Shown: positions 1 to 58,002 of the stretch, in pieces | Position numbering within the stretch: position 1 is the first letter of the stretch | Layout: each line of letters begins with the position of its first letter | Assembly: GCA_021604005.1 (NCBI GenBank) | Contig: BQIV01000032.1 | Coordinates: 1 to 58,002, forward strand | Source of the DNA: Nitrospirales bacterium | GTDB lineage: Bacteria; Nitrospirota; Nitrospiria; Nitrospirales; UBA8639 | Length of the DNA stretch: 58,002 nt | Reading direction: 5' to 3' | The notes under the pieces: model-generated | The model's input: only the letters and a program-made list of their open reading frames with translations | The model's database searches: none | What the model was told of the DNA's origin: nothing | Program-made: the position numbers and the translations under genes

Positions 1-1
1 A

Positions 2-229
2 GACCGCGGCTACCGCAAGCCTCCTTTGTCTTCGTCTCAAACGAAACGTAATCGTCGACATTCGGGCATCCGAGCCAAGGTCGAGCATCCCTTCCGGATC
101 ATCAAGCATCTGTGGGGGCACCGGAAGCTCCGGTATAAAGGTCTGGCCCAAAATGCCGCGCAGTTCACGACGTGGTGTGTGCTGTCGAACATCTTTTTCT
201 GTCGGCGCGCCCTGCTCATGGCAGCCTGA
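2..229 (+). CDS. IS5-family transposase, C-terminal fragment (cut by window edge)
   Basis: Open from the first bases of the window to a TGA at 227-229, so the 5' part lies outside. The protein carries the pattern typical of the C-terminal end of IS5/IS1182-type DDE transposases: a basic RNRRHSGIRAKVEHPF stretch, in which the Glu of VEHPF is the last residue of the DDE triad, followed by RYKGLAQNAAQ and the closing LSNIFFCRR. It would catalyse cut-and-paste transposition. Whether the element is intact cannot be told, because its other end is not in the window. The left boundary of the annotated reading frame is the window edge, not a start codon. Confidence 0.8.
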   Translation, partial: DRGYRKPPLSSSQTKRNRRHSGIRAKVEHPFRIIKHLWGHRKLRYKGLAQNAAQFTTWCVLSNIFFCRRALLMAA

Positions 230-334
230 CTCAAGCGAGCTCCCCAATGAGCGGGCCCAACAAGCTAGCAAAAGAGGAGGAAGGAGCAAGCACAAGAGGC
301 ATTCAGACAAGAAGAACTCGGCAAAAAACGATCC

Positions 335-365
335 GAGGGCCAAAGACCCTCAAGGCAGCTGCCTT
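335..365. repeat. Two adjacent hairpins downstream of the IS5 fragment
   Basis: GAGGG (335-339) pairs with CCCTC (347-351), and immediately after it AAGGCAGCTGCCTT (352-365) is a perfect 14-bp palindrome followed by TT. They lie about 100 bp after the transposase stop and could belong to the end of the IS or act as its terminator; no long T-run follows. The rest of 230-469 shows nothing I can assign. Confidence 0.35.
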
Positions 366-469
366 TTGCAGATGGTTCTATAGTATTCCGTAAATTCCTG
401 AAATATAGCAATAAACTAGATTCCGACTTCTCGGAAATGACAAATAAGAGCTAGAGGACGAGATCACAA

Positions 470-502
470 AAAAAGCGGCTCTTTTTATTAGAGCCGCTTT
501 TT
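470..502. terminator. Bidirectional intrinsic terminator
   Basis: A perfect 13-bp inverted repeat, arms 470-482 and 490-502, with a 7-base loop. The arms are A5-GCGGCTCT and AGAGCCGC-T5, so either strand gives a GC-rich stem followed by a U-run. It sits between the IS5 fragment and the convergent minus-strand PCP_red gene and could stop transcription from both sides. Confidence 0.85.
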
Positions 503-532
503 AGAGAGATCTATTTGGATACGCTTTGTTGG

Positions 533-650
533 CTATAGCCGTTTGAGTTATACCGAATCGATTTTTTATTTAAGAAATGAAGACTGATTTCTCTCTACGT
601 CATTGAACCCATCAATCGTTAGAAGTTCAGCCAAACGGGTATAACCTTCC
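533..650. repeat. 118-bp dispersed repeat, copy 1 (ends with GTTATACC / GGGTATAAC)
   Basis: Begins CTATAGCCGTTTGAGTTATACCG and ends CCAAACGGGTATAACCTTCC, with short inverted ends (GTTATACC against GGGTATAAC). Nearly the same ends and the same length occur at 48065-48181, and a partial left end at 31964-31990. The middle is less conserved. No reading frame spans it, so it looks like a small non-coding dispersed element. Confidence 0.6.
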
Positions 651-719
651 TTACGTTGCCCTACGAACAGCGCTGGGATCATCACGTAGGTAACTGGAGC
701 ATATTTTGATTCACTATAG

Positions 720-1490
720 CTACATAAATTTCATGAATTTCTCTTTGGCCGCTTCCATAAGTTCTGCCGAGATCGAGGTTGCGCCTTGCTCCTTCGCTAA
801 CCGTTCGATTTCTTTCTTGGCCATTGGCTGAATGAAATCAGGGATATTGTTCAGGCGCTCTTTCGCTTCAGGCGACCATTCCATACCATCTGTTGAATTC
901 TTGGAATCGTCCATGACTTGGAGAGTGATTTTCTCAAATCCATTTTTTTGCGCATAGGCTTCTACGCTGCTGCGGACCATCGGTGCCACAAACGACGGAA
1001 GTTTGTCTAACCGCTCTTGTGCATCAGCCGTCCAAGTCAGTGCCGGGCCAGCTGGTGCGGACGTTCCCGCTGTACCTGATGACCCAAGACCCATTTGCGC
1101 GACCATGGCGGAAAATGGACATCCACCTTCTGTCGTCTCGCCAGCTTGTCCAGGCGCACCCGACATTGCAGTCCCTGCGGCAGCTGATGGGGCAGGGAAT
1201 TCGCCGGCTTGAATCTTCTCATTCAAATACGCCGCCATTTGCCCAGCACCTGCACCCGCTTCATCCTTCAACCCACCGCGTGTCATTTCTAATGGAGTGG
1301 GCGCAACCGTTCTTCCTCCTAATTGAACACCCAAAGAACTCACCATTTGCGTCTCGCCTGGATTCGTCACCATCGAAAATTTCGCATCGCACGAAGGGCA
1401 TTTGAAAAAGACGCCAAGCGAACCTTCTGCCGGCTGTTCAACCTTTTCAAACCCCATATACGTTTCACAATTTAAACAGACAAATTTCAT
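720..1490 (-). CDS. Zinc-ribbon protein with two PCP_red-type modules
   Basis: 256 aa. The N-terminus has a CxxC pair (Cys5, Cys8) and a second pair (Cys31, Cys34) that would form a zinc ribbon. A low-complexity Ala/Gly/Pro linker follows. The C-terminal half holds two consecutive copies of a small helical module beginning W(T/S)xxAxERLxxxPxFxxPMxxxxxE, which resembles the C-terminal helical domain of protochlorophyllide reductase subunit B (PCP_red). The match is from pattern memory. Such stand-alone proteins occur in non-photosynthetic Nitrospirae and are of unknown function; in photosynthetic enzymes the domain lies near the catalytic site. The next gene upstream on the same strand is an Mrp-type Fe-S carrier, 134 bp away, so a link to metal-cofactor handling is possible but is inference. 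Start chosen at the ATG giving the complete zinc ribbon. Confidence 0.65.
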   Translation of the reverse strand: MKFVCLNCETYMGFEKVEQPAEGSLGVFFKCPSCDAKFSMVTNPGETQMVSSLGVQLGGRTVAPTPLEMTRGGLKDEAGAGAGQMAAYLNEKIQAGEFPAPSAAAGTAMSGAPGQAGETTEGGCPFSAMVAQMGLGSSGTAGTSAPAGPALTWTADAQERLDKLPSFVAPMVRSSVEAYAQKNGFEKITLQVMDDSKNSTDGMEWSPEAKERLNNIPDFIQPMAKKEIERLAKEQGATSISAELMEAAKEKFMKFM

Positions 1491-1506
1491 AGCATTCCCT
1501 CCCTTA

Positions 1507-1541
1507 TACGTCGCTCGTTGCTCGCCGTTCGTATCTCGTCA
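1507..1541 (+). repeat. Dispersed cgtatctcgt-type intergenic repeat (copy a)
   Basis: The gap between the PCP_red gene and the Mrp gene holds runs of the modules CGTCGCTCGTTGCTCG and TTCGTATCTCGTC. The same modules occur in gene gaps at 17432-17467 and 24645-24662 (this orientation) and at 34348-34417 and 37611-37635 (reverse). They look like a small REP-like family confined to gene junctions. Confidence 0.55.
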
Positions 1542-1624
1542 TAATTTTGTCAATTTCCACATGACCTTTTTCTTGCTTTCTCTTGCGCTTCACGGAATAC
1601 CCTTCACCGTCTTTCATTTCCTAC

Positions 1625-2545
1625 TTACGACTTCTCCGCTAAAACCTTCTTATAATCCAAGAGCGTCTGAACCTTCTGCGCAATCTCTTGATATTTCTGA
1701 ATCGTGGGGTAGGACTCATCCAGCAATGGATCGCCTTTATCGAATGTTTTGGCAAACGTGCGATCAAATGGAATGCGTCCTAATAGAGGAAGACCCAACG
1801 CATCACACATCGTCTCCGTATCACCTTCAAATAGTGGGTTTTCTTCTCCGCAGGACGGACAACGGTATTCGCTCATATTTTCAATCACACCAAGGACTTC
1901 AATCCCGACTTCTTGCGCGTAGGCAATTGATTTCTGGACAACATTAGAGGCCACTTCCGATGGGGTAGTCACCACGACCGCTCCGGCAAGATCTGAAATC
2001 AACCCAGATAATAGGGGAGGCTTATCGGCTGCAGCTCCTGGGGGAAGATCAGCCAACAAATAATCAAGTTCTCCCCAGACAATATCGGAGAGAAACTCTC
2101 GAATGACGTTCATTTCCGTCATTCCCAACCAGACAGGGCTTAAATCCATCGGCCCCTTCCAGCGAACAGGCGCATTGGTATTAATCAAAAAATCCATCGA
2201 CGCAACTTTGACCCCAAGCGGCCCGACAGGAGGAGTTGCGCCTTCCGGCCCATACGTCAATTCTTTCCCTCGAATCCCTAACATCTGCGGAACACACGGT
2301 CCGTTTAAGTCTACATCTACAAGACCAACACGCTGGCCGCTACGAGCCAACGCCAGGGCCAGATTGACGGTCGTCATGCTCTTTCCAACGCCGCCCTTTC
2401 CACTCATCACCACCACTTTATTACGGATACCAGCTAAACGGTCTTTGACCACTTTTGTTTGCGCCGCAATCTGTTCGACCACTCGCGCATCGTCGGTATA
2501 GTCAAGTTTATCTAAAATCGCCCTGAGGTTTTGTTCTGATGCCAT
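1625..2545 (-). CDS. Mrp/NBP35-family ATP-binding protein (Fe-S cluster carrier)
   Basis: 306 aa. After a 35-residue N-terminal region it has the deviant Walker A motif of the MinD/Mrp family, GKGGVGKS, followed by DVDLNGPCVPQML (Walker A' type), then DLPPGAAAD where the family normally has a switch II DLPPGTGD. A YRCPSCGEEN motif supplies the CxxC that bridges a transferable 4Fe-4S cluster between two subunits in this family. It is a cytoplasmic homodimer in related species and passes Fe-S clusters to apoproteins. The N-terminal domain is short, as in many Mrp proteins that lack the full DUF59 domain. It is followed on the same strand by the PCP_red gene. The ATG at 2545 lies directly before the conserved helical N-terminus. 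Confidence 0.9.
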   Translation of the reverse strand: MASEQNLRAILDKLDYTDDARVVEQIAAQTKVVKDRLAGIRNKVVVMSGKGGVGKSMTTVNLALALARSGQRVGLVDVDLNGPCVPQMLGIRGKELTYGPEGATPPVGPLGVKVASMDFLINTNAPVRWKGPMDLSPVWLGMTEMNVIREFLSDIVWGELDYLLADLPPGAAADKPPLLSGLISDLAGAVVVTTPSEVASNVVQKSIAYAQEVGIEVLGVIENMSEYRCPSCGEENPLFEGDTETMCDALGLPLLGRIPFDRTFAKTFDKGDPLLDESYPTIQKYQEIAQKVQTLLDYKKVLAEKS

Positions 2546-2686
2546 AAGAAAATTCCCTGAAAATCAGTTGAATAAAGTACGTTCAGTGAGCCCAACGAAC
2601 CACGTTACCACAGCATTTTTTGTAGGGTCAAACGGGCAAATTAGCGATCAAGATGATTGTAACTCCGGTTTTGCCGGTTTTGCGAT

Positions 2687-3059
2687 TACAACAATTTTAG
2701 CCCTGCAAGGGTTTTGAAGGTTTGAAAATCCCGATTGCGAGCCACCAAAGTCGCCTTGTGATCTAGACACAATTGGGCAATCAAGGTATTCGCAAGCTTC
2801 GCTTTTCTTCCTCGCCTCAACACCGTCGCTCGTAGCATGCCGGCTCGTTCCCGAAGCTATCAAGTACGGGTAACATTGGAATGGTTACAATGGTGTGACG
2901 GGTTGAGGCGGATAAATCGGGATCGCTCAATAGCTCGGATAGCGTAATTTATGTAAAAACAGCAACTTGATCTGCCAACGCCTGATCGATTAACTCCACA
3001 TCGCTTCCATCTTCTCCTTTTAAAAGGCGATCATGGACCTTAGTGTCGATACACAGCAT
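2687..3059 (-). pseudogene. vapC-type PIN toxin gene, broken by a stop and a frameshift
   Basis: Reading the minus strand from the ATG at 3059, the frame opens MLCIDTKVHDRLLKGEDG, typical of a VapC start with its first catalytic Asp. It meets a TAA after about 36 codons. In the same frame the family sequence then continues (ITLSELLSDPDL), until one base is missing near the place where a TTC-TGG-GAA triplet series is expected. After the shift the rest is recognisable: ERAGMLRATVLRRGRKAKLA, then NTLIAQLCLDHKATLVARNR with the acidic C-terminal position, ending at the TAA 2687-2689. One in-frame stop plus one frameshift therefore inactivate the toxin. The ATG overlaps the stop of the antitoxin gene by one base (TAATG), the usual coupling in vapBC operons. 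Confidence 0.8.
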
Positions 3060-3319
3060 TAGTCTTCTCGCAAGTCGGAGAGGTTTATACTGAACTTCAC
3101 TTTTCCTTTCAGTAAACGAAGCTTGGCATAGGCCCCGCTGGCAGCCACCAGTTCTAATCTTTTTCGAATGGTAGGGGTAATCCCTTTGCCTGTTGCCTTA
3201 GTGGCTCGTTCCAACAATTCTTGCGGCACTTCAAGGGTGAGCTTTTTGTCTTCACACGACAAACTCCTTGTGTGATCATAGTTCAACATTGCGCCGATTA
3301 ATACCATATTAATTGCCAT
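3059..3319 (-). CDS. VapB-type antitoxin (partner toxin is a pseudogene)
   Basis: Up to 86 aa. The core (KKLTLEVPQELLERATKATG, then TIRKRLELV and the ending LKGKVKFSINLSDLRED) follows the VapB pattern: a beta strand and two helices for DNA binding, then a C-terminal toxin-wrapping segment with the typical GKVxFxxxLxxLRED motif. The start is uncertain. The first ATG is at 3319, a second at 3289, and the conserved region begins only about 25 residues in, just after an AAGGAG sequence. The gene directly downstream is the broken vapC, so this antitoxin no longer has a functional local toxin; it could still repress its own promoter or neutralise a related toxin. The 12589-13002 toxin has its own antitoxin. 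Confidence 0.7.
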   Translation of the reverse strand: MAINMVLIGAMLNYDHTRSLSCEDKKLTLEVPQELLERATKATGKGITPTIRKRLELVAASGAYAKLRLLKGKVKFSINLSDLRED

Positions 3320-3687
3320 TGCCTATTATGGCATCGCTAGGTTAATCAAATCGATTCATCAATTCTAAAGGCCAGGCCTGAATTTTAATTAAACCGCAAA
3401 AACCCATTGACCTGCTAAGGGCTCAAAAGTAGAGAGTCATAGGCTCAAAAGGCTAAGCCATTCCGGGGCCAATGCTTTCCCTCCCAATAGGTACGTTGAG
3501 AGTACTCACTGTTGCTACGTGCCCACACGGGGGAATACTATAACCCGGCAGCCCCGCTACCGCTCGCATTTCCCGTTTCTCAAATTTCCTTCACACACCT
3601 TTCAACCAACCCATCAAATACTCGTTATTCTGGAGAGCTTTTATGTTGTAAGCCTAGGGTGAAGAATATCTATTATCGAAAAATTTG

Positions 3688-3724
3688 TTATCACTTTGGA
3701 TACAAATCGTATCTTTTTCGATAA
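3688..3724 (+). promoter_or_regulatory. Phased GTATC/GATAC half-site array A (putative activator-binding site)
   Basis: Four pentamers start at 3688 (TTATC), 3699 (GATAC), 3709 (GTATC) and 3720 (GATAA), with spacers of 6, 5 and 6 bases. The array is a dyad of two inverted pairs, all on one face of the helix (steps 11, 10, 11). It also forms an 11-bp perfect inverted repeat, TTATCGAAAAA (3673-3683) against TTTTTCGATAA (3714-3724). Arrays with the same spacing are at 7947-7983 and 20167-20204. It stands about 100 bp upstream of a -24/-12 type promoter, where a sigma54 enhancer-binding protein would sit. Between 3320 and 3687 I see nothing else. Confidence 0.65.
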
Positions 3725-3821
3725 CAGATACCAATGAAGGCGAAGATGTATTCACCGGCCAATTCTAGGAATCATACAACATACAACAATGATCACATGG
3801 GATGAGAGCACGCAATCAAAA

Positions 3822-3837
3822 CGGAACAACACTTGCG
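3822..3837 (+). promoter_or_regulatory. Putative sigma54 (-24/-12) promoter of the 125-aa gene
   Basis: CGGAACAACACTTGCG has GG at 3823-3824 and GC at 3835-3836, exactly 12 bp apart as sigma54 requires, with a perfect TTGC. The -24 half deviates from TGGCAC. It is 98 bp downstream of array A and 57 bp upstream of the GTG start at 3895. Confidence 0.5.
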
Positions 3838-3894
3838 ATGCTTACAAAAGAATAATTTCACCATTAATCTAGACTGTTATAAGGAGGTATTGCC

Positions 3895-4272
3895 GTGGCT
3901 AGAAAAAAGAGGAACGGAAGTAGTCGGCAAGAAGACGATTTTGGCCCAAGCTATCATTATGTCATGCCGCAAGAAGCGTGGCTTGTCGGAATCGGTTATC
4001 GGTTTATAACAGGAAAATTGCACGACTCAACTTATGGGATAGAAAGTAAGTCTGATACGAAGACAGATTCAGGCCAAATAGCGGAATCCGAAGCGAAAAA
4101 TGAGCCCAAAGATTCAGACTTGAAATTGCACATATGCGGCGACGAGTTTGTAACGGTAAAATACAATAGACTCACAACCGTGCTAATTGGGGGTCCTGAA
4201 AAAGGTCATATAGTCACAGTCACGACATACGCCCATAACAATACGGCACTCTGCATTGAACGTTTATTATGA
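3895..4272 (+). CDS. Unknown 125-aa protein under a putative sigma54 promoter
   Basis: I do not recognise a family. The start is a GTG at 3895, preceded by a strong AAGGAGG (3881-3887) with a 7-base spacer. The N-terminus is basic (MARKKRNGSSRQEDD), with no signal peptide or membrane segment. A Ser/Asp/Lys-rich, probably disordered stretch lies at about residues 45-73, followed by a compact beta-rich C-terminus (LHICGDEFVTVKYNRLTTVLIGG, with a Cys near residue 81). The gene is single-standing, with array A and a -24/-12 site in front and a haemagglutinin gene 185 bp behind, so it may be expressed together with that exoprotein system. The protein is likely cytoplasmic; its role is unknown. Confidence 0.65.
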   Translation: MARKKRNGSSRQEDDFGPSYHYVMPQEAWLVGIGYRFITGKLHDSTYGIESKSDTKTDSGQIAESEAKNEPKDSDLKLHICGDEFVTVKYNRLTTVLIGGPEKGHIVTVTTYAHNNTALCIERLL

Positions 4273-4277
4273 GAAGA

Positions 4278-4314
4278 CCATTGCTCTCGATACAAATCGG
4301 AATTTTGACGGATT
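4278..4314 (+). promoter_or_regulatory. Degenerate copy of the GTATC/GATAC array
   Basis: GATACAAATC at 4289-4298 is identical to the centre of array A (3699-3708). The later pentamers keep the spacing but not the sequence (GGAAT at 4299, GGATT at 4310). It lies about 150 bp before the first haemagglutinin gene. No convincing -24/-12 follows; GGGTAACGTGCATGCA at 4333-4348 has the right GG-GC distance but a poor -12. It may be a decayed site. Confidence 0.25.
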
Positions 4315-4403
4315 TCAAAAGGTTTGGAGTTAGGGTAACGTGCATGCATTGCGATCTCTTGCAATCAAGTCCTTGAGGCTCTAACGATGTTTTTCTCCTT
4401 TAC

Positions 4404-4439
4404 GTACACCGGCCGGCAACATTCGTCCGGCCGGTGTAC
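4404..4439 (+). promoter_or_regulatory. Perfect 13-bp hairpin in the leader of the first haemagglutinin gene
   Basis: GTACACCGGCCGG (4404-4416) is repeated inverted at 4427-4439 with a 10-base loop. The stem ends 18 bp before the chosen ATG (4458), just ahead of the ribosome binding site GAAGGAGA. There is no T-run after it, so it is not an ordinary terminator. It could protect the 5' end of the mRNA, limit translation or end the upstream transcript weakly. Confidence 0.6.
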
Positions 4440-4457
4440 ATACGAGAAGGAGATTCC

Positions 4458-7400
4458 ATGAGGCCCTCTAACAACCTATCGCGTTTTGAGTTGTCGATTC
4501 TTTTTTGTTTCCTGATATCCAGTGGTCAGCTGTTACCTTCTCTACTCTCCTCAAACACTTCTGCTCAAACGCCCACCCCCCACATTACGATTGACGGATC
4601 TCTAGAAAAACTCGGCGGAAGTGGCTTTCGAGCATTTACGGAAACCAATGTAGAAATCACTCAGGAAATGGGGGTCACACATGGGGCTAACCTGTTTCAT
4701 AGTTTTGGCCGGTTTAATATTCCCACAGACCATAGTGCGATGTTTTCTGGCAACCCTGGAATCGTCAACATCCTCAGCCGAGTAACCGGCGGAGAGATCT
4801 CTTCTATAGATGGGGAACTCGCTTCAACCATCCAAGATGCCAACCTGTTTATCATGAATCCGGCTGGGGTGTTATTTGGCCCCCAAACGACACTGAACAT
4901 AAGCGGTTCCATGCATATTACCACTGCCAATCAACTCCACTTCGAAGATGGGACAACGTTCTACGCTAATCCAACACGAGACTCTCAGCTTAACAGTATC
5001 CTTCAAGTCTCCCCAGTTGAGGAATTTGGGTTTCTCGGGAATCCTACACACTTCGGGTTTACCAGTGAAACGCCTAACACTCGTGCCGACATTCGAGTTG
5101 CTGGAAACCTCAAAGTCGACCCAAGTAAAACTCTATCCCTAATTGGTAAAGATAGTGAGGCGGAAGGAGACGCTCAGGAAGGAGTGTCGATTACCGGGGG
5201 AACTCTCCAAGCACCTGGTGGAAATGTGACAGTTATCAGTATAGCGGCGCTTCAAGAAAACACCGAGAACACAGCTTTCATAGGTGTCGATGGGAACAAT
5301 TTTCAGACTTTTACCTCACAGGGTGAAATGATTCAAGAATCGCTACAACTCGGCGACATTCTTGTCTCTGAAGAAGGTCGCATCAATGCTAGTGGGGACG
5401 GAGGAGGGACGGTCGTCATTCGAGGCGGACAACTTACAGTAGACGAATCTTCTTCGATACGTGCGAATACAACAGGCCCAGCAAAGGGCCTCCTAGCAAG
5501 TGAACAGGGACTAGGCATTGATATCCAAATAGCCGGCAATGTGCTTCTCGATAATAAGTCGAGCCTAGAAACAAATGTGTTGCCACAGGTCACTCAAAAT
5601 ATTGGATCTGGTGGTGTACGGATAACGGCAGACCATGTGGAGATTGCCAATGAATCGTTTATCAATTCCAGCGTGGCAGAAACAAGTACAGGAGGCCAAA
5701 GTGGAGACATCGCCATAGACGCGCAGACCGTATTGATACGAGACTTCGGTTTTGTACAAGCCGGCACAGATGCTCCCTCAGCAAATGGCGGAAACATTTT
5801 CTTGAACGCTAGCGAAAATTTGGAACTTCGAGATGGTGGCTTGGTGTTCGCCTTTACAGATTTCGGACTGGGCCATTCGGGCAACATTGAGGTGCAGGCA
5901 GGCAATCTGTTGCTTGCAGGCGACAATCCTGCCGTTGACAGCGAACACACGAGCATAGCAAGCCAATCGTTCTTTAAGGGTAATGCCGGAAACATCGACA
6001 TTGAAGCCAATCACGTACACATTGAAAATGCTGAAATTACTAGCACCACGTCCGAAGGGGCGGATGGCAAGTCAGGAAACATTGATATAGACGCACGGAG
6101 TGGCGCTGTTTTTTTATCGGAAGGGCTTATAGATGCAAACACAAAAGGAAGCGGAAATGGAGGGCTTGTCAACGTAACGGCGCAGAACTTGGAACTCACG
6201 AATCAGGCTAGCATTCAAGCCTCAACTTCAGAGTCCGGAGATGCAGGGAACGTCACATTGGATGTGACAAACACCCTTGAACTGAATAAAGGCTCTTCGA
6301 TTCAAACCCAAACAAAAGGTAAAGGAGAAGCTGGAAATCTGACCGTTACTGCCAAGGACATTGTTATTACCGGGATTAGTGAAGCGAAAAATCCAACAGA
6401 AGGTGCCGAGGCGACAGGATTGAGCTCAACCACTTCGACTTTTGGGAAAGGGGGAAATATCCTCATACAGGGCGAAAATCTTCAGATAACGGACAAAGGA
6501 CTTATTAGCAGCGCAACACGAGGAGCAGGAGATGCCGGGGATATCACCATCAATCTAACCAAGAATTTAGTGGCAACGAATGGAGCACAGATCTTTGCAA
6601 ATACAAACAATACCGGCAATGCGGGAATCATTATGATCGAAGGTCATGACATTCTTCTCAGCGGCGTCAATCCAATTCCAGTCATAGGGGCCAATGGGAC
6701 AGAACGCCCATTTAGAACTGCTATCGCAAGTGCAGCTTTAGGGGGGAGTGGTCTGGGGGGAAGCATTTCTGTAGAAGCCATGAGAGATCTTAAAATTGAA
6801 GATGGAGCCGTAGTGGCAACGGACAGCTTTGGAAACGGGAATGCAGGAAATCTTAGCCTTACTAGTCACAACACCATTCTTGTCGACAGTAGCTTTGTCA
6901 CGACAAAAGCTCAAAATGCAATAGCTGGGGATATCAATTTCAAAACAGAGAATCTCATCACAATACTGAACAGTGAGATTGTGAGCGAAGTACCGGAAGG
7001 GTCAGGCTCTGCTGGACGGATCAACATTGATCCACAATTTATCGTGGTTCAAAACAGTCTGATCGACAGTAGTGCAAATTTTGGAGATGGTGGAGATGTC
7101 ACGTTTGTGGCAGATTCGGCGATTCTGATCGATCCATTTAGCACAATCGATACGTCATCGCAATTTGGCGGCAGTGGGACAGTCGATATTCGGGCACCCA
7201 TCCAAAATCTTGGTGAGACTATAGCTCCGTTGCCAGAGGAAATTCTAAAAGTCTCGGCACTGTTTGCGGCACACTGTGCTGCGCAGAAAGGTGGCAAGTT
7301 CAGTAGTTTTCTTCAAGGCGGCCGCGACGGGACCCCGCCGGGGATTACAGGTTTCTTACCGAGTCCCTTGACGTTTTCGACTTCAAGTCCCGAAAACCCA

Positions 7401-7526
7401 TTCCTCACCACCTTGCAGTTCGGCTTTGACGACAAACAAAAAGAAACTAAGTGGATACTTTTCAACTCCGACGATACAAGAGATCTTGCGAAAGGCTGCT
7501 CATCCGTTCCTGCATTTCCATCCTAA
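4458..7526 (+). CDS. Filamentous-haemagglutinin (TpsA-like) exoprotein 1
   Basis: About 1022 aa from the ATG at 4458, which follows GAAGGAGA; an upstream in-frame start at 4434 lies inside the hairpin. A signal peptide ends near SAQT. The next 250 residues are the TPS/FHA N-terminal secretion domain, with the hallmarks NLFHSF, NILSRVTGG and NLFIMNPAGVLFGP. The remainder is a long series of beta-helix repeats rich in G-N-I/G-D-I and TNGAQI-type turns. The protein should be exported by Sec and threaded through a TpsB/FhaC-type outer-membrane pore to stay on or leave the cell surface; no tpsB is in the window. The C-terminus carries a block (VDIRAPIQNL, ETIAPLPE, LKVSALFAAxCAAQKGG) almost identical to that of the second haemagglutinin. 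Such proteins are common in cyanobacteria, often near CHAT and DUF928 genes, as here. Confidence 0.9.
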   Translation: MRPSNNLSRFELSILFCFLISSGQLLPSLLSSNTSAQTPTPHITIDGSLEKLGGSGFRAFTETNVEITQEMGVTHGANLFHSFGRFNIPTDHSAMFSGNPGIVNILSRVTGGEISSIDGELASTIQDANLFIMNPAGVLFGPQTTLNISGSMHITTANQLHFEDGTTFYANPTRDSQLNSILQVSPVEEFGFLGNPTHFGFTSETPNTRADIRVAGNLKVDPSKTLSLIGKDSEAEGDAQEGVSITGGTLQAPGGNVTVISIAALQENTENTAFIGVDGNNFQTFTSQGEMIQESLQLGDILVSEEGRINASGDGGGTVVIRGGQLTVDESSSIRANTTGPAKGLLASEQGLGIDIQIAGNVLLDNKSSLETNVLPQVTQNIGSGGVRITADHVEIANESFINSSVAETSTGGQSGDIAIDAQTVLIRDFGFVQAGTDAPSANGGNIFLNASENLELRDGGLVFAFTDFGLGHSGNIEVQAGNLLLAGDNPAVDSEHTSIASQSFFKGNAGNIDIEANHVHIENAEITSTTSEGADGKSGNIDIDARSGAVFLSEGLIDANTKGSGNGGLVNVTAQNLELTNQASIQASTSESGDAGNVTLDVTNTLELNKGSSIQTQTKGKGEAGNLTVTAKDIVITGISEAKNPTEGAEATGLSSTTSTFGKGGNILIQGENLQITDKGLISSATRGAGDAGDITINLTKNLVATNGAQIFANTNNTGNAGIIMIEGHDILLSGVNPIPVIGANGTERPFRTAIASAALGGSGLGGSISVEAMRDLKIEDGAVVATDSFGNGNAGNLSLTSHNTILVDSSFVTTKAQNAIAGDINFKTENLITILNSEIVSEVPEGSGSAGRINIDPQFIVVQNSLIDSSANFGDGGDVTFVADSAILIDPFSTIDTSSQFGGSGTVDIRAPIQNLGETIAPLPEEILKVSALFAAHCAAQKGGKFSSFLQGGRDGTPPGITGFLPSPLTFSTSSPENPFLTTLQFGFDDKQKETKWILFNSDDTRDLAKGCSSVPAFPS

Positions 7527-7727
7527 ACAATCTTCCTGAACCCTTTCTTACGCTAGCGATCAACATTTTCTACCCACCATTTGGCTCGGAAAACTCTGTA
7601 AAATTTCACTCTCCCGGCCTTAACTTAGGATTGACAGCCTAGGCGGTACACCCTATAGTTTCACCTTCCTCCTCGACAAAAGCTGAATATCCCTGAGCAT
7701 GCAAGGAGGTAAGGATGCCGCCACAAT

Positions 7728-7786
7728 GCGCAATGATGCGACTCTTCTCTAATCGAGACTGCAGTCCACGTCATTGCGCTTTTTTT
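7728..7786 (+). terminator. Intrinsic terminator after haemagglutinin 1
   Basis: GCGCAATGA (7728-7736) pairs with TCATTGCGC (7771-7779), followed directly by seven T (7780-7786). The 34-base loop contains a further small palindrome, GACTGCAGTC. It lies 200 bp after the stop of the first haemagglutinin gene and before array B. Confidence 0.75.
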
Positions 7787-7946
7787 GTGTCTGCATACGA
7801 CCAGGGATGCCTATCGCGAAGCACGAACAGCATCATCGTACGAATGAAGACCATGTGCGTATTTCCAGGTTTTCAACTCTACAAGCTGCATGAAGAGCGT
7901 GGCGTCAGACACAGACAGTTGGAAATGGAAACCTGAACCACTTGCT

Positions 7947-7983
7947 GTATCCGGAAAGATACAAATGGTATCCAAACAGATAC
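7947..7983 (+). promoter_or_regulatory. Phased GTATC/GATAC half-site array B (best copy)
   Basis: Perfect pentamers GTATC (7947), GATAC (7958), GTATC (7968) and GATAC (7979), with spacers 6-5-6, the same geometry as array A and steps of 11, 10 and 11 bp. All four halves match exactly. It is 91 bp upstream of an excellent -24/-12 promoter, so an oligomeric activator binding here could loop to sigma54 polymerase. Confidence 0.75.
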
Positions 7984-8073
7984 AGGCAGGAAATTACGCA
8001 AAGAAAGATGGATCTGGCTCACAAGTCTGAAAATCATCAGCGAATCTCTCTTGTCATAAGGGCGTGAGCCTCA

Positions 8074-8089
8074 TGGCATCGGCCTTGCT
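8074..8089 (+). promoter_or_regulatory. Putative sigma54 promoter of haemagglutinin 2
   Basis: TGGCATCGGCCTTGCT matches the sigma54 consensus TGGCACG-N4-TTGCW closely, with GG (8075-8076) and GC (8087-8088) 12 bp apart. Transcription would start near 8100, giving a leader of about 64 bases before the GTG at 8164. Confidence 0.7.
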
Positions 8090-8163
8090 GTAAACTAGCT
8101 CGAACCCCTTGAGAGTATTGGAAGCGAGCTTGGATTCACTGGGCGAAAAGGAAGAACACACTC

Positions 8164-11001
8164 GTGACCACGACTCTCAACTATTCAGCGTGTCCGCGCT
8201 ATTGTTTGTCTTTCGCCATGCTTGCAATTTCTTTGATGCCCGTTGCAACAACGTCAAACGCTCATGCCCAAGCACAAGTCGGTACGAATATTCAGCCCTC
8301 TGGACTCAACACGATGGTGTTGCCCAACGGCAATGTCATAGAAATCAAGGGCGGCACACGTCCGAATGACGGTCGGAATTTGTTCCATAGTTTCAGCGAA
8401 TTTAGCGTCGGCGCGGACCATATCGCCCACTTCCTGAATGACAGCCAGCTGCCCACGGAGAATGTCCTAAGCCGCGTCACGGGCAATAATGCTTCTCACA
8501 TCATGGGAACTATCAAAACGACGGACGCTGTCCAAGGCTTCGGTGACGCGAATTTCTATCTCATGAATCCCCAAGGAATCATCTTCGGACCAAAAGCCAC
8601 ACTGGACATTGGTGGATCATTTTACGCCACCACCGCGAACAATATTGAGCTAGCCGATGGGGAATTTTTTAACGCCGTTCCCAACCAAGAAGTCGACTCC
8701 TTACTCACCTCTGCACCTCCAGAAGCGTTTGGGTTCTTAGGAAATAGCCCGCCAGGTCCAATCACAATTGAGGAAAGCGTCCTTTCAGTCCCAGCAGGTG
8801 AAACTCTTTCATTCGTAGCAGGTGATATTAGTATTACGGGCTCTCCGCCGTTTTTTCCTGGCTTTCCTCCTCTCCCCGGCGAAGAAACAATAAGAACTCC
8901 ATTTGGACAGATCCATATGGTCAGCCTATCAAATGAAAGCCAAGTCACAAACATTTCCACTTCTTCTGGTGAGGTAACAGCTGGACAAGCAAATGGCACC
9001 ATTATTATTTCAAATGCAACCTTATCCACATTTGGATCAGGTATTCCTCCACTTAATACGAAGAATCAAGAATCGGTGATCGCAATTAAAGGCGGTAGAC
9101 TCAAAGCGATGGACTCGTTTTTCTTTACAAGCGTTTCAGACACGAATCAAGACGCTGGAAACTTAAATATAGACATGGCAACTAGCTTTTCACTTACTAA
9201 CTCCCAAGTTACTGCAGACTCTAGAGACGCAGGGAGAGAAGGAAATATCGCACTACATGGAGGAGGAACCATATCTTTAACTAATTCACTACTGTCATCC
9301 GCCAATTCGATGTTAAACAATCCTCCTAGCAATAAAGGTATTCAAAACAATAGAGGTGGCATTATTCTTAATGCTTCTGCAGTCGAGTTAACTGATCACA
9401 GCGAATTGACTACTAGAAGTATTGGAGGCCAACAAGGAAATGACATTCACATAACTGGAGATAATATTCTAATTGATAATAATTCAATAGTATCGACTGG
9501 CACATTTGGCCTTTCACCATCGGGAGATATCACAATTGAAGCACAAGAAACCTTTAAACTTTCAGGAGCATCAACCCTTGAGACTAATACACCCGGTCAA
9601 AAAAATGCGGGAAATATTAATATTAAGAGTCCAGTCTTAGAAGTTTTAGAAGGAGCAAGCATCCAAAGCGTCACCGCTGGCATTGGTGATGCTGGAAGAA
9701 TTTCCTTGAATGGGCAGGATAGAGTCATTATTTCAGGATCTTCTAATAATACTCCCATGTCATTTCCTAGCAGAGTCAGTACTCAAAGCATTGATTTTAC
9801 TTCTGGTAAAGGCGGCAATATCCTAATCGAGGCAGGGGATTTTCAATTAACAAAAGGCGGGATTGTAGATAGTAGCACTGCAAGCCAAAGCCAAGGTGGG
9901 ATCGTTTTTATTGACGCAAATTCCATATCTATTTCTAGTAATGGAACTTCAGTTAACTCGGAAACATCAGGGTCAGGAACAGGCGGAACGGTCAGACTAG
10001 ACGCAACCCAACGAATAGTTGTCACAGGTGGGGCATCAATATCTACTACTAGTTCCCAAGCCGGAAACGCTGGAAACATCATATTAAGCGCAAAACACAT
10101 CGTTATGGATAGGAGAGCACAAATAACGAGCAATAGTATTAGTCAGAAATCAAATGCAGGTGGGGGAGGTACAATCGAAGTCATCGCGACCAATTCCATT
10201 GACCTAACAGCAAGCAAGGTTTCAACATCTGTAGAAGACGGAAGCAAATCTGGGGGTAACATTACGTTATCAGCTGAGCAAAATGTTCTCCTAAGTGGTG
10301 ATACGACCATTACTGCAGAGAGCCTCGGTTTGGGTAATGCTGGAGCTATTCTCATTGAAGCCAAGAATATCGTTCAGGTAGATAACAGTAGGGTCACAAC
10401 CCAAGCCACAAAGGCCTCTGGAGGTGATATTAGTTTAGAGGCAACCGATATGATTCGTCTGAAAGACAGCACCATTGAGAGTTCAGTGCAGGGGAATCAA
10501 ACGTCTGCTGGAGGTGACATTAGTCTGGACCCACAGTTTGTTGTTCTTCAAAATAGCAGGATCTTAGCCACGGCAACCTCAGGGTTTGGGGGTAACATAG
10601 AAATCGTGGGTGACGTGGTGTTGGCCGATCCGTTCAGCCTTGCCCCTGCGAATCTTTCGGCTTCATCTGAAGCTGGTCCTCAATTTAGCGGAAACGTAGA
10701 CATCCGAGCACCTATCCAAAATCTCAGCGAAACCATTGCTCCCTTGCCGGAAGCTATTTTAAAAGTATCAGCTCTGTTCGCAGCCCGTTGTGCGGCACAG
10801 AAAGGCGGAACTTTCAGTACTTTTGTGCAAAGTGCACACGCATTAAAACCTTCATTATTTCTTAAATTTCTGACTAGCCCGATACTTGAGCAAAACTTTT
10901 CAAAAATAAAGTTCAGTGATTCTCATTCGACTATGGCAATTTTAAAATTTTCGAATATTCCAAGCATTGAATGTGGAGAGTTAGACTTCATAACGTCGTG
11001 A
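8164..11001 (+). CDS. Filamentous-haemagglutinin (TpsA-like) exoprotein 2
   Basis: 945 aa from a GTG preceded by AAAGGAAG (8148-8155). A signal peptide ends near SNAHAQA. The TPS domain shows NLFHSFSEF, NVLSRVTG and NFYLMNPQGIIFGP. Repeated beta-helix rungs with GNI/GDI turns fill residues 280-850. The C-terminal block VDIRAPIQNL-SETIAPLPE-LKVSALFAAxCAAQKGG repeats that of the first haemagglutinin, although the two differ widely elsewhere, so this block is probably a common secretion, folding or anchoring module. The expected TpsB transporter is absent from the window. Array B and a -24/-12 promoter precede it. The middle of the gene is rich in A/T compared with its 5' end, as is common in such repeat regions. 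Confidence 0.9.
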   Translation: MTTTLNYSACPRYCLSFAMLAISLMPVATTSNAHAQAQVGTNIQPSGLNTMVLPNGNVIEIKGGTRPNDGRNLFHSFSEFSVGADHIAHFLNDSQLPTENVLSRVTGNNASHIMGTIKTTDAVQGFGDANFYLMNPQGIIFGPKATLDIGGSFYATTANNIELADGEFFNAVPNQEVDSLLTSAPPEAFGFLGNSPPGPITIEESVLSVPAGETLSFVAGDISITGSPPFFPGFPPLPGEETIRTPFGQIHMVSLSNESQVTNISTSSGEVTAGQANGTIIISNATLSTFGSGIPPLNTKNQESVIAIKGGRLKAMDSFFFTSVSDTNQDAGNLNIDMATSFSLTNSQVTADSRDAGREGNIALHGGGTISLTNSLLSSANSMLNNPPSNKGIQNNRGGIILNASAVELTDHSELTTRSIGGQQGNDIHITGDNILIDNNSIVSTGTFGLSPSGDITIEAQETFKLSGASTLETNTPGQKNAGNINIKSPVLEVLEGASIQSVTAGIGDAGRISLNGQDRVIISGSSNNTPMSFPSRVSTQSIDFTSGKGGNILIEAGDFQLTKGGIVDSSTASQSQGGIVFIDANSISISSNGTSVNSETSGSGTGGTVRLDATQRIVVTGGASISTTSSQAGNAGNIILSAKHIVMDRRAQITSNSISQKSNAGGGGTIEVIATNSIDLTASKVSTSVEDGSKSGGNITLSAEQNVLLSGDTTITAESLGLGNAGAILIEAKNIVQVDNSRVTTQATKASGGDISLEATDMIRLKDSTIESSVQGNQTSAGGDISLDPQFVVLQNSRILATATSGFGGNIEIVGDVVLADPFSLAPANLSASSEAGPQFSGNVDIRAPIQNLSETIAPLPEAILKVSALFAARCAAQKGGTFSTFVQSAHALKPSLFLKFLTSPILEQNFSKIKFSDSHSTMAILKFSNIPSIECGELDFITS

Positions 11002-11120
11002 CTATAAATTAAAACGAATGACCTGTCCCTTTTGGATATATGAATTAATAACTTAAAAACAATTTCCATGGGTTGGTCATACTTAACGGATTGAAATCTA
11101 CAACTACAAGGAGGTTTTTA

Positions 11121-11561
11121 ATGAAAATGCAAAGAATAATTATGAATTCGGCATTTTTGATCATCCTTTCTGGTCTCTTTGTTGCCGTATCAACGCAAGT
11201 ATCAAGCGCACATTACCTACTTGACAAGCATCCAGGAAATGAACCACAAAAGTGCAAATTTTCGCTTCCACATATTTCATGGGGTGCCTCTAACCCACAT
11301 CCTAATAATAATCATCGAGTACCAAATATGTTCAATATAAGAATTATTCCATATTACGGAAGCGTACCGAGGTTTAGGATTCCAACAGCAGGAGGAGAAG
11401 CGACAGCACTTGCCATTGAAACACCCCCAAATTCCAAAAAATTTGTCTATAAAATACCCAAGAGACTCTATGACTACATACAACAGATTCCAGGAGACAA
11501 AGTCATACAACTCTCTAATTCTGCACTTCAAGCGATACCAGATGCATGTGTGGTCCATTGA
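11121..11561 (+). CDS. Small secreted protein of unknown family
   Basis: About 146 aa from the ATG at 11121, chosen because AAGGAGG (11109-11115) sits 5 bases ahead; a longer frame begins at 11073. The N-terminus (MKMQRIIMNSAFLIILSGLF to VSSAHY) is a clear Sec signal peptide with a likely cut after SSA. The mature part has two Cys (in PQKCKFSL and DACVVH, near the ends), which may form a disulfide, and is rich in Pro, Asn and His. I do not recognise a domain. It follows the second haemagglutinin by 119 bp in the same direction and is probably exported, so it may act with that exoprotein. Confidence 0.6.
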   Translation: MKMQRIIMNSAFLIILSGLFVAVSTQVSSAHYLLDKHPGNEPQKCKFSLPHISWGASNPHPNNNHRVPNMFNIRIIPYYGSVPRFRIPTAGGEATALAIETPPNSKKFVYKIPKRLYDYIQQIPGDKVIQLSNSALQAIPDACVVH

Positions 11562-11696
11562 TTTACTGACCAATCCACAAAATATTTTGTAGTACGATAG
11601 AGCCTGGCATAGTGCACTCAACTGCTGTCCTATATTGCTCCCCTTGAAAGGGAGGCCACCTTTAAGACATAACCAACTTCTTAAAGGAGGGCATCA

Positions 11697-11829
11697 ATGG
11701 GACAGGATGAACCAATTACCGTAAAACGACGAGCCGCCCTGAAAGGAGGAACAGATCAAGAAACTGAAACAGAAGATTGGTGATCTGGTGGTCGAAAATG
11801 ATGTGTTACGGGAGGCCTTGAAGCCCTAA
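11697..11829 (+). pseudogene. IS transposase (orfA-type) remnant
   Basis: An ATG with a good AAAGGAGG-type site opens a frame that ends after 28 codons. In another frame a coiled-coil segment reads KEEQIKKLKQKIGDLVVEND and then VLREALKP before a stop, the pattern of the leucine-zipper end of small IS3-type orfA proteins. Nothing of the catalytic orfB follows. It is a decayed fragment. Confidence 0.6.
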
Positions 11830-11899
11830 CCTTTGGGCCGGGAGATGTTCTACGCGTGAGAGCCCAATTGTCGGACATCTCCGAACGACACGCGTATTA

Positions 11900-12016
11900 G
11901 GGGTCAGGCATGATCATTTATTTTCTCGTCAATCATCCTTAGACTATTTCCCGTAGCACGAAAATCACACATCGAGTTCGAGTGGGCGGTTTCCCATGTG
12001 ATTTAGCGATTACCGC
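11900..12016 (+). pseudogene. Decayed 5' end of a REP-associated transposase (fragment 1)
   Basis: Begins with GGGGTCAGGCATG (11900-11912) and runs parallel to the start of the intact copy at 13040, through the promoter region and about the first 15 codons (GCACGAAAATCACAC, GAGTTCGAGTGGGCGG). The ATG is changed to GTAG-like sequence and a stop follows. Only the 5' end is present. Confidence 0.7.
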
Positions 12017-12037
12017 ATCACACCAAAGAAGGTTTTT

Positions 12038-12179
12038 GGGGTCAGGCATGGCTATTGATTTTTATCAATCATCTTTATACTAGTACCATGGTCCGAAAAC
12101 CACGCACGGAGTTCGAAGGGGCGGTCTATTTATGTGAGGGCCCAAGCAATCATCGCACCATATTGTTTCACCACGCATA
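12038..12179 (+). pseudogene. Decayed 5' end of a REP-associated transposase (fragment 2)
   Basis: Again starts with GGGGTCAGGCATG (12038-12050). From an ATG at 12089 it codes for MVRKPRTEFEGAVYL and, after a disturbed stretch, NHRTILFHHA, clearly the first 30 codons of the Y1 transposase at 13093, then stops. The 3' part is missing. Confidence 0.75.
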
Positions 12180-12274
12180 GGATATTTAATACTCCCTCCT
12201 TATGCCAACCTCATTACTTTCGCCGAACAAGGTCTGCGGAGAACATGGCTGAAGTTACGTGCGGCATACAGGCT

Positions 12275-12312
12275 TTGACGTTTTTAGAATACTGTATTAC
12301 AATATGTAATAC
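12275..12312 (+). promoter_or_regulatory. Sigma70-type promoter with palindromic operator for the VapBC pair
   Basis: TTGACG (12275-12280) and TACAAT (12298-12303) are separated by 17 bp. The perfect inverted repeat GTATTAC-N5-GTAATAC (12294-12300 and 12306-12312) covers the -10 box, the expected place for autorepression by the antitoxin or the complex. Confidence 0.75.
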
Positions 12313-12331
12313 ATAACGTAAAGGAGGAATG

Positions 12332-12592
12332 ATGGGGGTTCGCACTGTTCGACTCGATGACAAAACAGAAAAAGTTCTCCAAGAAGTTGTCCGTAAAACA
12401 GGACTCTCGATATCTGACACGTTCAAAAAGGGAATCTTCGCTCTTCGCGATGCCACCTCGGATCAACCGCCCCAATCGCCTTTCGACGTTTATCAAAAAT
12501 TAGACCTCGGACCTGGAGGGTATTCAACCACTCCCTCGACACAAACACGGCTAGGAGTACAAAACGCTATCAAACGGAAGCACAAGCGATGA
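12332..12592 (+). CDS. Ribbon-helix-helix antitoxin of a VapBC-like pair
   Basis: 86 aa. GVRTVRLDDKTEKVLQEVVR followed by KTGLSISDTFKKGI is a ribbon-helix-helix DNA-binding domain (beta strand then two helices), which dimerises to bind the palindrome at its own promoter. The C-terminal part (LDLGPGGYS, then basic KRKHKR) would contact the toxin. AAGGAGG at 12321-12327 is followed by two ATG codons, at 12329 and 12332; the second gives the better spacing. Its stop overlaps the toxin ATG by four bases (ATGA), so the two are translationally coupled. Confidence 0.75.
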   Translation: MGVRTVRLDDKTEKVLQEVVRKTGLSISDTFKKGIFALRDATSDQPPQSPFDVYQKLDLGPGGYSTTPSTQTRLGVQNAIKRKHKR

Positions 12593-13002
12593 TCATCGTC
12601 GACACGGGTCCGTTCGTGGCGTTATTCGACCCCAATGATGCGCTTCATGACCATTGTCGAACCATCCTCAAAACCATCAAAGAATCATTCATTACCACGG
12701 TCCCCATTTTAACAGAAGCCTTTCACCTTATCGCGCCAGGCAGTGTTGGAGCAGACCGTTTGAGAGATTTTATTGCGAAGAGGGGAGTAGAGATATGGTT
12801 CATGGATGATGGAGCCATAGAACGAGCATTTCAATTAATGGAACGATATGCTGACCATCCAATGGATCTCGCCGATGCTTCCCTTATTGTGGCTGGGGAA
12901 CGACTGAAAACGAACAAGGTCTTTACCATCGATCGAGACGATTTTGAAACCTACCGGATTCAACGCGGGCATCGTCAAACCAAAGTCATCATCATTGGGT
13001 AA
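12589..13002 (+). CDS. PIN-domain toxin (VapC family ribonuclease)
   Basis: 137 aa with the complete PIN signature: an Asp in MIIVDTGPFVALFD, Glu in ILTEAFH, Asp in MDLADASLI and Asp in FTIDRDDF, which coordinate Mg2+ or Mn2+ for RNA cleavage. Family members cut tRNA or rRNA when freed from the antitoxin. Length is normal for the family and nothing is disrupted. It overlaps the antitoxin by four bases. The transposase that follows begins only 38 bp after the stop, so this pair sits among mobile-element debris and was probably acquired with it or retained as an addiction module. Confidence 0.85.
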   Translation: MIIVDTGPFVALFDPNDALHDHCRTILKTIKESFITTVPILTEAFHLIAPGSVGADRLRDFIAKRGVEIWFMDDGAIERAFQLMERYADHPMDLADASLIVAGERLKTNKVFTIDRDDFETYRIQRGHRQTKVIIIG

Positions 13003-13039
13003 TTAACTTGCCAGAGATCAGGCATGAATGCGACCCTTA

Positions 13040-14050
13040 GGGGTCAGGCATGATCCTTGACTTTTCTGTCTTTCATCTTTAGACTGTTTTCTATGGCACG
13101 AAAACCACGCATGGAGTTCGAGGGAGCAGTCTATCATGTGATTGCCCGGGGCAACCGCCGCACGACGTTGTTTCACCATGCGGACGATTACAAGGAGTAT
13201 CTCTCTCGCCTTCAACAGTACCAACAGCGAGATCGCCTGACCTGCTATGCCTATGTATTGATGCCTAAACATGTCCACTTGCTCGTGGAAAGCAGTGAGA
13301 TTCCTTTGTCTCGCACCATGCAGACTCTACAGTTTACCTATACTCAATACTACAACCGTCGATATCGGAAGAGCGGCCACTTGTTTCAAGGACGGTACAA
13401 GGCTATTCTTTGCGATCGCGATGCCTACCTCTTAGAACTTGTCCGCTATCTGCACCTCAACCCAGCCAGACTACGAAAGCCGATGGATCCGTGGCGGTAC
13501 CGCTGGAGCAGTCATGGCGCATACCTCGGGCAGACATCTCCTATTCAGGTCGATACCGACAGCGTCCTAGAGCACTTTCACAGACGACGCGGCCCCGCAC
13601 GCAAAGCCTATCGCGAATTTATGCGAGACGGGTTGACAATGGGCCATCAAGCGGAGTTTTACGAGACAGTCGATCAACGATTTTTAGGTGACGATCGTTT
13701 TCTCGAGGAGGTAGCAAAAAAGAGCAAGGAACGCAACGCAATTCCTTCACGAAAGCTGAAAATCTCTTTCACTCGGCTCTTGTCTGCCGTCGCTACCGTG
13801 ACCGGGAAGACCGCCACCGAGTTAGTCGAGCAGGGACGCTACCGTGACCGGACCGAAGCGCGTGCCCTGTTGGTCTTTGCCGCCCGGGAATGGACCAACT
13901 TGACCGTGCAAGCGATGGCCCGGCATCTCGGTCGTGATCCATCGATGATCAGCCGCCTCTACAGCGGATACCTTACCCAACGTCGAACCGCATGGGAAAA
14001 ACGGCTTCGCTCTCTATTGAATCAATAGAGCAATATTCATGTCTGACTCC
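13040..14050 (+). mobile_element. REP-associated (RAYT) element with inverted ends
   Basis: The element starts with GGGGTCAGGCATG (13040-13052) and ends with CATGTCTGACTCC (14038-14050), inverted repeats that match at 11 of 13 positions and enclose the transposase gene. A further partial end (GATCAGGCATG) lies at 13016-13026. The two decayed copies at 11900 and 12038 carry the same left end. Confidence 0.65.
13093..14028 (+). CDS. REP-associated tyrosine transposase (Y1_Tnp)
   Basis: About 311 aa from the ATG at 13093; the longer frame from 13057 adds 12 residues absent from decayed copy 2. The N-terminal 140 residues are an IS200-like Y1 domain: YHVIARGNRR, the metal-binding HUH motif as HVHLL at residues 60-64, a Tyr cluster (YTQYYNRRY, residues 83-91) with the nucleophile, and GHLFQGRYKA. 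The C-terminal half holds a helical region ending in a helix-turn-helix (ARHLGRDPSMISRLYSG). These single-strand nickases act on REP-type hairpins, usually without moving much themselves. The gene is intact, unlike its two partial relatives just upstream. Confidence 0.9.
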   Translation: MARKPRMEFEGAVYHVIARGNRRTTLFHHADDYKEYLSRLQQYQQRDRLTCYAYVLMPKHVHLLVESSEIPLSRTMQTLQFTYTQYYNRRYRKSGHLFQGRYKAILCDRDAYLLELVRYLHLNPARLRKPMDPWRYRWSSHGAYLGQTSPIQVDTDSVLEHFHRRRGPARKAYREFMRDGLTMGHQAEFYETVDQRFLGDDRFLEEVAKKSKERNAIPSRKLKISFTRLLSAVATVTGKTATELVEQGRYRDRTEARALLVFAAREWTNLTVQAMARHLGRDPSMISRLYSGYLTQRRTAWEKRLRSLLNQ

Positions 14051-14174
14051 ATACTCAATTATTCCGTGTCAGAGAAAAAGAAAATGGCTTGCTGGCAAGT
14101 TCTTCGGTCGAGGAATCACTTCGAACACAATCCGTCGACATAGCAACGAGTCATGGTCAGCTGACGTATAAAGC

Positions 14175-15296
14175 TTAAAACGTTTCCATGCCCGTTGGTT
14201 CAGTACGTGGAATACCGCGTTGTTTGAGGCGGAGGTCGGAAATGGCTTTCATCTCGTCCCGACGCGCACGGTTTATCCCCCCAAGCGGTTTGTGAACAGT
14301 CAGGCCGTGCCAGGGATTAAAGGAGAGGTCTTCGCAGAACAGTTTTTGCGCATCGGAGGTGAACGTTTGCCGGGGAACGTCGATCGTAGCGATTTTGATA
14401 AACGGAGATTCGTTTTCATCCCAGATGGCTAAGGTATCCTCTATGGGCATCGTCTCCGGATCTTTCTGGACTTGAATCAAAAATTCCAAACACCAATCGC
14501 CTTGCGCCAAGTCCTTGGCCATTGCTTCTTCAAGATAATCATCAGTGGGGTTTTCTGGCAGCGGACTTTGCCGTTCGATACAGGACTTCACTTTATATTT
14601 GACCGCAACCGCACTTCCGTCCGGATTGGACTGGCCGAGCTGAAACGGTGCAACACTGAACCAGGTGATCTCCAACGGATTAGCAAATTGTTGCCGGCCT
14701 TTGAGTGTATTCTTTAAGGCTCGTGGCCGTTTCGCAAAATATCCGGCTGTTGCGAACGTTCCGCCATTAAATTCTCCATCGAAGAACTCGAAGAAATCTT
14801 TCGGAGTCCCGGCAAAAAATCCGGGAAAGGCAATAAAGAGAAAGTCCTGCGTATGTTGTTCATCACCGGGGATAGGAAGCCGCTCGCCTTCAACGCCGAA
14901 CAATTTAATCGCCAACCCCCGGAAGTCTTTGTCTTTGTCCGGGGTCACCTCCGGAGCCGAATTGGAAAACCGCATCCATGCTGGATAGAACCGGCCCTTC
15001 TGAAACACGCCGACCTGATACTGTTCCGGAATATCTTCGTCGACGATAAACCGTGCTTTCACACAGCCATTGGACTTGGGATGCGTGTCGCGTAAGAACT
15101 CTTGGCCTTCATACTGTTTGGCAAGCTGAGTCGAGAGTAACGTTTTAATATTTTCAACCGTCTGTCGCTCATCATCCGGAACCTGCTCCTGCCCGAGTTT
15201 CAACGCCGGACTATGCGTACAGCCGATACCCACCATGAATACCGTCGAAATACCGAATAACAGTAATCGAGTCATGCAAAAAGACCATCTCATCAT
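14175..15296 (-). CDS. Catalase-family haem lipoprotein
   Basis: 373 aa; an internal ATG at 15275 is also possible, since the signal MTRLLLFGISTVFMVGIGC with its lipobox begins there. The mature part follows the divergent catalase family: a His in the RDTHPKSNGCVKARF segment at the place of the distal His, WMRFSNSAPEVTPDKDKDFRG corresponding to the catalase RFST...RDPRGFA region, then FLFIAFPGFF. It lacks the large C-terminal domain of true catalases. The family includes peroxide- and lipid-peroxide-converting haem proteins; the exact reaction is unknown. It is the last gene of a minus-strand set behind the di-haem cytochrome and the GMC oxidoreductase, and may remove peroxide made there. Confidence 0.75.
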   Translation of the reverse strand: MMRWSFCMTRLLLFGISTVFMVGIGCTHSPALKLGQEQVPDDERQTVENIKTLLSTQLAKQYEGQEFLRDTHPKSNGCVKARFIVDEDIPEQYQVGVFQKGRFYPAWMRFSNSAPEVTPDKDKDFRGLAIKLFGVEGERLPIPGDEQHTQDFLFIAFPGFFAGTPKDFFEFFDGEFNGGTFATAGYFAKRPRALKNTLKGRQQFANPLEITWFSVAPFQLGQSNPDGSAVAVKYKVKSCIERQSPLPENPTDDYLEEAMAKDLAQGDWCLEFLIQVQKDPETMPIEDTLAIWDENESPFIKIATIDVPRQTFTSDAQKLFCEDLSFNPWHGLTVHKPLGGINRARRDEMKAISDLRLKQRGIPRTEPTGMETF

Positions 15297-15403
15297 AGGC
15301 TGCCATCGATCCTTTCACGCATCGTGTTCCTGAGTGAACCAGACACGACGAATAGTTTCACAACGGTTGAACATCGAAAAAAAGGTACTCATGGTTCGAA
15401 TAC

Positions 15404-17431
15404 TTACGCCGTTGCACCGGCATCGGCAAGAATCACGTCGGCTGCCTTCTCGCTGATCATGTATACCGAGGTCACGATAAAAAACCCTGGGATTTTGGGA
15501 AATACGGAAGCATCAACAACTCGTAAATTTTTGGTACCATAAACCCGGAAGTTTCCATCAACGACAGCCAGAGAGTCATCTTTCGGCCCCATCTTACAGG
15601 TACACGATGCGTGATGTCCCCACGCATTGTCTTTGACGAATTGTTGGAGTTGCTCTTTCGTATCGTACGCCTCGCCCGGGACTAACTCTTGTTCAACAAC
15701 GCCATCGGCCCGTTTCATAATGCGGCGTACGGTTTGAATTCCATCGACGACAGAGTCTAAGTCTTCTTGCCATCCCGCCGTTCCTTCTTCAAAGTACCGG
15801 AAATTGATTTGCGGTGTGTCTCTGGGATCGCTGGACCGCAACGTCACCGTGCCGCCCCGGTTCTGGGTATGGGCTTTCAAAATGGCCCAGGTGAAGAAAT
15901 TTTTCCCACGCGTGACATCCTGTGAGTAACCTGGATAATAACCACGAAAATACCCCACCAGTCCAAAAATATACAGATCAGGGTCGGGACGATTGGGTTT
16001 CGATCGTTTAATGAGCGAGAGCACTGCTCCATTCGTCGTATATACGCCCTTGCCTTGGAGCCACTCGCGAAATACCGGATCGGAAGTTCCATCTGGCCCC
16101 GGTGACTCGAACGTCGCACCTTCGAGTATGGTAAAATCATTTTTCATTTCGCTCACGACGCCGACTTCATACCGGTCTTGTAAATTTTGACCCACTCCCG
16201 GTAAATCCACCTGCACGTCGATCCTGTGTTTTTCCAATTCCGCTTTGGGGCCGATACCCGACAGCATGAGCATTTGCGGCGTATTAAACGCTCCGCCGGA
16301 GAGAATGACTTCTCGACTAAATCGCACGGTCTTCCGTTCGCCGGCTTGCGGCATCGGATTCACCAGCGGGTCAGCCCGGTACAAATGTTGTCCGTCCAGG
16401 TATTCGACGGCCACGGCCTTCTTGCTTCCATCGGCATCGTCTTCGAAGATTACTCTCGTCACCAATGCGCCCGTTTTGACCGTGAGGTTATTGGAACAGG
16501 CCTCCTGCACGCGTCGTATGTATTCCCGTGTTCCGACCCGCTTACCTTCGTTAACGGACAGTGGGGTAAAGATGAGCCCTTCCGGGCTGATTCCCTTTTC
16601 CCGCCAACGCCAGTCGTTAGGGTCTAAATGTCCTTTTAATTTCAGCTTCACTCGGCTGATGAATCCATCAACCTTAAAAATCGACTCGCGAAGTGTCGCC
16701 TTAATCAATTTTTTGAGAGGAGTATCCCCAACAACCAATTTCGGGTTCGCAATCGTCGTCGTCAACCACCCGCTGAACCCATGACGGGTCGGGTTCCCGC
16801 CCGTCAGACCGGGAGCCTTCACATACTGACACCGTTCAAGCCGTTCGAAGTATTGACGCATATTGTCATCCGACCAAGAGACATCGCCCGTAAGCTGCGC
16901 CAGCTCATCCCAATCCCGTTTATGCGGATAGACCGTAATCATGGCATGATGCGCCGTACATCCTCCAAGCGCACCCGCACGCGGATACAGCACGCCATCT
17001 TGTTCTTTGACGTATTTGTCATCACGAACTTGCTTGCCCTCAGACTCATAATGCCGCACGAAAAAATTCCAAGATTGCGAGGGCTCTTCCGACGCCTTGG
17101 CATGAAATGCAGGCACTTGATAGTTGAATGGTTCCTCGTCCCCTCCCGCTTCAAGCAACAACACACGATGGCCAGCCTTGGCCAGATTAGCCGCCAATGG
17201 TCCTCCACCAGCCCCGGACCCCACTACCACATACTCATAGGATTCAGCATCCGCTTCGGCCGTAGCACAGGTGATGGCAGGCAGCGAATCAGTGCCCCCC
17301 TTCTTAAACAGCGATGCGCAGCCGCTCAGCAACGCAGTCAATCCCGCAACAGATGAGGCAGCGATTCGAGAGAACCGACGGCGGGTGACTTCCGGCGCGG
17401 GTGTATTGGGTTTTTGTAATGGTTCACTCAT
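15404..17431 (-). CDS. GMC-family FAD oxidoreductase with Tat-type lipoprotein signal
   Basis: 675 aa. The N-terminus has TRRRFSRIAASSVAGLTALLSGC: a twin-arginine motif (residues 16-21) and a lipobox Cys38, so the folded flavoprotein should be exported and anchored. VVVGSGAGGGPLAANLAKAG with Glu94 is the FAD-binding fold; GGAFNTPQMLMLSGIG is the second GMC signature; WGHHASCTCKMG near the C-terminus carries the catalytic His pair. Relatives oxidise alcohols, sterols or sugars (choline dehydrogenase and cholesterol oxidase types), and exported ones often pass electrons to a cytochrome c. The neighbouring gene encodes a di-haem cytochrome, a plausible acceptor. The substrate cannot be told from sequence. 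The gap to the cytochrome gene (118 bp) holds a dispersed repeat. Confidence 0.85.
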   Translation of the reverse strand: MSEPLQKPNTPAPEVTRRRFSRIAASSVAGLTALLSGCASLFKKGGTDSLPAITCATAEADAESYEYVVVGSGAGGGPLAANLAKAGHRVLLLEAGGDEEPFNYQVPAFHAKASEEPSQSWNFFVRHYESEGKQVRDDKYVKEQDGVLYPRAGALGGCTAHHAMITVYPHKRDWDELAQLTGDVSWSDDNMRQYFERLERCQYVKAPGLTGGNPTRHGFSGWLTTTIANPKLVVGDTPLKKLIKATLRESIFKVDGFISRVKLKLKGHLDPNDWRWREKGISPEGLIFTPLSVNEGKRVGTREYIRRVQEACSNNLTVKTGALVTRVIFEDDADGSKKAVAVEYLDGQHLYRADPLVNPMPQAGERKTVRFSREVILSGGAFNTPQMLMLSGIGPKAELEKHRIDVQVDLPGVGQNLQDRYEVGVVSEMKNDFTILEGATFESPGPDGTSDPVFREWLQGKGVYTTNGAVLSLIKRSKPNRPDPDLYIFGLVGYFRGYYPGYSQDVTRGKNFFTWAILKAHTQNRGGTVTLRSSDPRDTPQINFRYFEEGTAGWQEDLDSVVDGIQTVRRIMKRADGVVEQELVPGEAYDTKEQLQQFVKDNAWGHHASCTCKMGPKDDSLAVVDGNFRVYGTKNLRVVDASVFPKIPGFFIVTSVYMISEKAADVILADAGATA

Positions 17432-17467
17432 ATTCGTTGCTCGTATCTCGTGAAACGTATTTCGTGG
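17432..17467 (+). repeat. Dispersed cgtatctcgt-type repeat (copy b)
   Basis: ATTCGTTGCTCGTATCTCGT followed by GAAACGTATTTCGTGG, immediately outside the start of the GMC gene, in the gap to the cytochrome gene. Same modules as at 1507, 24645, 34348 and 37611. Confidence 0.55.
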
Positions 17468-17549
17468 ATCATTTTTCTTCTACCGTCTTATTTCTCACGA
17501 TTTTGGTCATTGTCCATCGTACTATGCCTTCCGTATTTCCCATCTTCCA

Positions 17550-19835
17550 TTACAATGTTTTGAGAAATTCAATGAGCGCCCGTTTGTCGCTGTCACCAAG
17601 TTGGCTTCCATACTCATGACCGCGATCGACCACAAAATCGGTACATTTATTCACCTTAAGCAGATCAGGCACCAATTCTTTCAACAAGGCCGTACTCTGT
17701 GTCTCATTCAGGTTTTCCGTTTTGATGCGTTTGAGCCCAGCCTTTACTTTGAGTAGAACTTTGACGAGACGGGCAAGGCGAACGGGATCTTTAAAGGAGA
17801 GTTCGTTGTTCAGATTGGCCAATAAGTTAATTGGGGTTCCCTTGGGAATCGGCCCAATGCGTAATTCCTTCTCCCCTTTTTTCAGGAGCTTAGCCTTGAG
17901 AACGCCTGGAAGATATTCTTGATTGATCTTTAAGTAACTGACTTTAGTGGTTTTATAAATTGGCGGGCACCAGGGAAGGCCCCATGTTTCTTGGCAGCGC
18001 GTCTCGACACGCTTTTCCGGCCAGAGCAACTTTTCTACACCGTCTTGAAACGCGTCCATACGTCCCGCAACCGATGGATCATTCGTAAACTTTCCAAGCG
18101 CATTGTTATGGAAATACGGCGCCGTACTCCACATACTGACGAGTGAAGGCGAACGATAGTACCCCCGGCCTCCTCCCGGCATTTCGTAGGTCGACGGCTC
18201 ACCGGTCAAGGGGTGGTGTACTTTAATCGGACGCACAGCAGGAAGTGTCTTATACGTTTCCGATGTAAAATTATCCCAAATATGTCCTCTCAGCCCATTC
18301 GTCGCCAACGCTGCACAGGCATTCGTCTTGAGGTCGGCAACCGAATAGCGGTGTTCATTTGATAAATAATTATCGTCGAGAAAGTCCGGCTGCATGATCA
18401 TCTCCCGCATCTGTTTCTTGAAGTCTTCCGATTCCACCCATTTGTTATAGAAGGAATCAAATTTTGTGACAGTATCATGCGGTTCGGGCTGTTTACTGGA
18501 ATGACAGCCTGCACAATTATCTGCAAACACTACTTTTCCTCGATTGAGTACCGACTCATCATTTGTTACATAGGCTTGACCACCAGGGGCATCTTGTAAA
18601 TGATGCCCCCCTGCCGCCTTCAGGAAAAATTTAGCCAAGTTTTCAACACGCTGTTCCGTGGCTTGCCAGTAGACAGAATTGTCTTTTGCCGAGGCGATAT
18701 CCATGGGAAACTGTTTTTTACCGCCAACGAGGGGTTTGAAATGCTGGAGCCATTCTTCATGATATTCACCGATGTTAATATACACACGGCTGAGCGCCCC
18801 AAGTATTCCAACCGAGTCGGCGCCATCTTTGAGAATATGGGGGACCACCATGCGAGGTTGCGTGCCCGGCACAGCGAGCGCGCCTCCGGAAATGTCTTCT
18901 TCCTCTCCTGTTTTCAATCGGGCGCCAACCTCGTAAATCGCATTCATCGTTCGCGGGTTATTGATATTGTCGGTCGCGATGATCGAGGTATCCAAAGCCC
19001 CAGGAGGTGAACTGTTGAATAACTGCCATACAAAGTTTTCTTCATCCGGATGGGCGATAAAGATCCTGCCGATCCAGAAATATTGCGCGCCGACGTTTGT
19101 GGAAAGATTTTTCCACTCAGGGTTTTCAGGATCAGCCGGCGGATGAAGCGGATGGGGACCGACATGACAAAAGGCACACGACATGCCCACACGATAGGGA
19201 CGTTCTAATTCTTTGTCCAAGTAGTAGTCAGGATCCGTGTAAAAGCGTTCGGCATCCCAATAGGCCACAGCATCCTGATCATACTCAGGACTGGATTCAT
19301 CGAACTTGGGATTGAGGAACAGACGTAACCCCACGATTCCTGAAGATTTTCCGTACACCACCGGATCGATGCCTTCCGGCTCCGGCTCTATTCGCTCGTC
19401 AAGATATAAGCCATATTTTGGATCAGGGCCCGTAGCCTTTTTAAATCCAGGCTCATTCATCAGCCCTAAATAATCAAAACGATTATCCCGGCTGTAATAA
19501 TATGTTTTTCCGTTTTTATCAGGCTTGGGATACGAAGACAGCGTTTTCAGAAAGTCCAGCGTGCCAAAACTATTCTTCGCCATGTAGTCCCAAAAGGCCT
19601 GATTGCCGCCTGTCCACAGCATCCACGTGTTTCGGCCCTTGACCTCATCTGGCGTCAGCGCAATCCCGCCATCCATATCACGAAATACATCCACGGCAGT
19701 TTCCGGAAAATCGGCCGCCGTCTTACCCTGACGTTTCGCCTCATCTTGTGCGGCAGTTCGAAACAGACTGCACCCCGACACGAATAACAGAGAAGGAACA
19801 AGACAGGACACCATGAATACTGTGAACTTTTTCAT
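17550..19835 (-). CDS. Large di-haem cytochrome c lipoprotein (RoxA-like / cytochrome c peroxidase superfamily)
   Basis: 761 aa from the ATG at 19835, chosen for AAGGAGG 10 bases ahead; the frame opens upstream at 19880. A lipoprotein signal ends at FVSGC (Cys22). Two haem-c motifs are present, CAFCH (220-224) and CAGCH (441-445), about 220 residues apart. Total length and haem spacing resemble RoxA/RoxB-type rubber oxygenases and related di-haem proteins more than the 350-aa cytochrome c peroxidases. RNTWMLWTGGNQAFWD, GLRLFLNPKF and RPYRVGMSC are conserved-looking blocks. Periplasmic, membrane-anchored. It may be an oxygenase or an electron carrier for the downstream GMC enzyme. Array C and a -24/-12 promoter precede it. 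Confidence 0.7.
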   Translation of the reverse strand: MKKFTVFMVSCLVPSLLFVSGCSLFRTAAQDEAKRQGKTAADFPETAVDVFRDMDGGIALTPDEVKGRNTWMLWTGGNQAFWDYMAKNSFGTLDFLKTLSSYPKPDKNGKTYYYSRDNRFDYLGLMNEPGFKKATGPDPKYGLYLDERIEPEPEGIDPVVYGKSSGIVGLRLFLNPKFDESSPEYDQDAVAYWDAERFYTDPDYYLDKELERPYRVGMSCAFCHVGPHPLHPPADPENPEWKNLSTNVGAQYFWIGRIFIAHPDEENFVWQLFNSSPPGALDTSIIATDNINNPRTMNAIYEVGARLKTGEEEDISGGALAVPGTQPRMVVPHILKDGADSVGILGALSRVYINIGEYHEEWLQHFKPLVGGKKQFPMDIASAKDNSVYWQATEQRVENLAKFFLKAAGGHHLQDAPGGQAYVTNDESVLNRGKVVFADNCAGCHSSKQPEPHDTVTKFDSFYNKWVESEDFKKQMREMIMQPDFLDDNYLSNEHRYSVADLKTNACAALATNGLRGHIWDNFTSETYKTLPAVRPIKVHHPLTGEPSTYEMPGGGRGYYRSPSLVSMWSTAPYFHNNALGKFTNDPSVAGRMDAFQDGVEKLLWPEKRVETRCQETWGLPWCPPIYKTTKVSYLKINQEYLPGVLKAKLLKKGEKELRIGPIPKGTPINLLANLNNELSFKDPVRLARLVKVLLKVKAGLKRIKTENLNETQSTALLKELVPDLLKVNKCTDFVVDRGHEYGSQLGDSDKRALIEFLKTL

Positions 19836-19972
19836 ATCGACCATGCCTCCTTGCAAGCTTCCATTGAACAGATACATCACGATGAACGTCTATCATTCGT
19901 TTTTCGTATGCTCAAGAAACAAAGCGTCATTGGGATCATTCTCGGAATTGTCATAAAATTGTTCCAGAAATT

Positions 19973-19988
19973 TGCAGATTACATGCCA
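19973..19988 (-). promoter_or_regulatory. Putative sigma54 promoter of the cytochrome operon
   Basis: On the minus strand TGGCATGTAATCTGCA has GG and GC 12 bp apart and differs from TGGCACG-N4-TTGCW mainly at one base in each half. It lies 138 bp before the cytochrome ATG and 179 bp downstream of array C. The rest of 19836-20244 shows no gene. Confidence 0.6.
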
Positions 19989-20166
19989 TCAATACACGTA
20001 TGGCGGCGTTCAATAACTCACCCAATTTACTTCGTAAAAATTATGGAATGTATTGCACATTGCGTTCAGTATTCGTGCATGCACGTATACTCGAATGCAT
20101 ACCATGGTAGGTGTTTATTAGTAATTTGTCCAGAGGAAAAGACCGCAGCATTTCAGAGTCCACACT

Positions 20167-20204
20167 GTATTAAAATAGATACACCATTGTATCCTTCCGG
20201 ATAA
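20167..20204 (-). promoter_or_regulatory. Phased GTATC/GATAC half-site array C
   Basis: Pentamers at 20167 (GTATT), 20178 (GATAC), 20189 (GTATC) and 20200 (GATAA), spacers 6-6-6, steps 11-11-11. It has the same alternating order as arrays A and B, with one extra base in the centre. It is placed upstream of the di-haem cytochrome operon on the minus strand. Confidence 0.65.
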
Positions 20205-20244
20205 CAATATTGCCGACTCCACAGGTATGAATAAATTTATTCAC

Positions 20245-21453
20245 TTACGTGAGCCGGCGCAACTCTTCTAAGGTATCTGGAATGTGAAATGTAATCTCTC
20301 CATTAAATTCCCGATGAATCAGGCTTTGAAAAAAGACATGGCTGATGTTTTCATGAAGATGTTGAGAGGAATCAACACGGTCCACCACATTCCACAAGCG
20401 GCTCCATATGGACGGAAAGGTCGTGACCAACCACTTTGTCAGATAGAGAAAACGAACCGGCTTGATCCCAATCCTTTCACACCCCGCACGTCCCATGAGT
20501 TCTTCCATGTAGATCCGCGGGAGAATTTGTATGCCAAGCCGTCGTAACGGGGTTTGTGGCAAGAGATCATTCAACATGCGAAGGTTGACCGTCGCTAATT
20601 CCACCCCTTCGGGATTCTGGCCAGCCTCCACATAATGCCTCCGCATATAGGACGCATAAAACTCCTGGGCTTCCGTAAGATTTTTAGGGACATACTCGCT
20701 ACTATCCGGTTGTCCTTCGGGATGAATTCCCATCATTTGAGCAACGATACGCCACAGGTAATACCAATCTTCTGCTTGCTCAGCCGATAGGCCAATACGT
20801 AATTGCTTGAGTCCCGAAATCACCAAATAGGAAAATCCCATAACCGTTCCCAATTGATCTTCAAGATTTACCGGCACCCCATAGCGAGCTTCATAGTGCG
20901 GAAGATGTTCTCGGACAATCTTGCGAACGCCCGCATGCAGTAAACGTATTTTGGGGACGGTAATGAGGGCTTTGCCCGACGGGTCAAACCCGCCGACAGC
21001 CGAGACATTGATGAGCATTTGCAACACCCCGAGTATTCGTCGATAGGGACGTTGCGAAAGGTTATTCGATAGGTTCAACACGGTGGAAAGATTGGGAGCC
21101 GCATACCCTTCAGGAAGGCTTTTCGTTAAAAGTACTAATGCACACGGAAAGGCATGCGTCATAAACACACGTTGGCCACGCTTGATTCGCTCACGATCAA
21201 TGGGATGCGCTTCAAGCAAGGGCAGGTTCATTGTCGAAGTCAGAAACGCGTGGAGCGGTTCAGGTATTTCGTTCGAAAGAACAGCCGTGTTCGTATTGAG
21301 CCGTTGAAACAGATCGCTGAAATCTTCTTTCCTCAACACGTCGTGAAGTTGAGTTAAGCATCGATCGGCTGCAGCATCTCCCTGAAGTCGTATACTGTCT
21401 AAAAAAAGATCATTCGACCACTTGCTTCCACCGCTGTCGTCATTGATAGCCAT
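20245..21453 (-). CDS. MpaB/Lcp-type (DUF2236) oxygenase-like protein
   Basis: About 402 aa from the ATG at 21453 (MAINDD); earlier starts reach 21516. The core RPYRRILGVLQMLINVSAVG, then KIRLLHAGVRK (His173) and YGVPVNLEDQLGTVMGFSYL, follows the DUF2236 family, which includes latex-clearing protein Lcp, a haem-b polyisoprene dioxygenase, and MpaB prenyl-chain oxygenases. The His in the LHAxVR motif is the family's haem ligand position. No signal peptide is visible, unlike secreted Lcp, so it may work in the cytoplasm or at the membrane. It is followed by the cytochrome-GMC-catalase set on the same strand, separated by array C. The substrate is unknown. Confidence 0.7.
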   Translation of the reverse strand: MAINDDSGGSKWSNDLFLDSIRLQGDAAADRCLTQLHDVLRKEDFSDLFQRLNTNTAVLSNEIPEPLHAFLTSTMNLPLLEAHPIDRERIKRGQRVFMTHAFPCALVLLTKSLPEGYAAPNLSTVLNLSNNLSQRPYRRILGVLQMLINVSAVGGFDPSGKALITVPKIRLLHAGVRKIVREHLPHYEARYGVPVNLEDQLGTVMGFSYLVISGLKQLRIGLSAEQAEDWYYLWRIVAQMMGIHPEGQPDSSEYVPKNLTEAQEFYASYMRRHYVEAGQNPEGVELATVNLRMLNDLLPQTPLRRLGIQILPRIYMEELMGRAGCERIGIKPVRFLYLTKWLVTTFPSIWSRLWNVVDRVDSSQHLHENISHVFFQSLIHREFNGEITFHIPDTLEELRRLT

Positions 21454-21620
21454 ATCGATGATTTTCCATGATCTATCGTAAGATGCGTAGAACAGCATAC
21501 ACATATTCCACAACATGAAAAAGACGCATCACACGAAAAATTTCATGCAAGGACAATCAATGGAACATTCTGATAGTCGGTTCTGGGTGAGCAAGCAAAG
21601 AGCGGGGAGGGGCAGTATTT

Positions 21621-21678
21621 CACGCGTGTGGAAGGCGCTCTAGCGTGTGAGTAGATTATGAGAGGCGCTTCAACACAT
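21621..21678. repeat. Interleaved short repeats upstream of the DUF2236 gene
   Basis: GCGTGTG at 21624 and 21643, GGCGCT at 21634 and 21664, then CACA at 21674. TGTGGAAGGCGC against GCGCTTCAACACA forms an imperfect dyad, and CACGCGTG (21621-21628) is a perfect palindrome. It may be an operator region for the minus-strand gene ending in this gap, but it is about 170 bp away from its start. Confidence 0.3.
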
Positions 21679-21739
21679 GAGAGAACAGGCCTATGATTCG
21701 ACGATATTTATACTGCAACAAGCAAAACCATGCACCCCT

Positions 21740-22621
21740 TCATTGATGGTAATCAACAACCGCTTGAATGTACGGTGTATCTGTGTATGAGTAATCCGGA
21801 TTGATGGAATCACGGTACAATGACACACTATCTTCTTCTCGGGCAACTTCCAGAATATCGCTCATTTCGATTTGTTCCAGCAGATACACTCGTCCCTTTG
21901 GATAGTCCGGATTGTGAGGTGCCCGCGCAATCAAGTCCGAAATCGAATCAAAGGCGTCATACCATAACCCAGCCTCGGAGTAGATGGACGTCACGTCTTG
22001 CGGCTCAGCACTCCGTAATTTGCCCAACAATGTTTCAGGCGGCACTATCCGCTTGATTTCTCCACCGGCGATAAGATTTTTTGAGGGGGAATCCTGGTCG
22101 ACAACTAACTCAACAAACCATTTGTATTTTTTATCCAATTCAAGTTTGACATCGTAATCACGGAGACAGATCGAGTGAATGCCCGGGACTCCATCATCGG
22201 CTAAGGTTAATTCCAGCACCGGATTGACGAGGTCTTCATGATTGACGGTTAAGACCATTTTATAGGGAGCAGATTTGGACAAATACCAATAGAGCGACGG
22301 TTGTTCTTTGATGGTCAACCCGAGGTGGTCCGGAACCATGGCAAACAACATGGCGGCGTCCGTATCATTCCCTCGCGTTCCGCCTCCAACTCGTCCTCCT
22401 GGAGCGCCAATACCCTTTGGCGGTTTGTATACGGGCATACGGAGTGGTTTCGTCGATATCCGTACCTGCTCAGAAACGTGTGTCTTCCCCTGTCTATCTG
22501 TGACCTGTGCGGCTTCGAGTTCTCCTCGCATCTGAGCGAACACCGGGGAGGCCCATTCCTTGATCGGCAGGAGACCGATCAGGAGTCCTACGATTGTCAG
22601 GAGTAGTGCATTGGATTTCAT
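21740..22621 (-). CDS. DUF928-domain exported protein
   Basis: About 293 aa from the ATG at 22621, which has GGAGG 8 bases upstream. A signal peptide (MKSNALLLTIVGLLIGLLPI to VFAQ) is followed by a Pro/Gly-rich linker (PKGIGAPGGRVGGGTRG) and the DUF928 domain: LGLTIKEQPSLYWYLS, LTLADDGVPGIHSICL, then YKWFVELVVDQ and the closing helical part with WYDAFDSISDL. The family is of unknown function, exported, and in cyanobacteria frequently sits beside CHAT, CHASE2 and filamentous-haemagglutinin genes, all of which are present here. It is divergent from the activator gene; a good -24/-12 site lies in between. Confidence 0.8.
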   Translation of the reverse strand: MKSNALLLTIVGLLIGLLPIKEWASPVFAQMRGELEAAQVTDRQGKTHVSEQVRISTKPLRMPVYKPPKGIGAPGGRVGGGTRGNDTDAAMLFAMVPDHLGLTIKEQPSLYWYLSKSAPYKMVLTVNHEDLVNPVLELTLADDGVPGIHSICLRDYDVKLELDKKYKWFVELVVDQDSPSKNLIAGGEIKRIVPPETLLGKLRSAEPQDVTSIYSEAGLWYDAFDSISDLIARAPHNPDYPKGRVYLLEQIEMSDILEVAREEDSVSLYRDSINPDYSYTDTPYIQAVVDYHQ

Positions 22622-22781
22622 AGTAAAGACCTCCAATATAAAAACGAAATTTCAAAAAATGGGATACTCAACAATGTTATTGTATGGAATATCCAGTCTG
22701 AACGCACTCATCAGCAAACCTTCTTCTATTCACGTAACAATAAGACTACAAAATAACTTCAAACAATAGAACTAATAAGAA

Positions 22782-22797
22782 AGCAATGTTAATGCCA
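22782..22797 (-). promoter_or_regulatory. Putative sigma54 promoter of the DUF928 gene
   Basis: The minus strand reads TGGCATTAACATTGCT, one of the closest matches to the sigma54 consensus in the window, GG and GC 12 bp apart. It lies about 160 bp before the DUF928 ATG. No clear GTATC/GATAC array was found upstream of it, and I see no gene in 22637-23107. Confidence 0.6.
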
Positions 22798-23107
22798 AGG
22801 ATTTCTCTGCAACGAGACAATCGGAACAGCTTCCCAATACCCTGATGAAGAACGGGTAATCGTGTTCATGAAAGGCTGTTGCAGGGAAAAGACAGGCTCT
22901 GCATCTGAAGACACTCTGACTTCATGGTAGACAGTCACAACAACACGTCACGCCTAACATACGGAAATAGCAGTATTTTCATAAGGTGTCACCAGGGGAG
23001 TCAGGTGTGTAAACATTGTAGACATTCTGAAATAATTCCACTATATTTTCATCAGCAACGTATTCAACGGAATGTGCCTACGTCATATTCCGTTTTCTGG
23101 ACCTTCC

Positions 23108-24634
23108 ATGACACAGGCACCACAAAGACTTGGGCCATCGATTGACCCACTCCAATCCATTCTGCCTGTCTGTCGAAAAATGAGAGCGGAGCGTAATCTC
23201 CCCGCATTGCTCCGACTCATTGCCAAAGAAGCGAAGCATCACCTGTCAGCAAATGACGCCAGCCTCCTCCTCTTCGATCAGGAACGCTGCGAACTCTGGT
23301 CGTACATCACATTGGACGGTGAAATTATCCGTTTCGATGCGCGGCTGGGGATTGCCGGAGCAGCAGCACTCACTGGAGAACTGCTGAACATTACCGATGT
23401 TCAACAAGATTCCCGGTTTTACAAAGATATTGACGCCCACTCCAAAAAACGAACGCGCAACCTCCTCGCAATACCGCTTCAAACGCACAATCATGAAGTA
23501 CTCGGGGTGTTAGAGGTGATGAACAAAAAACAGGGCACCTTCACGCAGCAGGATGAAGTGCTTGGACGCGCGCTCGCGGAACAAGCGGCACTGAGCATTG
23601 AATCAACGCAAACGGTCCAAGAACTCACACAACAACAACAGCAACTCATCACGGAAAACGCACAACTTCGAAAAGAAATTGAAGGACGCTTTGCCACGCA
23701 ACACTTCATCGGCGTCAGTCCCCATATGCAGGGCATCGTCCGGCTCATTGATCAAATCCGAGATAGTTCGGTTGATGTGCTCATCACGGGAGAAAGCGGG
23801 ACAGGAAAAGAGCTGGTCGCCAAAGCTATTCACTACAATAGCCTACGCGCCCACAAGCCGTTCATTGCCTTAAATTGTGCCGCCATTCCGGAACACCTCG
23901 TGGAAAGCGAACTCCTGGGCATCCAACGAGGCGTGGCTACGGGAGTAGAATCGCGGATTGGGAAATTTGAACAGGCCAATGGCGGGACGCTCTTTCTTGA
24001 TGAAATTGGCGATCTTGGCATCAACGCCCAAGCTAAAATTTTACGGGTACTGCAAGAACGCAGCTATCAGCCGGTCGGAGGACGAACCACTCGTACACTT
24101 GATGTCAGGATACTGGCCGCGACCAATAAAAAACTTGATGAACTCATCGCGCAGAGCCTCTTTCGAGAGGATCTCTATTATCGTTTAAAAGTTATCCACA
24201 TCCCGACCCCCCCGCTTCGGGAGGTTCCGGAAGATATACCACTGCTTGCCGCACATTTCTTAACGCAACAATCACGTCAGGCGAAGAAAGAGGAGAAACA
24301 TCTAAGCCCCGACGCCCAACGTGCATTGCAAGCGTATCATTGGCCTGGAAATATTCGAGAACTTGAAAATGAAATGAAACGCATTGTGGCGACCGTGAGA
24401 CGCGTGGAGATTTTGGAACACGACCTGGATGTACTTATTCGCAACCAGAAAAAGCCTATGCTCAATACAGCGACACAGAGATCTCGCACGCTTCCCGAGG
24501 CCGTTGCCCAATTAGAAGAACAGATGATACGAGAAGCCTTACTCTCCTGCCGATCCAATCAGGTGCAGACTGCGAAAATGCTTGGCCTGAGCCGCCAGGG
24601 TCTCATCAAAAAAATGAATCGATTGGGGATCTAG
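23108..24634 (+). CDS. GAF-AAA+-Fis transcriptional activator of the sigma54 type, with GVATGV in place of GAFTGA
   Basis: 508 aa from the ATG at 23108 (the frame opens at 23072). A GAF sensor domain covers residues 25-165, then a Gln-rich coiled coil (170-192), an AAA+ domain with Walker A GESGTGKE (228-235), Walker [12 protein letters not shown] (292-302) and the arginine-finger region FREDLYYRL, and finally a Fis-type helix-turn-helix ([20 protein letters not shown]). Enhancer-binding proteins use loop GAFTGA to touch sigma54; here it is GVATGV (275-280), while everything else is intact. GAF domains bind small ligands, so the signal may be a metabolite. The gene is divergent from DUF928 and is the best candidate for the factor reading the GTATC/GATAC arrays. 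Confidence 0.85.
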
Positions 24635-24644
24635 AAGAAGAAAT

Positions 24645-24662
24645 CGTATCTCGTCGCTCGTT
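24645..24662 (+). repeat. Dispersed cgtatctcgt-type repeat (copy c)
   Basis: CGTATCTCGTCGCTCGTT directly after the activator stop, between convergent genes. Same family as at 1507 and 17432. Confidence 0.5.
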
Positions 24663-24681
24663 TCTTCAACAAGCGACTGTA

Positions 24682-26628
24682 TTACGGAGTGAGTTCAATT
24701 CGTTCCGGTGGTCCACTCAACACACGATAGACCATCACTGAATCCTGTTTGCCACGAAGCTCGACCGGCCCAAGCTCTTCGATGGCCCAAACTCCATCAA
24801 GATAGCTTCTTGTTTCATGTGTGATCAGAAGACTTCCACTCTCCTGGTCCGTATCCCCTCCAGAACGTTCCTTGCCTAGCTGCTCGAGTCGCGCTGCAAG
24901 ATTCACGACATTACCGACAGTCGTATATTTTAACCGTTGTCTGCCGCCAACACTTCCCGCAATCACTGATCCACTTGCCACTCCAATTCTCACTTTTCCA
25001 AGGGGAATGCCTTGCCGAGCATGAACCTGATTTAACCGGTGTATGTCTTGTATTAATGCGAGCCCGCATTGCACTGCATTGATTGCATCTTGGCGAATAT
25101 CGTGTTCGTGCGTACGAGCAAATGGCACACCAAAGTTCGCCTTGACACCATCACCAAAGTAATCATCGATCACACCGTGATGCGCCGAAATGACGTTGGT
25201 CATAGACAGAAGATACGTGTTAAGCCACTGCATCAAATCCGGCGGCGACAATTGTTCAGCCACTGCGGTAAACCCTTCGAGATCGGCAAAAAGCACGGTC
25301 GCGGTCAAGTGTTGTGGTCGAATCCGTCCATCGTGCAGGAACTGGTCACGACCAGCCCAAATGGTTTCGGCAACCTCGTGCGACACATGTTGAGAGAAGA
25401 GTTGCATGAGCATGGCTCGCTCCTGTCTATTCCTTTGCGAGACCCATGCGGTCACGAGACCGCCTGCACTCACCCAAGCCATAACCGTGGGAACGAGCGG
25501 AATCCACCAGTTGGCCAGAAGCAGCCAATACGCGACCACGATCATCCCGCCAACCCCTCCACCCACAAGCAGCATGACACGCCAAGGCGATCCCAGCCAC
25601 CAGGCAAGGACCGCACCCAGACTCCCCCAAACGATAATCCAGCCAACCTCTAATTCTTCTAAGAGCGAGCGAACCGGCATCTCATGACCTAACGCCATCC
25701 GTAGAAACTGACTGACGAAATGCGCATGGAGTTCCATGCCTGGAACCTGCTGTTCGATGTCCTTCCCTAGACTAAAGGGTGTGTAGAAATCATCTCTGAC
25801 ACTTTCGGCCGCAGACCCGATCACCACCACCTTGTCCCTCATCGCTTCCGGAGGTACGTCGCCTGAGAGGAGAGAGGTGAGAGAAAACCGTGTAAACGAA
25901 TCACGCGCTCCCGAATATTTCAACAAAATTTGATATCCGCGAGCATCGCGACGGACGTATCCCCCATCAGAGGGTTGAAATCGTGGAATCGTTGTGGTCC
26001 CTAGTCTCATTAATTCGGGCTGTGATGGGTCGGAATACGGCACGATGCCGTCTTTCTCTAAGTACTTCAAGGCCAGTAACAACGAAAATGATGTGGCCAC
26101 ACCCTGTTGATCTTCTAAAAATAAAAACCCTCGTCGAACGATTCCACCAGGATCAACAAGCATGTCGTTGAATCCTATTTGATCGGTTCCCTGCAGTAGT
26201 GGCGGGCCAGACACCCCACGCCCGTTCTGATCGGGAAATTTCATGACTGTCACAATACGTGGATTCGCAGAAAGTATCGCATGTAAATTATTTGTGCCCG
26301 GGGGAACGTCCCGATCCCGATAGAGATCTACCCCAATAACGCGCGCGCCAGATGCCGTCAAAATGTTCAAGACGTTGGCAAGCGTTTCATCTGAGATGGG
26401 CCATTCATCAAGAGACGCCAGATCGTCCTCGGTGATGGCAACCAGAACGATACGAGGGTCGGGAGAGACGGGGGCTGTGGTGAGCCGAACCATCCAGTCA
26501 TACGTACGAAGCTCTAGATTTTCTAGCAATGCCAATTGACGGCAGCCAATGACCACCAAGCTCGCGAGCACACCAATCCCAAGCACACGTAACGGAAAAG
26601 ACCGGAAGACCGTGCGCAGAAAGGTCAT
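24682..26628 (-). CDS. CHASE2-domain class III nucleotide cyclase
   Basis: 648 aa. An N-terminal membrane helix is followed by the periplasmic CHASE2 sensor (about 30-330; DPRIVLVAITEDDLASLDEWP, GFNDMLVDPGGIVRR, DKVVVIGSAAESVRDDFYTP), three membrane helices (about 345-420) and a cytoplasmic class III cyclase domain. The metal-binding Asp residues are visible in VLFADLEGFT and DYFGDGVKANFG. The usual Lys before the second Asp motif is replaced (IDDYFGDG), so base preference (ATP or GTP) is not clear. YTTVGNVVNLAARLEQLG carries the Asn/Arg of the catalytic core. It makes cAMP or cGMP in response to an external signal. It is 15 bp downstream of the CHAT gene on the same strand, and both are probably co-transcribed. 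Confidence 0.9.
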   Translation of the reverse strand: MTFLRTVFRSFPLRVLGIGVLASLVVIGCRQLALLENLELRTYDWMVRLTTAPVSPDPRIVLVAITEDDLASLDEWPISDETLANVLNILTASGARVIGVDLYRDRDVPPGTNNLHAILSANPRIVTVMKFPDQNGRGVSGPPLLQGTDQIGFNDMLVDPGGIVRRGFLFLEDQQGVATSFSLLLALKYLEKDGIVPYSDPSQPELMRLGTTTIPRFQPSDGGYVRRDARGYQILLKYSGARDSFTRFSLTSLLSGDVPPEAMRDKVVVIGSAAESVRDDFYTPFSLGKDIEQQVPGMELHAHFVSQFLRMALGHEMPVRSLLEELEVGWIIVWGSLGAVLAWWLGSPWRVMLLVGGGVGGMIVVAYWLLLANWWIPLVPTVMAWVSAGGLVTAWVSQRNRQERAMLMQLFSQHVSHEVAETIWAGRDQFLHDGRIRPQHLTATVLFADLEGFTAVAEQLSPPDLMQWLNTYLLSMTNVISAHHGVIDDYFGDGVKANFGVPFARTHEHDIRQDAINAVQCGLALIQDIHRLNQVHARQGIPLGKVRIGVASGSVIAGSVGGRQRLKYTTVGNVVNLAARLEQLGKERSGGDTDQESGSLLITHETRSYLDGVWAIEELGPVELRGKQDSVMVYRVLSGPPERIELTP

Positions 26629-26643
26629 AGCAGACCTATGGAC

Positions 26644-29073
26644 TTAGAGCCAATTATTGATAAGGAGGAATGGCGACCAATAGCCTGGGTGTTGATAGAA
26701 TGGATGATTCAGCAATGTCTTCTTGGCCAGTTGCAAGGCCACCGCCTTCGACACAGACGTATCGTGCAATTGACGGTAAAATTCCGTGACGAGCTCTGAG
26801 GTCGCCTTGTCATTGATAAACCACAAGGTTGCCAATGCACTCCGGGCCCCGGCTTTTATCGCCACCCCCGCCAACCCAAGAGCGGCACGGTCATCCCCGG
26901 CTGCCGTTTCACACGCGCTCAACGTTAATAAATCCAATGGGGTTTCTCGGAATTGATAGAGCCCAATGAGTTCATCCAATCGATCCATCGTGAGTTTTTC
27001 ATCGAAGGCCAAGAGAAAGGTGTTTTTGGCTTCTCCTGAAAATTTCGCATGGGAGGCGATATGCACAATGCTTGGACGTTCGTCTTTCATTTCATCTTCA
27101 AGTTCATGTACCTGGAACTGCTGATTCAGAAGGACACGTCCGCCATAGAGTTCATTCAGAGCATGTATTTCCGATGCCACATTGGGCAAAGACGGAAACC
27201 CTTGAACCGAGTCCGTTAAGCCGACTGACAGGAGTTTAATGTTCTCACGATTGATTGGCCTCGGGTCCGTCAAATCAATGCCCGGCGTAATGGCAAGCGC
27301 GTATTGGGCAATGAGAAACTCGTTGCCATCATGGAGCGCGCCAAGGGGAATAGTCCGCAAGGGACCATCCGGAACAAAGACCAGCGTGTGTATATCAAAC
27401 TCGTTCAAATGCTCACGGAGCGGCTCGATCAGCCAGGCATAGACCTGTTGGGCATGGGGCAAATATTCACGTGTCGTGCGTTTTTCAAGAAATTTTCTCA
27501 GACGTCGAACTTCTTTCGTGAGGGTTTCTAATGTGACCGAAACACGCTCTCGCTTGAGTTCGGCCTTCTGCCCGTGATGAACGCTGATGAGCAACTCCAT
27601 GCGATCCGGTAAGAGAATCGGATACACAACGGCGGTATGGTCCAATCCCTTCACAATCTCATCAACATTCGTTTTTTTCGATAATGAGGCTTCCACACAA
27701 TTGTCACGAAAATAGTCCTGCAGCTCTGCCGCTTTGAATTGCTCCATCGTGCGCCGGGCATTTCCTAAAATACTCTGATGCACCGTGGCATCTGTCGTCT
27801 CATCGGCTTGGGTCAACAATAAATCCACCAGTTCAAAAAACAACGGGCCGATCGAAGATCGAAACGATTTCGACTGCACAGGAAATCCTCGAGTCACTTC
27901 ATGGCGAATCGGCTGCAGCGTATACACGGCTCGGCGATACGCTAAAATGGCTTCATCCATCTTCCCCTGACTTCGTAACAAGCGGCCGGCTTGCCACTCC
28001 CACTGATACAACGACTCGGAAGCGGAGCCTTGCTGGGCCGCGTGAATAGCTCGACGCGTTAGTTCCATCGCTTCCTCGAGTCGACCTTCATCTTCGTACA
28101 GATGCCCCAAATGCCCCCAGCCATAGGAGGCCGTTCGATGATCTTTGAGGCGACGGGCGATCTCTGCAGATTGCTGAAACGCTTTAGCTGCTTGGAGCCC
28201 AAGCTGTTGCTGAGAAACCTGCCGCTCCTGACGAAGACGATTATAGGCCAATCCGATGCTGAGAAATTCCTGCGCTTTTCTATGAGAATCTTCTAGGTCG
28301 TGCACTTGCGTCATGGCCAAATCAAGACGGTCGCGGCTTGCCGTCACGTCACCTTCCAGAAGAGAACTCCAGGCTGCATTAATGAGTGCTGTGACAGCCA
28401 ATGAAGGATGATTCATCGCTTCGGCAAGGACTGTTGACTCTGTAAACGAACCAAGCGCCTCATCGTATCGTTGTAGGGAAGCCAGCACATTTCCACGGTC
28501 ATTCAAAATCGTCGCAACCAGCATGGAATCTTCGAGTTCTCGAGCCTCTGCCAAGCCCTTGGTGAGATACCCTTCAGCCGCTTCCACTAGGCCTAAGGCA
28601 AACGCAACATTTCCCAACCGCCCAAGAATCCTCGAAGCCAGGACACGATTGTTGGACTCTACGGCCAGCTCTCTCGCCAAGTTGAGGGTGACTCCGGCCC
28701 GTTGATATTGACCGAGGTTGTACAAGGCTTGTGAAAGATACAACAGGGCATGAGCTTGAGCCTCGGGTTGCCCTGCCTCTTCAAACCCGCGTGCAGCTTG
28801 CTCCCATTGCTGTGCCGCTTGGGAAAAATGACCTTGTGTAAATTGCTGTTCTCCTGCCTCAAGAGCATCCTCACCAACCAGAGACTCTGCGGCAGAGACG
28901 AGCGGAATTGGAGAAAGTGGACTCACCAGGCTCACCACAAGCATCATGACACCAATACCAAGTGAGCCAGGCTTCGCCGACAACATGTGTGTTGAAACTG
29001 AGACAAGAAAATGGACGAGACGCATTCCCTTCGTCTTTCTCACATATGCTGGTAGATGTATGCGATCGTGCAT
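26644..29073 (-). CDS. TPR-CHAT protein (caspase-like peptidase)
   Basis: 809 aa from the first ATG; a second ATG at 29025 with AAGGG ahead is also possible. A hydrophobic export signal (about residues 37-60, ending SAAES) suggests secretion or anchoring. Residues 65-370 are tetratricopeptide repeats. The C-terminal CHAT domain (about 520-809) has both catalytic residues of the caspase-like clan: His in VHIASHAKF (about 675) and Cys in LSACETA (about 721), so it should be an active protease. GLAGVAIKAGARSALATLW is the typical following helix. In cyanobacteria such exported TPR-CHAT proteins accompany haemagglutinins and DUF928. It may process or control the surface exoproteins. Confidence 0.88.
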   Translation of the reverse strand: MHDRIHLPAYVRKTKGMRLVHFLVSVSTHMLSAKPGSLGIGVMMLVVSLVSPLSPIPLVSAAESLVGEDALEAGEQQFTQGHFSQAAQQWEQAARGFEEAGQPEAQAHALLYLSQALYNLGQYQRAGVTLNLARELAVESNNRVLASRILGRLGNVAFALGLVEAAEGYLTKGLAEARELEDSMLVATILNDRGNVLASLQRYDEALGSFTESTVLAEAMNHPSLAVTALINAAWSSLLEGDVTASRDRLDLAMTQVHDLEDSHRKAQEFLSIGLAYNRLRQERQVSQQQLGLQAAKAFQQSAEIARRLKDHRTASYGWGHLGHLYEDEGRLEEAMELTRRAIHAAQQGSASESLYQWEWQAGRLLRSQGKMDEAILAYRRAVYTLQPIRHEVTRGFPVQSKSFRSSIGPLFFELVDLLLTQADETTDATVHQSILGNARRTMEQFKAAELQDYFRDNCVEASLSKKTNVDEIVKGLDHTAVVYPILLPDRMELLISVHHGQKAELKRERVSVTLETLTKEVRRLRKFLEKRTTREYLPHAQQVYAWLIEPLREHLNEFDIHTLVFVPDGPLRTIPLGALHDGNEFLIAQYALAITPGIDLTDPRPINRENIKLLSVGLTDSVQGFPSLPNVASEIHALNELYGGRVLLNQQFQVHELEDEMKDERPSIVHIASHAKFSGEAKNTFLLAFDEKLTMDRLDELIGLYQFRETPLDLLTLSACETAAGDDRAALGLAGVAIKAGARSALATLWFINDKATSELVTEFYRQLHDTSVSKAVALQLAKKTLLNHPFYQHPGYWSPFLLINNWL

Positions 29074-29095
29074 AATTGTGCGACGCGCTTCCTGC

Positions 29096-29383
29096 TCAAC
29101 GTTTTTCTGTCGACTCTTTAAGAATGCTGGTCCCTAATTGTTGCAACCGCGAAAAATATTCCATACCCTCGTCCGGCAAATCCGGTAATAGGGCTTCGAG
29201 ATCCGAAAGGCTATCTTGCAGAATCTCTACGCGTTGATTATCCAATTCTTGTTCTTCCACATAATAGGTAATGCATCCCACGATGACCGTATCCAACATC
29301 ATCAATTCACCCTCGGCACCTTCTAACGCCTCCGGCCACTGTGCATCCTGATGAATTTGCCAAAGCTCGGTGAGATCGGTCAT
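29096..29383 (-). CDS. Unknown small acidic protein ahead of the CHAT gene
   Basis: 95 aa from the ATG at 29383 (MTDLTELWQIHQDAQWP); a TTG seven codons earlier is an alternative. The protein is acidic and predicted helical (SDLEALLPDLPDEGMEYFSRL), with a hydrophobic strand (LDTVIVGCITYYVEEQEL), and no signal peptide. I do not recognise a family. It is the first of three minus-strand genes with short gaps (22 and 15 bp) to the CHAT and CHASE2 genes and is probably co-transcribed with them, so it may be a cytoplasmic partner of that set. Confidence 0.55.
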   Translation of the reverse strand: MTDLTELWQIHQDAQWPEALEGAEGELMMLDTVIVGCITYYVEEQELDNQRVEILQDSLSDLEALLPDLPDEGMEYFSRLQQLGTSILKESTEKR

Positions 29384-29574
29384 TGCAAACACCTGTTTCC
29401 CCAATGATGACTATCCTGCAAACACATGAGCAGGAACATGACGATTTCCTCCTTTTGCCAGTTACGCTCGTGAGTATTGAAGAGGCTGCACGATTGCAAC
29501 AAATCTGTCAAGTCTTGAGATGATCAGGAAAGTGGTCATTCATCCACGCCCCTAGAATTGGACGTCGAGGATGA

Positions 29575-29988
29575 TCAATGCTGATGAATAACCAACGGGA
29601 TGCCGGTTAAACCCAAATGAAAATCAGTCGACCAACAACTCTGGATTCGAAGGTGGGACATGAGGTGAAGACCAGCAGCATCGGTAATCGTTAAATCTTG
29701 ATCAGAAAACTGCCGCAGGATCTCAGCAGCGGCGTTTTGCTCTTTTGGACCGAACCCAACCACTTTCAACGGGCGCATGGCTTCAATCATTGCCAAAAAC
29801 TGAAGAGCTTTTGTCCGATCATACCTCCTCAAAAACCACGCATGGCTCTCAGCTACAACCAAGGTTGTCGAAATTAATTGAGGAGGTTCCGAGAATAGTT
29901 GACGGAACAGAGAATGGTAGGTATCCGAACGGTCAAGAAAGGCTATGAAGGCTGAGGTGTCAAGATAGGCCTCAGGGTTTGTGGCCAT
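29575..29988 (-). CDS. PIN-domain toxin (VapC family)
   Basis: 137 aa from the ATG at 29988 (MATNPEAYLDTSAF); the open frame reaches further up but runs through the antitoxin in another frame. The four PIN acidic positions are present: Asp in AYLDTSAFIAF, Glu in VVAESHAW, Asp in LTITDAAGL and Asp in WSTDFHLG. It would be a Mg2+-dependent ribonuclease, held inactive by the antitoxin encoded just upstream with a 17-base overlap. Length is normal and no damage is seen. Confidence 0.85.
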   Translation of the reverse strand: MATNPEAYLDTSAFIAFLDRSDTYHSLFRQLFSEPPQLISTTLVVAESHAWFLRRYDRTKALQFLAMIEAMRPLKVVGFGPKEQNAAAEILRQFSDQDLTITDAAGLHLMSHLRIQSCWSTDFHLGLTGIPLVIHQH

Positions 29989-30196
29989 ACACGATCTCGT
30001 CGATGTGCCGGCTCGCGTTCGCGTCACCGGATTCCACCATTCCGGCAAAACGCATCCAAGGTTTGTCCTCGTCAACAGGGAGAATCGCGCGGAGGGATCG
30101 CCGAAGCATTTCAGCTAGAGAGATGCCCAAACGTTCGGCTTCCTGCTTCGCTGCGTGATATTCCTTTTCAGTCAAGCTAATTTGTGTTCGAATCAT
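29972..30196 (-). CDS. Ribbon-helix-helix antitoxin (VapB-like)
   Basis: 74 aa. IRTQISLTEKEYHAAKQEAE followed by RLGISLAEMLRRSLR is a ribbon-helix-helix DNA-binding domain; the acidic C-terminal part (EDKPWMRFAGMVESGDANAS) resembles the toxin-binding tail of antitoxins paired with PIN toxins. The start ATG lies directly next to a palindromic operator (30199-30227). The 3' end overlaps the toxin start by 17 bases. Confidence 0.8.
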   Translation of the reverse strand: MIRTQISLTEKEYHAAKQEAERLGISLAEMLRRSLRAILPVDEDKPWMRFAGMVESGDANASRHIDEIVYGHKP

Positions 30197-30198
30197 AT

Positions 30199-30227
30199 TG
30201 ATAACAATTTATCAATACTTGTTATCA
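30199..30227 (-). promoter_or_regulatory. Operator of the VapBC pair: nested TGATAA palindromes
   Basis: TGATAACAA (30199-30207) and TTGTTATCA (30219-30227) are a perfect 9-bp inverted repeat, with a third TTATCA in between that makes a second dyad (ATTGATA against TATCAAT). It abuts the antitoxin start and so probably overlaps its promoter and serves autorepression. Confidence 0.7.
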
Positions 30228-30239
30228 TTGTCAATGAAC

Positions 30240-30642
30240 GGCATTTTTAATTTTTGTTTATCCAGAAATCTCATGTCTCATTAATTACTCAGGCAAGAAT
30301 GTTACGATAAGTCCTGCCAAAGTATGGAACATTGAGAGACGTCAATTGCCATTGATAAGAAAAGAGCCAAAAACCCAATAAAAAGAGAGCCGTATAAAGT
30401 CAAGTAATAAGCCCTACTTTTCTTTCCAGGGTGAAGGCCCGCTTGGTAGTCTGAGCTGTTCTTTGTCACCAATAGATGAGTGTACGCTCTGTGTGAGCGA
30501 AATGACTAGAGCATGTTCTCATACACCTCTTCAGACGACTTCGCAGTAAGACATTCTTAAAAATAAATAAAAATACCTACATTTTGTCAAAATAAATCAA
30601 ATTTACATTGTAAATTAAAAATTATTATTGCAATATACTATA
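30240..30642. other. AT-rich gap ahead of the DUF4143 ATPase
   Basis: No gene seen. The last 90 bases are strongly AT-rich and hold the perfect palindrome AATTTAC-ATT-GTAAATT (30600-30616), 27 bp before the ATPase start, a possible operator. A TATACT at 30634-30639 is too close to the ATG to be its -10 box unless the true start is downstream. Confidence 0.4.
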
Positions 30643-31827
30643 ATGATTACGAGGTGCATATACCAAGAAATCCTTGCTGGCCTCACGAGACAGGCAGCTG
30701 TGGCACTGATTGGGCCACGTCAAGTTGGCAAAACGACTCTTGCTCAGAGAATTGCTGATGACCGCCAAGCCCTCTATCTCGACCTTGAAGCCCGCGAAGA
30801 TCTAGACAAATTAATACATGCAGCCTTGTTTTTGAAAAAGTATGAAGATCGACTCGTCATTCTAGATGAAATTCACCGTGCGCCTGAATTGTTTCAGACA
30901 TTACGTGGATTGATAGATGAAGGTCGTCGTAAAGGACAGCGAACCAGTCGTTTTTTAATTTTAGGATCAGCCGCTATCGATTTATTGCGTCAGTCTGGAG
31001 AAAGTCTTGCGGGCAGAATCGAATATGTCGATATGGGACCATTGAACATTCTTGAGACTACGCCTGAAAATTCTGACCCTACGACACTCTGGGTGCGTGG
31101 CGGATTCCCCGATAGCTACCTGGCAGCCAATGATGACGATAGTCTTATCTATCGCAAAAACTTCATCCGCACATATCTTGAGCGTGATGTACCGCAGTTT
31201 GGACCTCGGATACCTGCTGAGACATTAGAGAGACTTTGGACAATGTTGGCTTATGGCCAAGGCAGTCTCCTCAACGCCTCACGCCTGGCCACGAGTCTCT
31301 CAATCAGCGCTCCAACCGTGACGAGCTATATTGATTTACTCGTCGACCTCTTGCTTGTCCGTCGCTTGCAACCCTTTCATGCCAATACGGGTAAACGGCT
31401 CGTAAAATCGCCGAAAGTTTTTGTGCGCGATAGCGGACTTGTTCATGCTTTGCTGAGGATACAGGATTATCCTCAGCTGGCTGGGCACCCAGTTGCTGGA
31501 TTGAGTTGGGAAGGATTTGTTATTGAAAACTTGCTATCCGCAGCTTTATTTCACCCTAAGCCAAGTTTTTATCGAACATCGGCAGGCGCCGAAATCGATC
31601 TGATTTTGGAAATGTCAAGCAGTGATATATGGGCAATTGAAATCAAAAGCGGCTTAGGGGCTAAACCGACGAAAGGATTTTACCACGCGATTGAGGACAT
31701 CCGCCCCACACGCAGCTTTGTAGTCTATGCCGGAACGGAGCGTTACCCTCTTTCTGAAAATATTGAAGCGCTTAGCTTATACGAGTTAGCCCAGGAAATA
31801 AGATCCAGGGTCAAGGGAGAAAGTTGA
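30643..31827 (+). CDS. AAA-type ATPase with DUF4143 domain
   Basis: 394 aa from the ATG at 30643; a TTG five codons earlier is less likely and no ribosome binding site is visible for either. The N-terminal AAA_14 domain has Walker A GPRQVGKTT and Walker B LVILDEIHRAP; sensor GSAAIDLLRQSGESLAGR follows. The C-terminal DUF4143 part contains a winged-helix-like segment (LNASRLATSLSISAPTVTSYID) and a nuclease-like fold with E-I-D and E-I-K residues (GAEIDLILE, WAIEIKSG), typical of PD-(D/E)xK enzymes. The family is widespread in accessory regions and its cellular role is poorly known. The surroundings (AT-rich leader, TA pair upstream) fit horizontal spread. Confidence 0.85.
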   Translation: MITRCIYQEILAGLTRQAAVALIGPRQVGKTTLAQRIADDRQALYLDLEAREDLDKLIHAALFLKKYEDRLVILDEIHRAPELFQTLRGLIDEGRRKGQRTSRFLILGSAAIDLLRQSGESLAGRIEYVDMGPLNILETTPENSDPTTLWVRGGFPDSYLAANDDDSLIYRKNFIRTYLERDVPQFGPRIPAETLERLWTMLAYGQGSLLNASRLATSLSISAPTVTSYIDLLVDLLLVRRLQPFHANTGKRLVKSPKVFVRDSGLVHALLRIQDYPQLAGHPVAGLSWEGFVIENLLSAALFHPKPSFYRTSAGAEIDLILEMSSSDIWAIEIKSGLGAKPTKGFYHAIEDIRPTRSFVVYAGTERYPLSENIEALSLYELAQEIRSRVKGES

Positions 31828-31963
31828 AATTCTCCCAGTGTAAAGGGGAACATTTTATGCCTCTCCCCATTACAACCTTGAGCTAATGCTTTGACGACAC
31901 GTCCATAATTCGCTGCATTGTCACATTTTCGAGTTTACGTTCTAGGCCGTCAAGCACAGCCTG

Positions 31964-31990
31964 TTATAACGGATTCAGTTATACCGGATT
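31964..31990 (+). repeat. Partial copy of the GTTATACC repeat family
   Basis: TATAACGGATTCAGTTATACC is close to the left end of the 118-bp repeats at 533 and 48065 (TATAGCCGTTTCAGTTATACC). A possible right end (GGTTATAA, 32064-32071) follows. It lies just ahead of selO; 31828-32100 shows no gene. Confidence 0.4.
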
Positions 31991-32100
31991 GGTGTCATTT
32001 CTTATGGCGAAATTAAAGGGTGACATCCCCGTTAATGACGGTAGCCAAGCTCAGACCGGCCCAGGTTATAATGTCAGAACAAGGGAGATGAGTAACCAAT

Positions 32101-33567
32101 ATGTCCACACTCGAACAGTTATCATTCGACAATACTTATGCGCGTTTGCCAGAGGGGTTTTTTCAACGAGTACAGCCGACTCCGTTTCCTAACCCACATC
32201 TGGTGAGCGTGAATCCCGCTGCAGCCAAGCTCATCGAGCTTGACCCACGTGAAGCGAAACGGCCAGAGTTTGCTGAGTATTTTTGTGGCGCACGGGCACT
32301 TCCCGGGAGCGATCCGCTCGCCATGCTGTATTCCGGCCATCAGTTTGGTCACTACGTGCCGCAGTTAGGCGATGGCCGAGCGATCTTGTTAGGCGAAGTG
32401 CGAAACACCAAAGGCGAGACGTGGGACCTTCAATTAAAAGGAGCCGGGCTGACGAGATTTTCCCGTGATGGGGATGGCAGGGCCGTTTTGCGTTCAACAA
32501 TACGTGAATATTTGTGTGGTGAAGCCATGCACGGCTTGGGCATTCCGACCACACGAAGTTTATGCATCGTCAGCGGCGAGGAAGTTGTATGGCGGGAAAG
32601 ACCAGAGCCGGGAGCCATGCTACTTCGGATGGCGCCTAGCCATGTCCGCTTTGGAAGCTTTGAAGTCTTTTTTTACCGTGGCCAACATGAAAACCTAAAG
32701 ATTCTCGCAGATTACGTGATCCAACACGACTACCCGCATTTAACCGATGTCGAGAACCGGTATGCCAAACTCCTGCATGAAGTCGCGGTTCGTACGGGAA
32801 TAATGATCGCACAATGGCAGGCCGTCGGATGGTCGCATGGCGTGATGAATACGGATAATATGTCCATCTTGGGATTGACCATCGATTACGGGCCTTATGG
32901 GTTTATGGAACAATTTCACCCTGGATTCGTGTGCAACCATTCCGATCATCATGGACGTTACTCATTTCAACACCAACCCGACATCGGCTATTGGAATATC
33001 CGGGCTCTTGCCAAAGCCATGTCGCCGTTGATTGAACAGTCGGACATGCAGACTGCGCCCGAGGTCTATGAACAGACTATGCTCGAACGATATGCACAAT
33101 TGATGAGAGCGAAACTGGGGTTACTAGAGGTTCATGCCGGCGACGATAAACTCGTGACAGATTTATTGAATTTGATGGATTCCAGTCGTGCCGAATACAC
33201 CAACGTGTTCAGATCCCTCGCCGAATTTCAACAAGCTTCCGCGAACGATGGTAGCGCCAAAGATCATTTTCTTCATCGCGAAGCCTTTGATGATTGGGCT
33301 GCGCGCTATCGCGAGCGATTGAAAGCGGAGAAAAGTCAGGACACGGAACGGCAGGCTCGAATGAATCGTACAAATCCAAAGTATGTGCTACGGAACCATC
33401 TTGCGCAATCAGCGATTGAACAAGCCACCCGAGACAAGGACTATTCCGAGATCGACCGACTGCTTAATCTATTGAATGACCCATTCACCAATCAACCGGG
33501 GATGGATGCCTATACCTTGCCGCCTGCTCCTGGGAGCGAATCAATTATCGTGAGTTGTTCGTCATAA
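32101..33567 (+). CDS. selO: Protein adenylyltransferase SelO (YdiU family)
   Basis: 488 aa, full length. SelO is a pseudokinase that transfers AMP from ATP to Ser, Thr or Tyr of target proteins and helps redox control. Visible motifs are GDGRAILLGEVRN (glycine-rich loop), LQLKGAGLTRFSRDGDGRAV (with the nucleotide-binding Lys and Arg), LRSTIREYLCGEAMHGLGIPTTRSL, and HGVMNTDNMSILGLTIDYGPYGF, which carries the metal-binding Asn and Asp. The C-terminus is VSCSS: the Cys sits at the antepenultimate position, where eukaryotic SelO has selenocysteine. The next gene, a metallopeptidase, starts about 50 bp later. Confidence 0.95.
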   Translation: MSTLEQLSFDNTYARLPEGFFQRVQPTPFPNPHLVSVNPAAAKLIELDPREAKRPEFAEYFCGARALPGSDPLAMLYSGHQFGHYVPQLGDGRAILLGEVRNTKGETWDLQLKGAGLTRFSRDGDGRAVLRSTIREYLCGEAMHGLGIPTTRSLCIVSGEEVVWRERPEPGAMLLRMAPSHVRFGSFEVFFYRGQHENLKILADYVIQHDYPHLTDVENRYAKLLHEVAVRTGIMIAQWQAVGWSHGVMNTDNMSILGLTIDYGPYGFMEQFHPGFVCNHSDHHGRYSFQHQPDIGYWNIRALAKAMSPLIEQSDMQTAPEVYEQTMLERYAQLMRAKLGLLEVHAGDDKLVTDLLNLMDSSRAEYTNVFRSLAEFQQASANDGSAKDHFLHREAFDDWAARYRERLKAEKSQDTERQARMNRTNPKYVLRNHLAQSAIEQATRDKDYSEIDRLLNLLNDPFTNQPGMDAYTLPPAPGSESIIVSCSS

Positions 33568-33617
33568 CTTCGTCACTGACGTTTTTCATTTCACGTCTAA
33601 CGTTTCCCGCTATTCCC

Positions 33618-34304
33618 ATGACTCGCATTCTTCTCTTTCTTCTTGTTTTAGCGGCAGTCTTCATCGGCCCCCAATTATGGGTTAAACGCGTCTTTGCACA
33701 ATATCGAGGACCACGAGAAGACTTCCCTGGAACAGGTGGTGAATTAGCACGACATCTGTTGGACCGGTTTCACCTTCAAGACGTCCAAGTTGAAACCACC
33801 GACGTGGGCGACCACTATGATCCTCTTGCGAAAGTCGTCAGGCTCACCTCGGAGAACTACAACGGCAAGTCGCTGACTGCGGCAACGGTTGCCGCCCATG
33901 AAGTTGGACATGCCCTCCAAGATCAAGCCGGGTATCCGCCCCTCAAAGAACGGACACGCCTGGTGCGAGTGGCACAGAACGCAGAAAAAGTGGGATCGTT
34001 CGTGATGTTAGGAATTCCAGTTGTCGCCGCTATCACCCGCGCTCCCGGAGCGGGACTTCTCGTCATGATTGCCGGCATTGCCACCATGGGAATTGGCACG
34101 CTCATTCATTTCTTGACGCTGCCGGTAGAATGGGATGCCAGCTTTCGCCGGGCGCTTCCTGTGTTGAAGCAGGGTGGATATCTTTCTTCTGAAGACCTGT
34201 CCGGGGCGAGAAGGATTCTCAAAGCTGCCGCACTCACGTATGTTGCGGGGTCTATGGCCAGTTTACTGAATCTCTGGCGATGGATCGCTATGATGCGCCG
34301 GTAG
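33618..34304 (+). CDS. YugP-like membrane zinc metallopeptidase
   Basis: 228 aa from the ATG at 33618; a 21-residue extension from 33555 overlaps selO and is unlikely. An N-terminal membrane helix (ILLFLLVLAAVFIGP) and further hydrophobic segments (about 125-175 and at the end) flank a zincin site, AAHEVGHALQDQ, with HExxH at roughly residue 98. The spacing and the YDPLAKVVRLT strand before it are typical of the YugP/DUF2268-like neutral zinc peptidase family, inner-membrane enzymes of unknown substrate. It is shortly behind selO on the same strand and may be co-transcribed. Confidence 0.85.
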   Translation: MTRILLFLLVLAAVFIGPQLWVKRVFAQYRGPREDFPGTGGELARHLLDRFHLQDVQVETTDVGDHYDPLAKVVRLTSENYNGKSLTAATVAAHEVGHALQDQAGYPPLKERTRLVRVAQNAEKVGSFVMLGIPVVAAITRAPGAGLLVMIAGIATMGIGTLIHFLTLPVEWDASFRRALPVLKQGGYLSSEDLSGARRILKAAALTYVAGSMASLLNLWRWIAMMRR

Positions 34305-34347
34305 AAGAATACTCGTCCTTCGTGAAGCATCGTTCCGAGGAGAAAAA

Positions 34348-34417
34348 GCGTGAAGCGTATCCCGTAAAAACTGGAAAGACTCCTTACGCGAGATACGAAA
34401 TACGAGCAACGAGCGAC
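34348..34417 (-). repeat. Dispersed cgtatctcgt-type repeats (copy d, longest)
   Basis: GCGTGAAGCGTATCCCGT at 34348-34365 and GCGAGATACGAAATACGAGC with AACGAGCGAC at 34388-34417, between convergent genes. It is the reverse orientation of the copies at 1507, 17432 and 24645. Confidence 0.55.
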
Positions 34418-34489
34418 GATTCATGAACGACCAGTCAAGAAATGCCGCGGGTGGATTTTCGGTGGACCCAGAGGCGAAAACAAGACGAC

Positions 34490-35092
34490 TTAAAAGATCG
34501 ATTGGCTTGACAAAACGATATCGCTAATATCCGTTTGATTCCCGCCAAACATTGGAATGGCGAGTAAACGGCCTAGAGGAGTTATGGGCACATGATGATA
34601 ATACACTCTCACGACGGTCAGACGTTCTATCGGAGCCAAGGTTCCATCATAGGTGAGATACGCCGTCAGTTCAGGCGCTAACCCACAGTTCGGTTCTATT
34701 TGAGGAGAACGAACTCCGCTTCCCGACAACGTTCCACGTTGAAACACCACATCACAGGAAGGTGTACTATCCGTCGAATCTCCGGCTTGAACGGGAACGA
34801 TATATATTTTGTAATCATCCGGGTTTTGCGCAAACGCCAAAGACGAACTCGACGCGGCAAGGAGGTCTAATAAGTTGTCTCCGGCATTAAGGTCACGTGA
34901 GGCCAAATTCCCGCCTTCTCTGGCTATATGCGTGACCGTGGTCTGGGCATGAATCATCGAACCAAATTCCACAATTCCAAAGACGATCAAGAGGAACACG
35001 AGCATCATGAACAGCCCTTCCACAGCTGCGATGCCTTGCTCTCCAACCCCTGTATGTGAGTGATAGTCTGCAGTATTCTTAAAATTCTTCAT
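34490..35092 (-). CDS. TadE-like pilus-assembly/pseudopilin protein (second)
   Basis: 200 aa from the ATG at 35092 (MKNFKNTADYHSHTGVG), which overlaps the preceding TadE gene by 14 bp; the frame is open further upstream without a reasonable start. The TadE signature is a hydrophobic N-terminal helix after a Gly/Glu (GIAAVEGLFMMLVFLLIVFG) ending FGSMIHAQTTV. The remainder is extracytoplasmic, with two Cys (SCDVVF and NCGLAP) that may pair. TadE/F proteins are minor pseudopilins of Flp/Tad pili or stand-alone surface proteins. No tad motor, secretin or flp gene is in the window. Confidence 0.8.
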   Translation of the reverse strand: MKNFKNTADYHSHTGVGEQGIAAVEGLFMMLVFLLIVFGIVEFGSMIHAQTTVTHIAREGGNLASRDLNAGDNLLDLLAASSSSLAFAQNPDDYKIYIVPVQAGDSTDSTPSCDVVFQRGTLSGSGVRSPQIEPNCGLAPELTAYLTYDGTLAPIERLTVVRVYYHHVPITPLGRLLAIPMFGGNQTDISDIVLSSQSIF

Positions 35093-35555
35093 TTCGATAG
35101 GTGCCTTCCGCGGCCATGAGCATTCCGGAACCATGGCTTGAGAATAATTTCTCAAGAAATGGCGTGATAAATTGATGTTCATAATGTACGCGAACACGCA
35201 TATAGGCTCCACTCCCTCCCGCATTGGAGGGATTCGTGTCCCACGAGTCTGGATCTGAATAATCCGAGCCTACCGGGAACACCCAAATTTTGGCTGGATC
35301 CAGTTCCATGATAGAGAACGTCTGATCTTGAATCGCCTTGACGATGGAAGCTTCTCGAGACAAGGTATTATCGTCTTCATCTTTGAGTGTGACGCCCAAT
35401 AGGCCGACACGCATACCTTCCCGAGTGGCATACTGCAAGGTATGTTGATGGACAAAAAACCAGCCAAACTCAATCACAGCCATGACGACGAGTAAAAACA
35501 AGGGCAGCACAAGAGAAAATTCAAGCGCTGTCGAACCTTTTCCATTCCTTAGCAT
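35079..35555 (-). CDS. TadE-like pilus-assembly/pseudopilin protein (first)
   Basis: 158 aa. GSTALEFSLVLPLFLLVVMA followed by VIEFGWFFVHQHTLQYATREG is the standard TadE N-terminal helix, with the conserved Glu and the short positively charged leader processed by TadV-type peptidases. The rest is a soluble extracytoplasmic domain. It lies 30 bp behind the TadG-like gene and overlaps the next TadE-like gene, so the three form one operon. Confidence 0.85.
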   Translation of the reverse strand: MLRNGKGSTALEFSLVLPLFLLVVMAVIEFGWFFVHQHTLQYATREGMRVGLLGVTLKDEDDNTLSREASIVKAIQDQTFSIMELDPAKIWVFPVGSDYSDPDSWDTNPSNAGGSGAYMRVRVHYEHQFITPFLEKLFSSHGSGMLMAAEGTYRNEEF

Positions 35556-35585
35556 CGATATATCTTTCTTCCGTCAAGTTCAAAG

Positions 35586-36917
35586 CTACTGCAAGAGTCT
35601 CAATTTCAAACGATTCGCGATAATCTGGAGCAGTCCTTCCAATTCAGACGAACTGGACGCATAAAACCGATAGCTCGGTCCGCTCGAGACTTGATTCAGA
35701 AACGACTGATTGATCGAGCCAAATCCAATTACATAGACTTTGATGTTCTGGGCTTTAATTAATGCCGCTTCATCAAGAGCCTTTCGGACAGACGTTTGAG
35801 CGATATAGCCTCCGGCGGCATCCGGATCACGATCATTCATACAATCTTCCGGTCCTCCGCCCGCCAAAGGCGCATAGTAGTTGTGTGCACTCGATGGTTC
35901 ATAGATCGCATCTTGGAGGATCCACCATTTTGTCGTCGTATCATCAGTAGGATCCTTACCCGGACAACTTGAAGACCCAACAGGTAATCCATCTCCCCGA
36001 GGTAATGGATTAACACCTCCTGATGGGAAAAGTGCATCTACAGCATTTGGGTTATACAATTTATTATGAACTTTGCCTGCAGTATTTTCTAAAATGACCG
36101 CTGTGAAAGTACTAGAATTTCTTGTAAATACCGAAGTAAACCCCGTCGGCTGACCATCGGAAATTAAAATCACATATTGATCGTCACGCTCATTGAGAGG
36201 CTCATCGGTGTAGGCTGTATATCCCGTATTGGTTCGAGCTTTCGCCAAAGCCTCTGACGTGTTAGTCCCGCCATTTGCTATTAATCCGTTTATCGCCGTC
36301 GTCAAGTCGGTATGAAAATTCTTCTGCAAGGCATAGTCAACGACGGCACCTGAGGCAAACGAGACCAGGCCAAATCGACTTCTGTCCTGTGTATCCTCAA
36401 AATTATCGATGAATTGTTGCGCGGCATCCTTTAAGTCTGCAATGGGAGCTCCCTCCATAGAGCCTGACACGTCCGTCACCAAGACCACTTCGGCCCCGCC
36501 AAGTCTCGCGGCCCCTAGGGCTTCAACTGGTACGCTATCACCGGCATAAGATAATGCTCGACTGACCGTATTCAGAACATTGGCCGAGCCGCTAATGGTC
36601 ACTTTGTTTGTCACATCATTTTTATCCACGGTAAACGTGGTGTGTTGATCGGTCCCTAAGAGCCCGTCGGGAAAGTTTGCTTGCGCCATCTGTTGCATGA
36701 AGACTTCTTTATCCGGAATATTGGGATTCGTGAGATGCGTGGCCCCAGCCAATGACGCGGCATCAACCGCTTTGGCCATTTCCGCTTTCACGGCAAACCA
36801 TCGACCAGCTTCAATGCCCAACGCAGCAAACCCGAAGAGTAAGACGACGAACACCGAGCCTAATACTAAGAAACCACCTCTGTTATTCTGTATTGTGTGC
36901 CGATTGATAGCGTTCAA
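35586..36917 (-). CDS. TadG-like protein with VWA domain
   Basis: 443 aa. A short N-terminus with NRGGFLVLGSVFVVLLFGFAALGIE is the Tad-type (TadG/putative Flp pilus-assembly) membrane helix, followed by AGRWFAVKAEMAKAVDAASLAGA. Residues about 150-430 form a von Willebrand A domain with the MIDAS motif DVSGS, in VLVTDVSGSMEG, and further metal-site residues in GGTNTSEAL and ISDGQP. VWA domains bind proteins through Mg2+, so this surface-exposed protein may mediate adhesion. It leads the TadG-TadE-TadE operon. Confidence 0.85.
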   Translation of the reverse strand: MNAINRHTIQNNRGGFLVLGSVFVVLLFGFAALGIEAGRWFAVKAEMAKAVDAASLAGATHLTNPNIPDKEVFMQQMAQANFPDGLLGTDQHTTFTVDKNDVTNKVTISGSANVLNTVSRALSYAGDSVPVEALGAARLGGAEVVLVTDVSGSMEGAPIADLKDAAQQFIDNFEDTQDRSRFGLVSFASGAVVDYALQKNFHTDLTTAINGLIANGGTNTSEALAKARTNTGYTAYTDEPLNERDDQYVILISDGQPTGFTSVFTRNSSTFTAVILENTAGKVHNKLYNPNAVDALFPSGGVNPLPRGDGLPVGSSSCPGKDPTDDTTTKWWILQDAIYEPSSAHNYYAPLAGGGPEDCMNDRDPDAAGGYIAQTSVRKALDEAALIKAQNIKVYVIGFGSINQSFLNQVSSGPSYRFYASSSSELEGLLQIIANRLKLRLLQ

Positions 36918-37256
36918 TTGTTTCTTCCTTCTTGGTCCCTAAGAACACCTGATGCCTTCGATGGGGTTGTCATCTGAAGCTCGGCGCAGGTATGCCCAAT
37001 ACTGATCTCTATCGGACAGTCCATGGAAAAAGTTGAAAGAAAACCGTATGAATTTCAGAGGTTACGAGTCTTCTGCCTTCAAGATGAAAGAGAAGGGATA
37101 TTGTGTGACTGTCGAGATACAGAGGAAATGAGACAACCCCATGTACGGCGTTGTCGTTCAATCGTGTCTATTGCGTGTTGTTGTCTTTCGTTTTTCCCGT
37201 TCCTTTCCAAGAGAACAACACTCGGGAAAACAGCAAGACTTGTGAATGACTCTTGT
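36918..37256. other. Gap upstream of the TadG-like gene
   Basis: 339 bp between divergent-type neighbours (TadG-like gene on the minus strand begins at 36917; the HNH gene ends at 37257). Short open frames here lack ribosome binding sites and family resemblance. I see no repeat or clear promoter. Confidence 0.4.
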
Positions 37257-37574
37257 TTAGGAAGGAAGCGTGTCTAAAGTATTAAGGAGAGACTCAACAG
37301 GCGTGTCTAATTGTTTACGTTGATTGCAGGGGCGACAGGCTGGAACGACATTGCCTCTGGTGCTTTTCCCCTTACGGGCAAGCGGGATCTTATGGTCCAT
37401 AGTGAGTTCTGACGCGGGAAACGTTTGCCGACAGTAATGGCATGTGCCCGTATTGATGAGTGTCAACCACCATTGTGTTTTTCGAAGCTTACGCGCACGT
37501 TCCCGTTCTACCTTGATGTGACGCTGCAAGGCCGGATCAGAGTCGAGGTCATGGAAGGATTCTTGAGTCGGCAT
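37257..37574 (-). CDS. HNH-endonuclease domain protein
   Basis: 105 aa. TGTCHYCRQTFPASELTMDHKIPLARKGKSTRGNVVPACRPCN is a complete HNH zinc-finger nuclease domain: CxxC, the Asp-His of the catalytic beta hairpin, the Asn, and a second CxxC. A basic helical N-terminus (LQRHIKVERERARKLRKTQ) may bind DNA. The protein is short with no other domain, so it could be a stand-alone nicking or homing-type enzyme or a restriction-related protein; the sequence does not decide. It stands 65 bp behind the arginine dihydrolase gene. Confidence 0.85.
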   Translation of the reverse strand: MPTQESFHDLDSDPALQRHIKVERERARKLRKTQWWLTLINTGTCHYCRQTFPASELTMDHKIPLARKGKSTRGNVVPACRPCNQRKQLDTPVESLLNTLDTLPS

Positions 37575-37610
37575 AAATTAGTGAATTCTACCTTACCCCT
37601 TTTGTCTTTG

Positions 37611-37635
37611 ACGAAATACGCTTCACGAGATACGA
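37611..37635 (-). repeat. Dispersed cgtatctcgt-type repeat (copy e)
   Basis: ACGAAATACGCTTCACGAGA followed by TACGA, in the gap between the HNH and arginine dihydrolase genes; reverse orientation of copies a to c. Confidence 0.5.
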
Positions 37636-37639
37636 CCCT

Positions 37640-38440
37640 TTAGTCTAAAGCGAGCGTGAGGCACTTCGCAGACCCACCGGCTTTTAAAAATTCATCCAAC
37701 TCAAGTTGATGAGGGAGATAGCCTTTCCCCTCCAGCAGCTTCGTGGTTTCAGGACATCCAGTTGGCAGAACAACATGACGCCCGACACACACAGCATTGC
37801 ACGCAAACCGCTCAGCTTCAACTGAAGGGACCGGCACTCGTCGTGTCGATTCAATCCGTGCTTCAATGACTGTCTGCGCATAGGAGTCAAACGCACCGGG
37901 AAAATATAACACATCACCGCCGCTGAGAGGACAAAAACAGGTATCCAGATGATAAAATTTGGGGTTGATGAGTTCGAGTGGAAGAATTTCTTTATGAAAG
38001 ATTTCAGTTAATACCGTATAGGCTCGGACATCGCTTCGCTGCCGATAGCCTCCAAACCAGACATCGGCAAACCCTAAGAGATCTCCCGCGCCTTCAAAAT
38101 AGAGGTCCGGGTCCAACCGTACGACTTCATACCCGTGTCGTTCAAACCATTGCTCAAAATACTGTTCCTCACGCCTGCGTTCAGGGTGACGAAACCGGCT
38201 GGGTACCGCTTTCCCCCGAGCCACGATTCCGGCATTGGCGGTGAAAACCAAATCGGGCAAGCCATGAACTGGTTCAATATATTCAACCTTGACGCCAATG
38301 TCTTCTTCAAGAACATGCACAAGTGCCTGCCATTGAGCTTGGCATGTGGTCGGGTTGGAGGCATTGGAAATCCGCATCCATGGATTGATTTCATATTCAA
38401 TCCCAAAATAATCCGGGCGGCACATGAGCAGACGACTCAT
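37640..38440 (-). CDS. Arginine dihydrolase-type (ArgZ/AgrE N-domain) guanidino hydrolase
   Basis: 266 aa from the ATG at 38440, which overlaps the stop of the preceding gene by four bases (ATGA); an 8-codon extension is open. It is a guanidino-group-modifying enzyme fold: CRPDYFGIEYEINPWMR at the N-terminus, FTANAG (with Asn69) where ADI has FTRD, FEGAGDLL (Glu116), FYHLDTCF (His164, Asp166) and SAKCLTLAL (Cys260, the nucleophile). The Asn in TANAG is characteristic of cyanobacterial arginine dihydrolase, which converts arginine to ornithine, CO2 and two NH3. The adjacent LOR/SDH gene supplies the domain that in AgrE is fused at its C-terminus. Dimethylarginase activity is the alternative. 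Confidence 0.82.
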   Translation of the reverse strand: MSRLLMCRPDYFGIEYEINPWMRISNASNPTTCQAQWQALVHVLEEDIGVKVEYIEPVHGLPDLVFTANAGIVARGKAVPSRFRHPERRREEQYFEQWFERHGYEVVRLDPDLYFEGAGDLLGFADVWFGGYRQRSDVRAYTVLTEIFHKEILPLELINPKFYHLDTCFCPLSGGDVLYFPGAFDSYAQTVIEARIESTRRVPVPSVEAERFACNAVCVGRHVVLPTGCPETTKLLEGKGYLPHQLELDEFLKAGGSAKCLTLALD

Positions 38441-39690
38441 CGAGGACCCTCTTTGTCTTCCCACCCTAACTCACGCGCCAACTCACCAAGAAATGACGAA
38501 GAGTCCATGACAAGTCCCACCGCCTGAAAACTACCCCGGTCGCTCAGCTTGGTTGGGACGGCTGGATTGATATCCACACACACGGTCGGGACCGTTGCGG
38601 GCAGCAAATTTCCCGTGGCCACAGCATGGAGAGTTGAGGCAACCAGGAGGACAAGCCCCACGCCTGGAAGCGCGGCTCTCATGGCAGTCTGCGCATGAAT
38701 CGAATCGGTGATAACTCCCGGTAATGGACCATCGTCACGAATCGTTCCAGCCATCACGACATTCACCCCACGGTGGACACACGCGGCCATGATGCCGTCA
38801 TGAACGACGCCTGACTCTACCGCCGTTTCTATGCTCCCAATACCTCGAATGCGATTGATGGTCCGGAGATGATGTTCATGGCCGTGGGGAACCGCTCTCC
38901 CAGCTCCAAGACTGTATCCCAAGGACGTGCCAAATATGCCAGCTTCCATATCATGCGCGGCAAGAGCGTTCCCACAAAACAGCACGTGAATATAACCGGA
39001 ATCAATAAGCCAGGCGAGCGCCTCCCGTCCACCCGCATGCACAATGGCCGGTCCGCCGGCCAGGAGAACTTTCTGCAAAGGCTCCCCGGTCTCCCGACCT
39101 TGTTTGATTTTTCGCATCCGATTGGCAATGTCGCAGATGATATGGCGGTGCGGACGTTCCGAAGAGACTTGCGCTTCCATAAACCCGAACACATCCCGCT
39201 CATGCGGACGTTCAAGCGGAAAGACCCGTACCCCTTCGCTTCCTGTGACAATCAAGTCACCTTTCTTCACTTCCGCCATTGGGATCATGCTGGCCGAAAG
39301 GGGGTTCTGACGCACAACAATAGCCAAATCCATTTCGACACGATCAACGTCTATCCATTGTCCATTTAACCGAACTTGTGTAGGGAAATGACTGGATGCA
39401 TAAAATGCATCCGGGAGAATTCCATCGGCAGGCGCTGCTTGAACGGTACAATCATGCTCAATTTCAACGGTGGCACCATGGGGTTGAATTGCTTCAATAA
39501 TCTCTCCCAGCAAGGAAGACGTCTCAGCCTTAACTTGAATCATGACATGAGATGACACTTCCCGTGTCTCCCCGATCTTGACTTCTAATAAATCAAACCT
39601 ACCTCCTAACATGACAATAGCGTCCAACACCTTGGCCAGAATGAGAGAGTCAATGATATGTCCGTTGAGAATAACTGTTTGGGTAACCAT
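38437..39690 (-). CDS. LOR/SDH-type (TIGR00300) bifunctional protein, putative ornithine cyclodeaminase
   Basis: 417 aa from the ATG at 39690. The family covers the C-terminal part of AgrE and archaeal ornithine cyclodeaminases of the LOR/SDH type. Visible features are the N-terminal ACT-like segment (VILNGHIIDSLILAKVLDAI, then GGRFDLLEVKIGET), the KVLLAGGPAIVHAGG segment with GG-type NAD binding, HVLFCGNALAAHDMEAGIFG, and GMxACVHRGVNVVMAGTIRDDGPLPG. With the dihydrolase gene downstream it would take arginine to proline via ornithine, releasing ammonia. It overlaps the dihydrolase gene by four bases. Confidence 0.85.
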   Translation of the reverse strand: MVTQTVILNGHIIDSLILAKVLDAIVMLGGRFDLLEVKIGETREVSSHVMIQVKAETSSLLGEIIEAIQPHGATVEIEHDCTVQAAPADGILPDAFYASSHFPTQVRLNGQWIDVDRVEMDLAIVVRQNPLSASMIPMAEVKKGDLIVTGSEGVRVFPLERPHERDVFGFMEAQVSSERPHRHIICDIANRMRKIKQGRETGEPLQKVLLAGGPAIVHAGGREALAWLIDSGYIHVLFCGNALAAHDMEAGIFGTSLGYSLGAGRAVPHGHEHHLRTINRIRGIGSIETAVESGVVHDGIMAACVHRGVNVVMAGTIRDDGPLPGVITDSIHAQTAMRAALPGVGLVLLVASTLHAVATGNLLPATVPTVCVDINPAVPTKLSDRGSFQAVGLVMDSSSFLGELARELGWEDKEGPR

Positions 39691-39823
39691 CAAGGGTATT
39701 TTATCATGGTTTTCCGTCGTTCATATTGTTTCGACCATTCACTGTCGGTATGACTTCTCATTCAGGTAGCGATACTCGACGGCTATCTGGCAAGCAAACG
39801 AAACTGCTGGTATACTAATAAAC

Positions 39824-40480
39824 ATGAAAGAACTACTTTTTATTTTCAAAAGACTGCATGTAGCACCAATTCATGTATGGCTGTTTGTACCAATGCTTTT
39901 AGTGGCGTTAGGTATGATCGCGATTCCCCCAGCCTTGGGTTCCACCGGAACCGAAGTCTTTCGAGGATTTACCAGTCATATTAGTCAACACATATTACAA
40001 AATAAACAGGACTTCTACGTCGCGCAATCATGCACGTCTTTTTTCTATAAGAAAGTTAAAAAACCTCAACGCCCACAGGTTGAGAGGATTTCATACATCC
40101 CCGCATCCCAACCTCCGGAAAATTTTGACTGCTCGACTCGCTACCCGAATGGACTTGATGAAGCTCGAGAAGCGTTTTCACATACGCAACAAACACTTTC
40201 CTTGAGTCTCACGTTTTTTGAATTTGCACTGATAGGAGATAAAGATGACGACGAGCAGTATGCGGGTATGGAGTTACAGGATGTTATGGAATCATTCGGC
40301 GTCGCATTTGAACCTCATTGGCCATCGGACCGTTATGTCCATAGCCTGAATGGATTATTTGACTCGGTGATGCATAAAGGCCAGATTGAAACCCTGACCA
40401 AGAGTTTGGGTATTCTCCTGCAAAAGGGATATCGTTTTACCTCTGCAGACCAAGCGGCCCTCAACCGCGAGATTAACTAG
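39824..40480 (+). CDS. Unknown membrane-anchored or secreted protein
   Basis: 218 aa. One N-terminal hydrophobic helix (IHVWLFVPMLLVALGMIAIPPAL) ends near a signal-like ALGS, so the rest should be periplasmic. Two Cys (QSCTSFF and FDCSTRY) could bond. Later segments are acidic and helical (IGDKDDDEQYAGMELQDVM). I do not recognise a family. The ATG is near the promoter-like gap after the divergent LOR/SDH gene and there is no clear ribosome binding site. It precedes the repeat tract at 40481. Confidence 0.55.
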   Translation: MKELLFIFKRLHVAPIHVWLFVPMLLVALGMIAIPPALGSTGTEVFRGFTSHISQHILQNKQDFYVAQSCTSFFYKKVKKPQRPQVERISYIPASQPPENFDCSTRYPNGLDEAREAFSHTQQTLSLSLTFFEFALIGDKDDDEQYAGMELQDVMESFGVAFEPHWPSDRYVHSLNGLFDSVMHKGQIETLTKSLGILLQKGYRFTSADQAALNREIN

Positions 40481-40711
40481 CTAGGCCACCTATAATCTCA
40501 TGTTCAGTTGCGCGTAGGCTCAAACAATAAATGGGTTAACAGAAGTCCTCGGCCTGCTCAACTATCGTGGGCTAGGTTACCTCTAATCCCATACCGTGTT
40601 GCACCTGGAGTTCAAACAAAAGTGGCTTGAACGCTAGCCATAGGCTTCCCCAACCATCGTGACCTAGCCCACCTCTAATCCCGATTCATGTCGATACTGT
40701 GTTTGAAGTTG
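40481..40711 (+). repeat. Imperfect 91-92-bp tandem repeats, interrupted by an inverted-repeat element
   Basis: Two full diverged units, 40481-40571 and 40572-40663, each start CTAGG and end ATCGTG(G/A); the motif CACCTCTAATCCC or CACCTATAATCTC recurs at each unit start. A third unit begins at 40664 and is cut at 40711 by the element at 40712-41170. No protein is encoded. The spacing (91 and 92 bp) is regular. Confidence 0.65.
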
Positions 40712-41170
40712 TATAGTTTTTTTAACTTTTTCTCAGTACCTATGATCTGACGCCTGCAGGCTCTAGCCGTGCTCAGACTCTTTCATATGGTTGACGTGTG
40801 TTCTTGCGTTCGATTAGGCATGTGTATTCCCTGAGAACGGATGAGGTTTCGCTAGAGTCCGTTGAGTGAACGCCTCGCATACTGGGCGGGCTTGTTTGAG
40901 CGCAGCGAGTTAGCCCGCCCCACCAACCGGGGTTCAGCTCATCCGATGAGCCTGGCCTGGGCGTCAATGGTTTTGGGTCATTTTGCCGAAACAAAAGGGC
41001 CTCGGCCGCCGGGACGAACCCCGGCAGAGAGCAAAAACCTAGGACGAGAAGAAAGGCATACGATGAATAAGGGAATGGGAATGGGAATGAGTAATATTCT
41101 TGAGCAAAAGCTCTTCTGACAGAACCACTTCCTAGATGAATAGGTCTTAATGAAAAGTTAAAAAACTATA
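40712..41170 (+). repeat. MITE-like element 1 with 18-bp terminal inverted repeats
   Basis: 459 bp bounded by TATAGTTTTTTTAACTTTTT (40712-40731) and AAAAGTTAAAAAACTATA (41153-41170), inverted repeats apart from small length differences. The ends begin TA and finish TA, as for TA-targeting elements. An internal region with NRGSAHPMSLAWASMVLG-type coding sequence is shared with the elements at 48318 and 57546. There is no transposase, so it is non-autonomous; a GGGAAT triplet repeat lies at 41071-41089. Confidence 0.75.
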
Positions 41171-41274
41171 TTTTGATTTGCGATAGAGAGCCTGCGGTTC
41201 GGGTCAAGAGGAATACAGCCTATATGAGGCATGCGTGATTGTTAGCAGTCGAAGAGAAAAGGAGGAGTGAAAAG

Positions 41275-41565
41275 ATGTATGTGTGGAGTAAACGTCTTGT
41301 TATTGGATTAGTGGTGGCCTTTGGCTTGTTAGAGGTGATGTTTTGGTTGACAACCAGCGGAGGTGACGGGAGTCAGCTACAGACTCGTACGACACGATGG
41401 ATAGCGCTGAACTACGTATTGTTGATGGTCTGGGTGTTTGTGTGGATGTTTGATCAGGCGCGCGTTCGAGGAAAAAATGTTTGGGTTTGGCTTCTCCCGT
41501 TTTGTATTGCTCCCGTACCGACATTGGTGGCCTTTGTCCTGGTCTTACAACGGAAGATCACATGA
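41275..41565 (+). CDS. Small three-helix membrane protein (PLDc_N-like)
   Basis: 96 aa from the ATG at 41275, preceded by AAAGGAGG (41260-41267). Three hydrophobic helices (residues 8-27, 42-60, 70-92) with short polar loops are visible: LVIGLVVAFGLLEVMFWLTT, WIALNYVLLMVWVFVWMFDQ and VWVWLLPFCIAPVPTLVAFV. The layout is that of small inner-membrane proteins of the PLDc_N kind, without a catalytic motif. Function unknown. It stands alone between an inverted-repeat element and the convergent TrkH gene. Confidence 0.6.
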   Translation: MYVWSKRLVIGLVVAFGLLEVMFWLTTSGGDGSQLQTRTTRWIALNYVLLMVWVFVWMFDQARVRGKNVWVWLLPFCIAPVPTLVAFVLVLQRKIT

Positions 41566-41581
41566 TGGGCGGGCGCTGCCA

Positions 41582-42991
41582 TTATCCGATGACGATCCGG
41601 GATTGCGGCAGCCGGTAGCGAGTATGGACGATGGTTTTTACGGCAAAGAGCCCAATCATCAATGGTCCAAATCGCCCGAGAAGCATGGATATGACAATCA
41701 TGATTTTGCCAAAGTCCGTGAGGGAAGCTGAAAGGCTGTGATGTGCTCCATCTCCCAGAGACATGCCCACAATCCCTAAGGCGGAGGTGACTTCAAACAT
41801 CAACCCGAGAAAGCGCTGGTGTTCCGTAAATGTCAGGACGAGTGTGATTGTCGTGATCATAGCCAGGGCAATGAGGGCCAAGCAGAGCGAACGTATGGTG
41901 AGATCTTGAGGAATGCGACGATGAAAAATTTCCACATCGCTTTTTCGGCGGAGCACGGCCCAAATCGTCAGGCAGACAATAGCAATGGTCGTCGTTTTAA
42001 TACCCCCAGCCATGCTGCTTGGCGACCCGCCTATGGCCATAAGCAGAAGCAAAAAATACAACGTGGCATCCTGCATCTCATTCAGTTGGAGAGAGGTAAA
42101 TCCGGCGGTCCGTGATACGGCTTGAAAATACGAGGCGATCACACGTTCCCCGGCATTGAGGGAATGAAACGTTGCCGTATTGTTCCATTCCAGGATGGCG
42201 ATGCCAAGGGTCCCGGTCACAATCAAAATTGCGGTGGTGATCACCACGAGTTTCGTATGTGTTAGGAAACGAAACCGCCGGCCGGTCATGTTATCGACCA
42301 AATCTTCAAACACGAGAAACCCGATACTTCCCAAGATGACTAATGTCGTAATAATCAGATTCAGGGGGATATGTGTGTTGTAGTTCTCGAAACTGTTGGA
42401 AAATAACGAAAACCCTGCATTATTGAATGCCGAGACAGCATGAAACAGTCCGGTGTACAGGGCCGAACCCATTGGCATCTCTTGAGCGTAAATGACGGTT
42501 AACAGAAGGGTTCCGATGCCTTCAAGGCTGAAGGTGATGATGGCGACCATTTTGACGTAGCGAATGGAGCCTTCCATATCGATAGTGCTCAATGTTTCCG
42601 TCAGCATCATGCGGTCGCGCAAGCCAATGCGATGTCCGAGAATAAGAAGGATCAGCGTCGCCATCAGGGCGTACCCCAATCCGCCAATCTGAATCAAAAG
42701 TAAGATAACCAGTTGTCCGAATGTTGAGAAATCGTGTGGCGTATCCATGACAATCAGACCGGTCACGCACACGGCTGATGTAGCGGTGAACATGGCGTCG
42801 AGAAATCCCAGCTCGACACCGGGATTGGTCGAGACGGGGAGTAAGAGCATGAGTGTCCCAATGAGGATAAGGCCCAACGCCGCCAGTGCAACCGTCTGAC
42901 CCGGAAGGAGTCTGAATGCCCAAACACGTGCAAGGAATGAGCGTCCCAATAGCGCGCTTCGTTCAATGGTGCTCATGGTTGGAGTGTCCAT
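41582..42991 (-). CDS. TrkH/KtrB-family potassium transporter subunit
   Basis: 469 aa; an in-frame ATG at 42976 is also possible. The four membrane-pore-membrane repeats of the K+ uptake family are present, with the selectivity-loop glycines in TSAVCVTGLIV, FNNAGFSLF, RTAGFTSL and ALGIVGMSLG. Helices follow throughout. It conducts K+ (or Na+-coupled K+) into the cell, normally with a cytoplasmic TrkA/KtrA ring. No such subunit is adjacent, so it must be supplied elsewhere. The length matches KtrB (about 450) rather than the longer TrkH. Confidence 0.9.
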   Translation of the reverse strand: MDTPTMSTIERSALLGRSFLARVWAFRLLPGQTVALAALGLILIGTLMLLLPVSTNPGVELGFLDAMFTATSAVCVTGLIVMDTPHDFSTFGQLVILLLIQIGGLGYALMATLILLILGHRIGLRDRMMLTETLSTIDMEGSIRYVKMVAIITFSLEGIGTLLLTVIYAQEMPMGSALYTGLFHAVSAFNNAGFSLFSNSFENYNTHIPLNLIITTLVILGSIGFLVFEDLVDNMTGRRFRFLTHTKLVVITTAILIVTGTLGIAILEWNNTATFHSLNAGERVIASYFQAVSRTAGFTSLQLNEMQDATLYFLLLLMAIGGSPSSMAGGIKTTTIAIVCLTIWAVLRRKSDVEIFHRRIPQDLTIRSLCLALIALAMITTITLVLTFTEHQRFLGLMFEVTSALGIVGMSLGDGAHHSLSASLTDFGKIMIVISMLLGRFGPLMIGLFAVKTIVHTRYRLPQSRIVIG

Positions 42992-43239
42992 GTCACATTA
43001 ATGAACCACGCACGGAGACCGGACTTGACAGATTGTGAACGTACGGCAGATGCACTGTCGGTCTCTATCATGTGAACATGCTTACACGCATTCTGTTGGC
43101 TTGAAGAGGTGAAACACGAAGAGGGAGGCTGAAGAGCCGTATGCAAATGAACGCGGGAAGTGAGCATGTCAGGTGTTCGCACGCCAACGATACTCTAATC
43201 GAGAGTTTTAAGGCAAGACGAGGATAGATTGGTCTTGCT

Positions 43240-43647
43240 TCAACAGGGTTGACCATTAAAAAGGCAGGGCTTATACCGACTGGTATCGAATTCAGTATTT
43301 TCCGCATATACGGTTTCATTCCCATTGACCCCGTCCCGTTCCGGATCGTTCCACATGGCGTGGTTCCACCAGTAAAACTGAGGATAGGGTTCGAGGTAAT
43401 ACACGGGATTGCCATACACGCTACGTTGATTGTCCAGTACTTTTCGTCCGGTTACGTAATCCACCTTTCCGTCGCCGTTGAGCGAATACAGGAACATGAC
43501 CATCCTGGACTCATGGTCGTAGATTTCCTCAAGCCGACTGTCTTCATCGGGTTCTGTAGGCAACGAAGGCGTAGCGACCGCATGGGGAGCGGACAAGATG
43601 GCAGACAGGAACGCGAGCACAAGGAATGTCGAGACGATGGGTTTCAA
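43240..43647 (-). CDS. Secreted protein with one EF-hand-like loop
   Basis: 135 aa. MKPIVSTFLVLAFLSAILSA to AVATPS is a Sec signal peptide. The mature protein contains SLNGDGKVDYVTGRK, an acidic loop resembling an EF-hand (D-x-N-x-D type) or dockerin-like Ca2+-binding site, and a later repeat-like NDPERDGVNGNET that is also rich in Asp/Asn. Two Cys near the end (KPCLFNGQPC) could bond. I do not know the family. It lies between the TrkH gene and the mtaB gene with no obvious operon partner. Confidence 0.65.
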   Translation of the reverse strand: MKPIVSTFLVLAFLSAILSAPHAVATPSLPTEPDEDSRLEEIYDHESRMVMFLYSLNGDGKVDYVTGRKVLDNQRSVYGNPVYYLEPYPQFYWWNHAMWNDPERDGVNGNETVYAENTEFDTSRYKPCLFNGQPC

Positions 43648-43886
43648 AGAGCCACTCTCTATGAAAGATCAATCACACGTCTGTATCGTAAATCTTAGCA
43701 CGCAATGCGGGTACGTTCAATTGCACGATCGACAGCCGTGACAGGTATCAGCCCTATGGCTGTGATGACTCGAATATTTTAAGGGACTCTTCCTTACATG
43801 AGGTGCATGAATCGTCTTGTAAAGTGTCAAGCCAATTCCAAGTATGTTCTTGTTGTCGCACGATGGCTAAACTATAATCATACGCT

Positions 43887-45269
43887 ATGGACCTAAAGAA
43901 CTCAAAACCCCGGCGCGTTGCGTTTTACACGGTGGGATGCCGATTGAATCAAGCTGAAACCGCGGTCCTGACTGACCGGTTCCGTTGTCTAGGGTTTCAG
44001 CCTGTGAAATTTGGCGAGATGACAGACGTATTGGTTGTCAATACCTGCTCTGTGACAGAGGGGGCAGAAACGGATTGCCGTCGTGTCGTGCGTCAGGTGT
44101 TGCGAAAATCTCCCAACGCATTTGTGGCCATAACGGGCTGTTATGCGCAAACGGGTGCGGAGGCTCTGGAATCCATTGGTGGGATTGATTTGGTCTTGGG
44201 GACGCAATACAAAATGCAGTTGCCGAACTATCTGGCTGCCCTCTCATCGACTGACAAGCGTGTGCAGCCGGAGTTGCTGCATACACGAAAAATCGATCAT
44301 GAGAACTTCACGATTGAAGGAACGGGAGATTACGCGACGACTCGCGCCAATCTTAAACTGCAAGATGGGTGTCAGTTTATGTGTTCTTTTTGCCTGATTC
44401 CCTTTGCTCGTGGACGAGAGCGAAGCCGCCGGGCAGATGATGCCGTGCGAGAGGCGTACGCTTTAGCCGAGCGTGGTCACCGGGAATTAGTCTTGACGGG
44501 TGTCAATTTGGGACAGTACCGGGATGCGGGCGTAGATTTGCTGACGCTGCTTCAACGTCTTGAGTCTATTCCGGGGATTGATCGTATTCGCATCTCCTCG
44601 ATTGAGCCCACAACGATTCCTGATCGACTCCTGGACTACATGGCGGCGTCCAACAAGCTCTGCCGGTTCTTGCACGTACCTCTACAAAGTGGAGATGATA
44701 AAATTCTTAAAGCGATGAACCGTCGCTATACGGTACGGGAGTATGCCGAATTTATAGAACAAGCGAATCGCAAAATTCCTGGTCTCTGCATCGGGACCGA
44801 CGTGATGGTGGGATTTCCCGGGGAAGGTGAACAGCAGTTTGCCAATACTCAATCCATCATCAACGCGCTTCCCGTTTCGTATTTACATGTGTTTAGTTTT
44901 TCAAATCGTCCGGGGACGGCTGCGACGAAACTTCCCAATCCTGTTCCGCCTCACATCATCAAGCAACGGAGTCAGGAGTTGGCAAAACTTTCTCAGCGTA
45001 AACGGTTCGCTTTTTACCAGCAATATGTGGGACAGTCGGTTGCTGTGTTGTTTGAATCTCGTCATGCAGCGGGTCTGTGGACAGGGTTCACGGATCAGTA
45101 TATCAAGGTTGGTGTGCAGTCCTCCGACGATCTCTCCAATGAAATTCGCGAGGTGACCATTTCCGGTGTGACGGATGGACTTGCGCTGGCTCATCTCAGT
45201 GCGGGAATGTCCCAATCCGATGAGCTTCTACAAGCTAGGCCTTTGCTCATGACTTCCGAGAGCGTGTAA
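43887..45269 (+). CDS. mtaB: tRNA (N6-L-threonylcarbamoyladenosine(37)-C2)-methylthiotransferase MtaB
   Basis: 460 aa. The methylthiotransferase N-domain shows the three cluster Cys in TVGCRLNQAE, NTCSVTEGAE and ITGCYAQ; the radical-SAM core has CQFMCSFCLIPFARGRERSR with CxxxCxxC binding the second 4Fe-4S cluster; a TRAM-like domain is at the C-terminus. It adds a methylthio group to t6A at position 37 of tRNAs that read ANN codons. The companion miaB begins 16 bp after the stop, so these two tRNA-modifying genes form a pair, the close homologues probably arising from a duplication. Confidence 0.92.
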   Translation: MDLKNSKPRRVAFYTVGCRLNQAETAVLTDRFRCLGFQPVKFGEMTDVLVVNTCSVTEGAETDCRRVVRQVLRKSPNAFVAITGCYAQTGAEALESIGGIDLVLGTQYKMQLPNYLAALSSTDKRVQPELLHTRKIDHENFTIEGTGDYATTRANLKLQDGCQFMCSFCLIPFARGRERSRRADDAVREAYALAERGHRELVLTGVNLGQYRDAGVDLLTLLQRLESIPGIDRIRISSIEPTTIPDRLLDYMAASNKLCRFLHVPLQSGDDKILKAMNRRYTVREYAEFIEQANRKIPGLCIGTDVMVGFPGEGEQQFANTQSIINALPVSYLHVFSFSNRPGTAATKLPNPVPPHIIKQRSQELAKLSQRKRFAFYQQYVGQSVAVLFESRHAAGLWTGFTDQYIKVGVQSSDDLSNEIREVTISGVTDGLALAHLSAGMSQSDELLQARPLLMTSESV

Positions 45270-45284
45270 CGAGGCATTGTTCCC

Positions 45285-46655
45285 ATGATCCACCAAGAAT
45301 TAATTCGGCCGTCATCACTCCATTCCCCTATCCAAGTGGCACGTCCCAAGTCCTATCAGGTCTATATGGAAACCTTCGGATGCCAAATGAATGAGTATGA
45401 TTCAGAACTTGTCCACGCCATGTTGAAAGCGCAAGGCTTTAATTTTACCGATCAGAGCGACCAGGCCGATGTGATTCTGTTAAATACCTGCGCCATTCGG
45501 GAAAACGCGCATAATCGTGTGTATGGACACTTAGGCAAGTTGAAATCGCATAAGAAAGACCGGGGCGTCGTGATCGGCGTGTTGGGCTGCATGGCCCAGA
45601 ATCTCAAGAAAGAGTTGCTGGACAGTCAGCCGTTTATCGATGTGCTGGTTGGTCCGGATGGCTACCGCCAGTTACCGGACTTACTGACAACGGCCATTCA
45701 CACGCAAACCCGCGGTCTGTCAGTTGATCTCTCGGAATACGAGACCTACGACCAGATCATTCCTGAGCGTGTGAGCGGTGTGAATGCGTGGATTGCCGTG
45801 ATGCGCGGATGCGATAATTTTTGTACGTTTTGCGTCGTGCCGTATACGCGAGGGCGTGAACGTTCTCGAGATCCGGAAGGGATTCTTATCGAAGCGCAAG
45901 GTCTTGCGGAGCGAGGATTCAAACAAATCACATTGTTAGGACAAAATGTCAATTCATTTCAATTTGAGAATTGGGACTTTGCCAAGCTTGTGACAGCCGT
46001 TGCCGACATTCAGGGGATCGAGCGGGTACGGTTTATGTCTCCGCATCCCAAAGATTTTCCTCCGGCCCTGTTGGATACGGTAGCGCAACACCCGAATGTG
46101 TGCAGTCAAATTCATCTGCCGCTTCAATCAGGGAGCGATCGAGTCTTAGAAGCCATGGGGCGAGGCTATACCCGAAAGGAGTATCTTCAGTTAGTCGAAG
46201 CCATTCGATGCCGTGGCGATATTCCACTGACCACCGATATTATCTGCGGGTTTTGTGGAGAAACGGATGGTGAATTTCAAGAAACCGTCCGTCTGATGGA
46301 AGAGGTCGGCTATCACGCCGCTTATGTGTTTAAATACTCGGAACGGAAAAACACTATTGCAGCCAGGAAGTTCCCTGATGATGTTCCGGAGGCGACCAAA
46401 ACGGAACGTGTGGCCCAACTCATCGAGATGCAAAAAAACATTTCGCTGAAGACCAATCGCACCCTGATCGGTCAGACTGTCCGGGTGTTGGTTGAAGGTG
46501 ATGCGAAAAAGTCCAGTCAGCAATGGGTAGGGCATACTGAAGGTAATGTGACTGTGGTTTGGGATAAATCATCACCATCAACTCAGCCAGGGGAATTGCT
46601 TCCTATTCTTGTTGAGGATGCCTCAGCCTCGACCTTATTTGGGCGACCAGCATAG
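45285..46655 (+). CDS. miaB: tRNA-2-methylthio-N6-isopentenyladenosine synthase MiaB
   Basis: 456 aa. TFGCQMNEYDSE, NTCAIRENAH and VLGCMAQ supply the first cluster; CDNFCTFCVVPYTRGRERSR is the radical-SAM CxxxCxxC motif; a TRAM domain follows. It methylthiolates i6A37 of tRNAs reading UNN codons. Full length and intact. It is the second gene of the mtaB-miaB pair, with a gap of only 15 bp, and probably shares its promoter. Confidence 0.95.
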   Translation: MIHQELIRPSSLHSPIQVARPKSYQVYMETFGCQMNEYDSELVHAMLKAQGFNFTDQSDQADVILLNTCAIRENAHNRVYGHLGKLKSHKKDRGVVIGVLGCMAQNLKKELLDSQPFIDVLVGPDGYRQLPDLLTTAIHTQTRGLSVDLSEYETYDQIIPERVSGVNAWIAVMRGCDNFCTFCVVPYTRGRERSRDPEGILIEAQGLAERGFKQITLLGQNVNSFQFENWDFAKLVTAVADIQGIERVRFMSPHPKDFPPALLDTVAQHPNVCSQIHLPLQSGSDRVLEAMGRGYTRKEYLQLVEAIRCRGDIPLTTDIICGFCGETDGEFQETVRLMEEVGYHAAYVFKYSERKNTIAARKFPDDVPEATKTERVAQLIEMQKNISLKTNRTLIGQTVRVLVEGDAKKSSQQWVGHTEGNVTVVWDKSSPSTQPGELLPILVEDASASTLFGRPA

Positions 46656-47046
46656 CTTTCTGATTCTTTTTCCTTTATTTTTTCACTACTGATCTTCCCG
46701 AACATACTTATAGAACGTCGACATTCTCCAGTAATCGTCGCAACGCAGGGCATCGAGTGTTGTAATCCTCAGGTACAATGCTGATTCAAATATTGACGAT
46801 GCATGCTGGAAGGCGTGAACCGTTGTGTGATTGTGTCTCAGTCATAGCTGGCAGTTCTTTGGTTTTGGTATGGTATAGAAACAAGGAATAATATGCTCCT
46901 CAATGGTGTAAAACGGACAGGAAGTGATGAGGTGAACACGGCTCAAGTTGGCACGAGTTTGACCGATGAATAGGAGTGTTCATCATCGTGATATTTCCCA
47001 CGTCATGTGAGTTTTCGTAGTGATTCATTAACGGTCTTTCTTTCTC
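46656..47046. other. Gap ahead of the HDOD gene with an inverted repeat
   Basis: A 12-base imperfect inverted repeat, GATGAGGTGAACAC (46926-46939) against GTGTTCATCATC (46976-46987), occurs 60 bp before the HDOD start and could be an operator. TGGCACG at 46949 resembles a sigma54 -24 box but lacks the -12. No gene is seen. Confidence 0.35.
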
Positions 47047-47979
47047 ATGGATCAACCTCTTCTTCAACGAATTAAAAACTGTAAGACGCTTCCAGCCATT
47101 CCTAGTCTCCCGCTCCAGGTGCTTCAGATGTGCCGGGATGAAGGCGCAGACTGTCAAAAGATGGCCGACATTATTCATCAAGATCCGTCATTTGTCGCCA
47201 AACTTCTCAATGTAGCCAATTCGAGTTTCTATGGCGGCGCCCGTCATAAGGTGACGACGGTGACGCAAGCCGTGACGCTGTTGGGCATGAACTCCATTGC
47301 CACGCTCGCGTTTTGTTTTTCTTTGTACCGGGATTTGAAAAAAAATGAGGGTGCGGCATTCGATCATACGCGCTACTGGCGCCGGTCTATCGTCTCGAGT
47401 GTTGCGGCGCGAGTATTGGGAAAATGGGCGCATGCCGCGAACTACGAAGAAATTTTCCTCTCGGCATTATTGCAAGATTTAGGCATGTTGGTGTTGAGTG
47501 AGGTCTTTGTCAGCGATTATGCTCAAATGTACAATCTCGCAGGGTCGAATCACGCGGAGTTGCAGCGGTTAGAGCGGGAGCGCTTTGGGAGTGATCATAG
47601 CGAAGTCGGTGGCTGGTTGGCCGATATGTGGGAATTGCCGGATATTATGAAAGCGTCCGTACGTGGCAGCCACGATCCTCATGCTGTCGATGTAGAGGTA
47701 GAAGAGGTCCGTCTGACCGTACGTTGTGTTATGTTGTCGGGTCGTTTAGCCGATCTATGGTGCGATCCGTCCAAGGACACGGCGTCACAGGAATTACTCG
47801 CCCTCATCCAACAATATTTCAAAATAGAGCCTCAAGGGTTCATTGCGATGTTGACCGACATGGCGGAAGCTATTCCAGAATTTTCATCTTTTTTTCAGAT
47901 AAATCTTGGCAGCGAAGAAGATATTCAACGCGTGGTTACGACCGCTGAGCAAGCCCTCCTCACTCCCAGTTCATCCTAA
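47047..47979 (+). CDS. HDOD-domain protein
   Basis: 310 aa. LPAIPSLPLQVLQMCRD to PSFVAKLLNVANSSFYGG, VTLLGMNSIATLAFCFSLYR, and the AHAANYEEIFLSALLQDLGMLVL segment identify an HDOD domain, a helical fold related to HD phosphohydrolases but without the full catalytic His-Asp set (the LLQDLG motif replaces the usual HDIG). Such proteins act in signalling and gene regulation, often in chemosensory or two-component pathways. No EAL or GGDEF domain is attached. It is single-standing. Confidence 0.85.
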   Translation: MDQPLLQRIKNCKTLPAIPSLPLQVLQMCRDEGADCQKMADIIHQDPSFVAKLLNVANSSFYGGARHKVTTVTQAVTLLGMNSIATLAFCFSLYRDLKKNEGAAFDHTRYWRRSIVSSVAARVLGKWAHAANYEEIFLSALLQDLGMLVLSEVFVSDYAQMYNLAGSNHAELQRLERERFGSDHSEVGGWLADMWELPDIMKASVRGSHDPHAVDVEVEEVRLTVRCVMLSGRLADLWCDPSKDTASQELLALIQQYFKIEPQGFIAMLTDMAEAIPEFSSFFQINLGSEEDIQRVVTTAEQALLTPSSS

Positions 47980-48064
47980 TTGCCTTGTCGATTCTCTTTC
48001 GGATATCTCGAGTTCAAAAAGTTTTCTTTCCAAGAACCTCACTTCATCTGAGGTAAAACAAGCT

Positions 48065-48181
48065 TTATAGCCGTTTCAGTTATACCGAAGCGATAAAGCT
48101 CCACCGTGTGCAAGTTTGCCATCCAATACGTGATAGACAATGTCAAGCATTGTCAGTCAATCCAAGCGGGTATAACCTTCC
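48065..48181. repeat. 118-bp dispersed repeat, copy 2
   Basis: TATAGCCGTTTCAGTTATACC at the left and CCAAGCGGGTATAACCTTCC at the right, the same ends as at 533-650 with a length of 117 bp. The flanks of this stretch show no gene. Confidence 0.6.
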
Positions 48182-48317
48182 GATGTTAGGCGTTTGACAC
48201 CGTGTTGAAAGTCCTTAGGCATTAACTGGATCGAATTGAGATTCGCTATAGTGTTAGAGGAGTTTTAGCCCAAGAACATGGCTTCTTCCCTCATTCATCA
48301 CCTGCACTGCTTATCGT

Positions 48318-48554
48318 CCTAGGTTTTAGCTCTCTGCCGGGGTTCGTCCCGGTGCCGGGGCCCTTTTGTTTCGGCAAAAGGACCCAAAACCATGAACGCC
48401 CAGGCCAGGCTCATTGGATGAGTTGAACCCCGGTTGGTGAGGCGGGCAAAATCGCTGCGCTCAAACAAGCCCGCCCAGCATGAGAGGCGTTCACTCAGCG
48501 GACTGGCCTGAAGGCGTCAGAGCATAGGTCCTAAGAAAAAGTTAAAAAACTATA
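48318..48554 (-). repeat. MITE-like element 2 (reverse orientation, one end lost)
   Basis: From about 48318 it runs parallel to the reverse complement of element 1 (CTCTCTGCCGGGGTTCGTCC, then CCCAGGCCAGGCTCATTGGA and the GCCTGAAGGCGTCAG block) to the inverted end AGTTAAAAAACTATA at 48540-48554. The opposite 18-bp end is not present in recognisable form; TATAGTGTTAGAGG at 48249 may be its remnant. Confidence 0.65.
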
Positions 48555-48666
48555 TGTTGGACGTTTGGTGCATGAGGGAACATCCTCAAGACCTCGATGT
48601 CTGGATTGAAGGCGCAGTGGCCTCCATTGGGAGTTGTGCCAGACCCTATATCGGCCACTGCCTGGC

Positions 48667-48957
48667 TTACGAGGCGGCGGCGTTGAACTCGGATAGAATG
48701 GTTCGTACCGAGTCGGGGGCATGAAGGATTCTGCCTTCGATGCCGAGTTGCCGCACAGTGTGAAGGGTAAAGCAGAGCGTGCCGATGCTGACATTCTCTA
48801 CAGCCGTGACCGCAGCCAGATTCAGTTGTAGTTGTTTCGTACCCAGGGCATGAGCATGGCGAATCGCCCGTTCACAGGCAGCGCCAACCGTGTGATCCAA
48901 CGTACCCTTGAACCGTACCTCTAGCCGGTCTTGATAGATATGTTCGGTGATAGTCAT
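48667..48957 (-). CDS. STAS-domain protein (anti-sigma factor antagonist type)
   Basis: 96 aa. EVRFKGTLDHTVGAACERAI, TKQLQLNLAAVTAVENVSIG and IEGRILHAPDSVRTILSEF follow the STAS fold of SpoIIAA-like proteins. The usual phosphorylatable Ser in the D-S-S-G loop is replaced: the loop reads AVENVSIGTL, with Ser next to the helix. It probably works by partner switching or as a small signalling partner. No cognate anti-sigma kinase gene is nearby. The ATG at 48957 has AGGAGGGG a few bases ahead on its strand. Confidence 0.75.
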   Translation of the reverse strand: MTITEHIYQDRLEVRFKGTLDHTVGAACERAIRHAHALGTKQLQLNLAAVTAVENVSIGTLCFTLHTVRQLGIEGRILHAPDSVRTILSEFNAAAS

Positions 48958-49358
48958 GAGGCCCCTCCTTGAGTAATTAATATGTGTTTAGTACACAGGA
49001 CCGGAGGACTCATGCACTATTCCCCAAAAGACCTAATGGTACTGTTTTTGATGATCTCAGCTCTCGATCTAATGAAACTCTGCAAGAATATGCCATGGGT
49101 GAGTTCCTAGACTGTCTATATTGCAAAGAAAAAGGGTGTCTATTGTATACGAAAATGGCGACTGCGAGTAGAATACGGAGTTGTGATATGAACTTTAGAG
49201 TTGACGGGCCAATTGGGTGGTCTGTATAAGGTTGGCTAGCTTGATGACGGGCCTGGTCAAATAAAGGTTAATTTGTAGGTTGTCTTATAATCCTGCTTGA
49301 AGGCTAACTACGGCCAAAATTTTTTTTGTTTGACTGACTCAATGACAATATCCACAAC
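48958..49358. other. Gap between the STAS gene and tRNA-Arg
   Basis: No convincing gene. A possible -10 (TATAAT) lies at 49286-49291, 68 bp ahead of the tRNA. A 7-base inverted pair (GTGTTTAGTACAC, 48984-48996) lies next to the STAS gene start. The remainder is plain. Confidence 0.35.
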
Positions 49359-49434
49359 GCGCCCGTAGCTCAATGGATAGAGCACCTGACTACGGATCAG
49401 GAGGTTGGGGGTTCGACTCCCTCCGGGCGCGCCA
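49359..49434 (+). tRNA. tRNA-Arg (anticodon ACG)
   Basis: 76 bases including an encoded CCA. The acceptor arms are GCGCCCG (49359-49365) and CGGGCGC (49424-49430), with discriminator G and CCA (49432-49434). The anticodon stem CCTGA/TCAGG encloses CTACGGA, giving ACG, which reads CGU and neighbours after A-to-I editing. The T-loop is TTCGACT. The 3' half is overlapped by the recombinase gene on the other strand, so this is probably the attachment site of an integrated element. Confidence 0.95.
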
Positions 49435-50968
49435 TTTCTTTTTTACCCTCCTTCAATCCCATTAAAAGCGTGAAGGGGAGCGCTGTTTGAGCGGTTCGAA
49501 AACCTTCGTTTCGTTGGTAAGGTAATTTCTCTGCAAAGGCCAGTCTCAGGACCATTCTTTTGTCTTCTAATCTGTCAGAACTCCAGAGTTTAATAGGGTT
49601 TCCAAGGAAAGTCATGGCGGTTCGAAATGTGTCATCGAAGGGTTGGAGTGGACGGCCACAATTTTTCACTTTTTCGTTCAAAAGAACTTTTTGTCCTTCC
49701 AACCGGCTGATCTGGTTTTCGTATGTGGTCACTATGGTTGTGTGATTGGTTTCTACGATACGATCCAGGTACTGATCGATCTTTCTCTCGATGCTTCTTA
49801 TCTCCGTTTTGATGAACTGTATCCCTTGGTCTGCCATCCTTCCCCGATCTTGCCACAATTCCTCAAACATTTCCTTTGCCATATTAAACAGGTTTTGCGT
49901 AGGACGCATCTGTAAGAGTAACTTCTCAAACTCGCCTTCCATCTGTTCTTTACGAATAGATTTCCTGTAATCGTGGCAGCCCTTAGTCGGGCAGAGATAA
50001 TACGGGTATTTCCCATTGCGTCCAGTGGACCAGCAAGCCGTCATAGGTTTGTGACAACTTCCACAGGTCACAAAGCCGCGTAGTGGAAAATCCTGACTGA
50101 GGTCTTTTCTCATAGGGGCTTTCGTCCGACCTCTCAAACGGTCTTGGATAGATTGGTACGTTTCGAAACTGATCAAGGGTTCATGTTTGGCTGGATGAAG
50201 CTTGATGTTCCATCTTGGAAGATCGATGTAGCCAGCATACAGGACTTTTCCCAAAAGATTAGTGACACGCTGGAAATGGACATCTCCATTTTTATCTTTG
50301 GGATAATGCACAGAGTTTTCAAGCAAGTTTTTCACTTCGCTCTGAGAGTCAAAGCGGCCTGAGGCGAAGCCTTCAAGCGCTTCTTTGACGACGGACGCCA
50401 CGGGTTCGTTTTTGACCATCACGCGTCCCACATGACCGGGAACCTGGTCATACCGATACCCGACAGGGGGATTAAAACACCAATAGCCATTCATCACCCG
50501 CGCATATATACGATTTTTGGTTTGTTCAGCGTTTTTTTGTCTCTGGTGTTGCGAGACACTCGCCAACAAATTCTCGACAAGGATACTGTCACTGTCTTCT
50601 CCAAACTCAATAGAAGGTGAAACTAATTTACCTCCAGCAGCACTCATCGACGTGCGGAGTTGAATATGTGCTTCAAGACCTCGGGCTAAACGGCTAATGT
50701 CGTCAATGATGACAAAGAATTGTTCTTTCTTGTGGCGTTCTAAAAATGTCAGCATGTCTTGCATGCCTGGACGATCAATCATGCCTCCAGATGCACCCTC
50801 ATCGTTAAACACCTCAAGCACGTCATAGCCTTTGTGCCGCGCATACTCCCGGCAGCGGGTTTCCTGTGATCCGAGTCCGTCGCCTTTTTTGACCTGGGCG
50901 GAACTCGACACACGGCAATAAATGACAGCTTTGGAGTTTTGTGTTTTCATGTTCGGCTGTTTCATCAT
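49397..50968 (-). CDS. Large serine recombinase (site-specific integrase)
   Basis: 523 aa. The resolvase N-domain begins AVIYCRVSSSAQVKKGDG (catalytic Ser in YCRVSS, about residue 21) with ISRLARG further on; the recombinase domain follows and a zinc ribbon, CGSCHKPMTACW with YYLCPTKGC; then a coiled-coil region. It would integrate and excise DNA by double-strand exchange. The last codons (MARPEGVEPPTS) come from the complement of the tRNA-Arg 3' half and the stop TGA is inside the tRNA at 49397-49399. The gene therefore ends in its own attachment site, as integrated elements often do; tRNA use is unusual for large serine recombinases. No second att copy was seen in the window. Confidence 0.9.
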   Translation of the reverse strand: MMKQPNMKTQNSKAVIYCRVSSSAQVKKGDGLGSQETRCREYARHKGYDVLEVFNDEGASGGMIDRPGMQDMLTFLERHKKEQFFVIIDDISRLARGLEAHIQLRTSMSAAGGKLVSPSIEFGEDSDSILVENLLASVSQHQRQKNAEQTKNRIYARVMNGYWCFNPPVGYRYDQVPGHVGRVMVKNEPVASVVKEALEGFASGRFDSQSEVKNLLENSVHYPKDKNGDVHFQRVTNLLGKVLYAGYIDLPRWNIKLHPAKHEPLISFETYQSIQDRLRGRTKAPMRKDLSQDFPLRGFVTCGSCHKPMTACWSTGRNGKYPYYLCPTKGCHDYRKSIRKEQMEGEFEKLLLQMRPTQNLFNMAKEMFEELWQDRGRMADQGIQFIKTEIRSIERKIDQYLDRIVETNHTTIVTTYENQISRLEGQKVLLNEKVKNCGRPLQPFDDTFRTAMTFLGNPIKLWSSDRLEDKRMVLRLAFAEKLPYQRNEGFRTAQTALPFTLLMGLKEGKKEMARPEGVEPPTS

Positions 50969-51035
50969 AGCGCTACCCTACAATGAAACTGGGAAACATA
51001 CAAACTTAAAATAGGAATATAGTCCGGGAAACGAT

Positions 51036-51341
51036 TTACACATGATCGGGGAGATTCATACGTTGATGCAGAATCCGCAGCACATAAATATGGGAATTCT
51101 TGATTTGATAGACCAGGACATGTTTTCTGACGTTAAAGCAGCGATGGTCTTCAGGTAGCAGGGTATGGCGATACCCAAGGAAGGGATTGTCTTTCACCAC
51201 ATCCAAGGCATGAGAAAGAGAGGCATCGTATTCTTGCAGTTTTTCCTCGCCCCATTCCTGAGCGGTGTAAACCAGAATATCGACAAAATCGCTTTCTGCT
51301 TCTTGAGTGAGGGATAGGGTGTATTTATTCGGGGAGGACAT
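51036..51341 (-). CDS. RelE/ParE-family toxin
   Basis: 101 aa. YTLSLTQEAESDFVDILVYT, EEKLQEYDASLSHALDVVKD and FLGYRHTLLPEDHRCFNVRK follow the ParE fold: a helical hairpin then a beta sheet with conserved basic residues. VYQIKNSHIYVLRILHQRMN is the closing strand pair. ParE poisons DNA gyrase, RelE cuts mRNA; the sequence favours ParE since no RelE catalytic pattern is seen. It overlaps the antitoxin gene by 17 bases. Confidence 0.85.
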   Translation of the reverse strand: MSSPNKYTLSLTQEAESDFVDILVYTAQEWGEEKLQEYDASLSHALDVVKDNPFLGYRHTLLPEDHRCFNVRKHVLVYQIKNSHIYVLRILHQRMNLPDHV

Positions 51342-51609
51342 CAGACTTGGGCTTGTGTCCTTCCTGAATTTTCCGTGTGGCGGTTTGCCGAAGCTCGCTT
51401 AGAACGTCAGGAGTGAGTTCCCGGTGCTGTCCACTGGCGACCTGATCCTGTCCAACCTTAATCGCTGAAAGAAATTGGTTCTTGCGTTCATCTTCCTCTC
51501 GCATGTGCCGGACGGCATCGCGGACCAGCTCGGTTTCGTTCATGTAGTACCCAGCCTCGACCTTGGTTTTGATGTAGTGTTCATCAACATCGGGAAATCT
51601 AATGTTCAT
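51325..51609 (-). CDS. ParD-type antitoxin
   Basis: 94 aa from the ATG at 51609, which has GGAGG 8 bases upstream; the frame opens five codons earlier. NIRFPDVDEHYIKTKVEAGY to MNETELVRDAVRHMREED is a ribbon-helix-helix DNA-binding domain of the ParD/CC2985 family, with an acidic toxin-binding tail behind it. The palindrome at 51654-51670 immediately upstream would be its operator. Confidence 0.85.
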   Translation of the reverse strand: MNIRFPDVDEHYIKTKVEAGYYMNETELVRDAVRHMREEDERKNQFLSAIKVGQDQVASGQHRELTPDVLSELRQTATRKIQEGHKPKSDVLPE

Positions 51610-51653
51610 AGTATTGCCCTCCATAGGATACGATCATAATCATAATACATACC

Positions 51654-51670
51654 TAATCATAGCATGATTA
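51654..51670 (-). promoter_or_regulatory. Operator of the ParDE pair
   Basis: TAATCAT (51654-51660) and ATGATTA (51664-51670) are a perfect inverted repeat with a 3-base centre; ACCT and AGGT further out extend the dyad. It lies 45 bp upstream of the antitoxin start, typical for autoregulated TA operons. Confidence 0.7.
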
Positions 51671-51739
51671 AGGTATACAAGGAAGAAAAATGGTGTTTCC
51701 TGTTAGTTAAGCCCCCATGATCCCTGGATAGTAAATGAG

Positions 51740-52068
51740 GGGTTCACCTAAGTGTCTGATTCAGAAGATTAACCCGCCTGAGGTTAGGTCAACAGCGGTT
51801 CAGGTGGGACCAGTTGAGTTCACCTATTCATCAGACTTGATTTGTTGCCTTTTCCGGTAAGGATTACCGCAAGATGTGTGTTGTACTACAACACATCTTG
51901 GCAAGGGAGACGCTGCGCTCTCCCGTTGCATCCCTCTCGCTCTTGGTGCTGCGTGGGCAATGTAGCCCCACTTCGCACCAGTGAAACGTATCGTCGTTTC
52001 ATCACTCGCAGGAATAGACTTCGCTCTCCTCCTGCACCTCCATCTACCAACCTTGCGCAGGTAGGATG
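51740..52068 (+). other. Run of about nine consecutive hairpins ahead of the DUF4238 gene (candidate structured RNA)
   Basis: An imperfect long hairpin (51750-51838; AAGTGTCTGAT against ATCAGACTT, inner CGCCTGA against TCAGGTG, innermost TAACC against GGTTA) is followed by CGGTAA/TTACCG (51855-51869), a 31-base hairpin (51870-51900), GGGAGA/TCTCCC (51905-51924), TGGTGC...GCACCA with inner GTGGG/CCCAC (51944-51980), TGAAACG/CGTTTCA (51982-52001), GCAGGA/TCCTGC (52008-52035) and CTACC/GGTAG (52044-52064). The stretch has no recognisable protein. It lies between the ParD operator and a gene start at 52155, suggesting a structured transcript or a regulatory leader; which strand is used is unknown. 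No reverse transcriptase is nearby. Confidence 0.5.
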
Positions 52069-52154
52069 CGCGCCATCGTTTCCGCCGTTGGATCACTCGT
52101 ATTTGTTGTACGCATGAACTATACTGAAAATTTAGCTTAATAAATGGAGGAAAT

Positions 52155-54263
52155 TTGTCTAGCGGTCCCAACCAGCACTATTTGCCTAGATTCCTTCAAA
52201 AGCCTTTCGGGATTCTTCCGAAGCGCAAGGAAATTTGGGTTTTTGCCCGCGACGCGCAGCCTGAGTCGAAGAGGATCAAGAAAGTCGGTTCTGGTGATTC
52301 CTTCTATTCGGAACCCACTTCGGATGGATCACGCACCCTCGACGACGACATCACAGATATTGAAACGCCTGTCTCCAGAATGTTGGGAGATATCCGTTCT
52401 GCTCCTCTTGACACTCAAGTCAGCTCAACTAAAGCCGCAGAGATCGTGAACCACCTAGTTCCGCGTACTGCGCATGTTCGTGTAAGTATGGCGCGCGGGT
52501 TGCGAATGATGGCGCGCGGTATGGAAACGATGCTCAGCGATGCGGAGCGCGTTCAAACCCTAATCGGGTTAAACGAGGACGAACCGAATGAAGTCTTTCG
52601 GCGAAATCTTGCCGACAATCTTGATGAGATTGAGGGTATAGAAAACCTTGGTTTGCCCAGAAGTCTGATTGAGAGGGTAGCCTTTTTTCTTGCGAAGGAG
52701 AAATTTCCGACATTAGTTGCTGATTTTCTGCCAATGTTCCGAACTGTGTTGAATGGCTGGTTTGATACGTCAGATACCTTTGTTCGGGACGGGCATAACA
52801 AGGCGCTGGGGAAAATTTCCAGTTCAACGCCTCTGCTCAAGCTATATGAAAAGCTAAACTGGACGGTTATTGCGGCACCCACGGAAGGAGCTATTCTTCC
52901 CGATTGTGTTGCTTTGGCTGTGGACCGAGCTGGACAGGCAGTGCCTGCTATGTTCGCGGATTGGGACGAGCTTGCCGCGATCATTTTGCCGGTGGCACCT
53001 AACAAACTTCTGGTAGGGATGTCTCCTCATGGCGAGGCCACGCAATTGCCCGATTTCAACGAAGAGGCCGCGCGAAGCAGTCATGATTTCTTTCTCGCGC
53101 CAGTGAACAATGAATACTTCGAGAGTTTGCACAAGAAACTAGGCGAACGTTCGATGCAACTTATTGATGAGGGTGTCAGCGGTGCGATGGAGCATTATCT
53201 TGCCATGGTGCCGAAACCTCGGGACCAAGACGTTCCACTCTTTCCGCAGGATGTTGTTGGCCAAAGCGACGAACCTTGGCAATATGAACTGTCACTGCTG
53301 GGTTGTGGAGATAACGATGATGTTCAGGAACTAACATCCGCCATTCAGGGTGTAGTTAGGTCACTCGCGCAGGCCATTCCTCTGCATCGATTGGATGGCA
53401 TTACGGTTGCCAGCGATTATCGAGCGGCGGTGGTCTCGCTTGATCGTGGTTACGAAGGAGCGTCGGCACCTGAAACGGCTCCCGAGGAGATCGGTCAAGG
53501 GATCGCCAAGACCATTTCCATTCATCGTGATGGGCGCTGGAAGGAACGGATCATCATCGATGCCCGGGTTGCATTCGCGCTGCTCGCCAACGAAAGCGAT
53601 ACCGTCGAATGGGGGTTGTATATCCTTGTCAGGCAGTTGGCTGAGGTTGCGATCACTGAAATGATTGAACGGCATTTGCCGGGCGTTTGGATGCAACCCA
53701 TCGTCGATCCTCTGCAAGGCTTTTTGTACACTAATTTGCACCCAGCCATATTTGGCTATCTTGGCTCCCATTTCAGTGCAGGTTTCGGTAACCAGCCGTC
53801 ACATACTGAGATCAAGCGTGAACTCTTCATTTCGGCCTTGCGTGAAATGAAATCTGCGGGCTTGGCTGCAAGGCTTGAGTATCGATACCATGGAGATGTT
53901 GACCGCCTCCTTGCTATCGTCATGCCGCGTGTTTCTTATGCACTCCAGTTCGGCTCAGATCTTCTCGGGCATTGCGCTGCGAGTGAAGTTGATCCATTCG
54001 ATTCCGGTGGTGAACTGGCTCAAGCACTTGACGACGCTGGTCTACAGCACTGGTTTCGAATTTTTCGGGATCACCTGGAGCGTTTGCACATAAGACTTGG
54101 TCATTGGGATTCGTTCGACGAATTTCTGGCTCTGAACATCCATGTAGAGCGCCTGATGTGGCAACTGGGAATGCTTCCATGGTTTGGTCCAGAAGGGCTT
54201 CGAGTTGAGATTCCTCTCGGAACGGATATGGCGGCGCTCCTTTCAGTGAAAGGTAATTCCTAG
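52155..54263 (+). CDS. DUF4238-like large protein of unknown function
   Basis: 702 aa from a TTG with GGAGG 4 bases ahead. The N-terminus, SGPNQHYLPRFLQKPFG and RKEIWVFARDAQPESKRIKK, followed by VGSGDSFYSEP, matches the start of DUF4238 proteins (HHYVPQFLLRNF-type). That family is usually about 300 aa, so the rest (300-702) is extra. In it I see no known motif; EDISPAPFDSGG-like and helical stretches occur, and a PNKLLVGMSPHGEA segment. Base composition is richer in G/C than the neighbours, which fits transfer. DUF4238 proteins are often found in mobile or defence contexts, but a function cannot be assigned. The hairpin tract lies just ahead. Confidence 0.65.
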   Translation: MSSGPNQHYLPRFLQKPFGILPKRKEIWVFARDAQPESKRIKKVGSGDSFYSEPTSDGSRTLDDDITDIETPVSRMLGDIRSAPLDTQVSSTKAAEIVNHLVPRTAHVRVSMARGLRMMARGMETMLSDAERVQTLIGLNEDEPNEVFRRNLADNLDEIEGIENLGLPRSLIERVAFFLAKEKFPTLVADFLPMFRTVLNGWFDTSDTFVRDGHNKALGKISSSTPLLKLYEKLNWTVIAAPTEGAILPDCVALAVDRAGQAVPAMFADWDELAAIILPVAPNKLLVGMSPHGEATQLPDFNEEAARSSHDFFLAPVNNEYFESLHKKLGERSMQLIDEGVSGAMEHYLAMVPKPRDQDVPLFPQDVVGQSDEPWQYELSLLGCGDNDDVQELTSAIQGVVRSLAQAIPLHRLDGITVASDYRAAVVSLDRGYEGASAPETAPEEIGQGIAKTISIHRDGRWKERIIIDARVAFALLANESDTVEWGLYILVRQLAEVAITEMIERHLPGVWMQPIVDPLQGFLYTNLHPAIFGYLGSHFSAGFGNQPSHTEIKRELFISALREMKSAGLAARLEYRYHGDVDRLLAIVMPRVSYALQFGSDLLGHCAASEVDPFDSGGELAQALDDAGLQHWFRIFRDHLERLHIRLGHWDSFDEFLALNIHVERLMWQLGMLPWFGPEGLRVEIPLGTDMAALLSVKGNS

Positions 54264-54796
54264 CTTTAGGTAACAATAGATGTCGGGAGTTTCATGGTGT
54301 TGAAGCTCCTACAATTCGGGTAATCAGGAAAATCCACCCAGATATCGCTAAAATTGAATCTTTTGTGGAACGGCAGTATTAGGATAGTTCGAAAAGATGT
54401 TGATAATGCGCTTCCAAATGGCTTACTACAAACTAGAGGCGGGTAACGAAACTAACTAAGGCCCTTGAAGGATGCAGTTCCATTCCTCTAGAGTTTCAAA
54501 AAGGCGGTTCGAAGTTTCTCTATTGGCCTGCGCCATATCTTATTGACGTTCTCTCCTGCTTTTCCAGACTTTCAAAGTGCCTTGATTCTGTCGGTATCCT
54601 CACGCCTCCATGTCCTTTCGTGCATGGGAAGGTTCTTGTCTTTAGTCGCAGTCTCTTTTGTCGCTCTCAGAGGCTACGCTTCCTGTTGTACATGGCGGAG
54701 ATGGAGTAAGCCACGCTCATAATTCAATAGATTTTCAAGGCGTTGGCTTTCTAGTGAATATTTGACGCTCTTTTATGTGTCCATTATACTGGAAAT
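54264..54796. other. 533-bp gap before the arsenic operon
   Basis: No gene, repeat or clear terminator is recognised. It contains several short open frames without ribosome binding sites. The arsR promoter should lie in its last 60 bp, where a TTGACG (54762-54767) and TATACT (54785-54790) are 17 bp apart, a good sigma70-type promoter ending 7 bp before the arsR start, so the start or leader is very short. Confidence 0.5.
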
Positions 54797-55174
54797 ATGG
54801 AAATTGATGAAGCTGTCATGGCCTTTGATGCCTTGTCTCAGGAAACGCGCTTACGCGTGTTTCGGCTGTTGGTCGAGTACGGCTCCGAGGGAGCCGCCGC
54901 CGGGACGTTACGTGAAGCGTTGGATATCCCGCATAACACCTTGTCGTTTCATTTATCTCACATGAGTCATGCCAAGCTGATTGTCTCTCGCCGAAAGGGC
55001 CGCTCGATTATTTACCGGGCGAATTTTGAGTTCTTTACCAATCTCATCAAGTACATGGTGGAAGACTGTTGCCGTGCTGAATTTGCCCGTCTCCGCGACA
55101 GTAAGAAAAAAGGGTGTAGCATTATTGAACTGACGAATTGTTGTGAACCGTCAATAAAGGAGAAAACGTCATGA
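54797..55174 (+). CDS. arsR: ArsR-family arsenic-responsive repressor
   Basis: 125 aa. A winged helix, with FDALSQETRLRVFRLLVEYG and PHNTLSFHLSHMSHAKLIVS as recognition helix and wing, is followed by a C-terminal tail rich in Cys (Cys91, Cys92, Cys107, Cys115, Cys116). These are not in the usual ELCVCDL motif but could bind As(III) as the inducer site. As(III) release of the repressor would switch on the operon. The stop overlaps the arsI start by four bases (ATGA). A sigma70-type promoter (54762-54790) lies directly upstream. Confidence 0.88.
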   Translation: MEIDEAVMAFDALSQETRLRVFRLLVEYGSEGAAAGTLREALDIPHNTLSFHLSHMSHAKLIVSRRKGRSIIYRANFEFFTNLIKYMVEDCCRAEFARLRDSKKKGCSIIELTNCCEPSIKEKTS

Positions 55175-55644
55175 AACGTCTTCATCTGCATATCGGTGTG
55201 CAAAATTTGGATGAATCCATTCAATTTTATAATGCCTTGTTCGGCGCTACCCCCACAAAAGCCAAACCCGATTACGCGAAGTGGGTGTTGGATGATCCAT
55301 GCGTCAATTTTGCCATTTCCACTCGTGTAACGACCCATGGCGTGGATCATCTTGGGATTCAAGTTGATGAGGAACAGGAATTAGCCGAATTGCGTGAATG
55401 TCTATCACAGGCAGGTATGGCGGTGCGTAAGGAAGGTGAAACGGTATGCTGTTATGCGCGATCGGAGAAAAGCTGGGTCCAAGATCCGGTGGGCTTGCCA
55501 TGGGAGGCGTATCGAACGATGGAGGATGTTGAAGTCTTTTCCGGGCATAGAGCTGAGTCTGAAAGTGCGTGTTGCACGCCAATGTCCCTCACGCCATCTG
55601 ACGATGAGCGATCCATGTCTGTTATGAGCGGGTGTTGCGGGTGA
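55171..55644 (+). CDS. arsI: ArsI/CadI-family vicinal-oxygen-chelate protein (C-As lyase type)
   Basis: 157 aa. It is a VOC fold with metal ligands His5 or His7 (LHLHIGVQN), His60 (HGVDHLGI) and Glu112 (LPWEAY), and a vicinal Cys pair (Cys93-Cys94 in TVCCYA) that binds trivalent arsenicals in ArsI. ArsI cleaves the C-As bond of methylarsenite using O2 and Fe(II), releasing As(III). The tail has more Cys (CCTPMS and GCCG). CadI-type cadmium binding is an alternative. It is coupled to arsR and arsC by overlaps of 4 and 1 bases. Confidence 0.85.
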   Translation: MKRLHLHIGVQNLDESIQFYNALFGATPTKAKPDYAKWVLDDPCVNFAISTRVTTHGVDHLGIQVDEEQELAELRECLSQAGMAVRKEGETVCCYARSEKSWVQDPVGLPWEAYRTMEDVEVFSGHRAESESACCTPMSLTPSDDERSMSVMSGCCG

Positions 55645-56069
55645 TGGCTATGGAACCGGTGACGGTCTTGTTTCTCTGTACGGGCAATTCAGCGCGGAGT
55701 ATTATGGCTGAGGCGATTCTTAATTCCATGGGGCGGCCACGATTCGTAGCTTTGAGTGCCGGAAGTCATCCGACGGGAGTTGTGAATCCCAAATCTCTCG
55801 AAACGTTGAAACGACACAATATCGAGTGCGGAGAACTGCGTAGCCAATCATGGGATGAATGTTCCAGTACAAAGGTTGATCTGGTGGTGACGGTCTGCGA
55901 TCAGGCTGCCGGAGAGTCCTGCCCGCTGTTTCACGGGAGTCCGGAGAAACGGCATTGGAGTATTCCTGATCCGGCACGCGTCTCGGGTACCGACGAAGAA
56001 ATCGCTACGGCCTTCGACGAGGCATTTCGATTATTGCACACGCGAATTGAACAAGAGATTCTGTCATGA
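55644..56069 (+). CDS. arsC: Arsenate reductase, thioredoxin-linked (low-Mr phosphatase fold)
   Basis: 141 aa from the ATG at 55644, overlapping the arsI stop by one base (TGATG). The P-loop LCTGNSARS (Cys12) binds arsenate; Cys85 and Cys93 in [13 protein letters not shown] form the disulfide relay. It reduces As(V) to As(III), with electrons from thioredoxin, so that Acr3 can export the product. The stop overlaps the acr3 start by four bases (ATGA). Other starts (55650, earlier 55632) exist but the coupling favours 55644. Confidence 0.92.
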
Positions 56070-57166
56070 ACGAGCCGTCTCCGCTCGGGATCTTTGGCCG
56101 TTATTTAAGCTTATGGGTTGGACTGTGTATTTTGGCCGGCATCGGGTTGGGCTCTGTGTTTCCAGCAGTCTTTCAGGTAGTGGCCAACCTTGAATATGCC
56201 AACGTCAACTTCATTATGGCGGTGCTTATCTGGATCATGATTTATCCGATGATGACGCAAGTGGATTTTTCAAGCCTGAAAGATCTGCGGCGCAGGCCAC
56301 GAGGCCTGTGTATTACCTTGGTTGTGAATTGGTTGATTAAGCCCTTTTCCATGGCGGCATTAGGCGTCATATTTTTTGACTATGTGTTTGCGGGTTTGGT
56401 GGAACCGCAATCGGCCAAAGAATACATTGCGGGAATGATTTTACTGGGTGTGGCGCCCTGTACGGCGATGGTGTTTGTGTGGAGTCAGCTGACGCGCGGT
56501 GATGCTGGCTATACGCTGGTGCAGGTGTCCATTAACGATCTGATTATGGTGTTTGCCTTCGCGCCGATTGTGGCAATGCTCCTGGGCATTACGGACGTTG
56601 TTGTGCCCTGGGAAACGCTCGTTTTGTCCGTCGTCCTGTATGTCGTGATTCCGCTGGCGGCGGCATCGTGTACCCGCCATATGCTCATCACACAGGATCG
56701 AACTGGGGAGATGTTGGCGCGGTTTTCGAGTCATTTTGAGCCGTATTCAATTATCGGTTTACTCGCAACAGTGATGGTGCTGTTCGGGTTTCAGGCTCAA
56801 ACCATTCTTGCTCAACCGTTGATCATTGGACTGATCGCTATCCCATTGCTTATACAAAGCTACGGAATATTTTTCGTGGCCTACGGATGGTCGTATCTGT
56901 GGAACGTTCCGCACAATATTGCTGCGCCGGCCTCACTGATCGGTACGTCCAACTTTTTTGAACTGGCTGTGGCTGTGGCGATCAGTTTGTTTGGTCTACA
57001 CTCCGGGGCTGCGTTGGCTACGGTCGTCGGCGTTTTGGTAGAAGTGCCTGTGATGCTTTCCTTGGTCGCATTCGCCAATAGAACGCAAGGCTATTTCATT
57101 CCAAATCAGCCAGGAGTCGTGGGAGCTGGAGTCGGTGAAATAGCGAAAGATTCAATACATGTGTGA
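56066..57166 (+). CDS. acr3: Arsenite efflux transporter Acr3
   Basis: 366 aa with about ten hydrophobic helices. [39 protein letters not shown] (with the essential Cys of the Acr3 helix), [18 protein letters not shown] and [20 protein letters not shown] are typical Acr3 blocks. It exports As(III) or Sb(III) in exchange for protons, taking the product of ArsC and ArsI. It is the last gene of the arsR-arsI-arsC-acr3 chain. Length is normal (about 350-370). Confidence 0.93.
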
Positions 57167-57208
57167 GTGGCGAGTGTATCGTTTTTTCTCTTGGCGATAT
57201 AGTTGAGT

Positions 57209-57433
57209 ATGAGTGAGTTCCTACCTACCGCACGTGAATCAATTCTGACCTGTCCGCATTGCGCGACTCAGAAGACCGAGAATATGCCTCTTGACGCTTG
57301 CCAAATTTATTATACATGTACGGGTTGCTACGCGGCGCTGAAGCCAAACCAGGGGGATTGTTGTGTCTTTTGTTCCTTTGGCTCGATTCCCTGCCCTTCT
57401 ATCCAGAATGCTCAATGCCGTATCCGAGAATGA
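57209..57433 (+). CDS. GDCCVxC-motif small protein
   Basis: 74 aa from the ATG at 57209 (a TTG two codons earlier is open). The motif GDCCVFCSFG identifies the family of small Cys-rich proteins, some of which are selenoproteins; here the motif contains Cys throughout, with no in-frame TGA. Further Cys pairs lie in TCPHCATQKT, YTCTGCYAALK and PCPSIQNAQC, a possible zinc- or metalloid-binding site. Family members often follow arsenic or mercury resistance genes, as here, 42 bp after acr3. Function is not known. Confidence 0.8.
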   Translation: MSEFLPTARESILTCPHCATQKTENMPLDACQIYYTCTGCYAALKPNQGDCCVFCSFGSIPCPSIQNAQCRIRE

Positions 57434-57545
57434 CTTCGTGAGTATTGAGCGAACCCAACATCAGAATATCTTCTAGGTTTCCCGCAGGTTATACGATGAG
57501 GTTGTTCTCACAATGTTTTGTGAAATAACGTGTCGTCACTCTTTA

Positions 57546-58002
57546 TATAGTTTTTTAACTTTTCATGAAGACGTATAGCCGTGCTATGCCCTTCTGTCTG
57601 GACAAAGTATGTCCTCGCGCTGCGTGAGTGGGGGTGATTCGGTTGGAAGCTATGTGGTTCCGCGATAGCCTTTGGGGATGCGATTGCGTTAGAGGACATG
57701 TTGCTCCAGCTCACGGCTCACTCCACCGTTCATTGCCTATGTTCTTTGTCGTCTCAGTGTTGACTCCCTGCCGGGTTTCGTCCCGGCGACCGAGTATGTT
57801 GCTAGGCGCGTCCCAAAGGGCGCACCCATTGTTGTGGAGGCAAAAAGACCCAAAACCATTGACGCCCAGGCCAGGCTCATCGGATGAGTTGAACCCCGGT
57901 TGGTGGGGCGGGCCAACTCGTTGCGCTCAAACAAGCCCCGCCCACTATGAGAGGCGTTCACTCAACGGACTGGCCTGCAGGCGTCAGATCATAGGTACTG
58001 AG
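57546..58002 (-). repeat. MITE-like element 3 (reverse orientation, cut by window end)
   Basis: The left end TATAGTTTTTTAACTTTT at 57546-57563 equals the reverse complement of the right end of element 1. The interior repeats the same block (CCCAGGCCAGGCTCATCGGA, then GTTGAACCCCGGTTGG, with a small reverse-strand reading frame NRGSTHPMSLAWASMVLG), and 57972-58002 is the GCCTGCAGGCGTCAG end that lies about 20 bp inside the opposite terminus. The final bases are outside the window. Confidence 0.75.

What the first reader, a model, noticed from the sequence alone, without database searches (positions are those of the whole stretch)
7947..8089. Three identical-geometry GTATC/GATAC arrays, each ahead of a sigma54-type promoter
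Arrays A (3688-3724), B (7947-7983) and C (20167-20204) all have four alternating pentamers with 10-11 bp steps (spacers 6-5-6, 6-5-6, 6-6-6). B is perfect at all four. Each is followed on the sense side of a gene by GG-N10-GC at -24/-12. The geometry fits a tetrameric or two-dimer activator on one DNA face. I know of no published regulator with this exact site. It suggests a regulon that joins a surface haemagglutinin, an unknown 125-aa gene and a di-haem cytochrome operon.
Basis: partly seen in the sequence, partly recalled or inferred. Interest (0 to 1): 0.86.

Follow-up and report, generated by a model that had tools for sequence, protein, structure and literature searches.

The report
Paired-dimer sigma54 enhancer regulon in Nitrospirales
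A 37-38 bp DNA pattern of four alternating GTATC/GATAC half-sites is a real switch element: this nitrite-oxidiser relative carries 23 copies, nearly all of the order carries it, and most copies sit just upstream of sigma54-type gene start signals, so they mark one large and previously undescribed gene-control network.

Summary
The window's genome holds 23 arrays (16 with a 5-nt and 7 with a 6-nt centre); the reversed-pattern control finds none. When the centre may be 2-30 nt, every exact hit has 5 or 6. None overlaps an ORF of 170 aa or more. Good -24/-12 matches pile up 60-140 nt from the arrays (12/23 here, 47/91 in other genomes) and drop to background beyond. Most of 60 order-level genomes carry arrays (381 in total; 4 control hits); one genus lacks them. 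An exact-match scan of 84,980 species returns mostly Nitrospira and Nitrospirales. Array C is conserved in four species together with its sigma54 site, while the distance between the two changes from 110 to 197 nt, as expected of a looping enhancer. Best explanation: an enhancer bound by two dimers of a sigma54 activator (NtrC class). A GlrR-like response regulator fits best, but five array-bearing genomes lack it, so the regulator is unresolved. One dimer unit, GTATC-N6-GATAC, equals the published RhpR site of Pseudomonas syringae; I found no report of the paired array.

The parts
3688..3724 (.). Array A: four alternating half-sites (18/20), spacers 6-5-6; proposed two-dimer enhancer
3822..3837 (+). 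weak sigma54 -24/-12 candidate CGGAACAACACTTGCG, 97-98 nt from array A
   Evidence: low consensus score, not tested in relatives
3895..4272 (+). 125-aa gene of unknown function, putative target of array A; followed by a two-partner-secretion (TPS domain) exoprotein gene at 4434-7526
   Evidence: no Pfam match; next gene PF05860
7947..7983 (.). Array B: perfect four half-sites, spacers 6-5-6
8074..8089 (+). sigma54 -24/-12 site TGGCATCGGCCTTGCT, 90-91 nt from array B
8164..11001 (+). TPS-domain (filamentous haemagglutinin-type) exoprotein, putative target of array B
   Evidence: PF05860 E 2.5e-39
20167..20204 (.). Array C: four half-sites (18/20), spacers 6-6-6; conserved at the same place in G001, G002 and G003
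20103..20131 (-). conserved block between array C and the sigma54 site (GGACAAATT..ACCTACCATG), readable as a sigma70-like promoter (TGGACA-N17-TACCAT)
   Evidence: reading as a promoter is inference
19973..19988 (-). sigma54 -24/-12 site TGGCATGTAATCTGCA of the RoxA-like gene; conserved in four species at varying distance from the array
17550..19880 (-). RoxA-like c-type cytochrome gene, putative target of array C (likely start near 19844)
23072..24634 (+).

Best explanation
Each array is a sigma54 enhancer (upstream activating sequence). Two dimers of a bacterial enhancer-binding protein (NtrC class, Fis-type HTH) bind the two GTATC-N6-GATAC palindromes, which are locked 21 or 22 bp apart (two helical turns) so that the dimers lie on one DNA face. 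That would seed assembly of the AAA+ ring, which loops over roughly 60-200 bp to the sigma54-RNA polymerase waiting at TGGCAY-N5-TTGCT and opens the promoter using ATP. Shown here by computation: the operator, its fixed geometry, its intergenic placement, its position relative to -24/-12 sites, its order-wide conservation, and the elastic distance to a conserved sigma54 site. Inferred: the protein class, the ring and looping steps, and activation rather than repression. Unknown: which activator. The best candidate is the GlrR/QseF-like response regulator G000:C21:75500-76921 (about 0.3); several activators sharing the operator is also possible. Two other activator genes (C6- and C9-type) have arrays of their own upstream and are probably regulated members.
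For: 23 arrays against 0 in the reversed control in the genome. With a free centre of 2-30 nt all 10 exact hits have the 5/6-nt centre. No array overlaps an ORF of 170 aa or more (28% of 37-bp windows are free of such ORFs; P about 2e-13). Sigma54 matches of score 18 or more at 60-140 nt: 12/23 and 47/91; at 220-300 nt: 2/23 and 6/91. 381 arrays in 60 order-level genomes (the tally includes G000 itself) against 4 control hits. Perfect arrays among 84,980 species are mostly from Nitrospira/Nitrospirales. Array and sigma54 site are both conserved ahead of RoxA in four species while their distance is 179, 197, 121 and 110 nt. Conserved array plus -24/-12 ahead of C6-type activator genes in G000, G004, G025 and G059. 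Copies share only the half-sites and weak inner preferences, not their flanks.
Against: About half of the perfect arrays in other genomes have no sigma54 match of score 18 or more at 60-140 nt, about a third none of score 16 or more, and array A's promoter is weak; some arrays may act on other promoter types, and array C has a conserved sigma70-like block nearby. No activator in the searched genomes matches array presence exactly. The one published protein known to bind this palindrome, RhpR, is a two-component response regulator; whether the window's genome has a relative was not tested.
Confidence: 0.87

Rival explanations
1. The arrays are operators of a non-sigma54 regulator, such as an RhpR-like response regulator or a repressor, that happens to control many promoters which are also sigma54-dependent.
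For: RhpR of P. syringae binds exactly GTATC-N6-GATAC; array C has a conserved sigma70-like block 26-36 nt from the array; a minority of arrays lack a good sigma54 site.
Against: The -24/-12 enrichment is confined to 60-140 nt, outside classical repressor or sigma70-activator positions; array-promoter distance varies by tens of nt between species, unusual for a protein touching polymerase directly. An RhpR orthologue was not looked for.
Confidence: 0.1
2. A GlrR/QseF-like response regulator (histidine kinase - QseG-like protein - GlrR-like operon, G000:C21) is the single order-wide regulator (a more specific form of the best explanation).
For: Orthologues at 64% identity or more in 38 of the 60 genomes tallied; median 8 arrays with it against 1 without; absent from the array-free genus g4. 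Operon order resembles E. coli qseE-qseG-qseF.
Against: G005, G006, G009, G049 and G057 have 3-7 arrays without an orthologue; G043 and G046 have it without arrays. With genome size and activator number in the model its effect is weak (t 1.8). E. coli QseF recognises TGTC-N10-GACA (PMC8745638), and no array or palindrome lies near its own operon.
Confidence: 0.3
3. The GAF-type activator at window 23072-24634 regulates the arrays.
For: It sits by array C in four g1 species and has an array just past its 3' end in several g9 genomes and in L100/L195.
Against: Not found in Nitrospiraceae genomes with up to 19 arrays.
Confidence: 0.12
4. The arrays are dispersed repeats (REP- or MITE-like) spread by transposition.
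For: Many palindromic intergenic copies per genome.
Against: Copies share only the 5-bp half-sites; flanks carry about 0 bits; position is maintained at orthologous loci.
Confidence: 0.01

Closest known systems
NtrC-class sigma54 enhancers (UAS), e.g. NtrC at glnA, PspF UAS I/II, GlrR/QseF sites at glmY (general knowledge)
   Same: Palindromic dimer sites, often in pairs, about 100 nt upstream of -24/-12 promoters, acting over variable distance
   Different: Here the pair is always locked at 21-22 bp and the half-site is GTATC; the activator is unknown
RhpR operator of Pseudomonas syringae (PMC4191427)
   Same: Identical single unit GTATC-N6-GATAC, shown there by DNase I footprint
   Different: Single, often imperfect repeats there; no paired array and no sigma54 coupling of the site reported in the passages read
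PEP-CTERM box regulon (PrsK/PrsR, motif 1 plus sigma54 motif 2; PMC1569441)
   Same: Upstream motif, spacer of about 63 nt, sigma54 site, many lineage-specific surface genes; this genome encodes PrsK and PrsR
   Different: Motif 1 is a 17-nt element ending TTTACA, not GTATC arrays
E. coli GlrR (QseF) regulon
   Same: Closest named family of the best candidate regulator; similar operon order
   Different: Published site TGTC-N10-GACA; candidate scores 479 bits against the 763-bit cut-off for GlrR

Membership tests
sigma54 enhancer (UAS) | -24/-12 (GG-N10-GC) promoter downstream | tested here: met
   12/23 and 47/91 at 60-140 nt against 2/23 and 6/91 at 220-300 nt; conserved
sigma54 enhancer (UAS) | palindromic dimer binding sites | tested here: met
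sigma54 enhancer (UAS) | tolerates changed distance to the promoter (looping) | tested here: met
   179, 197, 121 and 110 nt in four species (sequence evidence only)
sigma54 enhancer (UAS) | cognate AAA+ activator identified | tested here: inconclusive
sigma54 enhancer (UAS) | activator- and ATP-dependent transcription | not testable with these tools
   needs experiment
RhpR operator | inverted repeat GTATC-N6-GATAC | tested here: met
RhpR operator | RhpR orthologue in the genome | not tested
GlrR/QseF regulon | TGTC-N10-GACA sites | tested here: not met
   3 in 226 kb of array loci, about 3.4 expected; arrays lack TGTC half-sites
PEP-CTERM box (PrsR) regulon | 17-nt motif 1 ending TTTACA | tested here: not met
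   array consensus differs; PrsR itself is present
dispersed REP/MITE repeat | sequence similarity extending beyond the half-sites | tested here: not met

The most novel reading that the evidence does not exclude
A Nitrospirales-wide sigma54 regulon, read by one or several activators through a shared locked two-dimer enhancer, that switches on a fast-changing set of lytic and conflict effectors (caspase, TIR-nSTAND, subtilases, papain and trypsin-like proteases, nuclease, Tle1-type lipase) and surface exoproteins in nitrite oxidisers.
Probability: 0.25. Interest if true: 0.78.

Novelty: new member of a known kind. Interest (0 to 1): 0.62.

Why it matters
Gene regulation in Nitrospira and its relatives, the main nitrite oxidisers, is almost unknown because they are hard to grow and to modify. 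A sharp operator that can be found by a plain pattern search gives a ready list of co-regulated genes in many genomes, names testable regulators, and assigns dozens of unknown, often secreted genes to one response. The targets suggest that these slow growers run a sigma54-controlled programme of surface proteins, hydrolases and conflict effectors.

Tried and rejected
Window activator 23072 as the general regulator: rejected, not found in Nitrospiraceae. C6- and C9-type activators as general regulators: rejected, 8/60 and 4/60 genomes, though both have arrays upstream. FhlA-type HTH activators: the only HTH class judged common to six array-bearing genomes and missing from array-free G014, but in the 60-genome search several array-bearing genomes lack it and some array-free ones have it. 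Array counts follow genome size and activator number so closely (Spearman 0.88 each) that co-occurrence cannot single out one activator. PrsR/PEP-CTERM box and GlrR TGTC-N10-GACA as the same element: rejected. Dispersed repeat: rejected. Bacteroidaceae and Prevotellaceae hits in the species scan are a different repeat (GTATCACCGGTGATAC-like) and were left out. A regulon-wide family scan by alignment was prepared but not used; individual controls were scanned instead.

Full report
Observation. The three arrays are present at the stated places with the stated spacing. Array B is perfect, A and C match 18 of 20 half-site bases. The window is contig 32 of a 4.7-Mb, 92-contig genome. Its order-level relatives carry Nitrospirales names in the species scan, and G054 has the exact length (4,317,083 bases) of the Nitrospira defluvii chromosome FP929003 listed there.

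More than chance. GTATC-N6-GATAC-N5-GTATC-N6-GATAC with up to 3 mismatches occurs 16 times in the genome and the 6-nt centre form 7 times; the same patterns read backwards occur 0 times. When only the TATC/GATA cores are required and the centre may be 2 to 30 nt, all ten hits have the 5- or 6-nt form. So the geometry, 21 or 22 bp between dimer centres, is a real constraint. None of the 23 arrays overlaps an ORF of 170 aa or more, although only 28% of 37-bp windows in those regions are free of such ORFs.

Sigma54 promoters. I scored GG-N10-GC sites pointing away from each array against the TGGCACG-N4-TTGCW consensus. At 60-140 nt from the array edge, sites of score 18 or more occur at 12 of 23 arrays in this genome and at 47 of 91 perfect arrays from other species; in the next bins outward the counts fall to 2/23 and 10/91, then 2/23 and 6/91, then 1/23 and 4/91. 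The scoring weights are mine, built on the textbook consensus. For B the site is strong, for C good, for A weak.

Phylogeny. Of 60 genomes tallied (the window's own, four of its genus, the rest of its family and order), most have arrays, 381 in all against 4 control hits. Genus g4 has none beyond weak 3-mismatch hits.

Footprint at array C. In G001, G002 and G003 the order DUF928 - Lcp-like - array - RoxA-like is kept, with 17-18/20 matches and a centre of 5 nt in G001 and 6 nt in G002 and G003. All four species have a sigma54 site (TGGCATGTAATCTGCA in G000, TGGTATGTAATCTGCA in G003, TGGCATGTGATCTGCA in G002, TGGCGTATGATCTGCA in G001), but 179, 197, 121 and 110 nt from the array. The automatic alignment missed this because of the length change. 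Conserved ends at an elastic distance are the mark of a looping enhancer. A third conserved block between them reads as a sigma70-like promoter. In Nitrospira LK70 (L094), of another family by its name, a perfect array stands ahead of a same-strand gene pair that includes a RoxA-like gene.

Which regulator. The genome has about 30 matches to the sigma54 activator domain. The window's own activator (23072) was found in 17 of 60 genomes and in no Nitrospiraceae, where G047 has 19 arrays and G054 17. C6- and C9-type activators are rare, but both have an array and, in most cases, a -24/-12 site upstream in several species, so they look like regulated members. A GlrR-like response regulator in a kinase - QseG-like - regulator operon next to the exosortase/PrsK/PrsR genes has orthologues in most array-bearing genomes and not in g4, but five genomes with 3-7 arrays lack it. 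FhlA-type HTH proteins fit six hand-compared genomes but not the larger set. Because array number tracks genome size and activator number, I leave the regulator open.

Targets. Genes behind arrays are diverse and mostly species-specific: TPS exoproteins, a RoxA-like cytochrome, a Tle1-type lipase, an operon with a haem-oxygenase-like protein and a subtilase, an SCP2 protein and many unknowns here; elsewhere a caspase, a TIR-nSTAND1-FGE protein, a nuclease, subtilase, papain and trypsin-like proteases, a hemopexin-repeat protein, an eCIS-core protein and a SLATT/DUF4231 effector. In 40 non-target ORFs from the same loci I counted one M16 peptidase and one CHAT protein, the latter next to the caspase on the same strand. 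The targets to scan were chosen partly because they looked recognisable, so this enrichment is a lead, not a result.

Known or new. The nearest system-level parallel is the PEP-CTERM box regulon (PMC1569441). Six literature searches aimed at the operator, sigma54 in Nitrospira, and GlrR or PrsR gave no report of the paired array; the library is open-access only. I file it as a new member of a known kind: a sigma54 enhancer regulon with a new locked two-dimer operator and an unknown activator.

Noticed in passing
window 20103-20131: A block conserved in four species between array C and the sigma54 site reads as a sigma70-like promoter (TGGACA/TAGACA-N17-TACCAT), so the RoxA-like gene may have tandem promoters.
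   Followed up: partly
window 17550-21516: A RoxA-like cytochrome and an Lcp/MpaB-type oxygenase, both relatives of rubber-cleaving enzymes, lie side by side in four species of this genus.
   Followed up: partly
L045:4308-5762 (G000:C6) and L041:6398-7807 (G000:C9): Two sigma54 activator genes have arrays upstream, kept in several relatives: a cascade or autoregulation.
   Followed up: partly
L355 (G000:C21:64000-80664): Histidine kinase - QseG-like - GlrR-like operon directly beside exosortase EpsH, EpsI-like, PrsK and PrsR genes.
   Followed up: partly
L107:2873-6975: Caspase (C14) gene downstream of an array, followed by a CHAT-domain gene on the same strand, in a Nitrospira genome.
   Followed up: no
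L157:590-3208: TIR-nSTAND1-FGE-sulfatase protein downstream of an array with a sigma54 site 87 nt away.
   Followed up: no
L109, L127 (Latescibacterota SI053_bin19) and L133 (Nitrospinota B18T1B5): Perfect arrays with sigma54 sites at 74-121 nt outside Nitrospirota.
   Followed up: no
L097, L105, L108, L110, L111, L131, L152, L154 and others (Bacteroidaceae MAG CAJOEI): An unrelated dispersed palindrome, GTATCACCGGTGATAC-like pairs, many copies in one genome and mostly no sigma54 site.
   Followed up: no
G044, G047, G050, G052, G057 (genus g12): Arrays in this genus often use GAATC/GATTC for part of the half-sites, a possible change of regulator specificity.
   Followed up: no
window 3670-3735: Extra half-site-like words flank array A (TTATC about 15 nt before, GATAC just after), hinting at a longer array.
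   Followed up: no

Follow-up and report, generated by a model that had tools for sequence, protein, structure and literature searches.

Upstream of the gene for a RoxA/MauG-type di-haem cytochrome in a Nitrospirales genome, two tandem palindromes of the form GTATC-N6-GATAC (array C) are followed by a -24/-12 element, and such tandem pairing, unlike single palindromes, exceeds chance. The paired sites and -24/-12 element that the initial annotation had placed upstream of the di-haem cytochrome operon are real, as confirmed by pair counts over the whole genome and by conservation in four species. Array C is very probably the upstream activating site (UAS) of a sigma54-dependent promoter. The whole explanation, in which UAS and promoter belong to a shared regulon run by a QseF/GlrR-like regulator encoded at C21, is also probable, if held with less assurance.

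Nitrospirales is the order of the nitrite-oxidising Nitrospira; most of its members are uncultured and their gene regulation is little charted. A recognisable promoter code together with a candidate regulator would allow co-switched envelope and oxidative genes to be predicted from sequence alone, and with a candidate at hand, binding by a global regulator could be tested directly. Such a code would also place the genes of a RoxA-like cytochrome, a GMC oxidoreductase and a catalase-like protein under the same control as surface adhesins.

Array C and the upstream region of the cytochrome gene

The features discussed are listed in Table 1, in which the window is the whole stretch of DNA analysed (58,002 nucleotides). 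Read along the minus strand, the Lcp-type gene is followed by array C, a conserved block, the -24/-12 element TGGCATGTAATCTGCA, a ribosome binding site and the ATG of the cytochrome gene. The predicted open reading frame of the cytochrome opens at 19880, whereas the conserved ribosome binding site and ATG place the start at 19835 instead. Array C departs from the GTATC-N6-GATAC pattern at 2 of the 20 specified bases, and the -24/-12 element lies 178 bp downstream of it and 137 bp before the ATG. The earlier estimate of about 180 bp, and the remark that arrays A and B lie closer to their promoters, agree with this distance and with the 97 and 90 bp found, respectively, at those two arrays. The claim that the array runs in the same direction does not apply to the array itself: its palindromes are symmetric and thus carry no direction, which is set only by the side that holds the -24/-12 element.

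Table 1 Positions of the features discussed (in the window, unless a genome, contig or locus handle precedes the coordinates)
Feature	Position	Strand	Remarks
Array A	3688..3724	none	two palindromes 21 bp apart, 2 mismatches
Weak -24/-12 candidate CGGAACAACACTTGCG	3822..3837	plus	candidate for array A, 97 bp away
125-aa protein	3895..4272	plus	downstream of array A; no family match
Array B	7947..7983	none	two perfect palindromes 21 bp apart
-24/-12 element TGGCATCGGCCTTGCT	8074..8089	plus	for array B, 90 bp away
TPS-domain filamentous haemagglutinin-like protein	8164..11001	plus	downstream of array B
Catalase-like protein	14175..15296	minus	presumed operon gene; Pfam match below gathering score
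GMC oxidoreductase	15404..17431	minus	presumed operon gene; also downstream of the cytochrome in 5 of 6 named loci (L062-L067)
RoxA/MauG-type di-haem cytochrome, 761 aa	17550..19835	minus	ATG at 19835; CxxCH twice, PYFHNNALG
Ribosome binding site AGGAGG	19846..19851	minus	strong; enclosing 16-mer 19858-19843 identical at 15 of 16 bases in four species
-24/-12 element TGGCATGTAATCTGCA	19988-19973	minus	putative sigma54-type promoter; GG-N10-GC kept in four species
Conserved block	20104..20139	minus	holds sigma70-like TGGACA-N17-TACCAT (20132-20104); strongly conserved in four species
Array C	20204-20167	minus	TTATCCGGAAGGATAC-AATGGT-GTATCTATTTTAATAC; two tandem 16-bp palindromes GTATC-N6-GATAC, 22 bp apart
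Proximal palindrome of array C, GTATCTATTTTAATAC	20167..20182	minus	kept before orthologues in three other species
Distal palindrome of array C, TTATCCGGAAGGATAC	20189..20204	minus	kept before orthologues in three other species
MPAB/Lcp-type protein	20245-21516	minus	weak sequence match to rubber oxygenase structures 5o1l and 5o1m
GAF-AAA-HTH protein of EBP type	23072-24634	plus	loop GVATGV
QseF/GlrR-like response regulator	G000:C21:75557-76876		best activator candidate; G000 is the genome of the window
109-aa CxxC protein	L057:7093-7419		counterparts L114, L124, L136 and L154; no Pfam match; most conserved target seen

Array and -24/-12 element, in the same relative order, precede the orthologous cytochrome gene in three other species, namely G002 (90% identity), G001 and G004 (82–84%), with array-promoter distances of 178 bp in the window, 196 bp in G002, 109 bp in G001 and 120 bp in G004. 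The greater distance remarked on earlier for array C is thus explained by a longer spacer in two close species. In the alignment of the four species (the fifth genome of the genus, G003, was left out, its gene lying at a contig end), the best 16-base stretches were identical at 15 bases for the ribosome binding site, 13 for the array, 13 for the block and 11 for the -24/-12 element, compared with an intergenic mean of 3.6 of 16. Moreover, a distant di-haem homologue from another family (L074 in G046; 28% identity) has an array pair with TGGCAAGGTGCTTGCT 73 bp on.

In the proposed mechanism, two dimers of an enhancer-binding protein (EBP) would occupy the two tandem palindromes of array C and, through looping of the DNA, cause sigma54-RNA polymerase to open at the -24/-12 element; the transcript would cover the gene of the RoxA-like cytochrome and probably those of the GMC oxidoreductase and the catalase-like protein. 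The presence of rpoN in the genome is implied by the many EBPs with GAFTGA loops. Two features count against a sigma54 model: the 178 bp between array C and promoter are outside the usual 60–150 bp, and the -12 of this promoter reads CTGCA, not the usual TTGCT.

Between array and -24/-12 element, the conserved block carries a sigma70-like element, T[AG]GACA-N17-TA[CT]CAT, which keeps its exact 17-bp spacing in four species at 24–36 bp from the array and which, among the loci scanned, was found only upstream of the cytochrome gene. A second promoter is thus possible; the block could represent either a sigma70 promoter or a site bound by another protein. A sigma70 start near the cytochrome gene had been named by the initial annotation as grounds against its reading; a conserved sigma70-like element is indeed present, but it is farther from the gene than the -24/-12 element. 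Array C might also mainly serve the sigma70 promoter, with a bound protein activating or repressing it from 34 bp upstream and the -24/-12 element being secondary. The exact spacing and the absence of the element from all other arrays scanned favour such an arrangement, yet its -10, TACCAT, is poor, the spacer bases are conserved too (resembling a protein site more than a promoter spacer), a promoter scan returned no excess of sigma70-like sites (2 versus 1.9 expected), and the -24/-12 element is likewise conserved and fits the regulon-wide pattern; we consider it unlikely. Both promoters may be true at the cytochrome gene, given that at glmY a weak sigma70 promoter overlaps the sigma54 promoter, according to the accessible part of PMC6075780.

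Tandem pairs and their coupling to -24/-12 elements

Over the whole 4.7 Mb genome, 23 tandem pairs were found at up to three mismatches (16 at a gap of 5 bp and 7 at a gap of 6 bp), while the reversed control pattern gave 0 pairs at either gap. Pairs with the 5-bp gap were present in all five genomes of the genus, at 11–18 each (up to three mismatches; control 0), and 37 of the 59 relatives scanned harboured at least one pair at up to two mismatches, with the control at 0 in every one; among these 59, no pair was found in any of the 12 genomes of one genus (g4). Single palindromes in the window numbered 25 versus a shuffle mean of 17.8, which is not significant (25 was reached by 7 of 100 shuffles), and unpaired ones were rejected as a regulon marker, being too common for use. 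Matches to the -24/-12 pattern in the window (up to two mismatches) numbered 26 versus 29.5 expected, and TGGCATGTAATCTGCA alone is unremarkable. That array and -24/-12 element are unrelated short matches would agree with each half alone being near chance level within the window, but this reading, to which we give practically no credence, is already refuted by the zero counts of the pair controls and by the conservation in four species.

Coupling of the arrays to -24/-12 elements was assessed on 79 distinct arrays from the five genomes of the genus, 55 of which have such an element at 60–150 bp. An element was scored as GG-N10-GC plus at least five of seven further consensus matches; this scoring is simple and was made for this analysis, and the argument rests on the contrast with controls, which gave a mean of 2.0 matches (maximum 6; 200 draws) at random places in the same loci and a mean of 2.0 (maximum 5; 100 shuffles) in dinucleotide shuffles of the same flanks. 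Distances from array to element peak near 110 bp, and 16 of the 79 arrays are without a -24/-12 match of even moderate score at 60–150 bp; array C is not among the 55, as its 178 bp falls outside this range. For G001–G004, 56 of the 57 5-bp-gap arrays listed were used (one on G003:C557 was left out); one 6-bp-gap array of G004 was added because it precedes the cytochrome gene, and one identical array was dropped, reducing 80 to 79. Of 32 arrays from other genera, half (16) carry an element of this kind within 50–150 bp.

Judged by their sequence, arrays A, B and C are one and the same cis-element, and a single factor for all three appears well supported at the DNA level. The initial annotation had linked the oxidative gene set with the haemagglutinin genes under one factor: this stands insofar as the three arrays are the same element, coupled to -24/-12 elements genome-wide, but the link is not specific to this set, as the 23 arrays precede genes for a wide variety of proteins, most of them secreted or of the envelope. 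Besides array C, the same factor would control arrays A and B and some 20 other promoters, forming one regulon mostly of envelope and secreted proteins. Genes downstream of arrays in the genome include those for a TPS haemagglutinin, lipoprotein-like proteins, an alpha/beta hydrolase, an SCP2 protein, a DUF2278 protein, a haem-oxygenase-like protein, a Tle1-like hydrolase and two EBPs; several arrays are without a good -24/-12 element or without a clear gene, and array genes such as those at L052, L056 and L059 encode proteins for which no family match was found. The 109-aa protein, with two CxxC pairs, is preceded by an array and a -24/-12 element at 93–97 bp in all five genomes of the genus.

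Two EBP genes have arrays upstream (L043:5398-6804 and L051:2811-4262), and EBP genes so preceded suggest a sigma54 cascade. The array-preceded EBPs C9:81397-82806 and C6:32307-33761 were rejected as master regulator and are read as targets, because their orthologues are restricted while all five genomes have arrays: close orthologues of C9 were found only in G003 and G004 (with a weaker 48% match in G002), and C6 has only 42–43% matches within the genus.

The candidate activator

The factor would most likely be the QseF/GlrR-like response regulator at C21, whose input would come from a QseE-like kinase and its periplasmic partner; as the identity of the regulator, we give this protein roughly an even chance. 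Its top NCBIfam match is GlrR at 478.9 bits, under the equivalog cut-off of 763, and it is thus called GlrR-like rather than filed as GlrR; among the regulators scanned, only this protein has GlrR as its best NCBIfam match. In G000, a HAMP histidine kinase, a 266-aa periplasmic-type protein (for which no family match was found), the C21 regulator and then an exosortase are encoded in this order. Other genomes contributed 11 further loci, all 11 of which keep the order of kinase, 266-aa protein and regulator; the exosortase was present at 2 of these 11. The gene of the candidate itself has no array nearby.

The occurrence of EBPs was profiled with their C-termini across 22 genomes, selected among the 59 relatives for unambiguous array counts: 14 array-positive genomes with at least two 5-bp-gap pairs and 8 array-negative ones with none. 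The profile covered 8 of about 29 EBPs in the genome, which have reciprocal best matches in G001, mostly in G018 and G053, and none in G019 and G033; only part of the EBPs of G018 was taken in for this selection, and the motif filter lost a few. Presence was judged by visual inspection, with a minimum of 83 bits for C21 and of about 45–60 bits for the other regulators, whose lower cut-offs make the comparison favour them. The HTH of C21 was present in 13 of the 14 array-positive and 1 of the 8 array-negative genomes (P value=0.0004; Fisher test), the exceptions being G006, which has two pairs without the HTH, and G042, which has the HTH without a 5-bp-gap pair (G052, of the same genus, has two pairs). 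Furthermore, G010 has pairs, and of the eight EBP candidates only the C21 type is present there.

Another EBP of the genome might be the activator instead, for example the FlbD-like L180, L005 or L175. The HTH of L180 almost matches that of C21 in its distribution, being present in 12 of the 14 array-positive genomes and in 1 of the 8 array-negative ones, and L005 and L180 likewise have nearly invariant recognition helices. However, all three are absent from the array-bearing G010, L180 and L005 from G039 too, L005 is present in 4 of the 8 array-negative genomes, and a best match to GlrR is confined to the C21 protein among the regulators scanned against NCBIfam; activation by one of these is thought possible but rather unlikely.

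The GAF-type EBP encoded in the window is a most improbable activator of arrays A–C, although its gene adjoins the cytochrome region and is syntenic with it in G001. A GAFTGA loop is required for sigma54 contact; in this protein it reads GVATGV, likewise in the G001 orthologue, so that the protein probably cannot engage or activate sigma54, and no array lies near its gene. PrsR (C21:69642-70970), which together with PrsK is encoded in the same gene cluster as the C21 candidate, was rejected as activator, as its published motif differs from the array; in family f3, which bears arrays, no match to its HTH exceeded 60 bits.

RhpR is, to our knowledge, neither an EBP nor a sigma54 activator. A response regulator of this kind could nevertheless bind the palindromes and modulate the promoters, since the inverted repeat bound by RhpR of Pseudomonas syringae is given as the identical GTATC-N6-GATAC in the accessible part of PMC4191427; the inner palindrome being also this published site, an identical motif is not enough to name the protein. 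Yet the RhpR sites in that part of the paper are listed singly, many near or within genes. They are not known to be coupled to -24/-12 elements, whereas those found here are tandem pairs with palindromes 21–22 bp apart and tied to -24/-12 elements, so that an EBP would be needed anyway. We regard a RhpR-like binder as improbable.

With the C21 protein as regulator, the reading may be extended to the order: a Nitrospirales QseEGF-like three-component system, encoded next to the exosortase and PrsK/PrsR genes, might have become a broad regulator acting via tandem TGTATC-N6-GATACA sites and sigma54 on at least 20 promoters per genome, among them those of adhesins, lipoproteins, secreted proteins and RoxA-like oxidative enzymes, and in some species on further EBP genes in a two-tier sigma54 cascade. 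We advance this tentatively, at somewhat less than an even chance.

Known systems and neighbouring genes

The UAS of QseF is published as TGT-N12-ACA (PMC6075780) and also given as TGTC-N10-GACA (PMC8745638) in the accessible parts of these papers, and TGTATC-N6-GATACA is of equal length and ends. The array consensus is (T)GTATC-N6-GATAC(A), whose GT-N12-AC core fits QseF and whose outer T/A, needed to complete TGT-N12-ACA, is present in only 48% of half-sites. As far as the same parts of the two papers go (PMC6075780, PMC8745638), QseF/GlrR of enterobacteria (glmY, rpoE P2) is alike in its several UAS before a sigma54 promoter, its envelope theme, its gene order of kinase, periplasmic partner and regulator, and an extra weak sigma70 promoter. 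The system described here differs in its strict GTATC-N6-GATAC core in tandem pairs, in its 23 sites in the genome compared with few, and in a candidate locus beside an exosortase. The PrsR/PEP-CTERM box (Haft 2006; accessible part of PMC1569441) is alike in combining an activator site and a -24/-12 element upstream of exported proteins, but its motif 1 ends in TTTACA, unlike the array consensus, and the targets identified here, of which full C-termini were checked for only some, are not mainly PEP-CTERM proteins.

Literature searches, in which subscription papers were incompletely covered and other wording is possible, returned no description of the array regulon in Nitrospirales; the palindrome, searched written four ways, was found for RhpR alone, and the terms sought were absent from PMC10579370, a paper on marine Nitrospirales. 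The regulon is thus judged to be new, of a familiar kind, with a regulator that is a good, if unproven, candidate.

The cytochrome bears haem sites at residues 220 (CAFCH) and 441 (CAGCH), in agreement with its earlier di-haem label, and a MauG-type motif, PYFHNNALG. It matches RoxA-like and di-haem peroxidase families weakly, and no solved structure matched it by sequence at an E value of 0.01. With the rubber oxygenases RoxA, RoxB and RoxC it shares two c-type haem sites, the MauG-type H motif and an Lcp-type neighbour, but its family scores (24 bits for RoxC and 22 bits for RoxB) are far below the cut-off of 900, and rubber as substrate is not implied. The Lcp-type gene is upstream of array C and outside the control of the cytochrome promoter. 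Judged by this protein, the closest named relative is Nitrospirales bacterium NPIRA01 (90%), which places the window in the Nitrospirales; in NPIRA01 a catalase-like protein is next after the GMC oxidoreductase (L063); the cytochrome-GMC neighbourhood was also found in MAGs of Acidobacteria and Deltaproteobacteria, at about 50% identity.

Elsewhere in the window, a good -24/-12 match without a GTATC array, TGGCATTAACATTGCT (22797-22782, minus strand), precedes a DUF928 gene, and a short direct repeat, TGTAAACAT/TGTAGACAT, at 23006-23026 further upstream of this gene is possibly the site of another activator. On the plus strand, 12332-13002 holds a VapBC-like toxin-antitoxin gene pair, as judged by eye, and GGGGTCAGGCATG occurs three times in intergenic DNA around short genes, at about 11900, 12038 and 13040.
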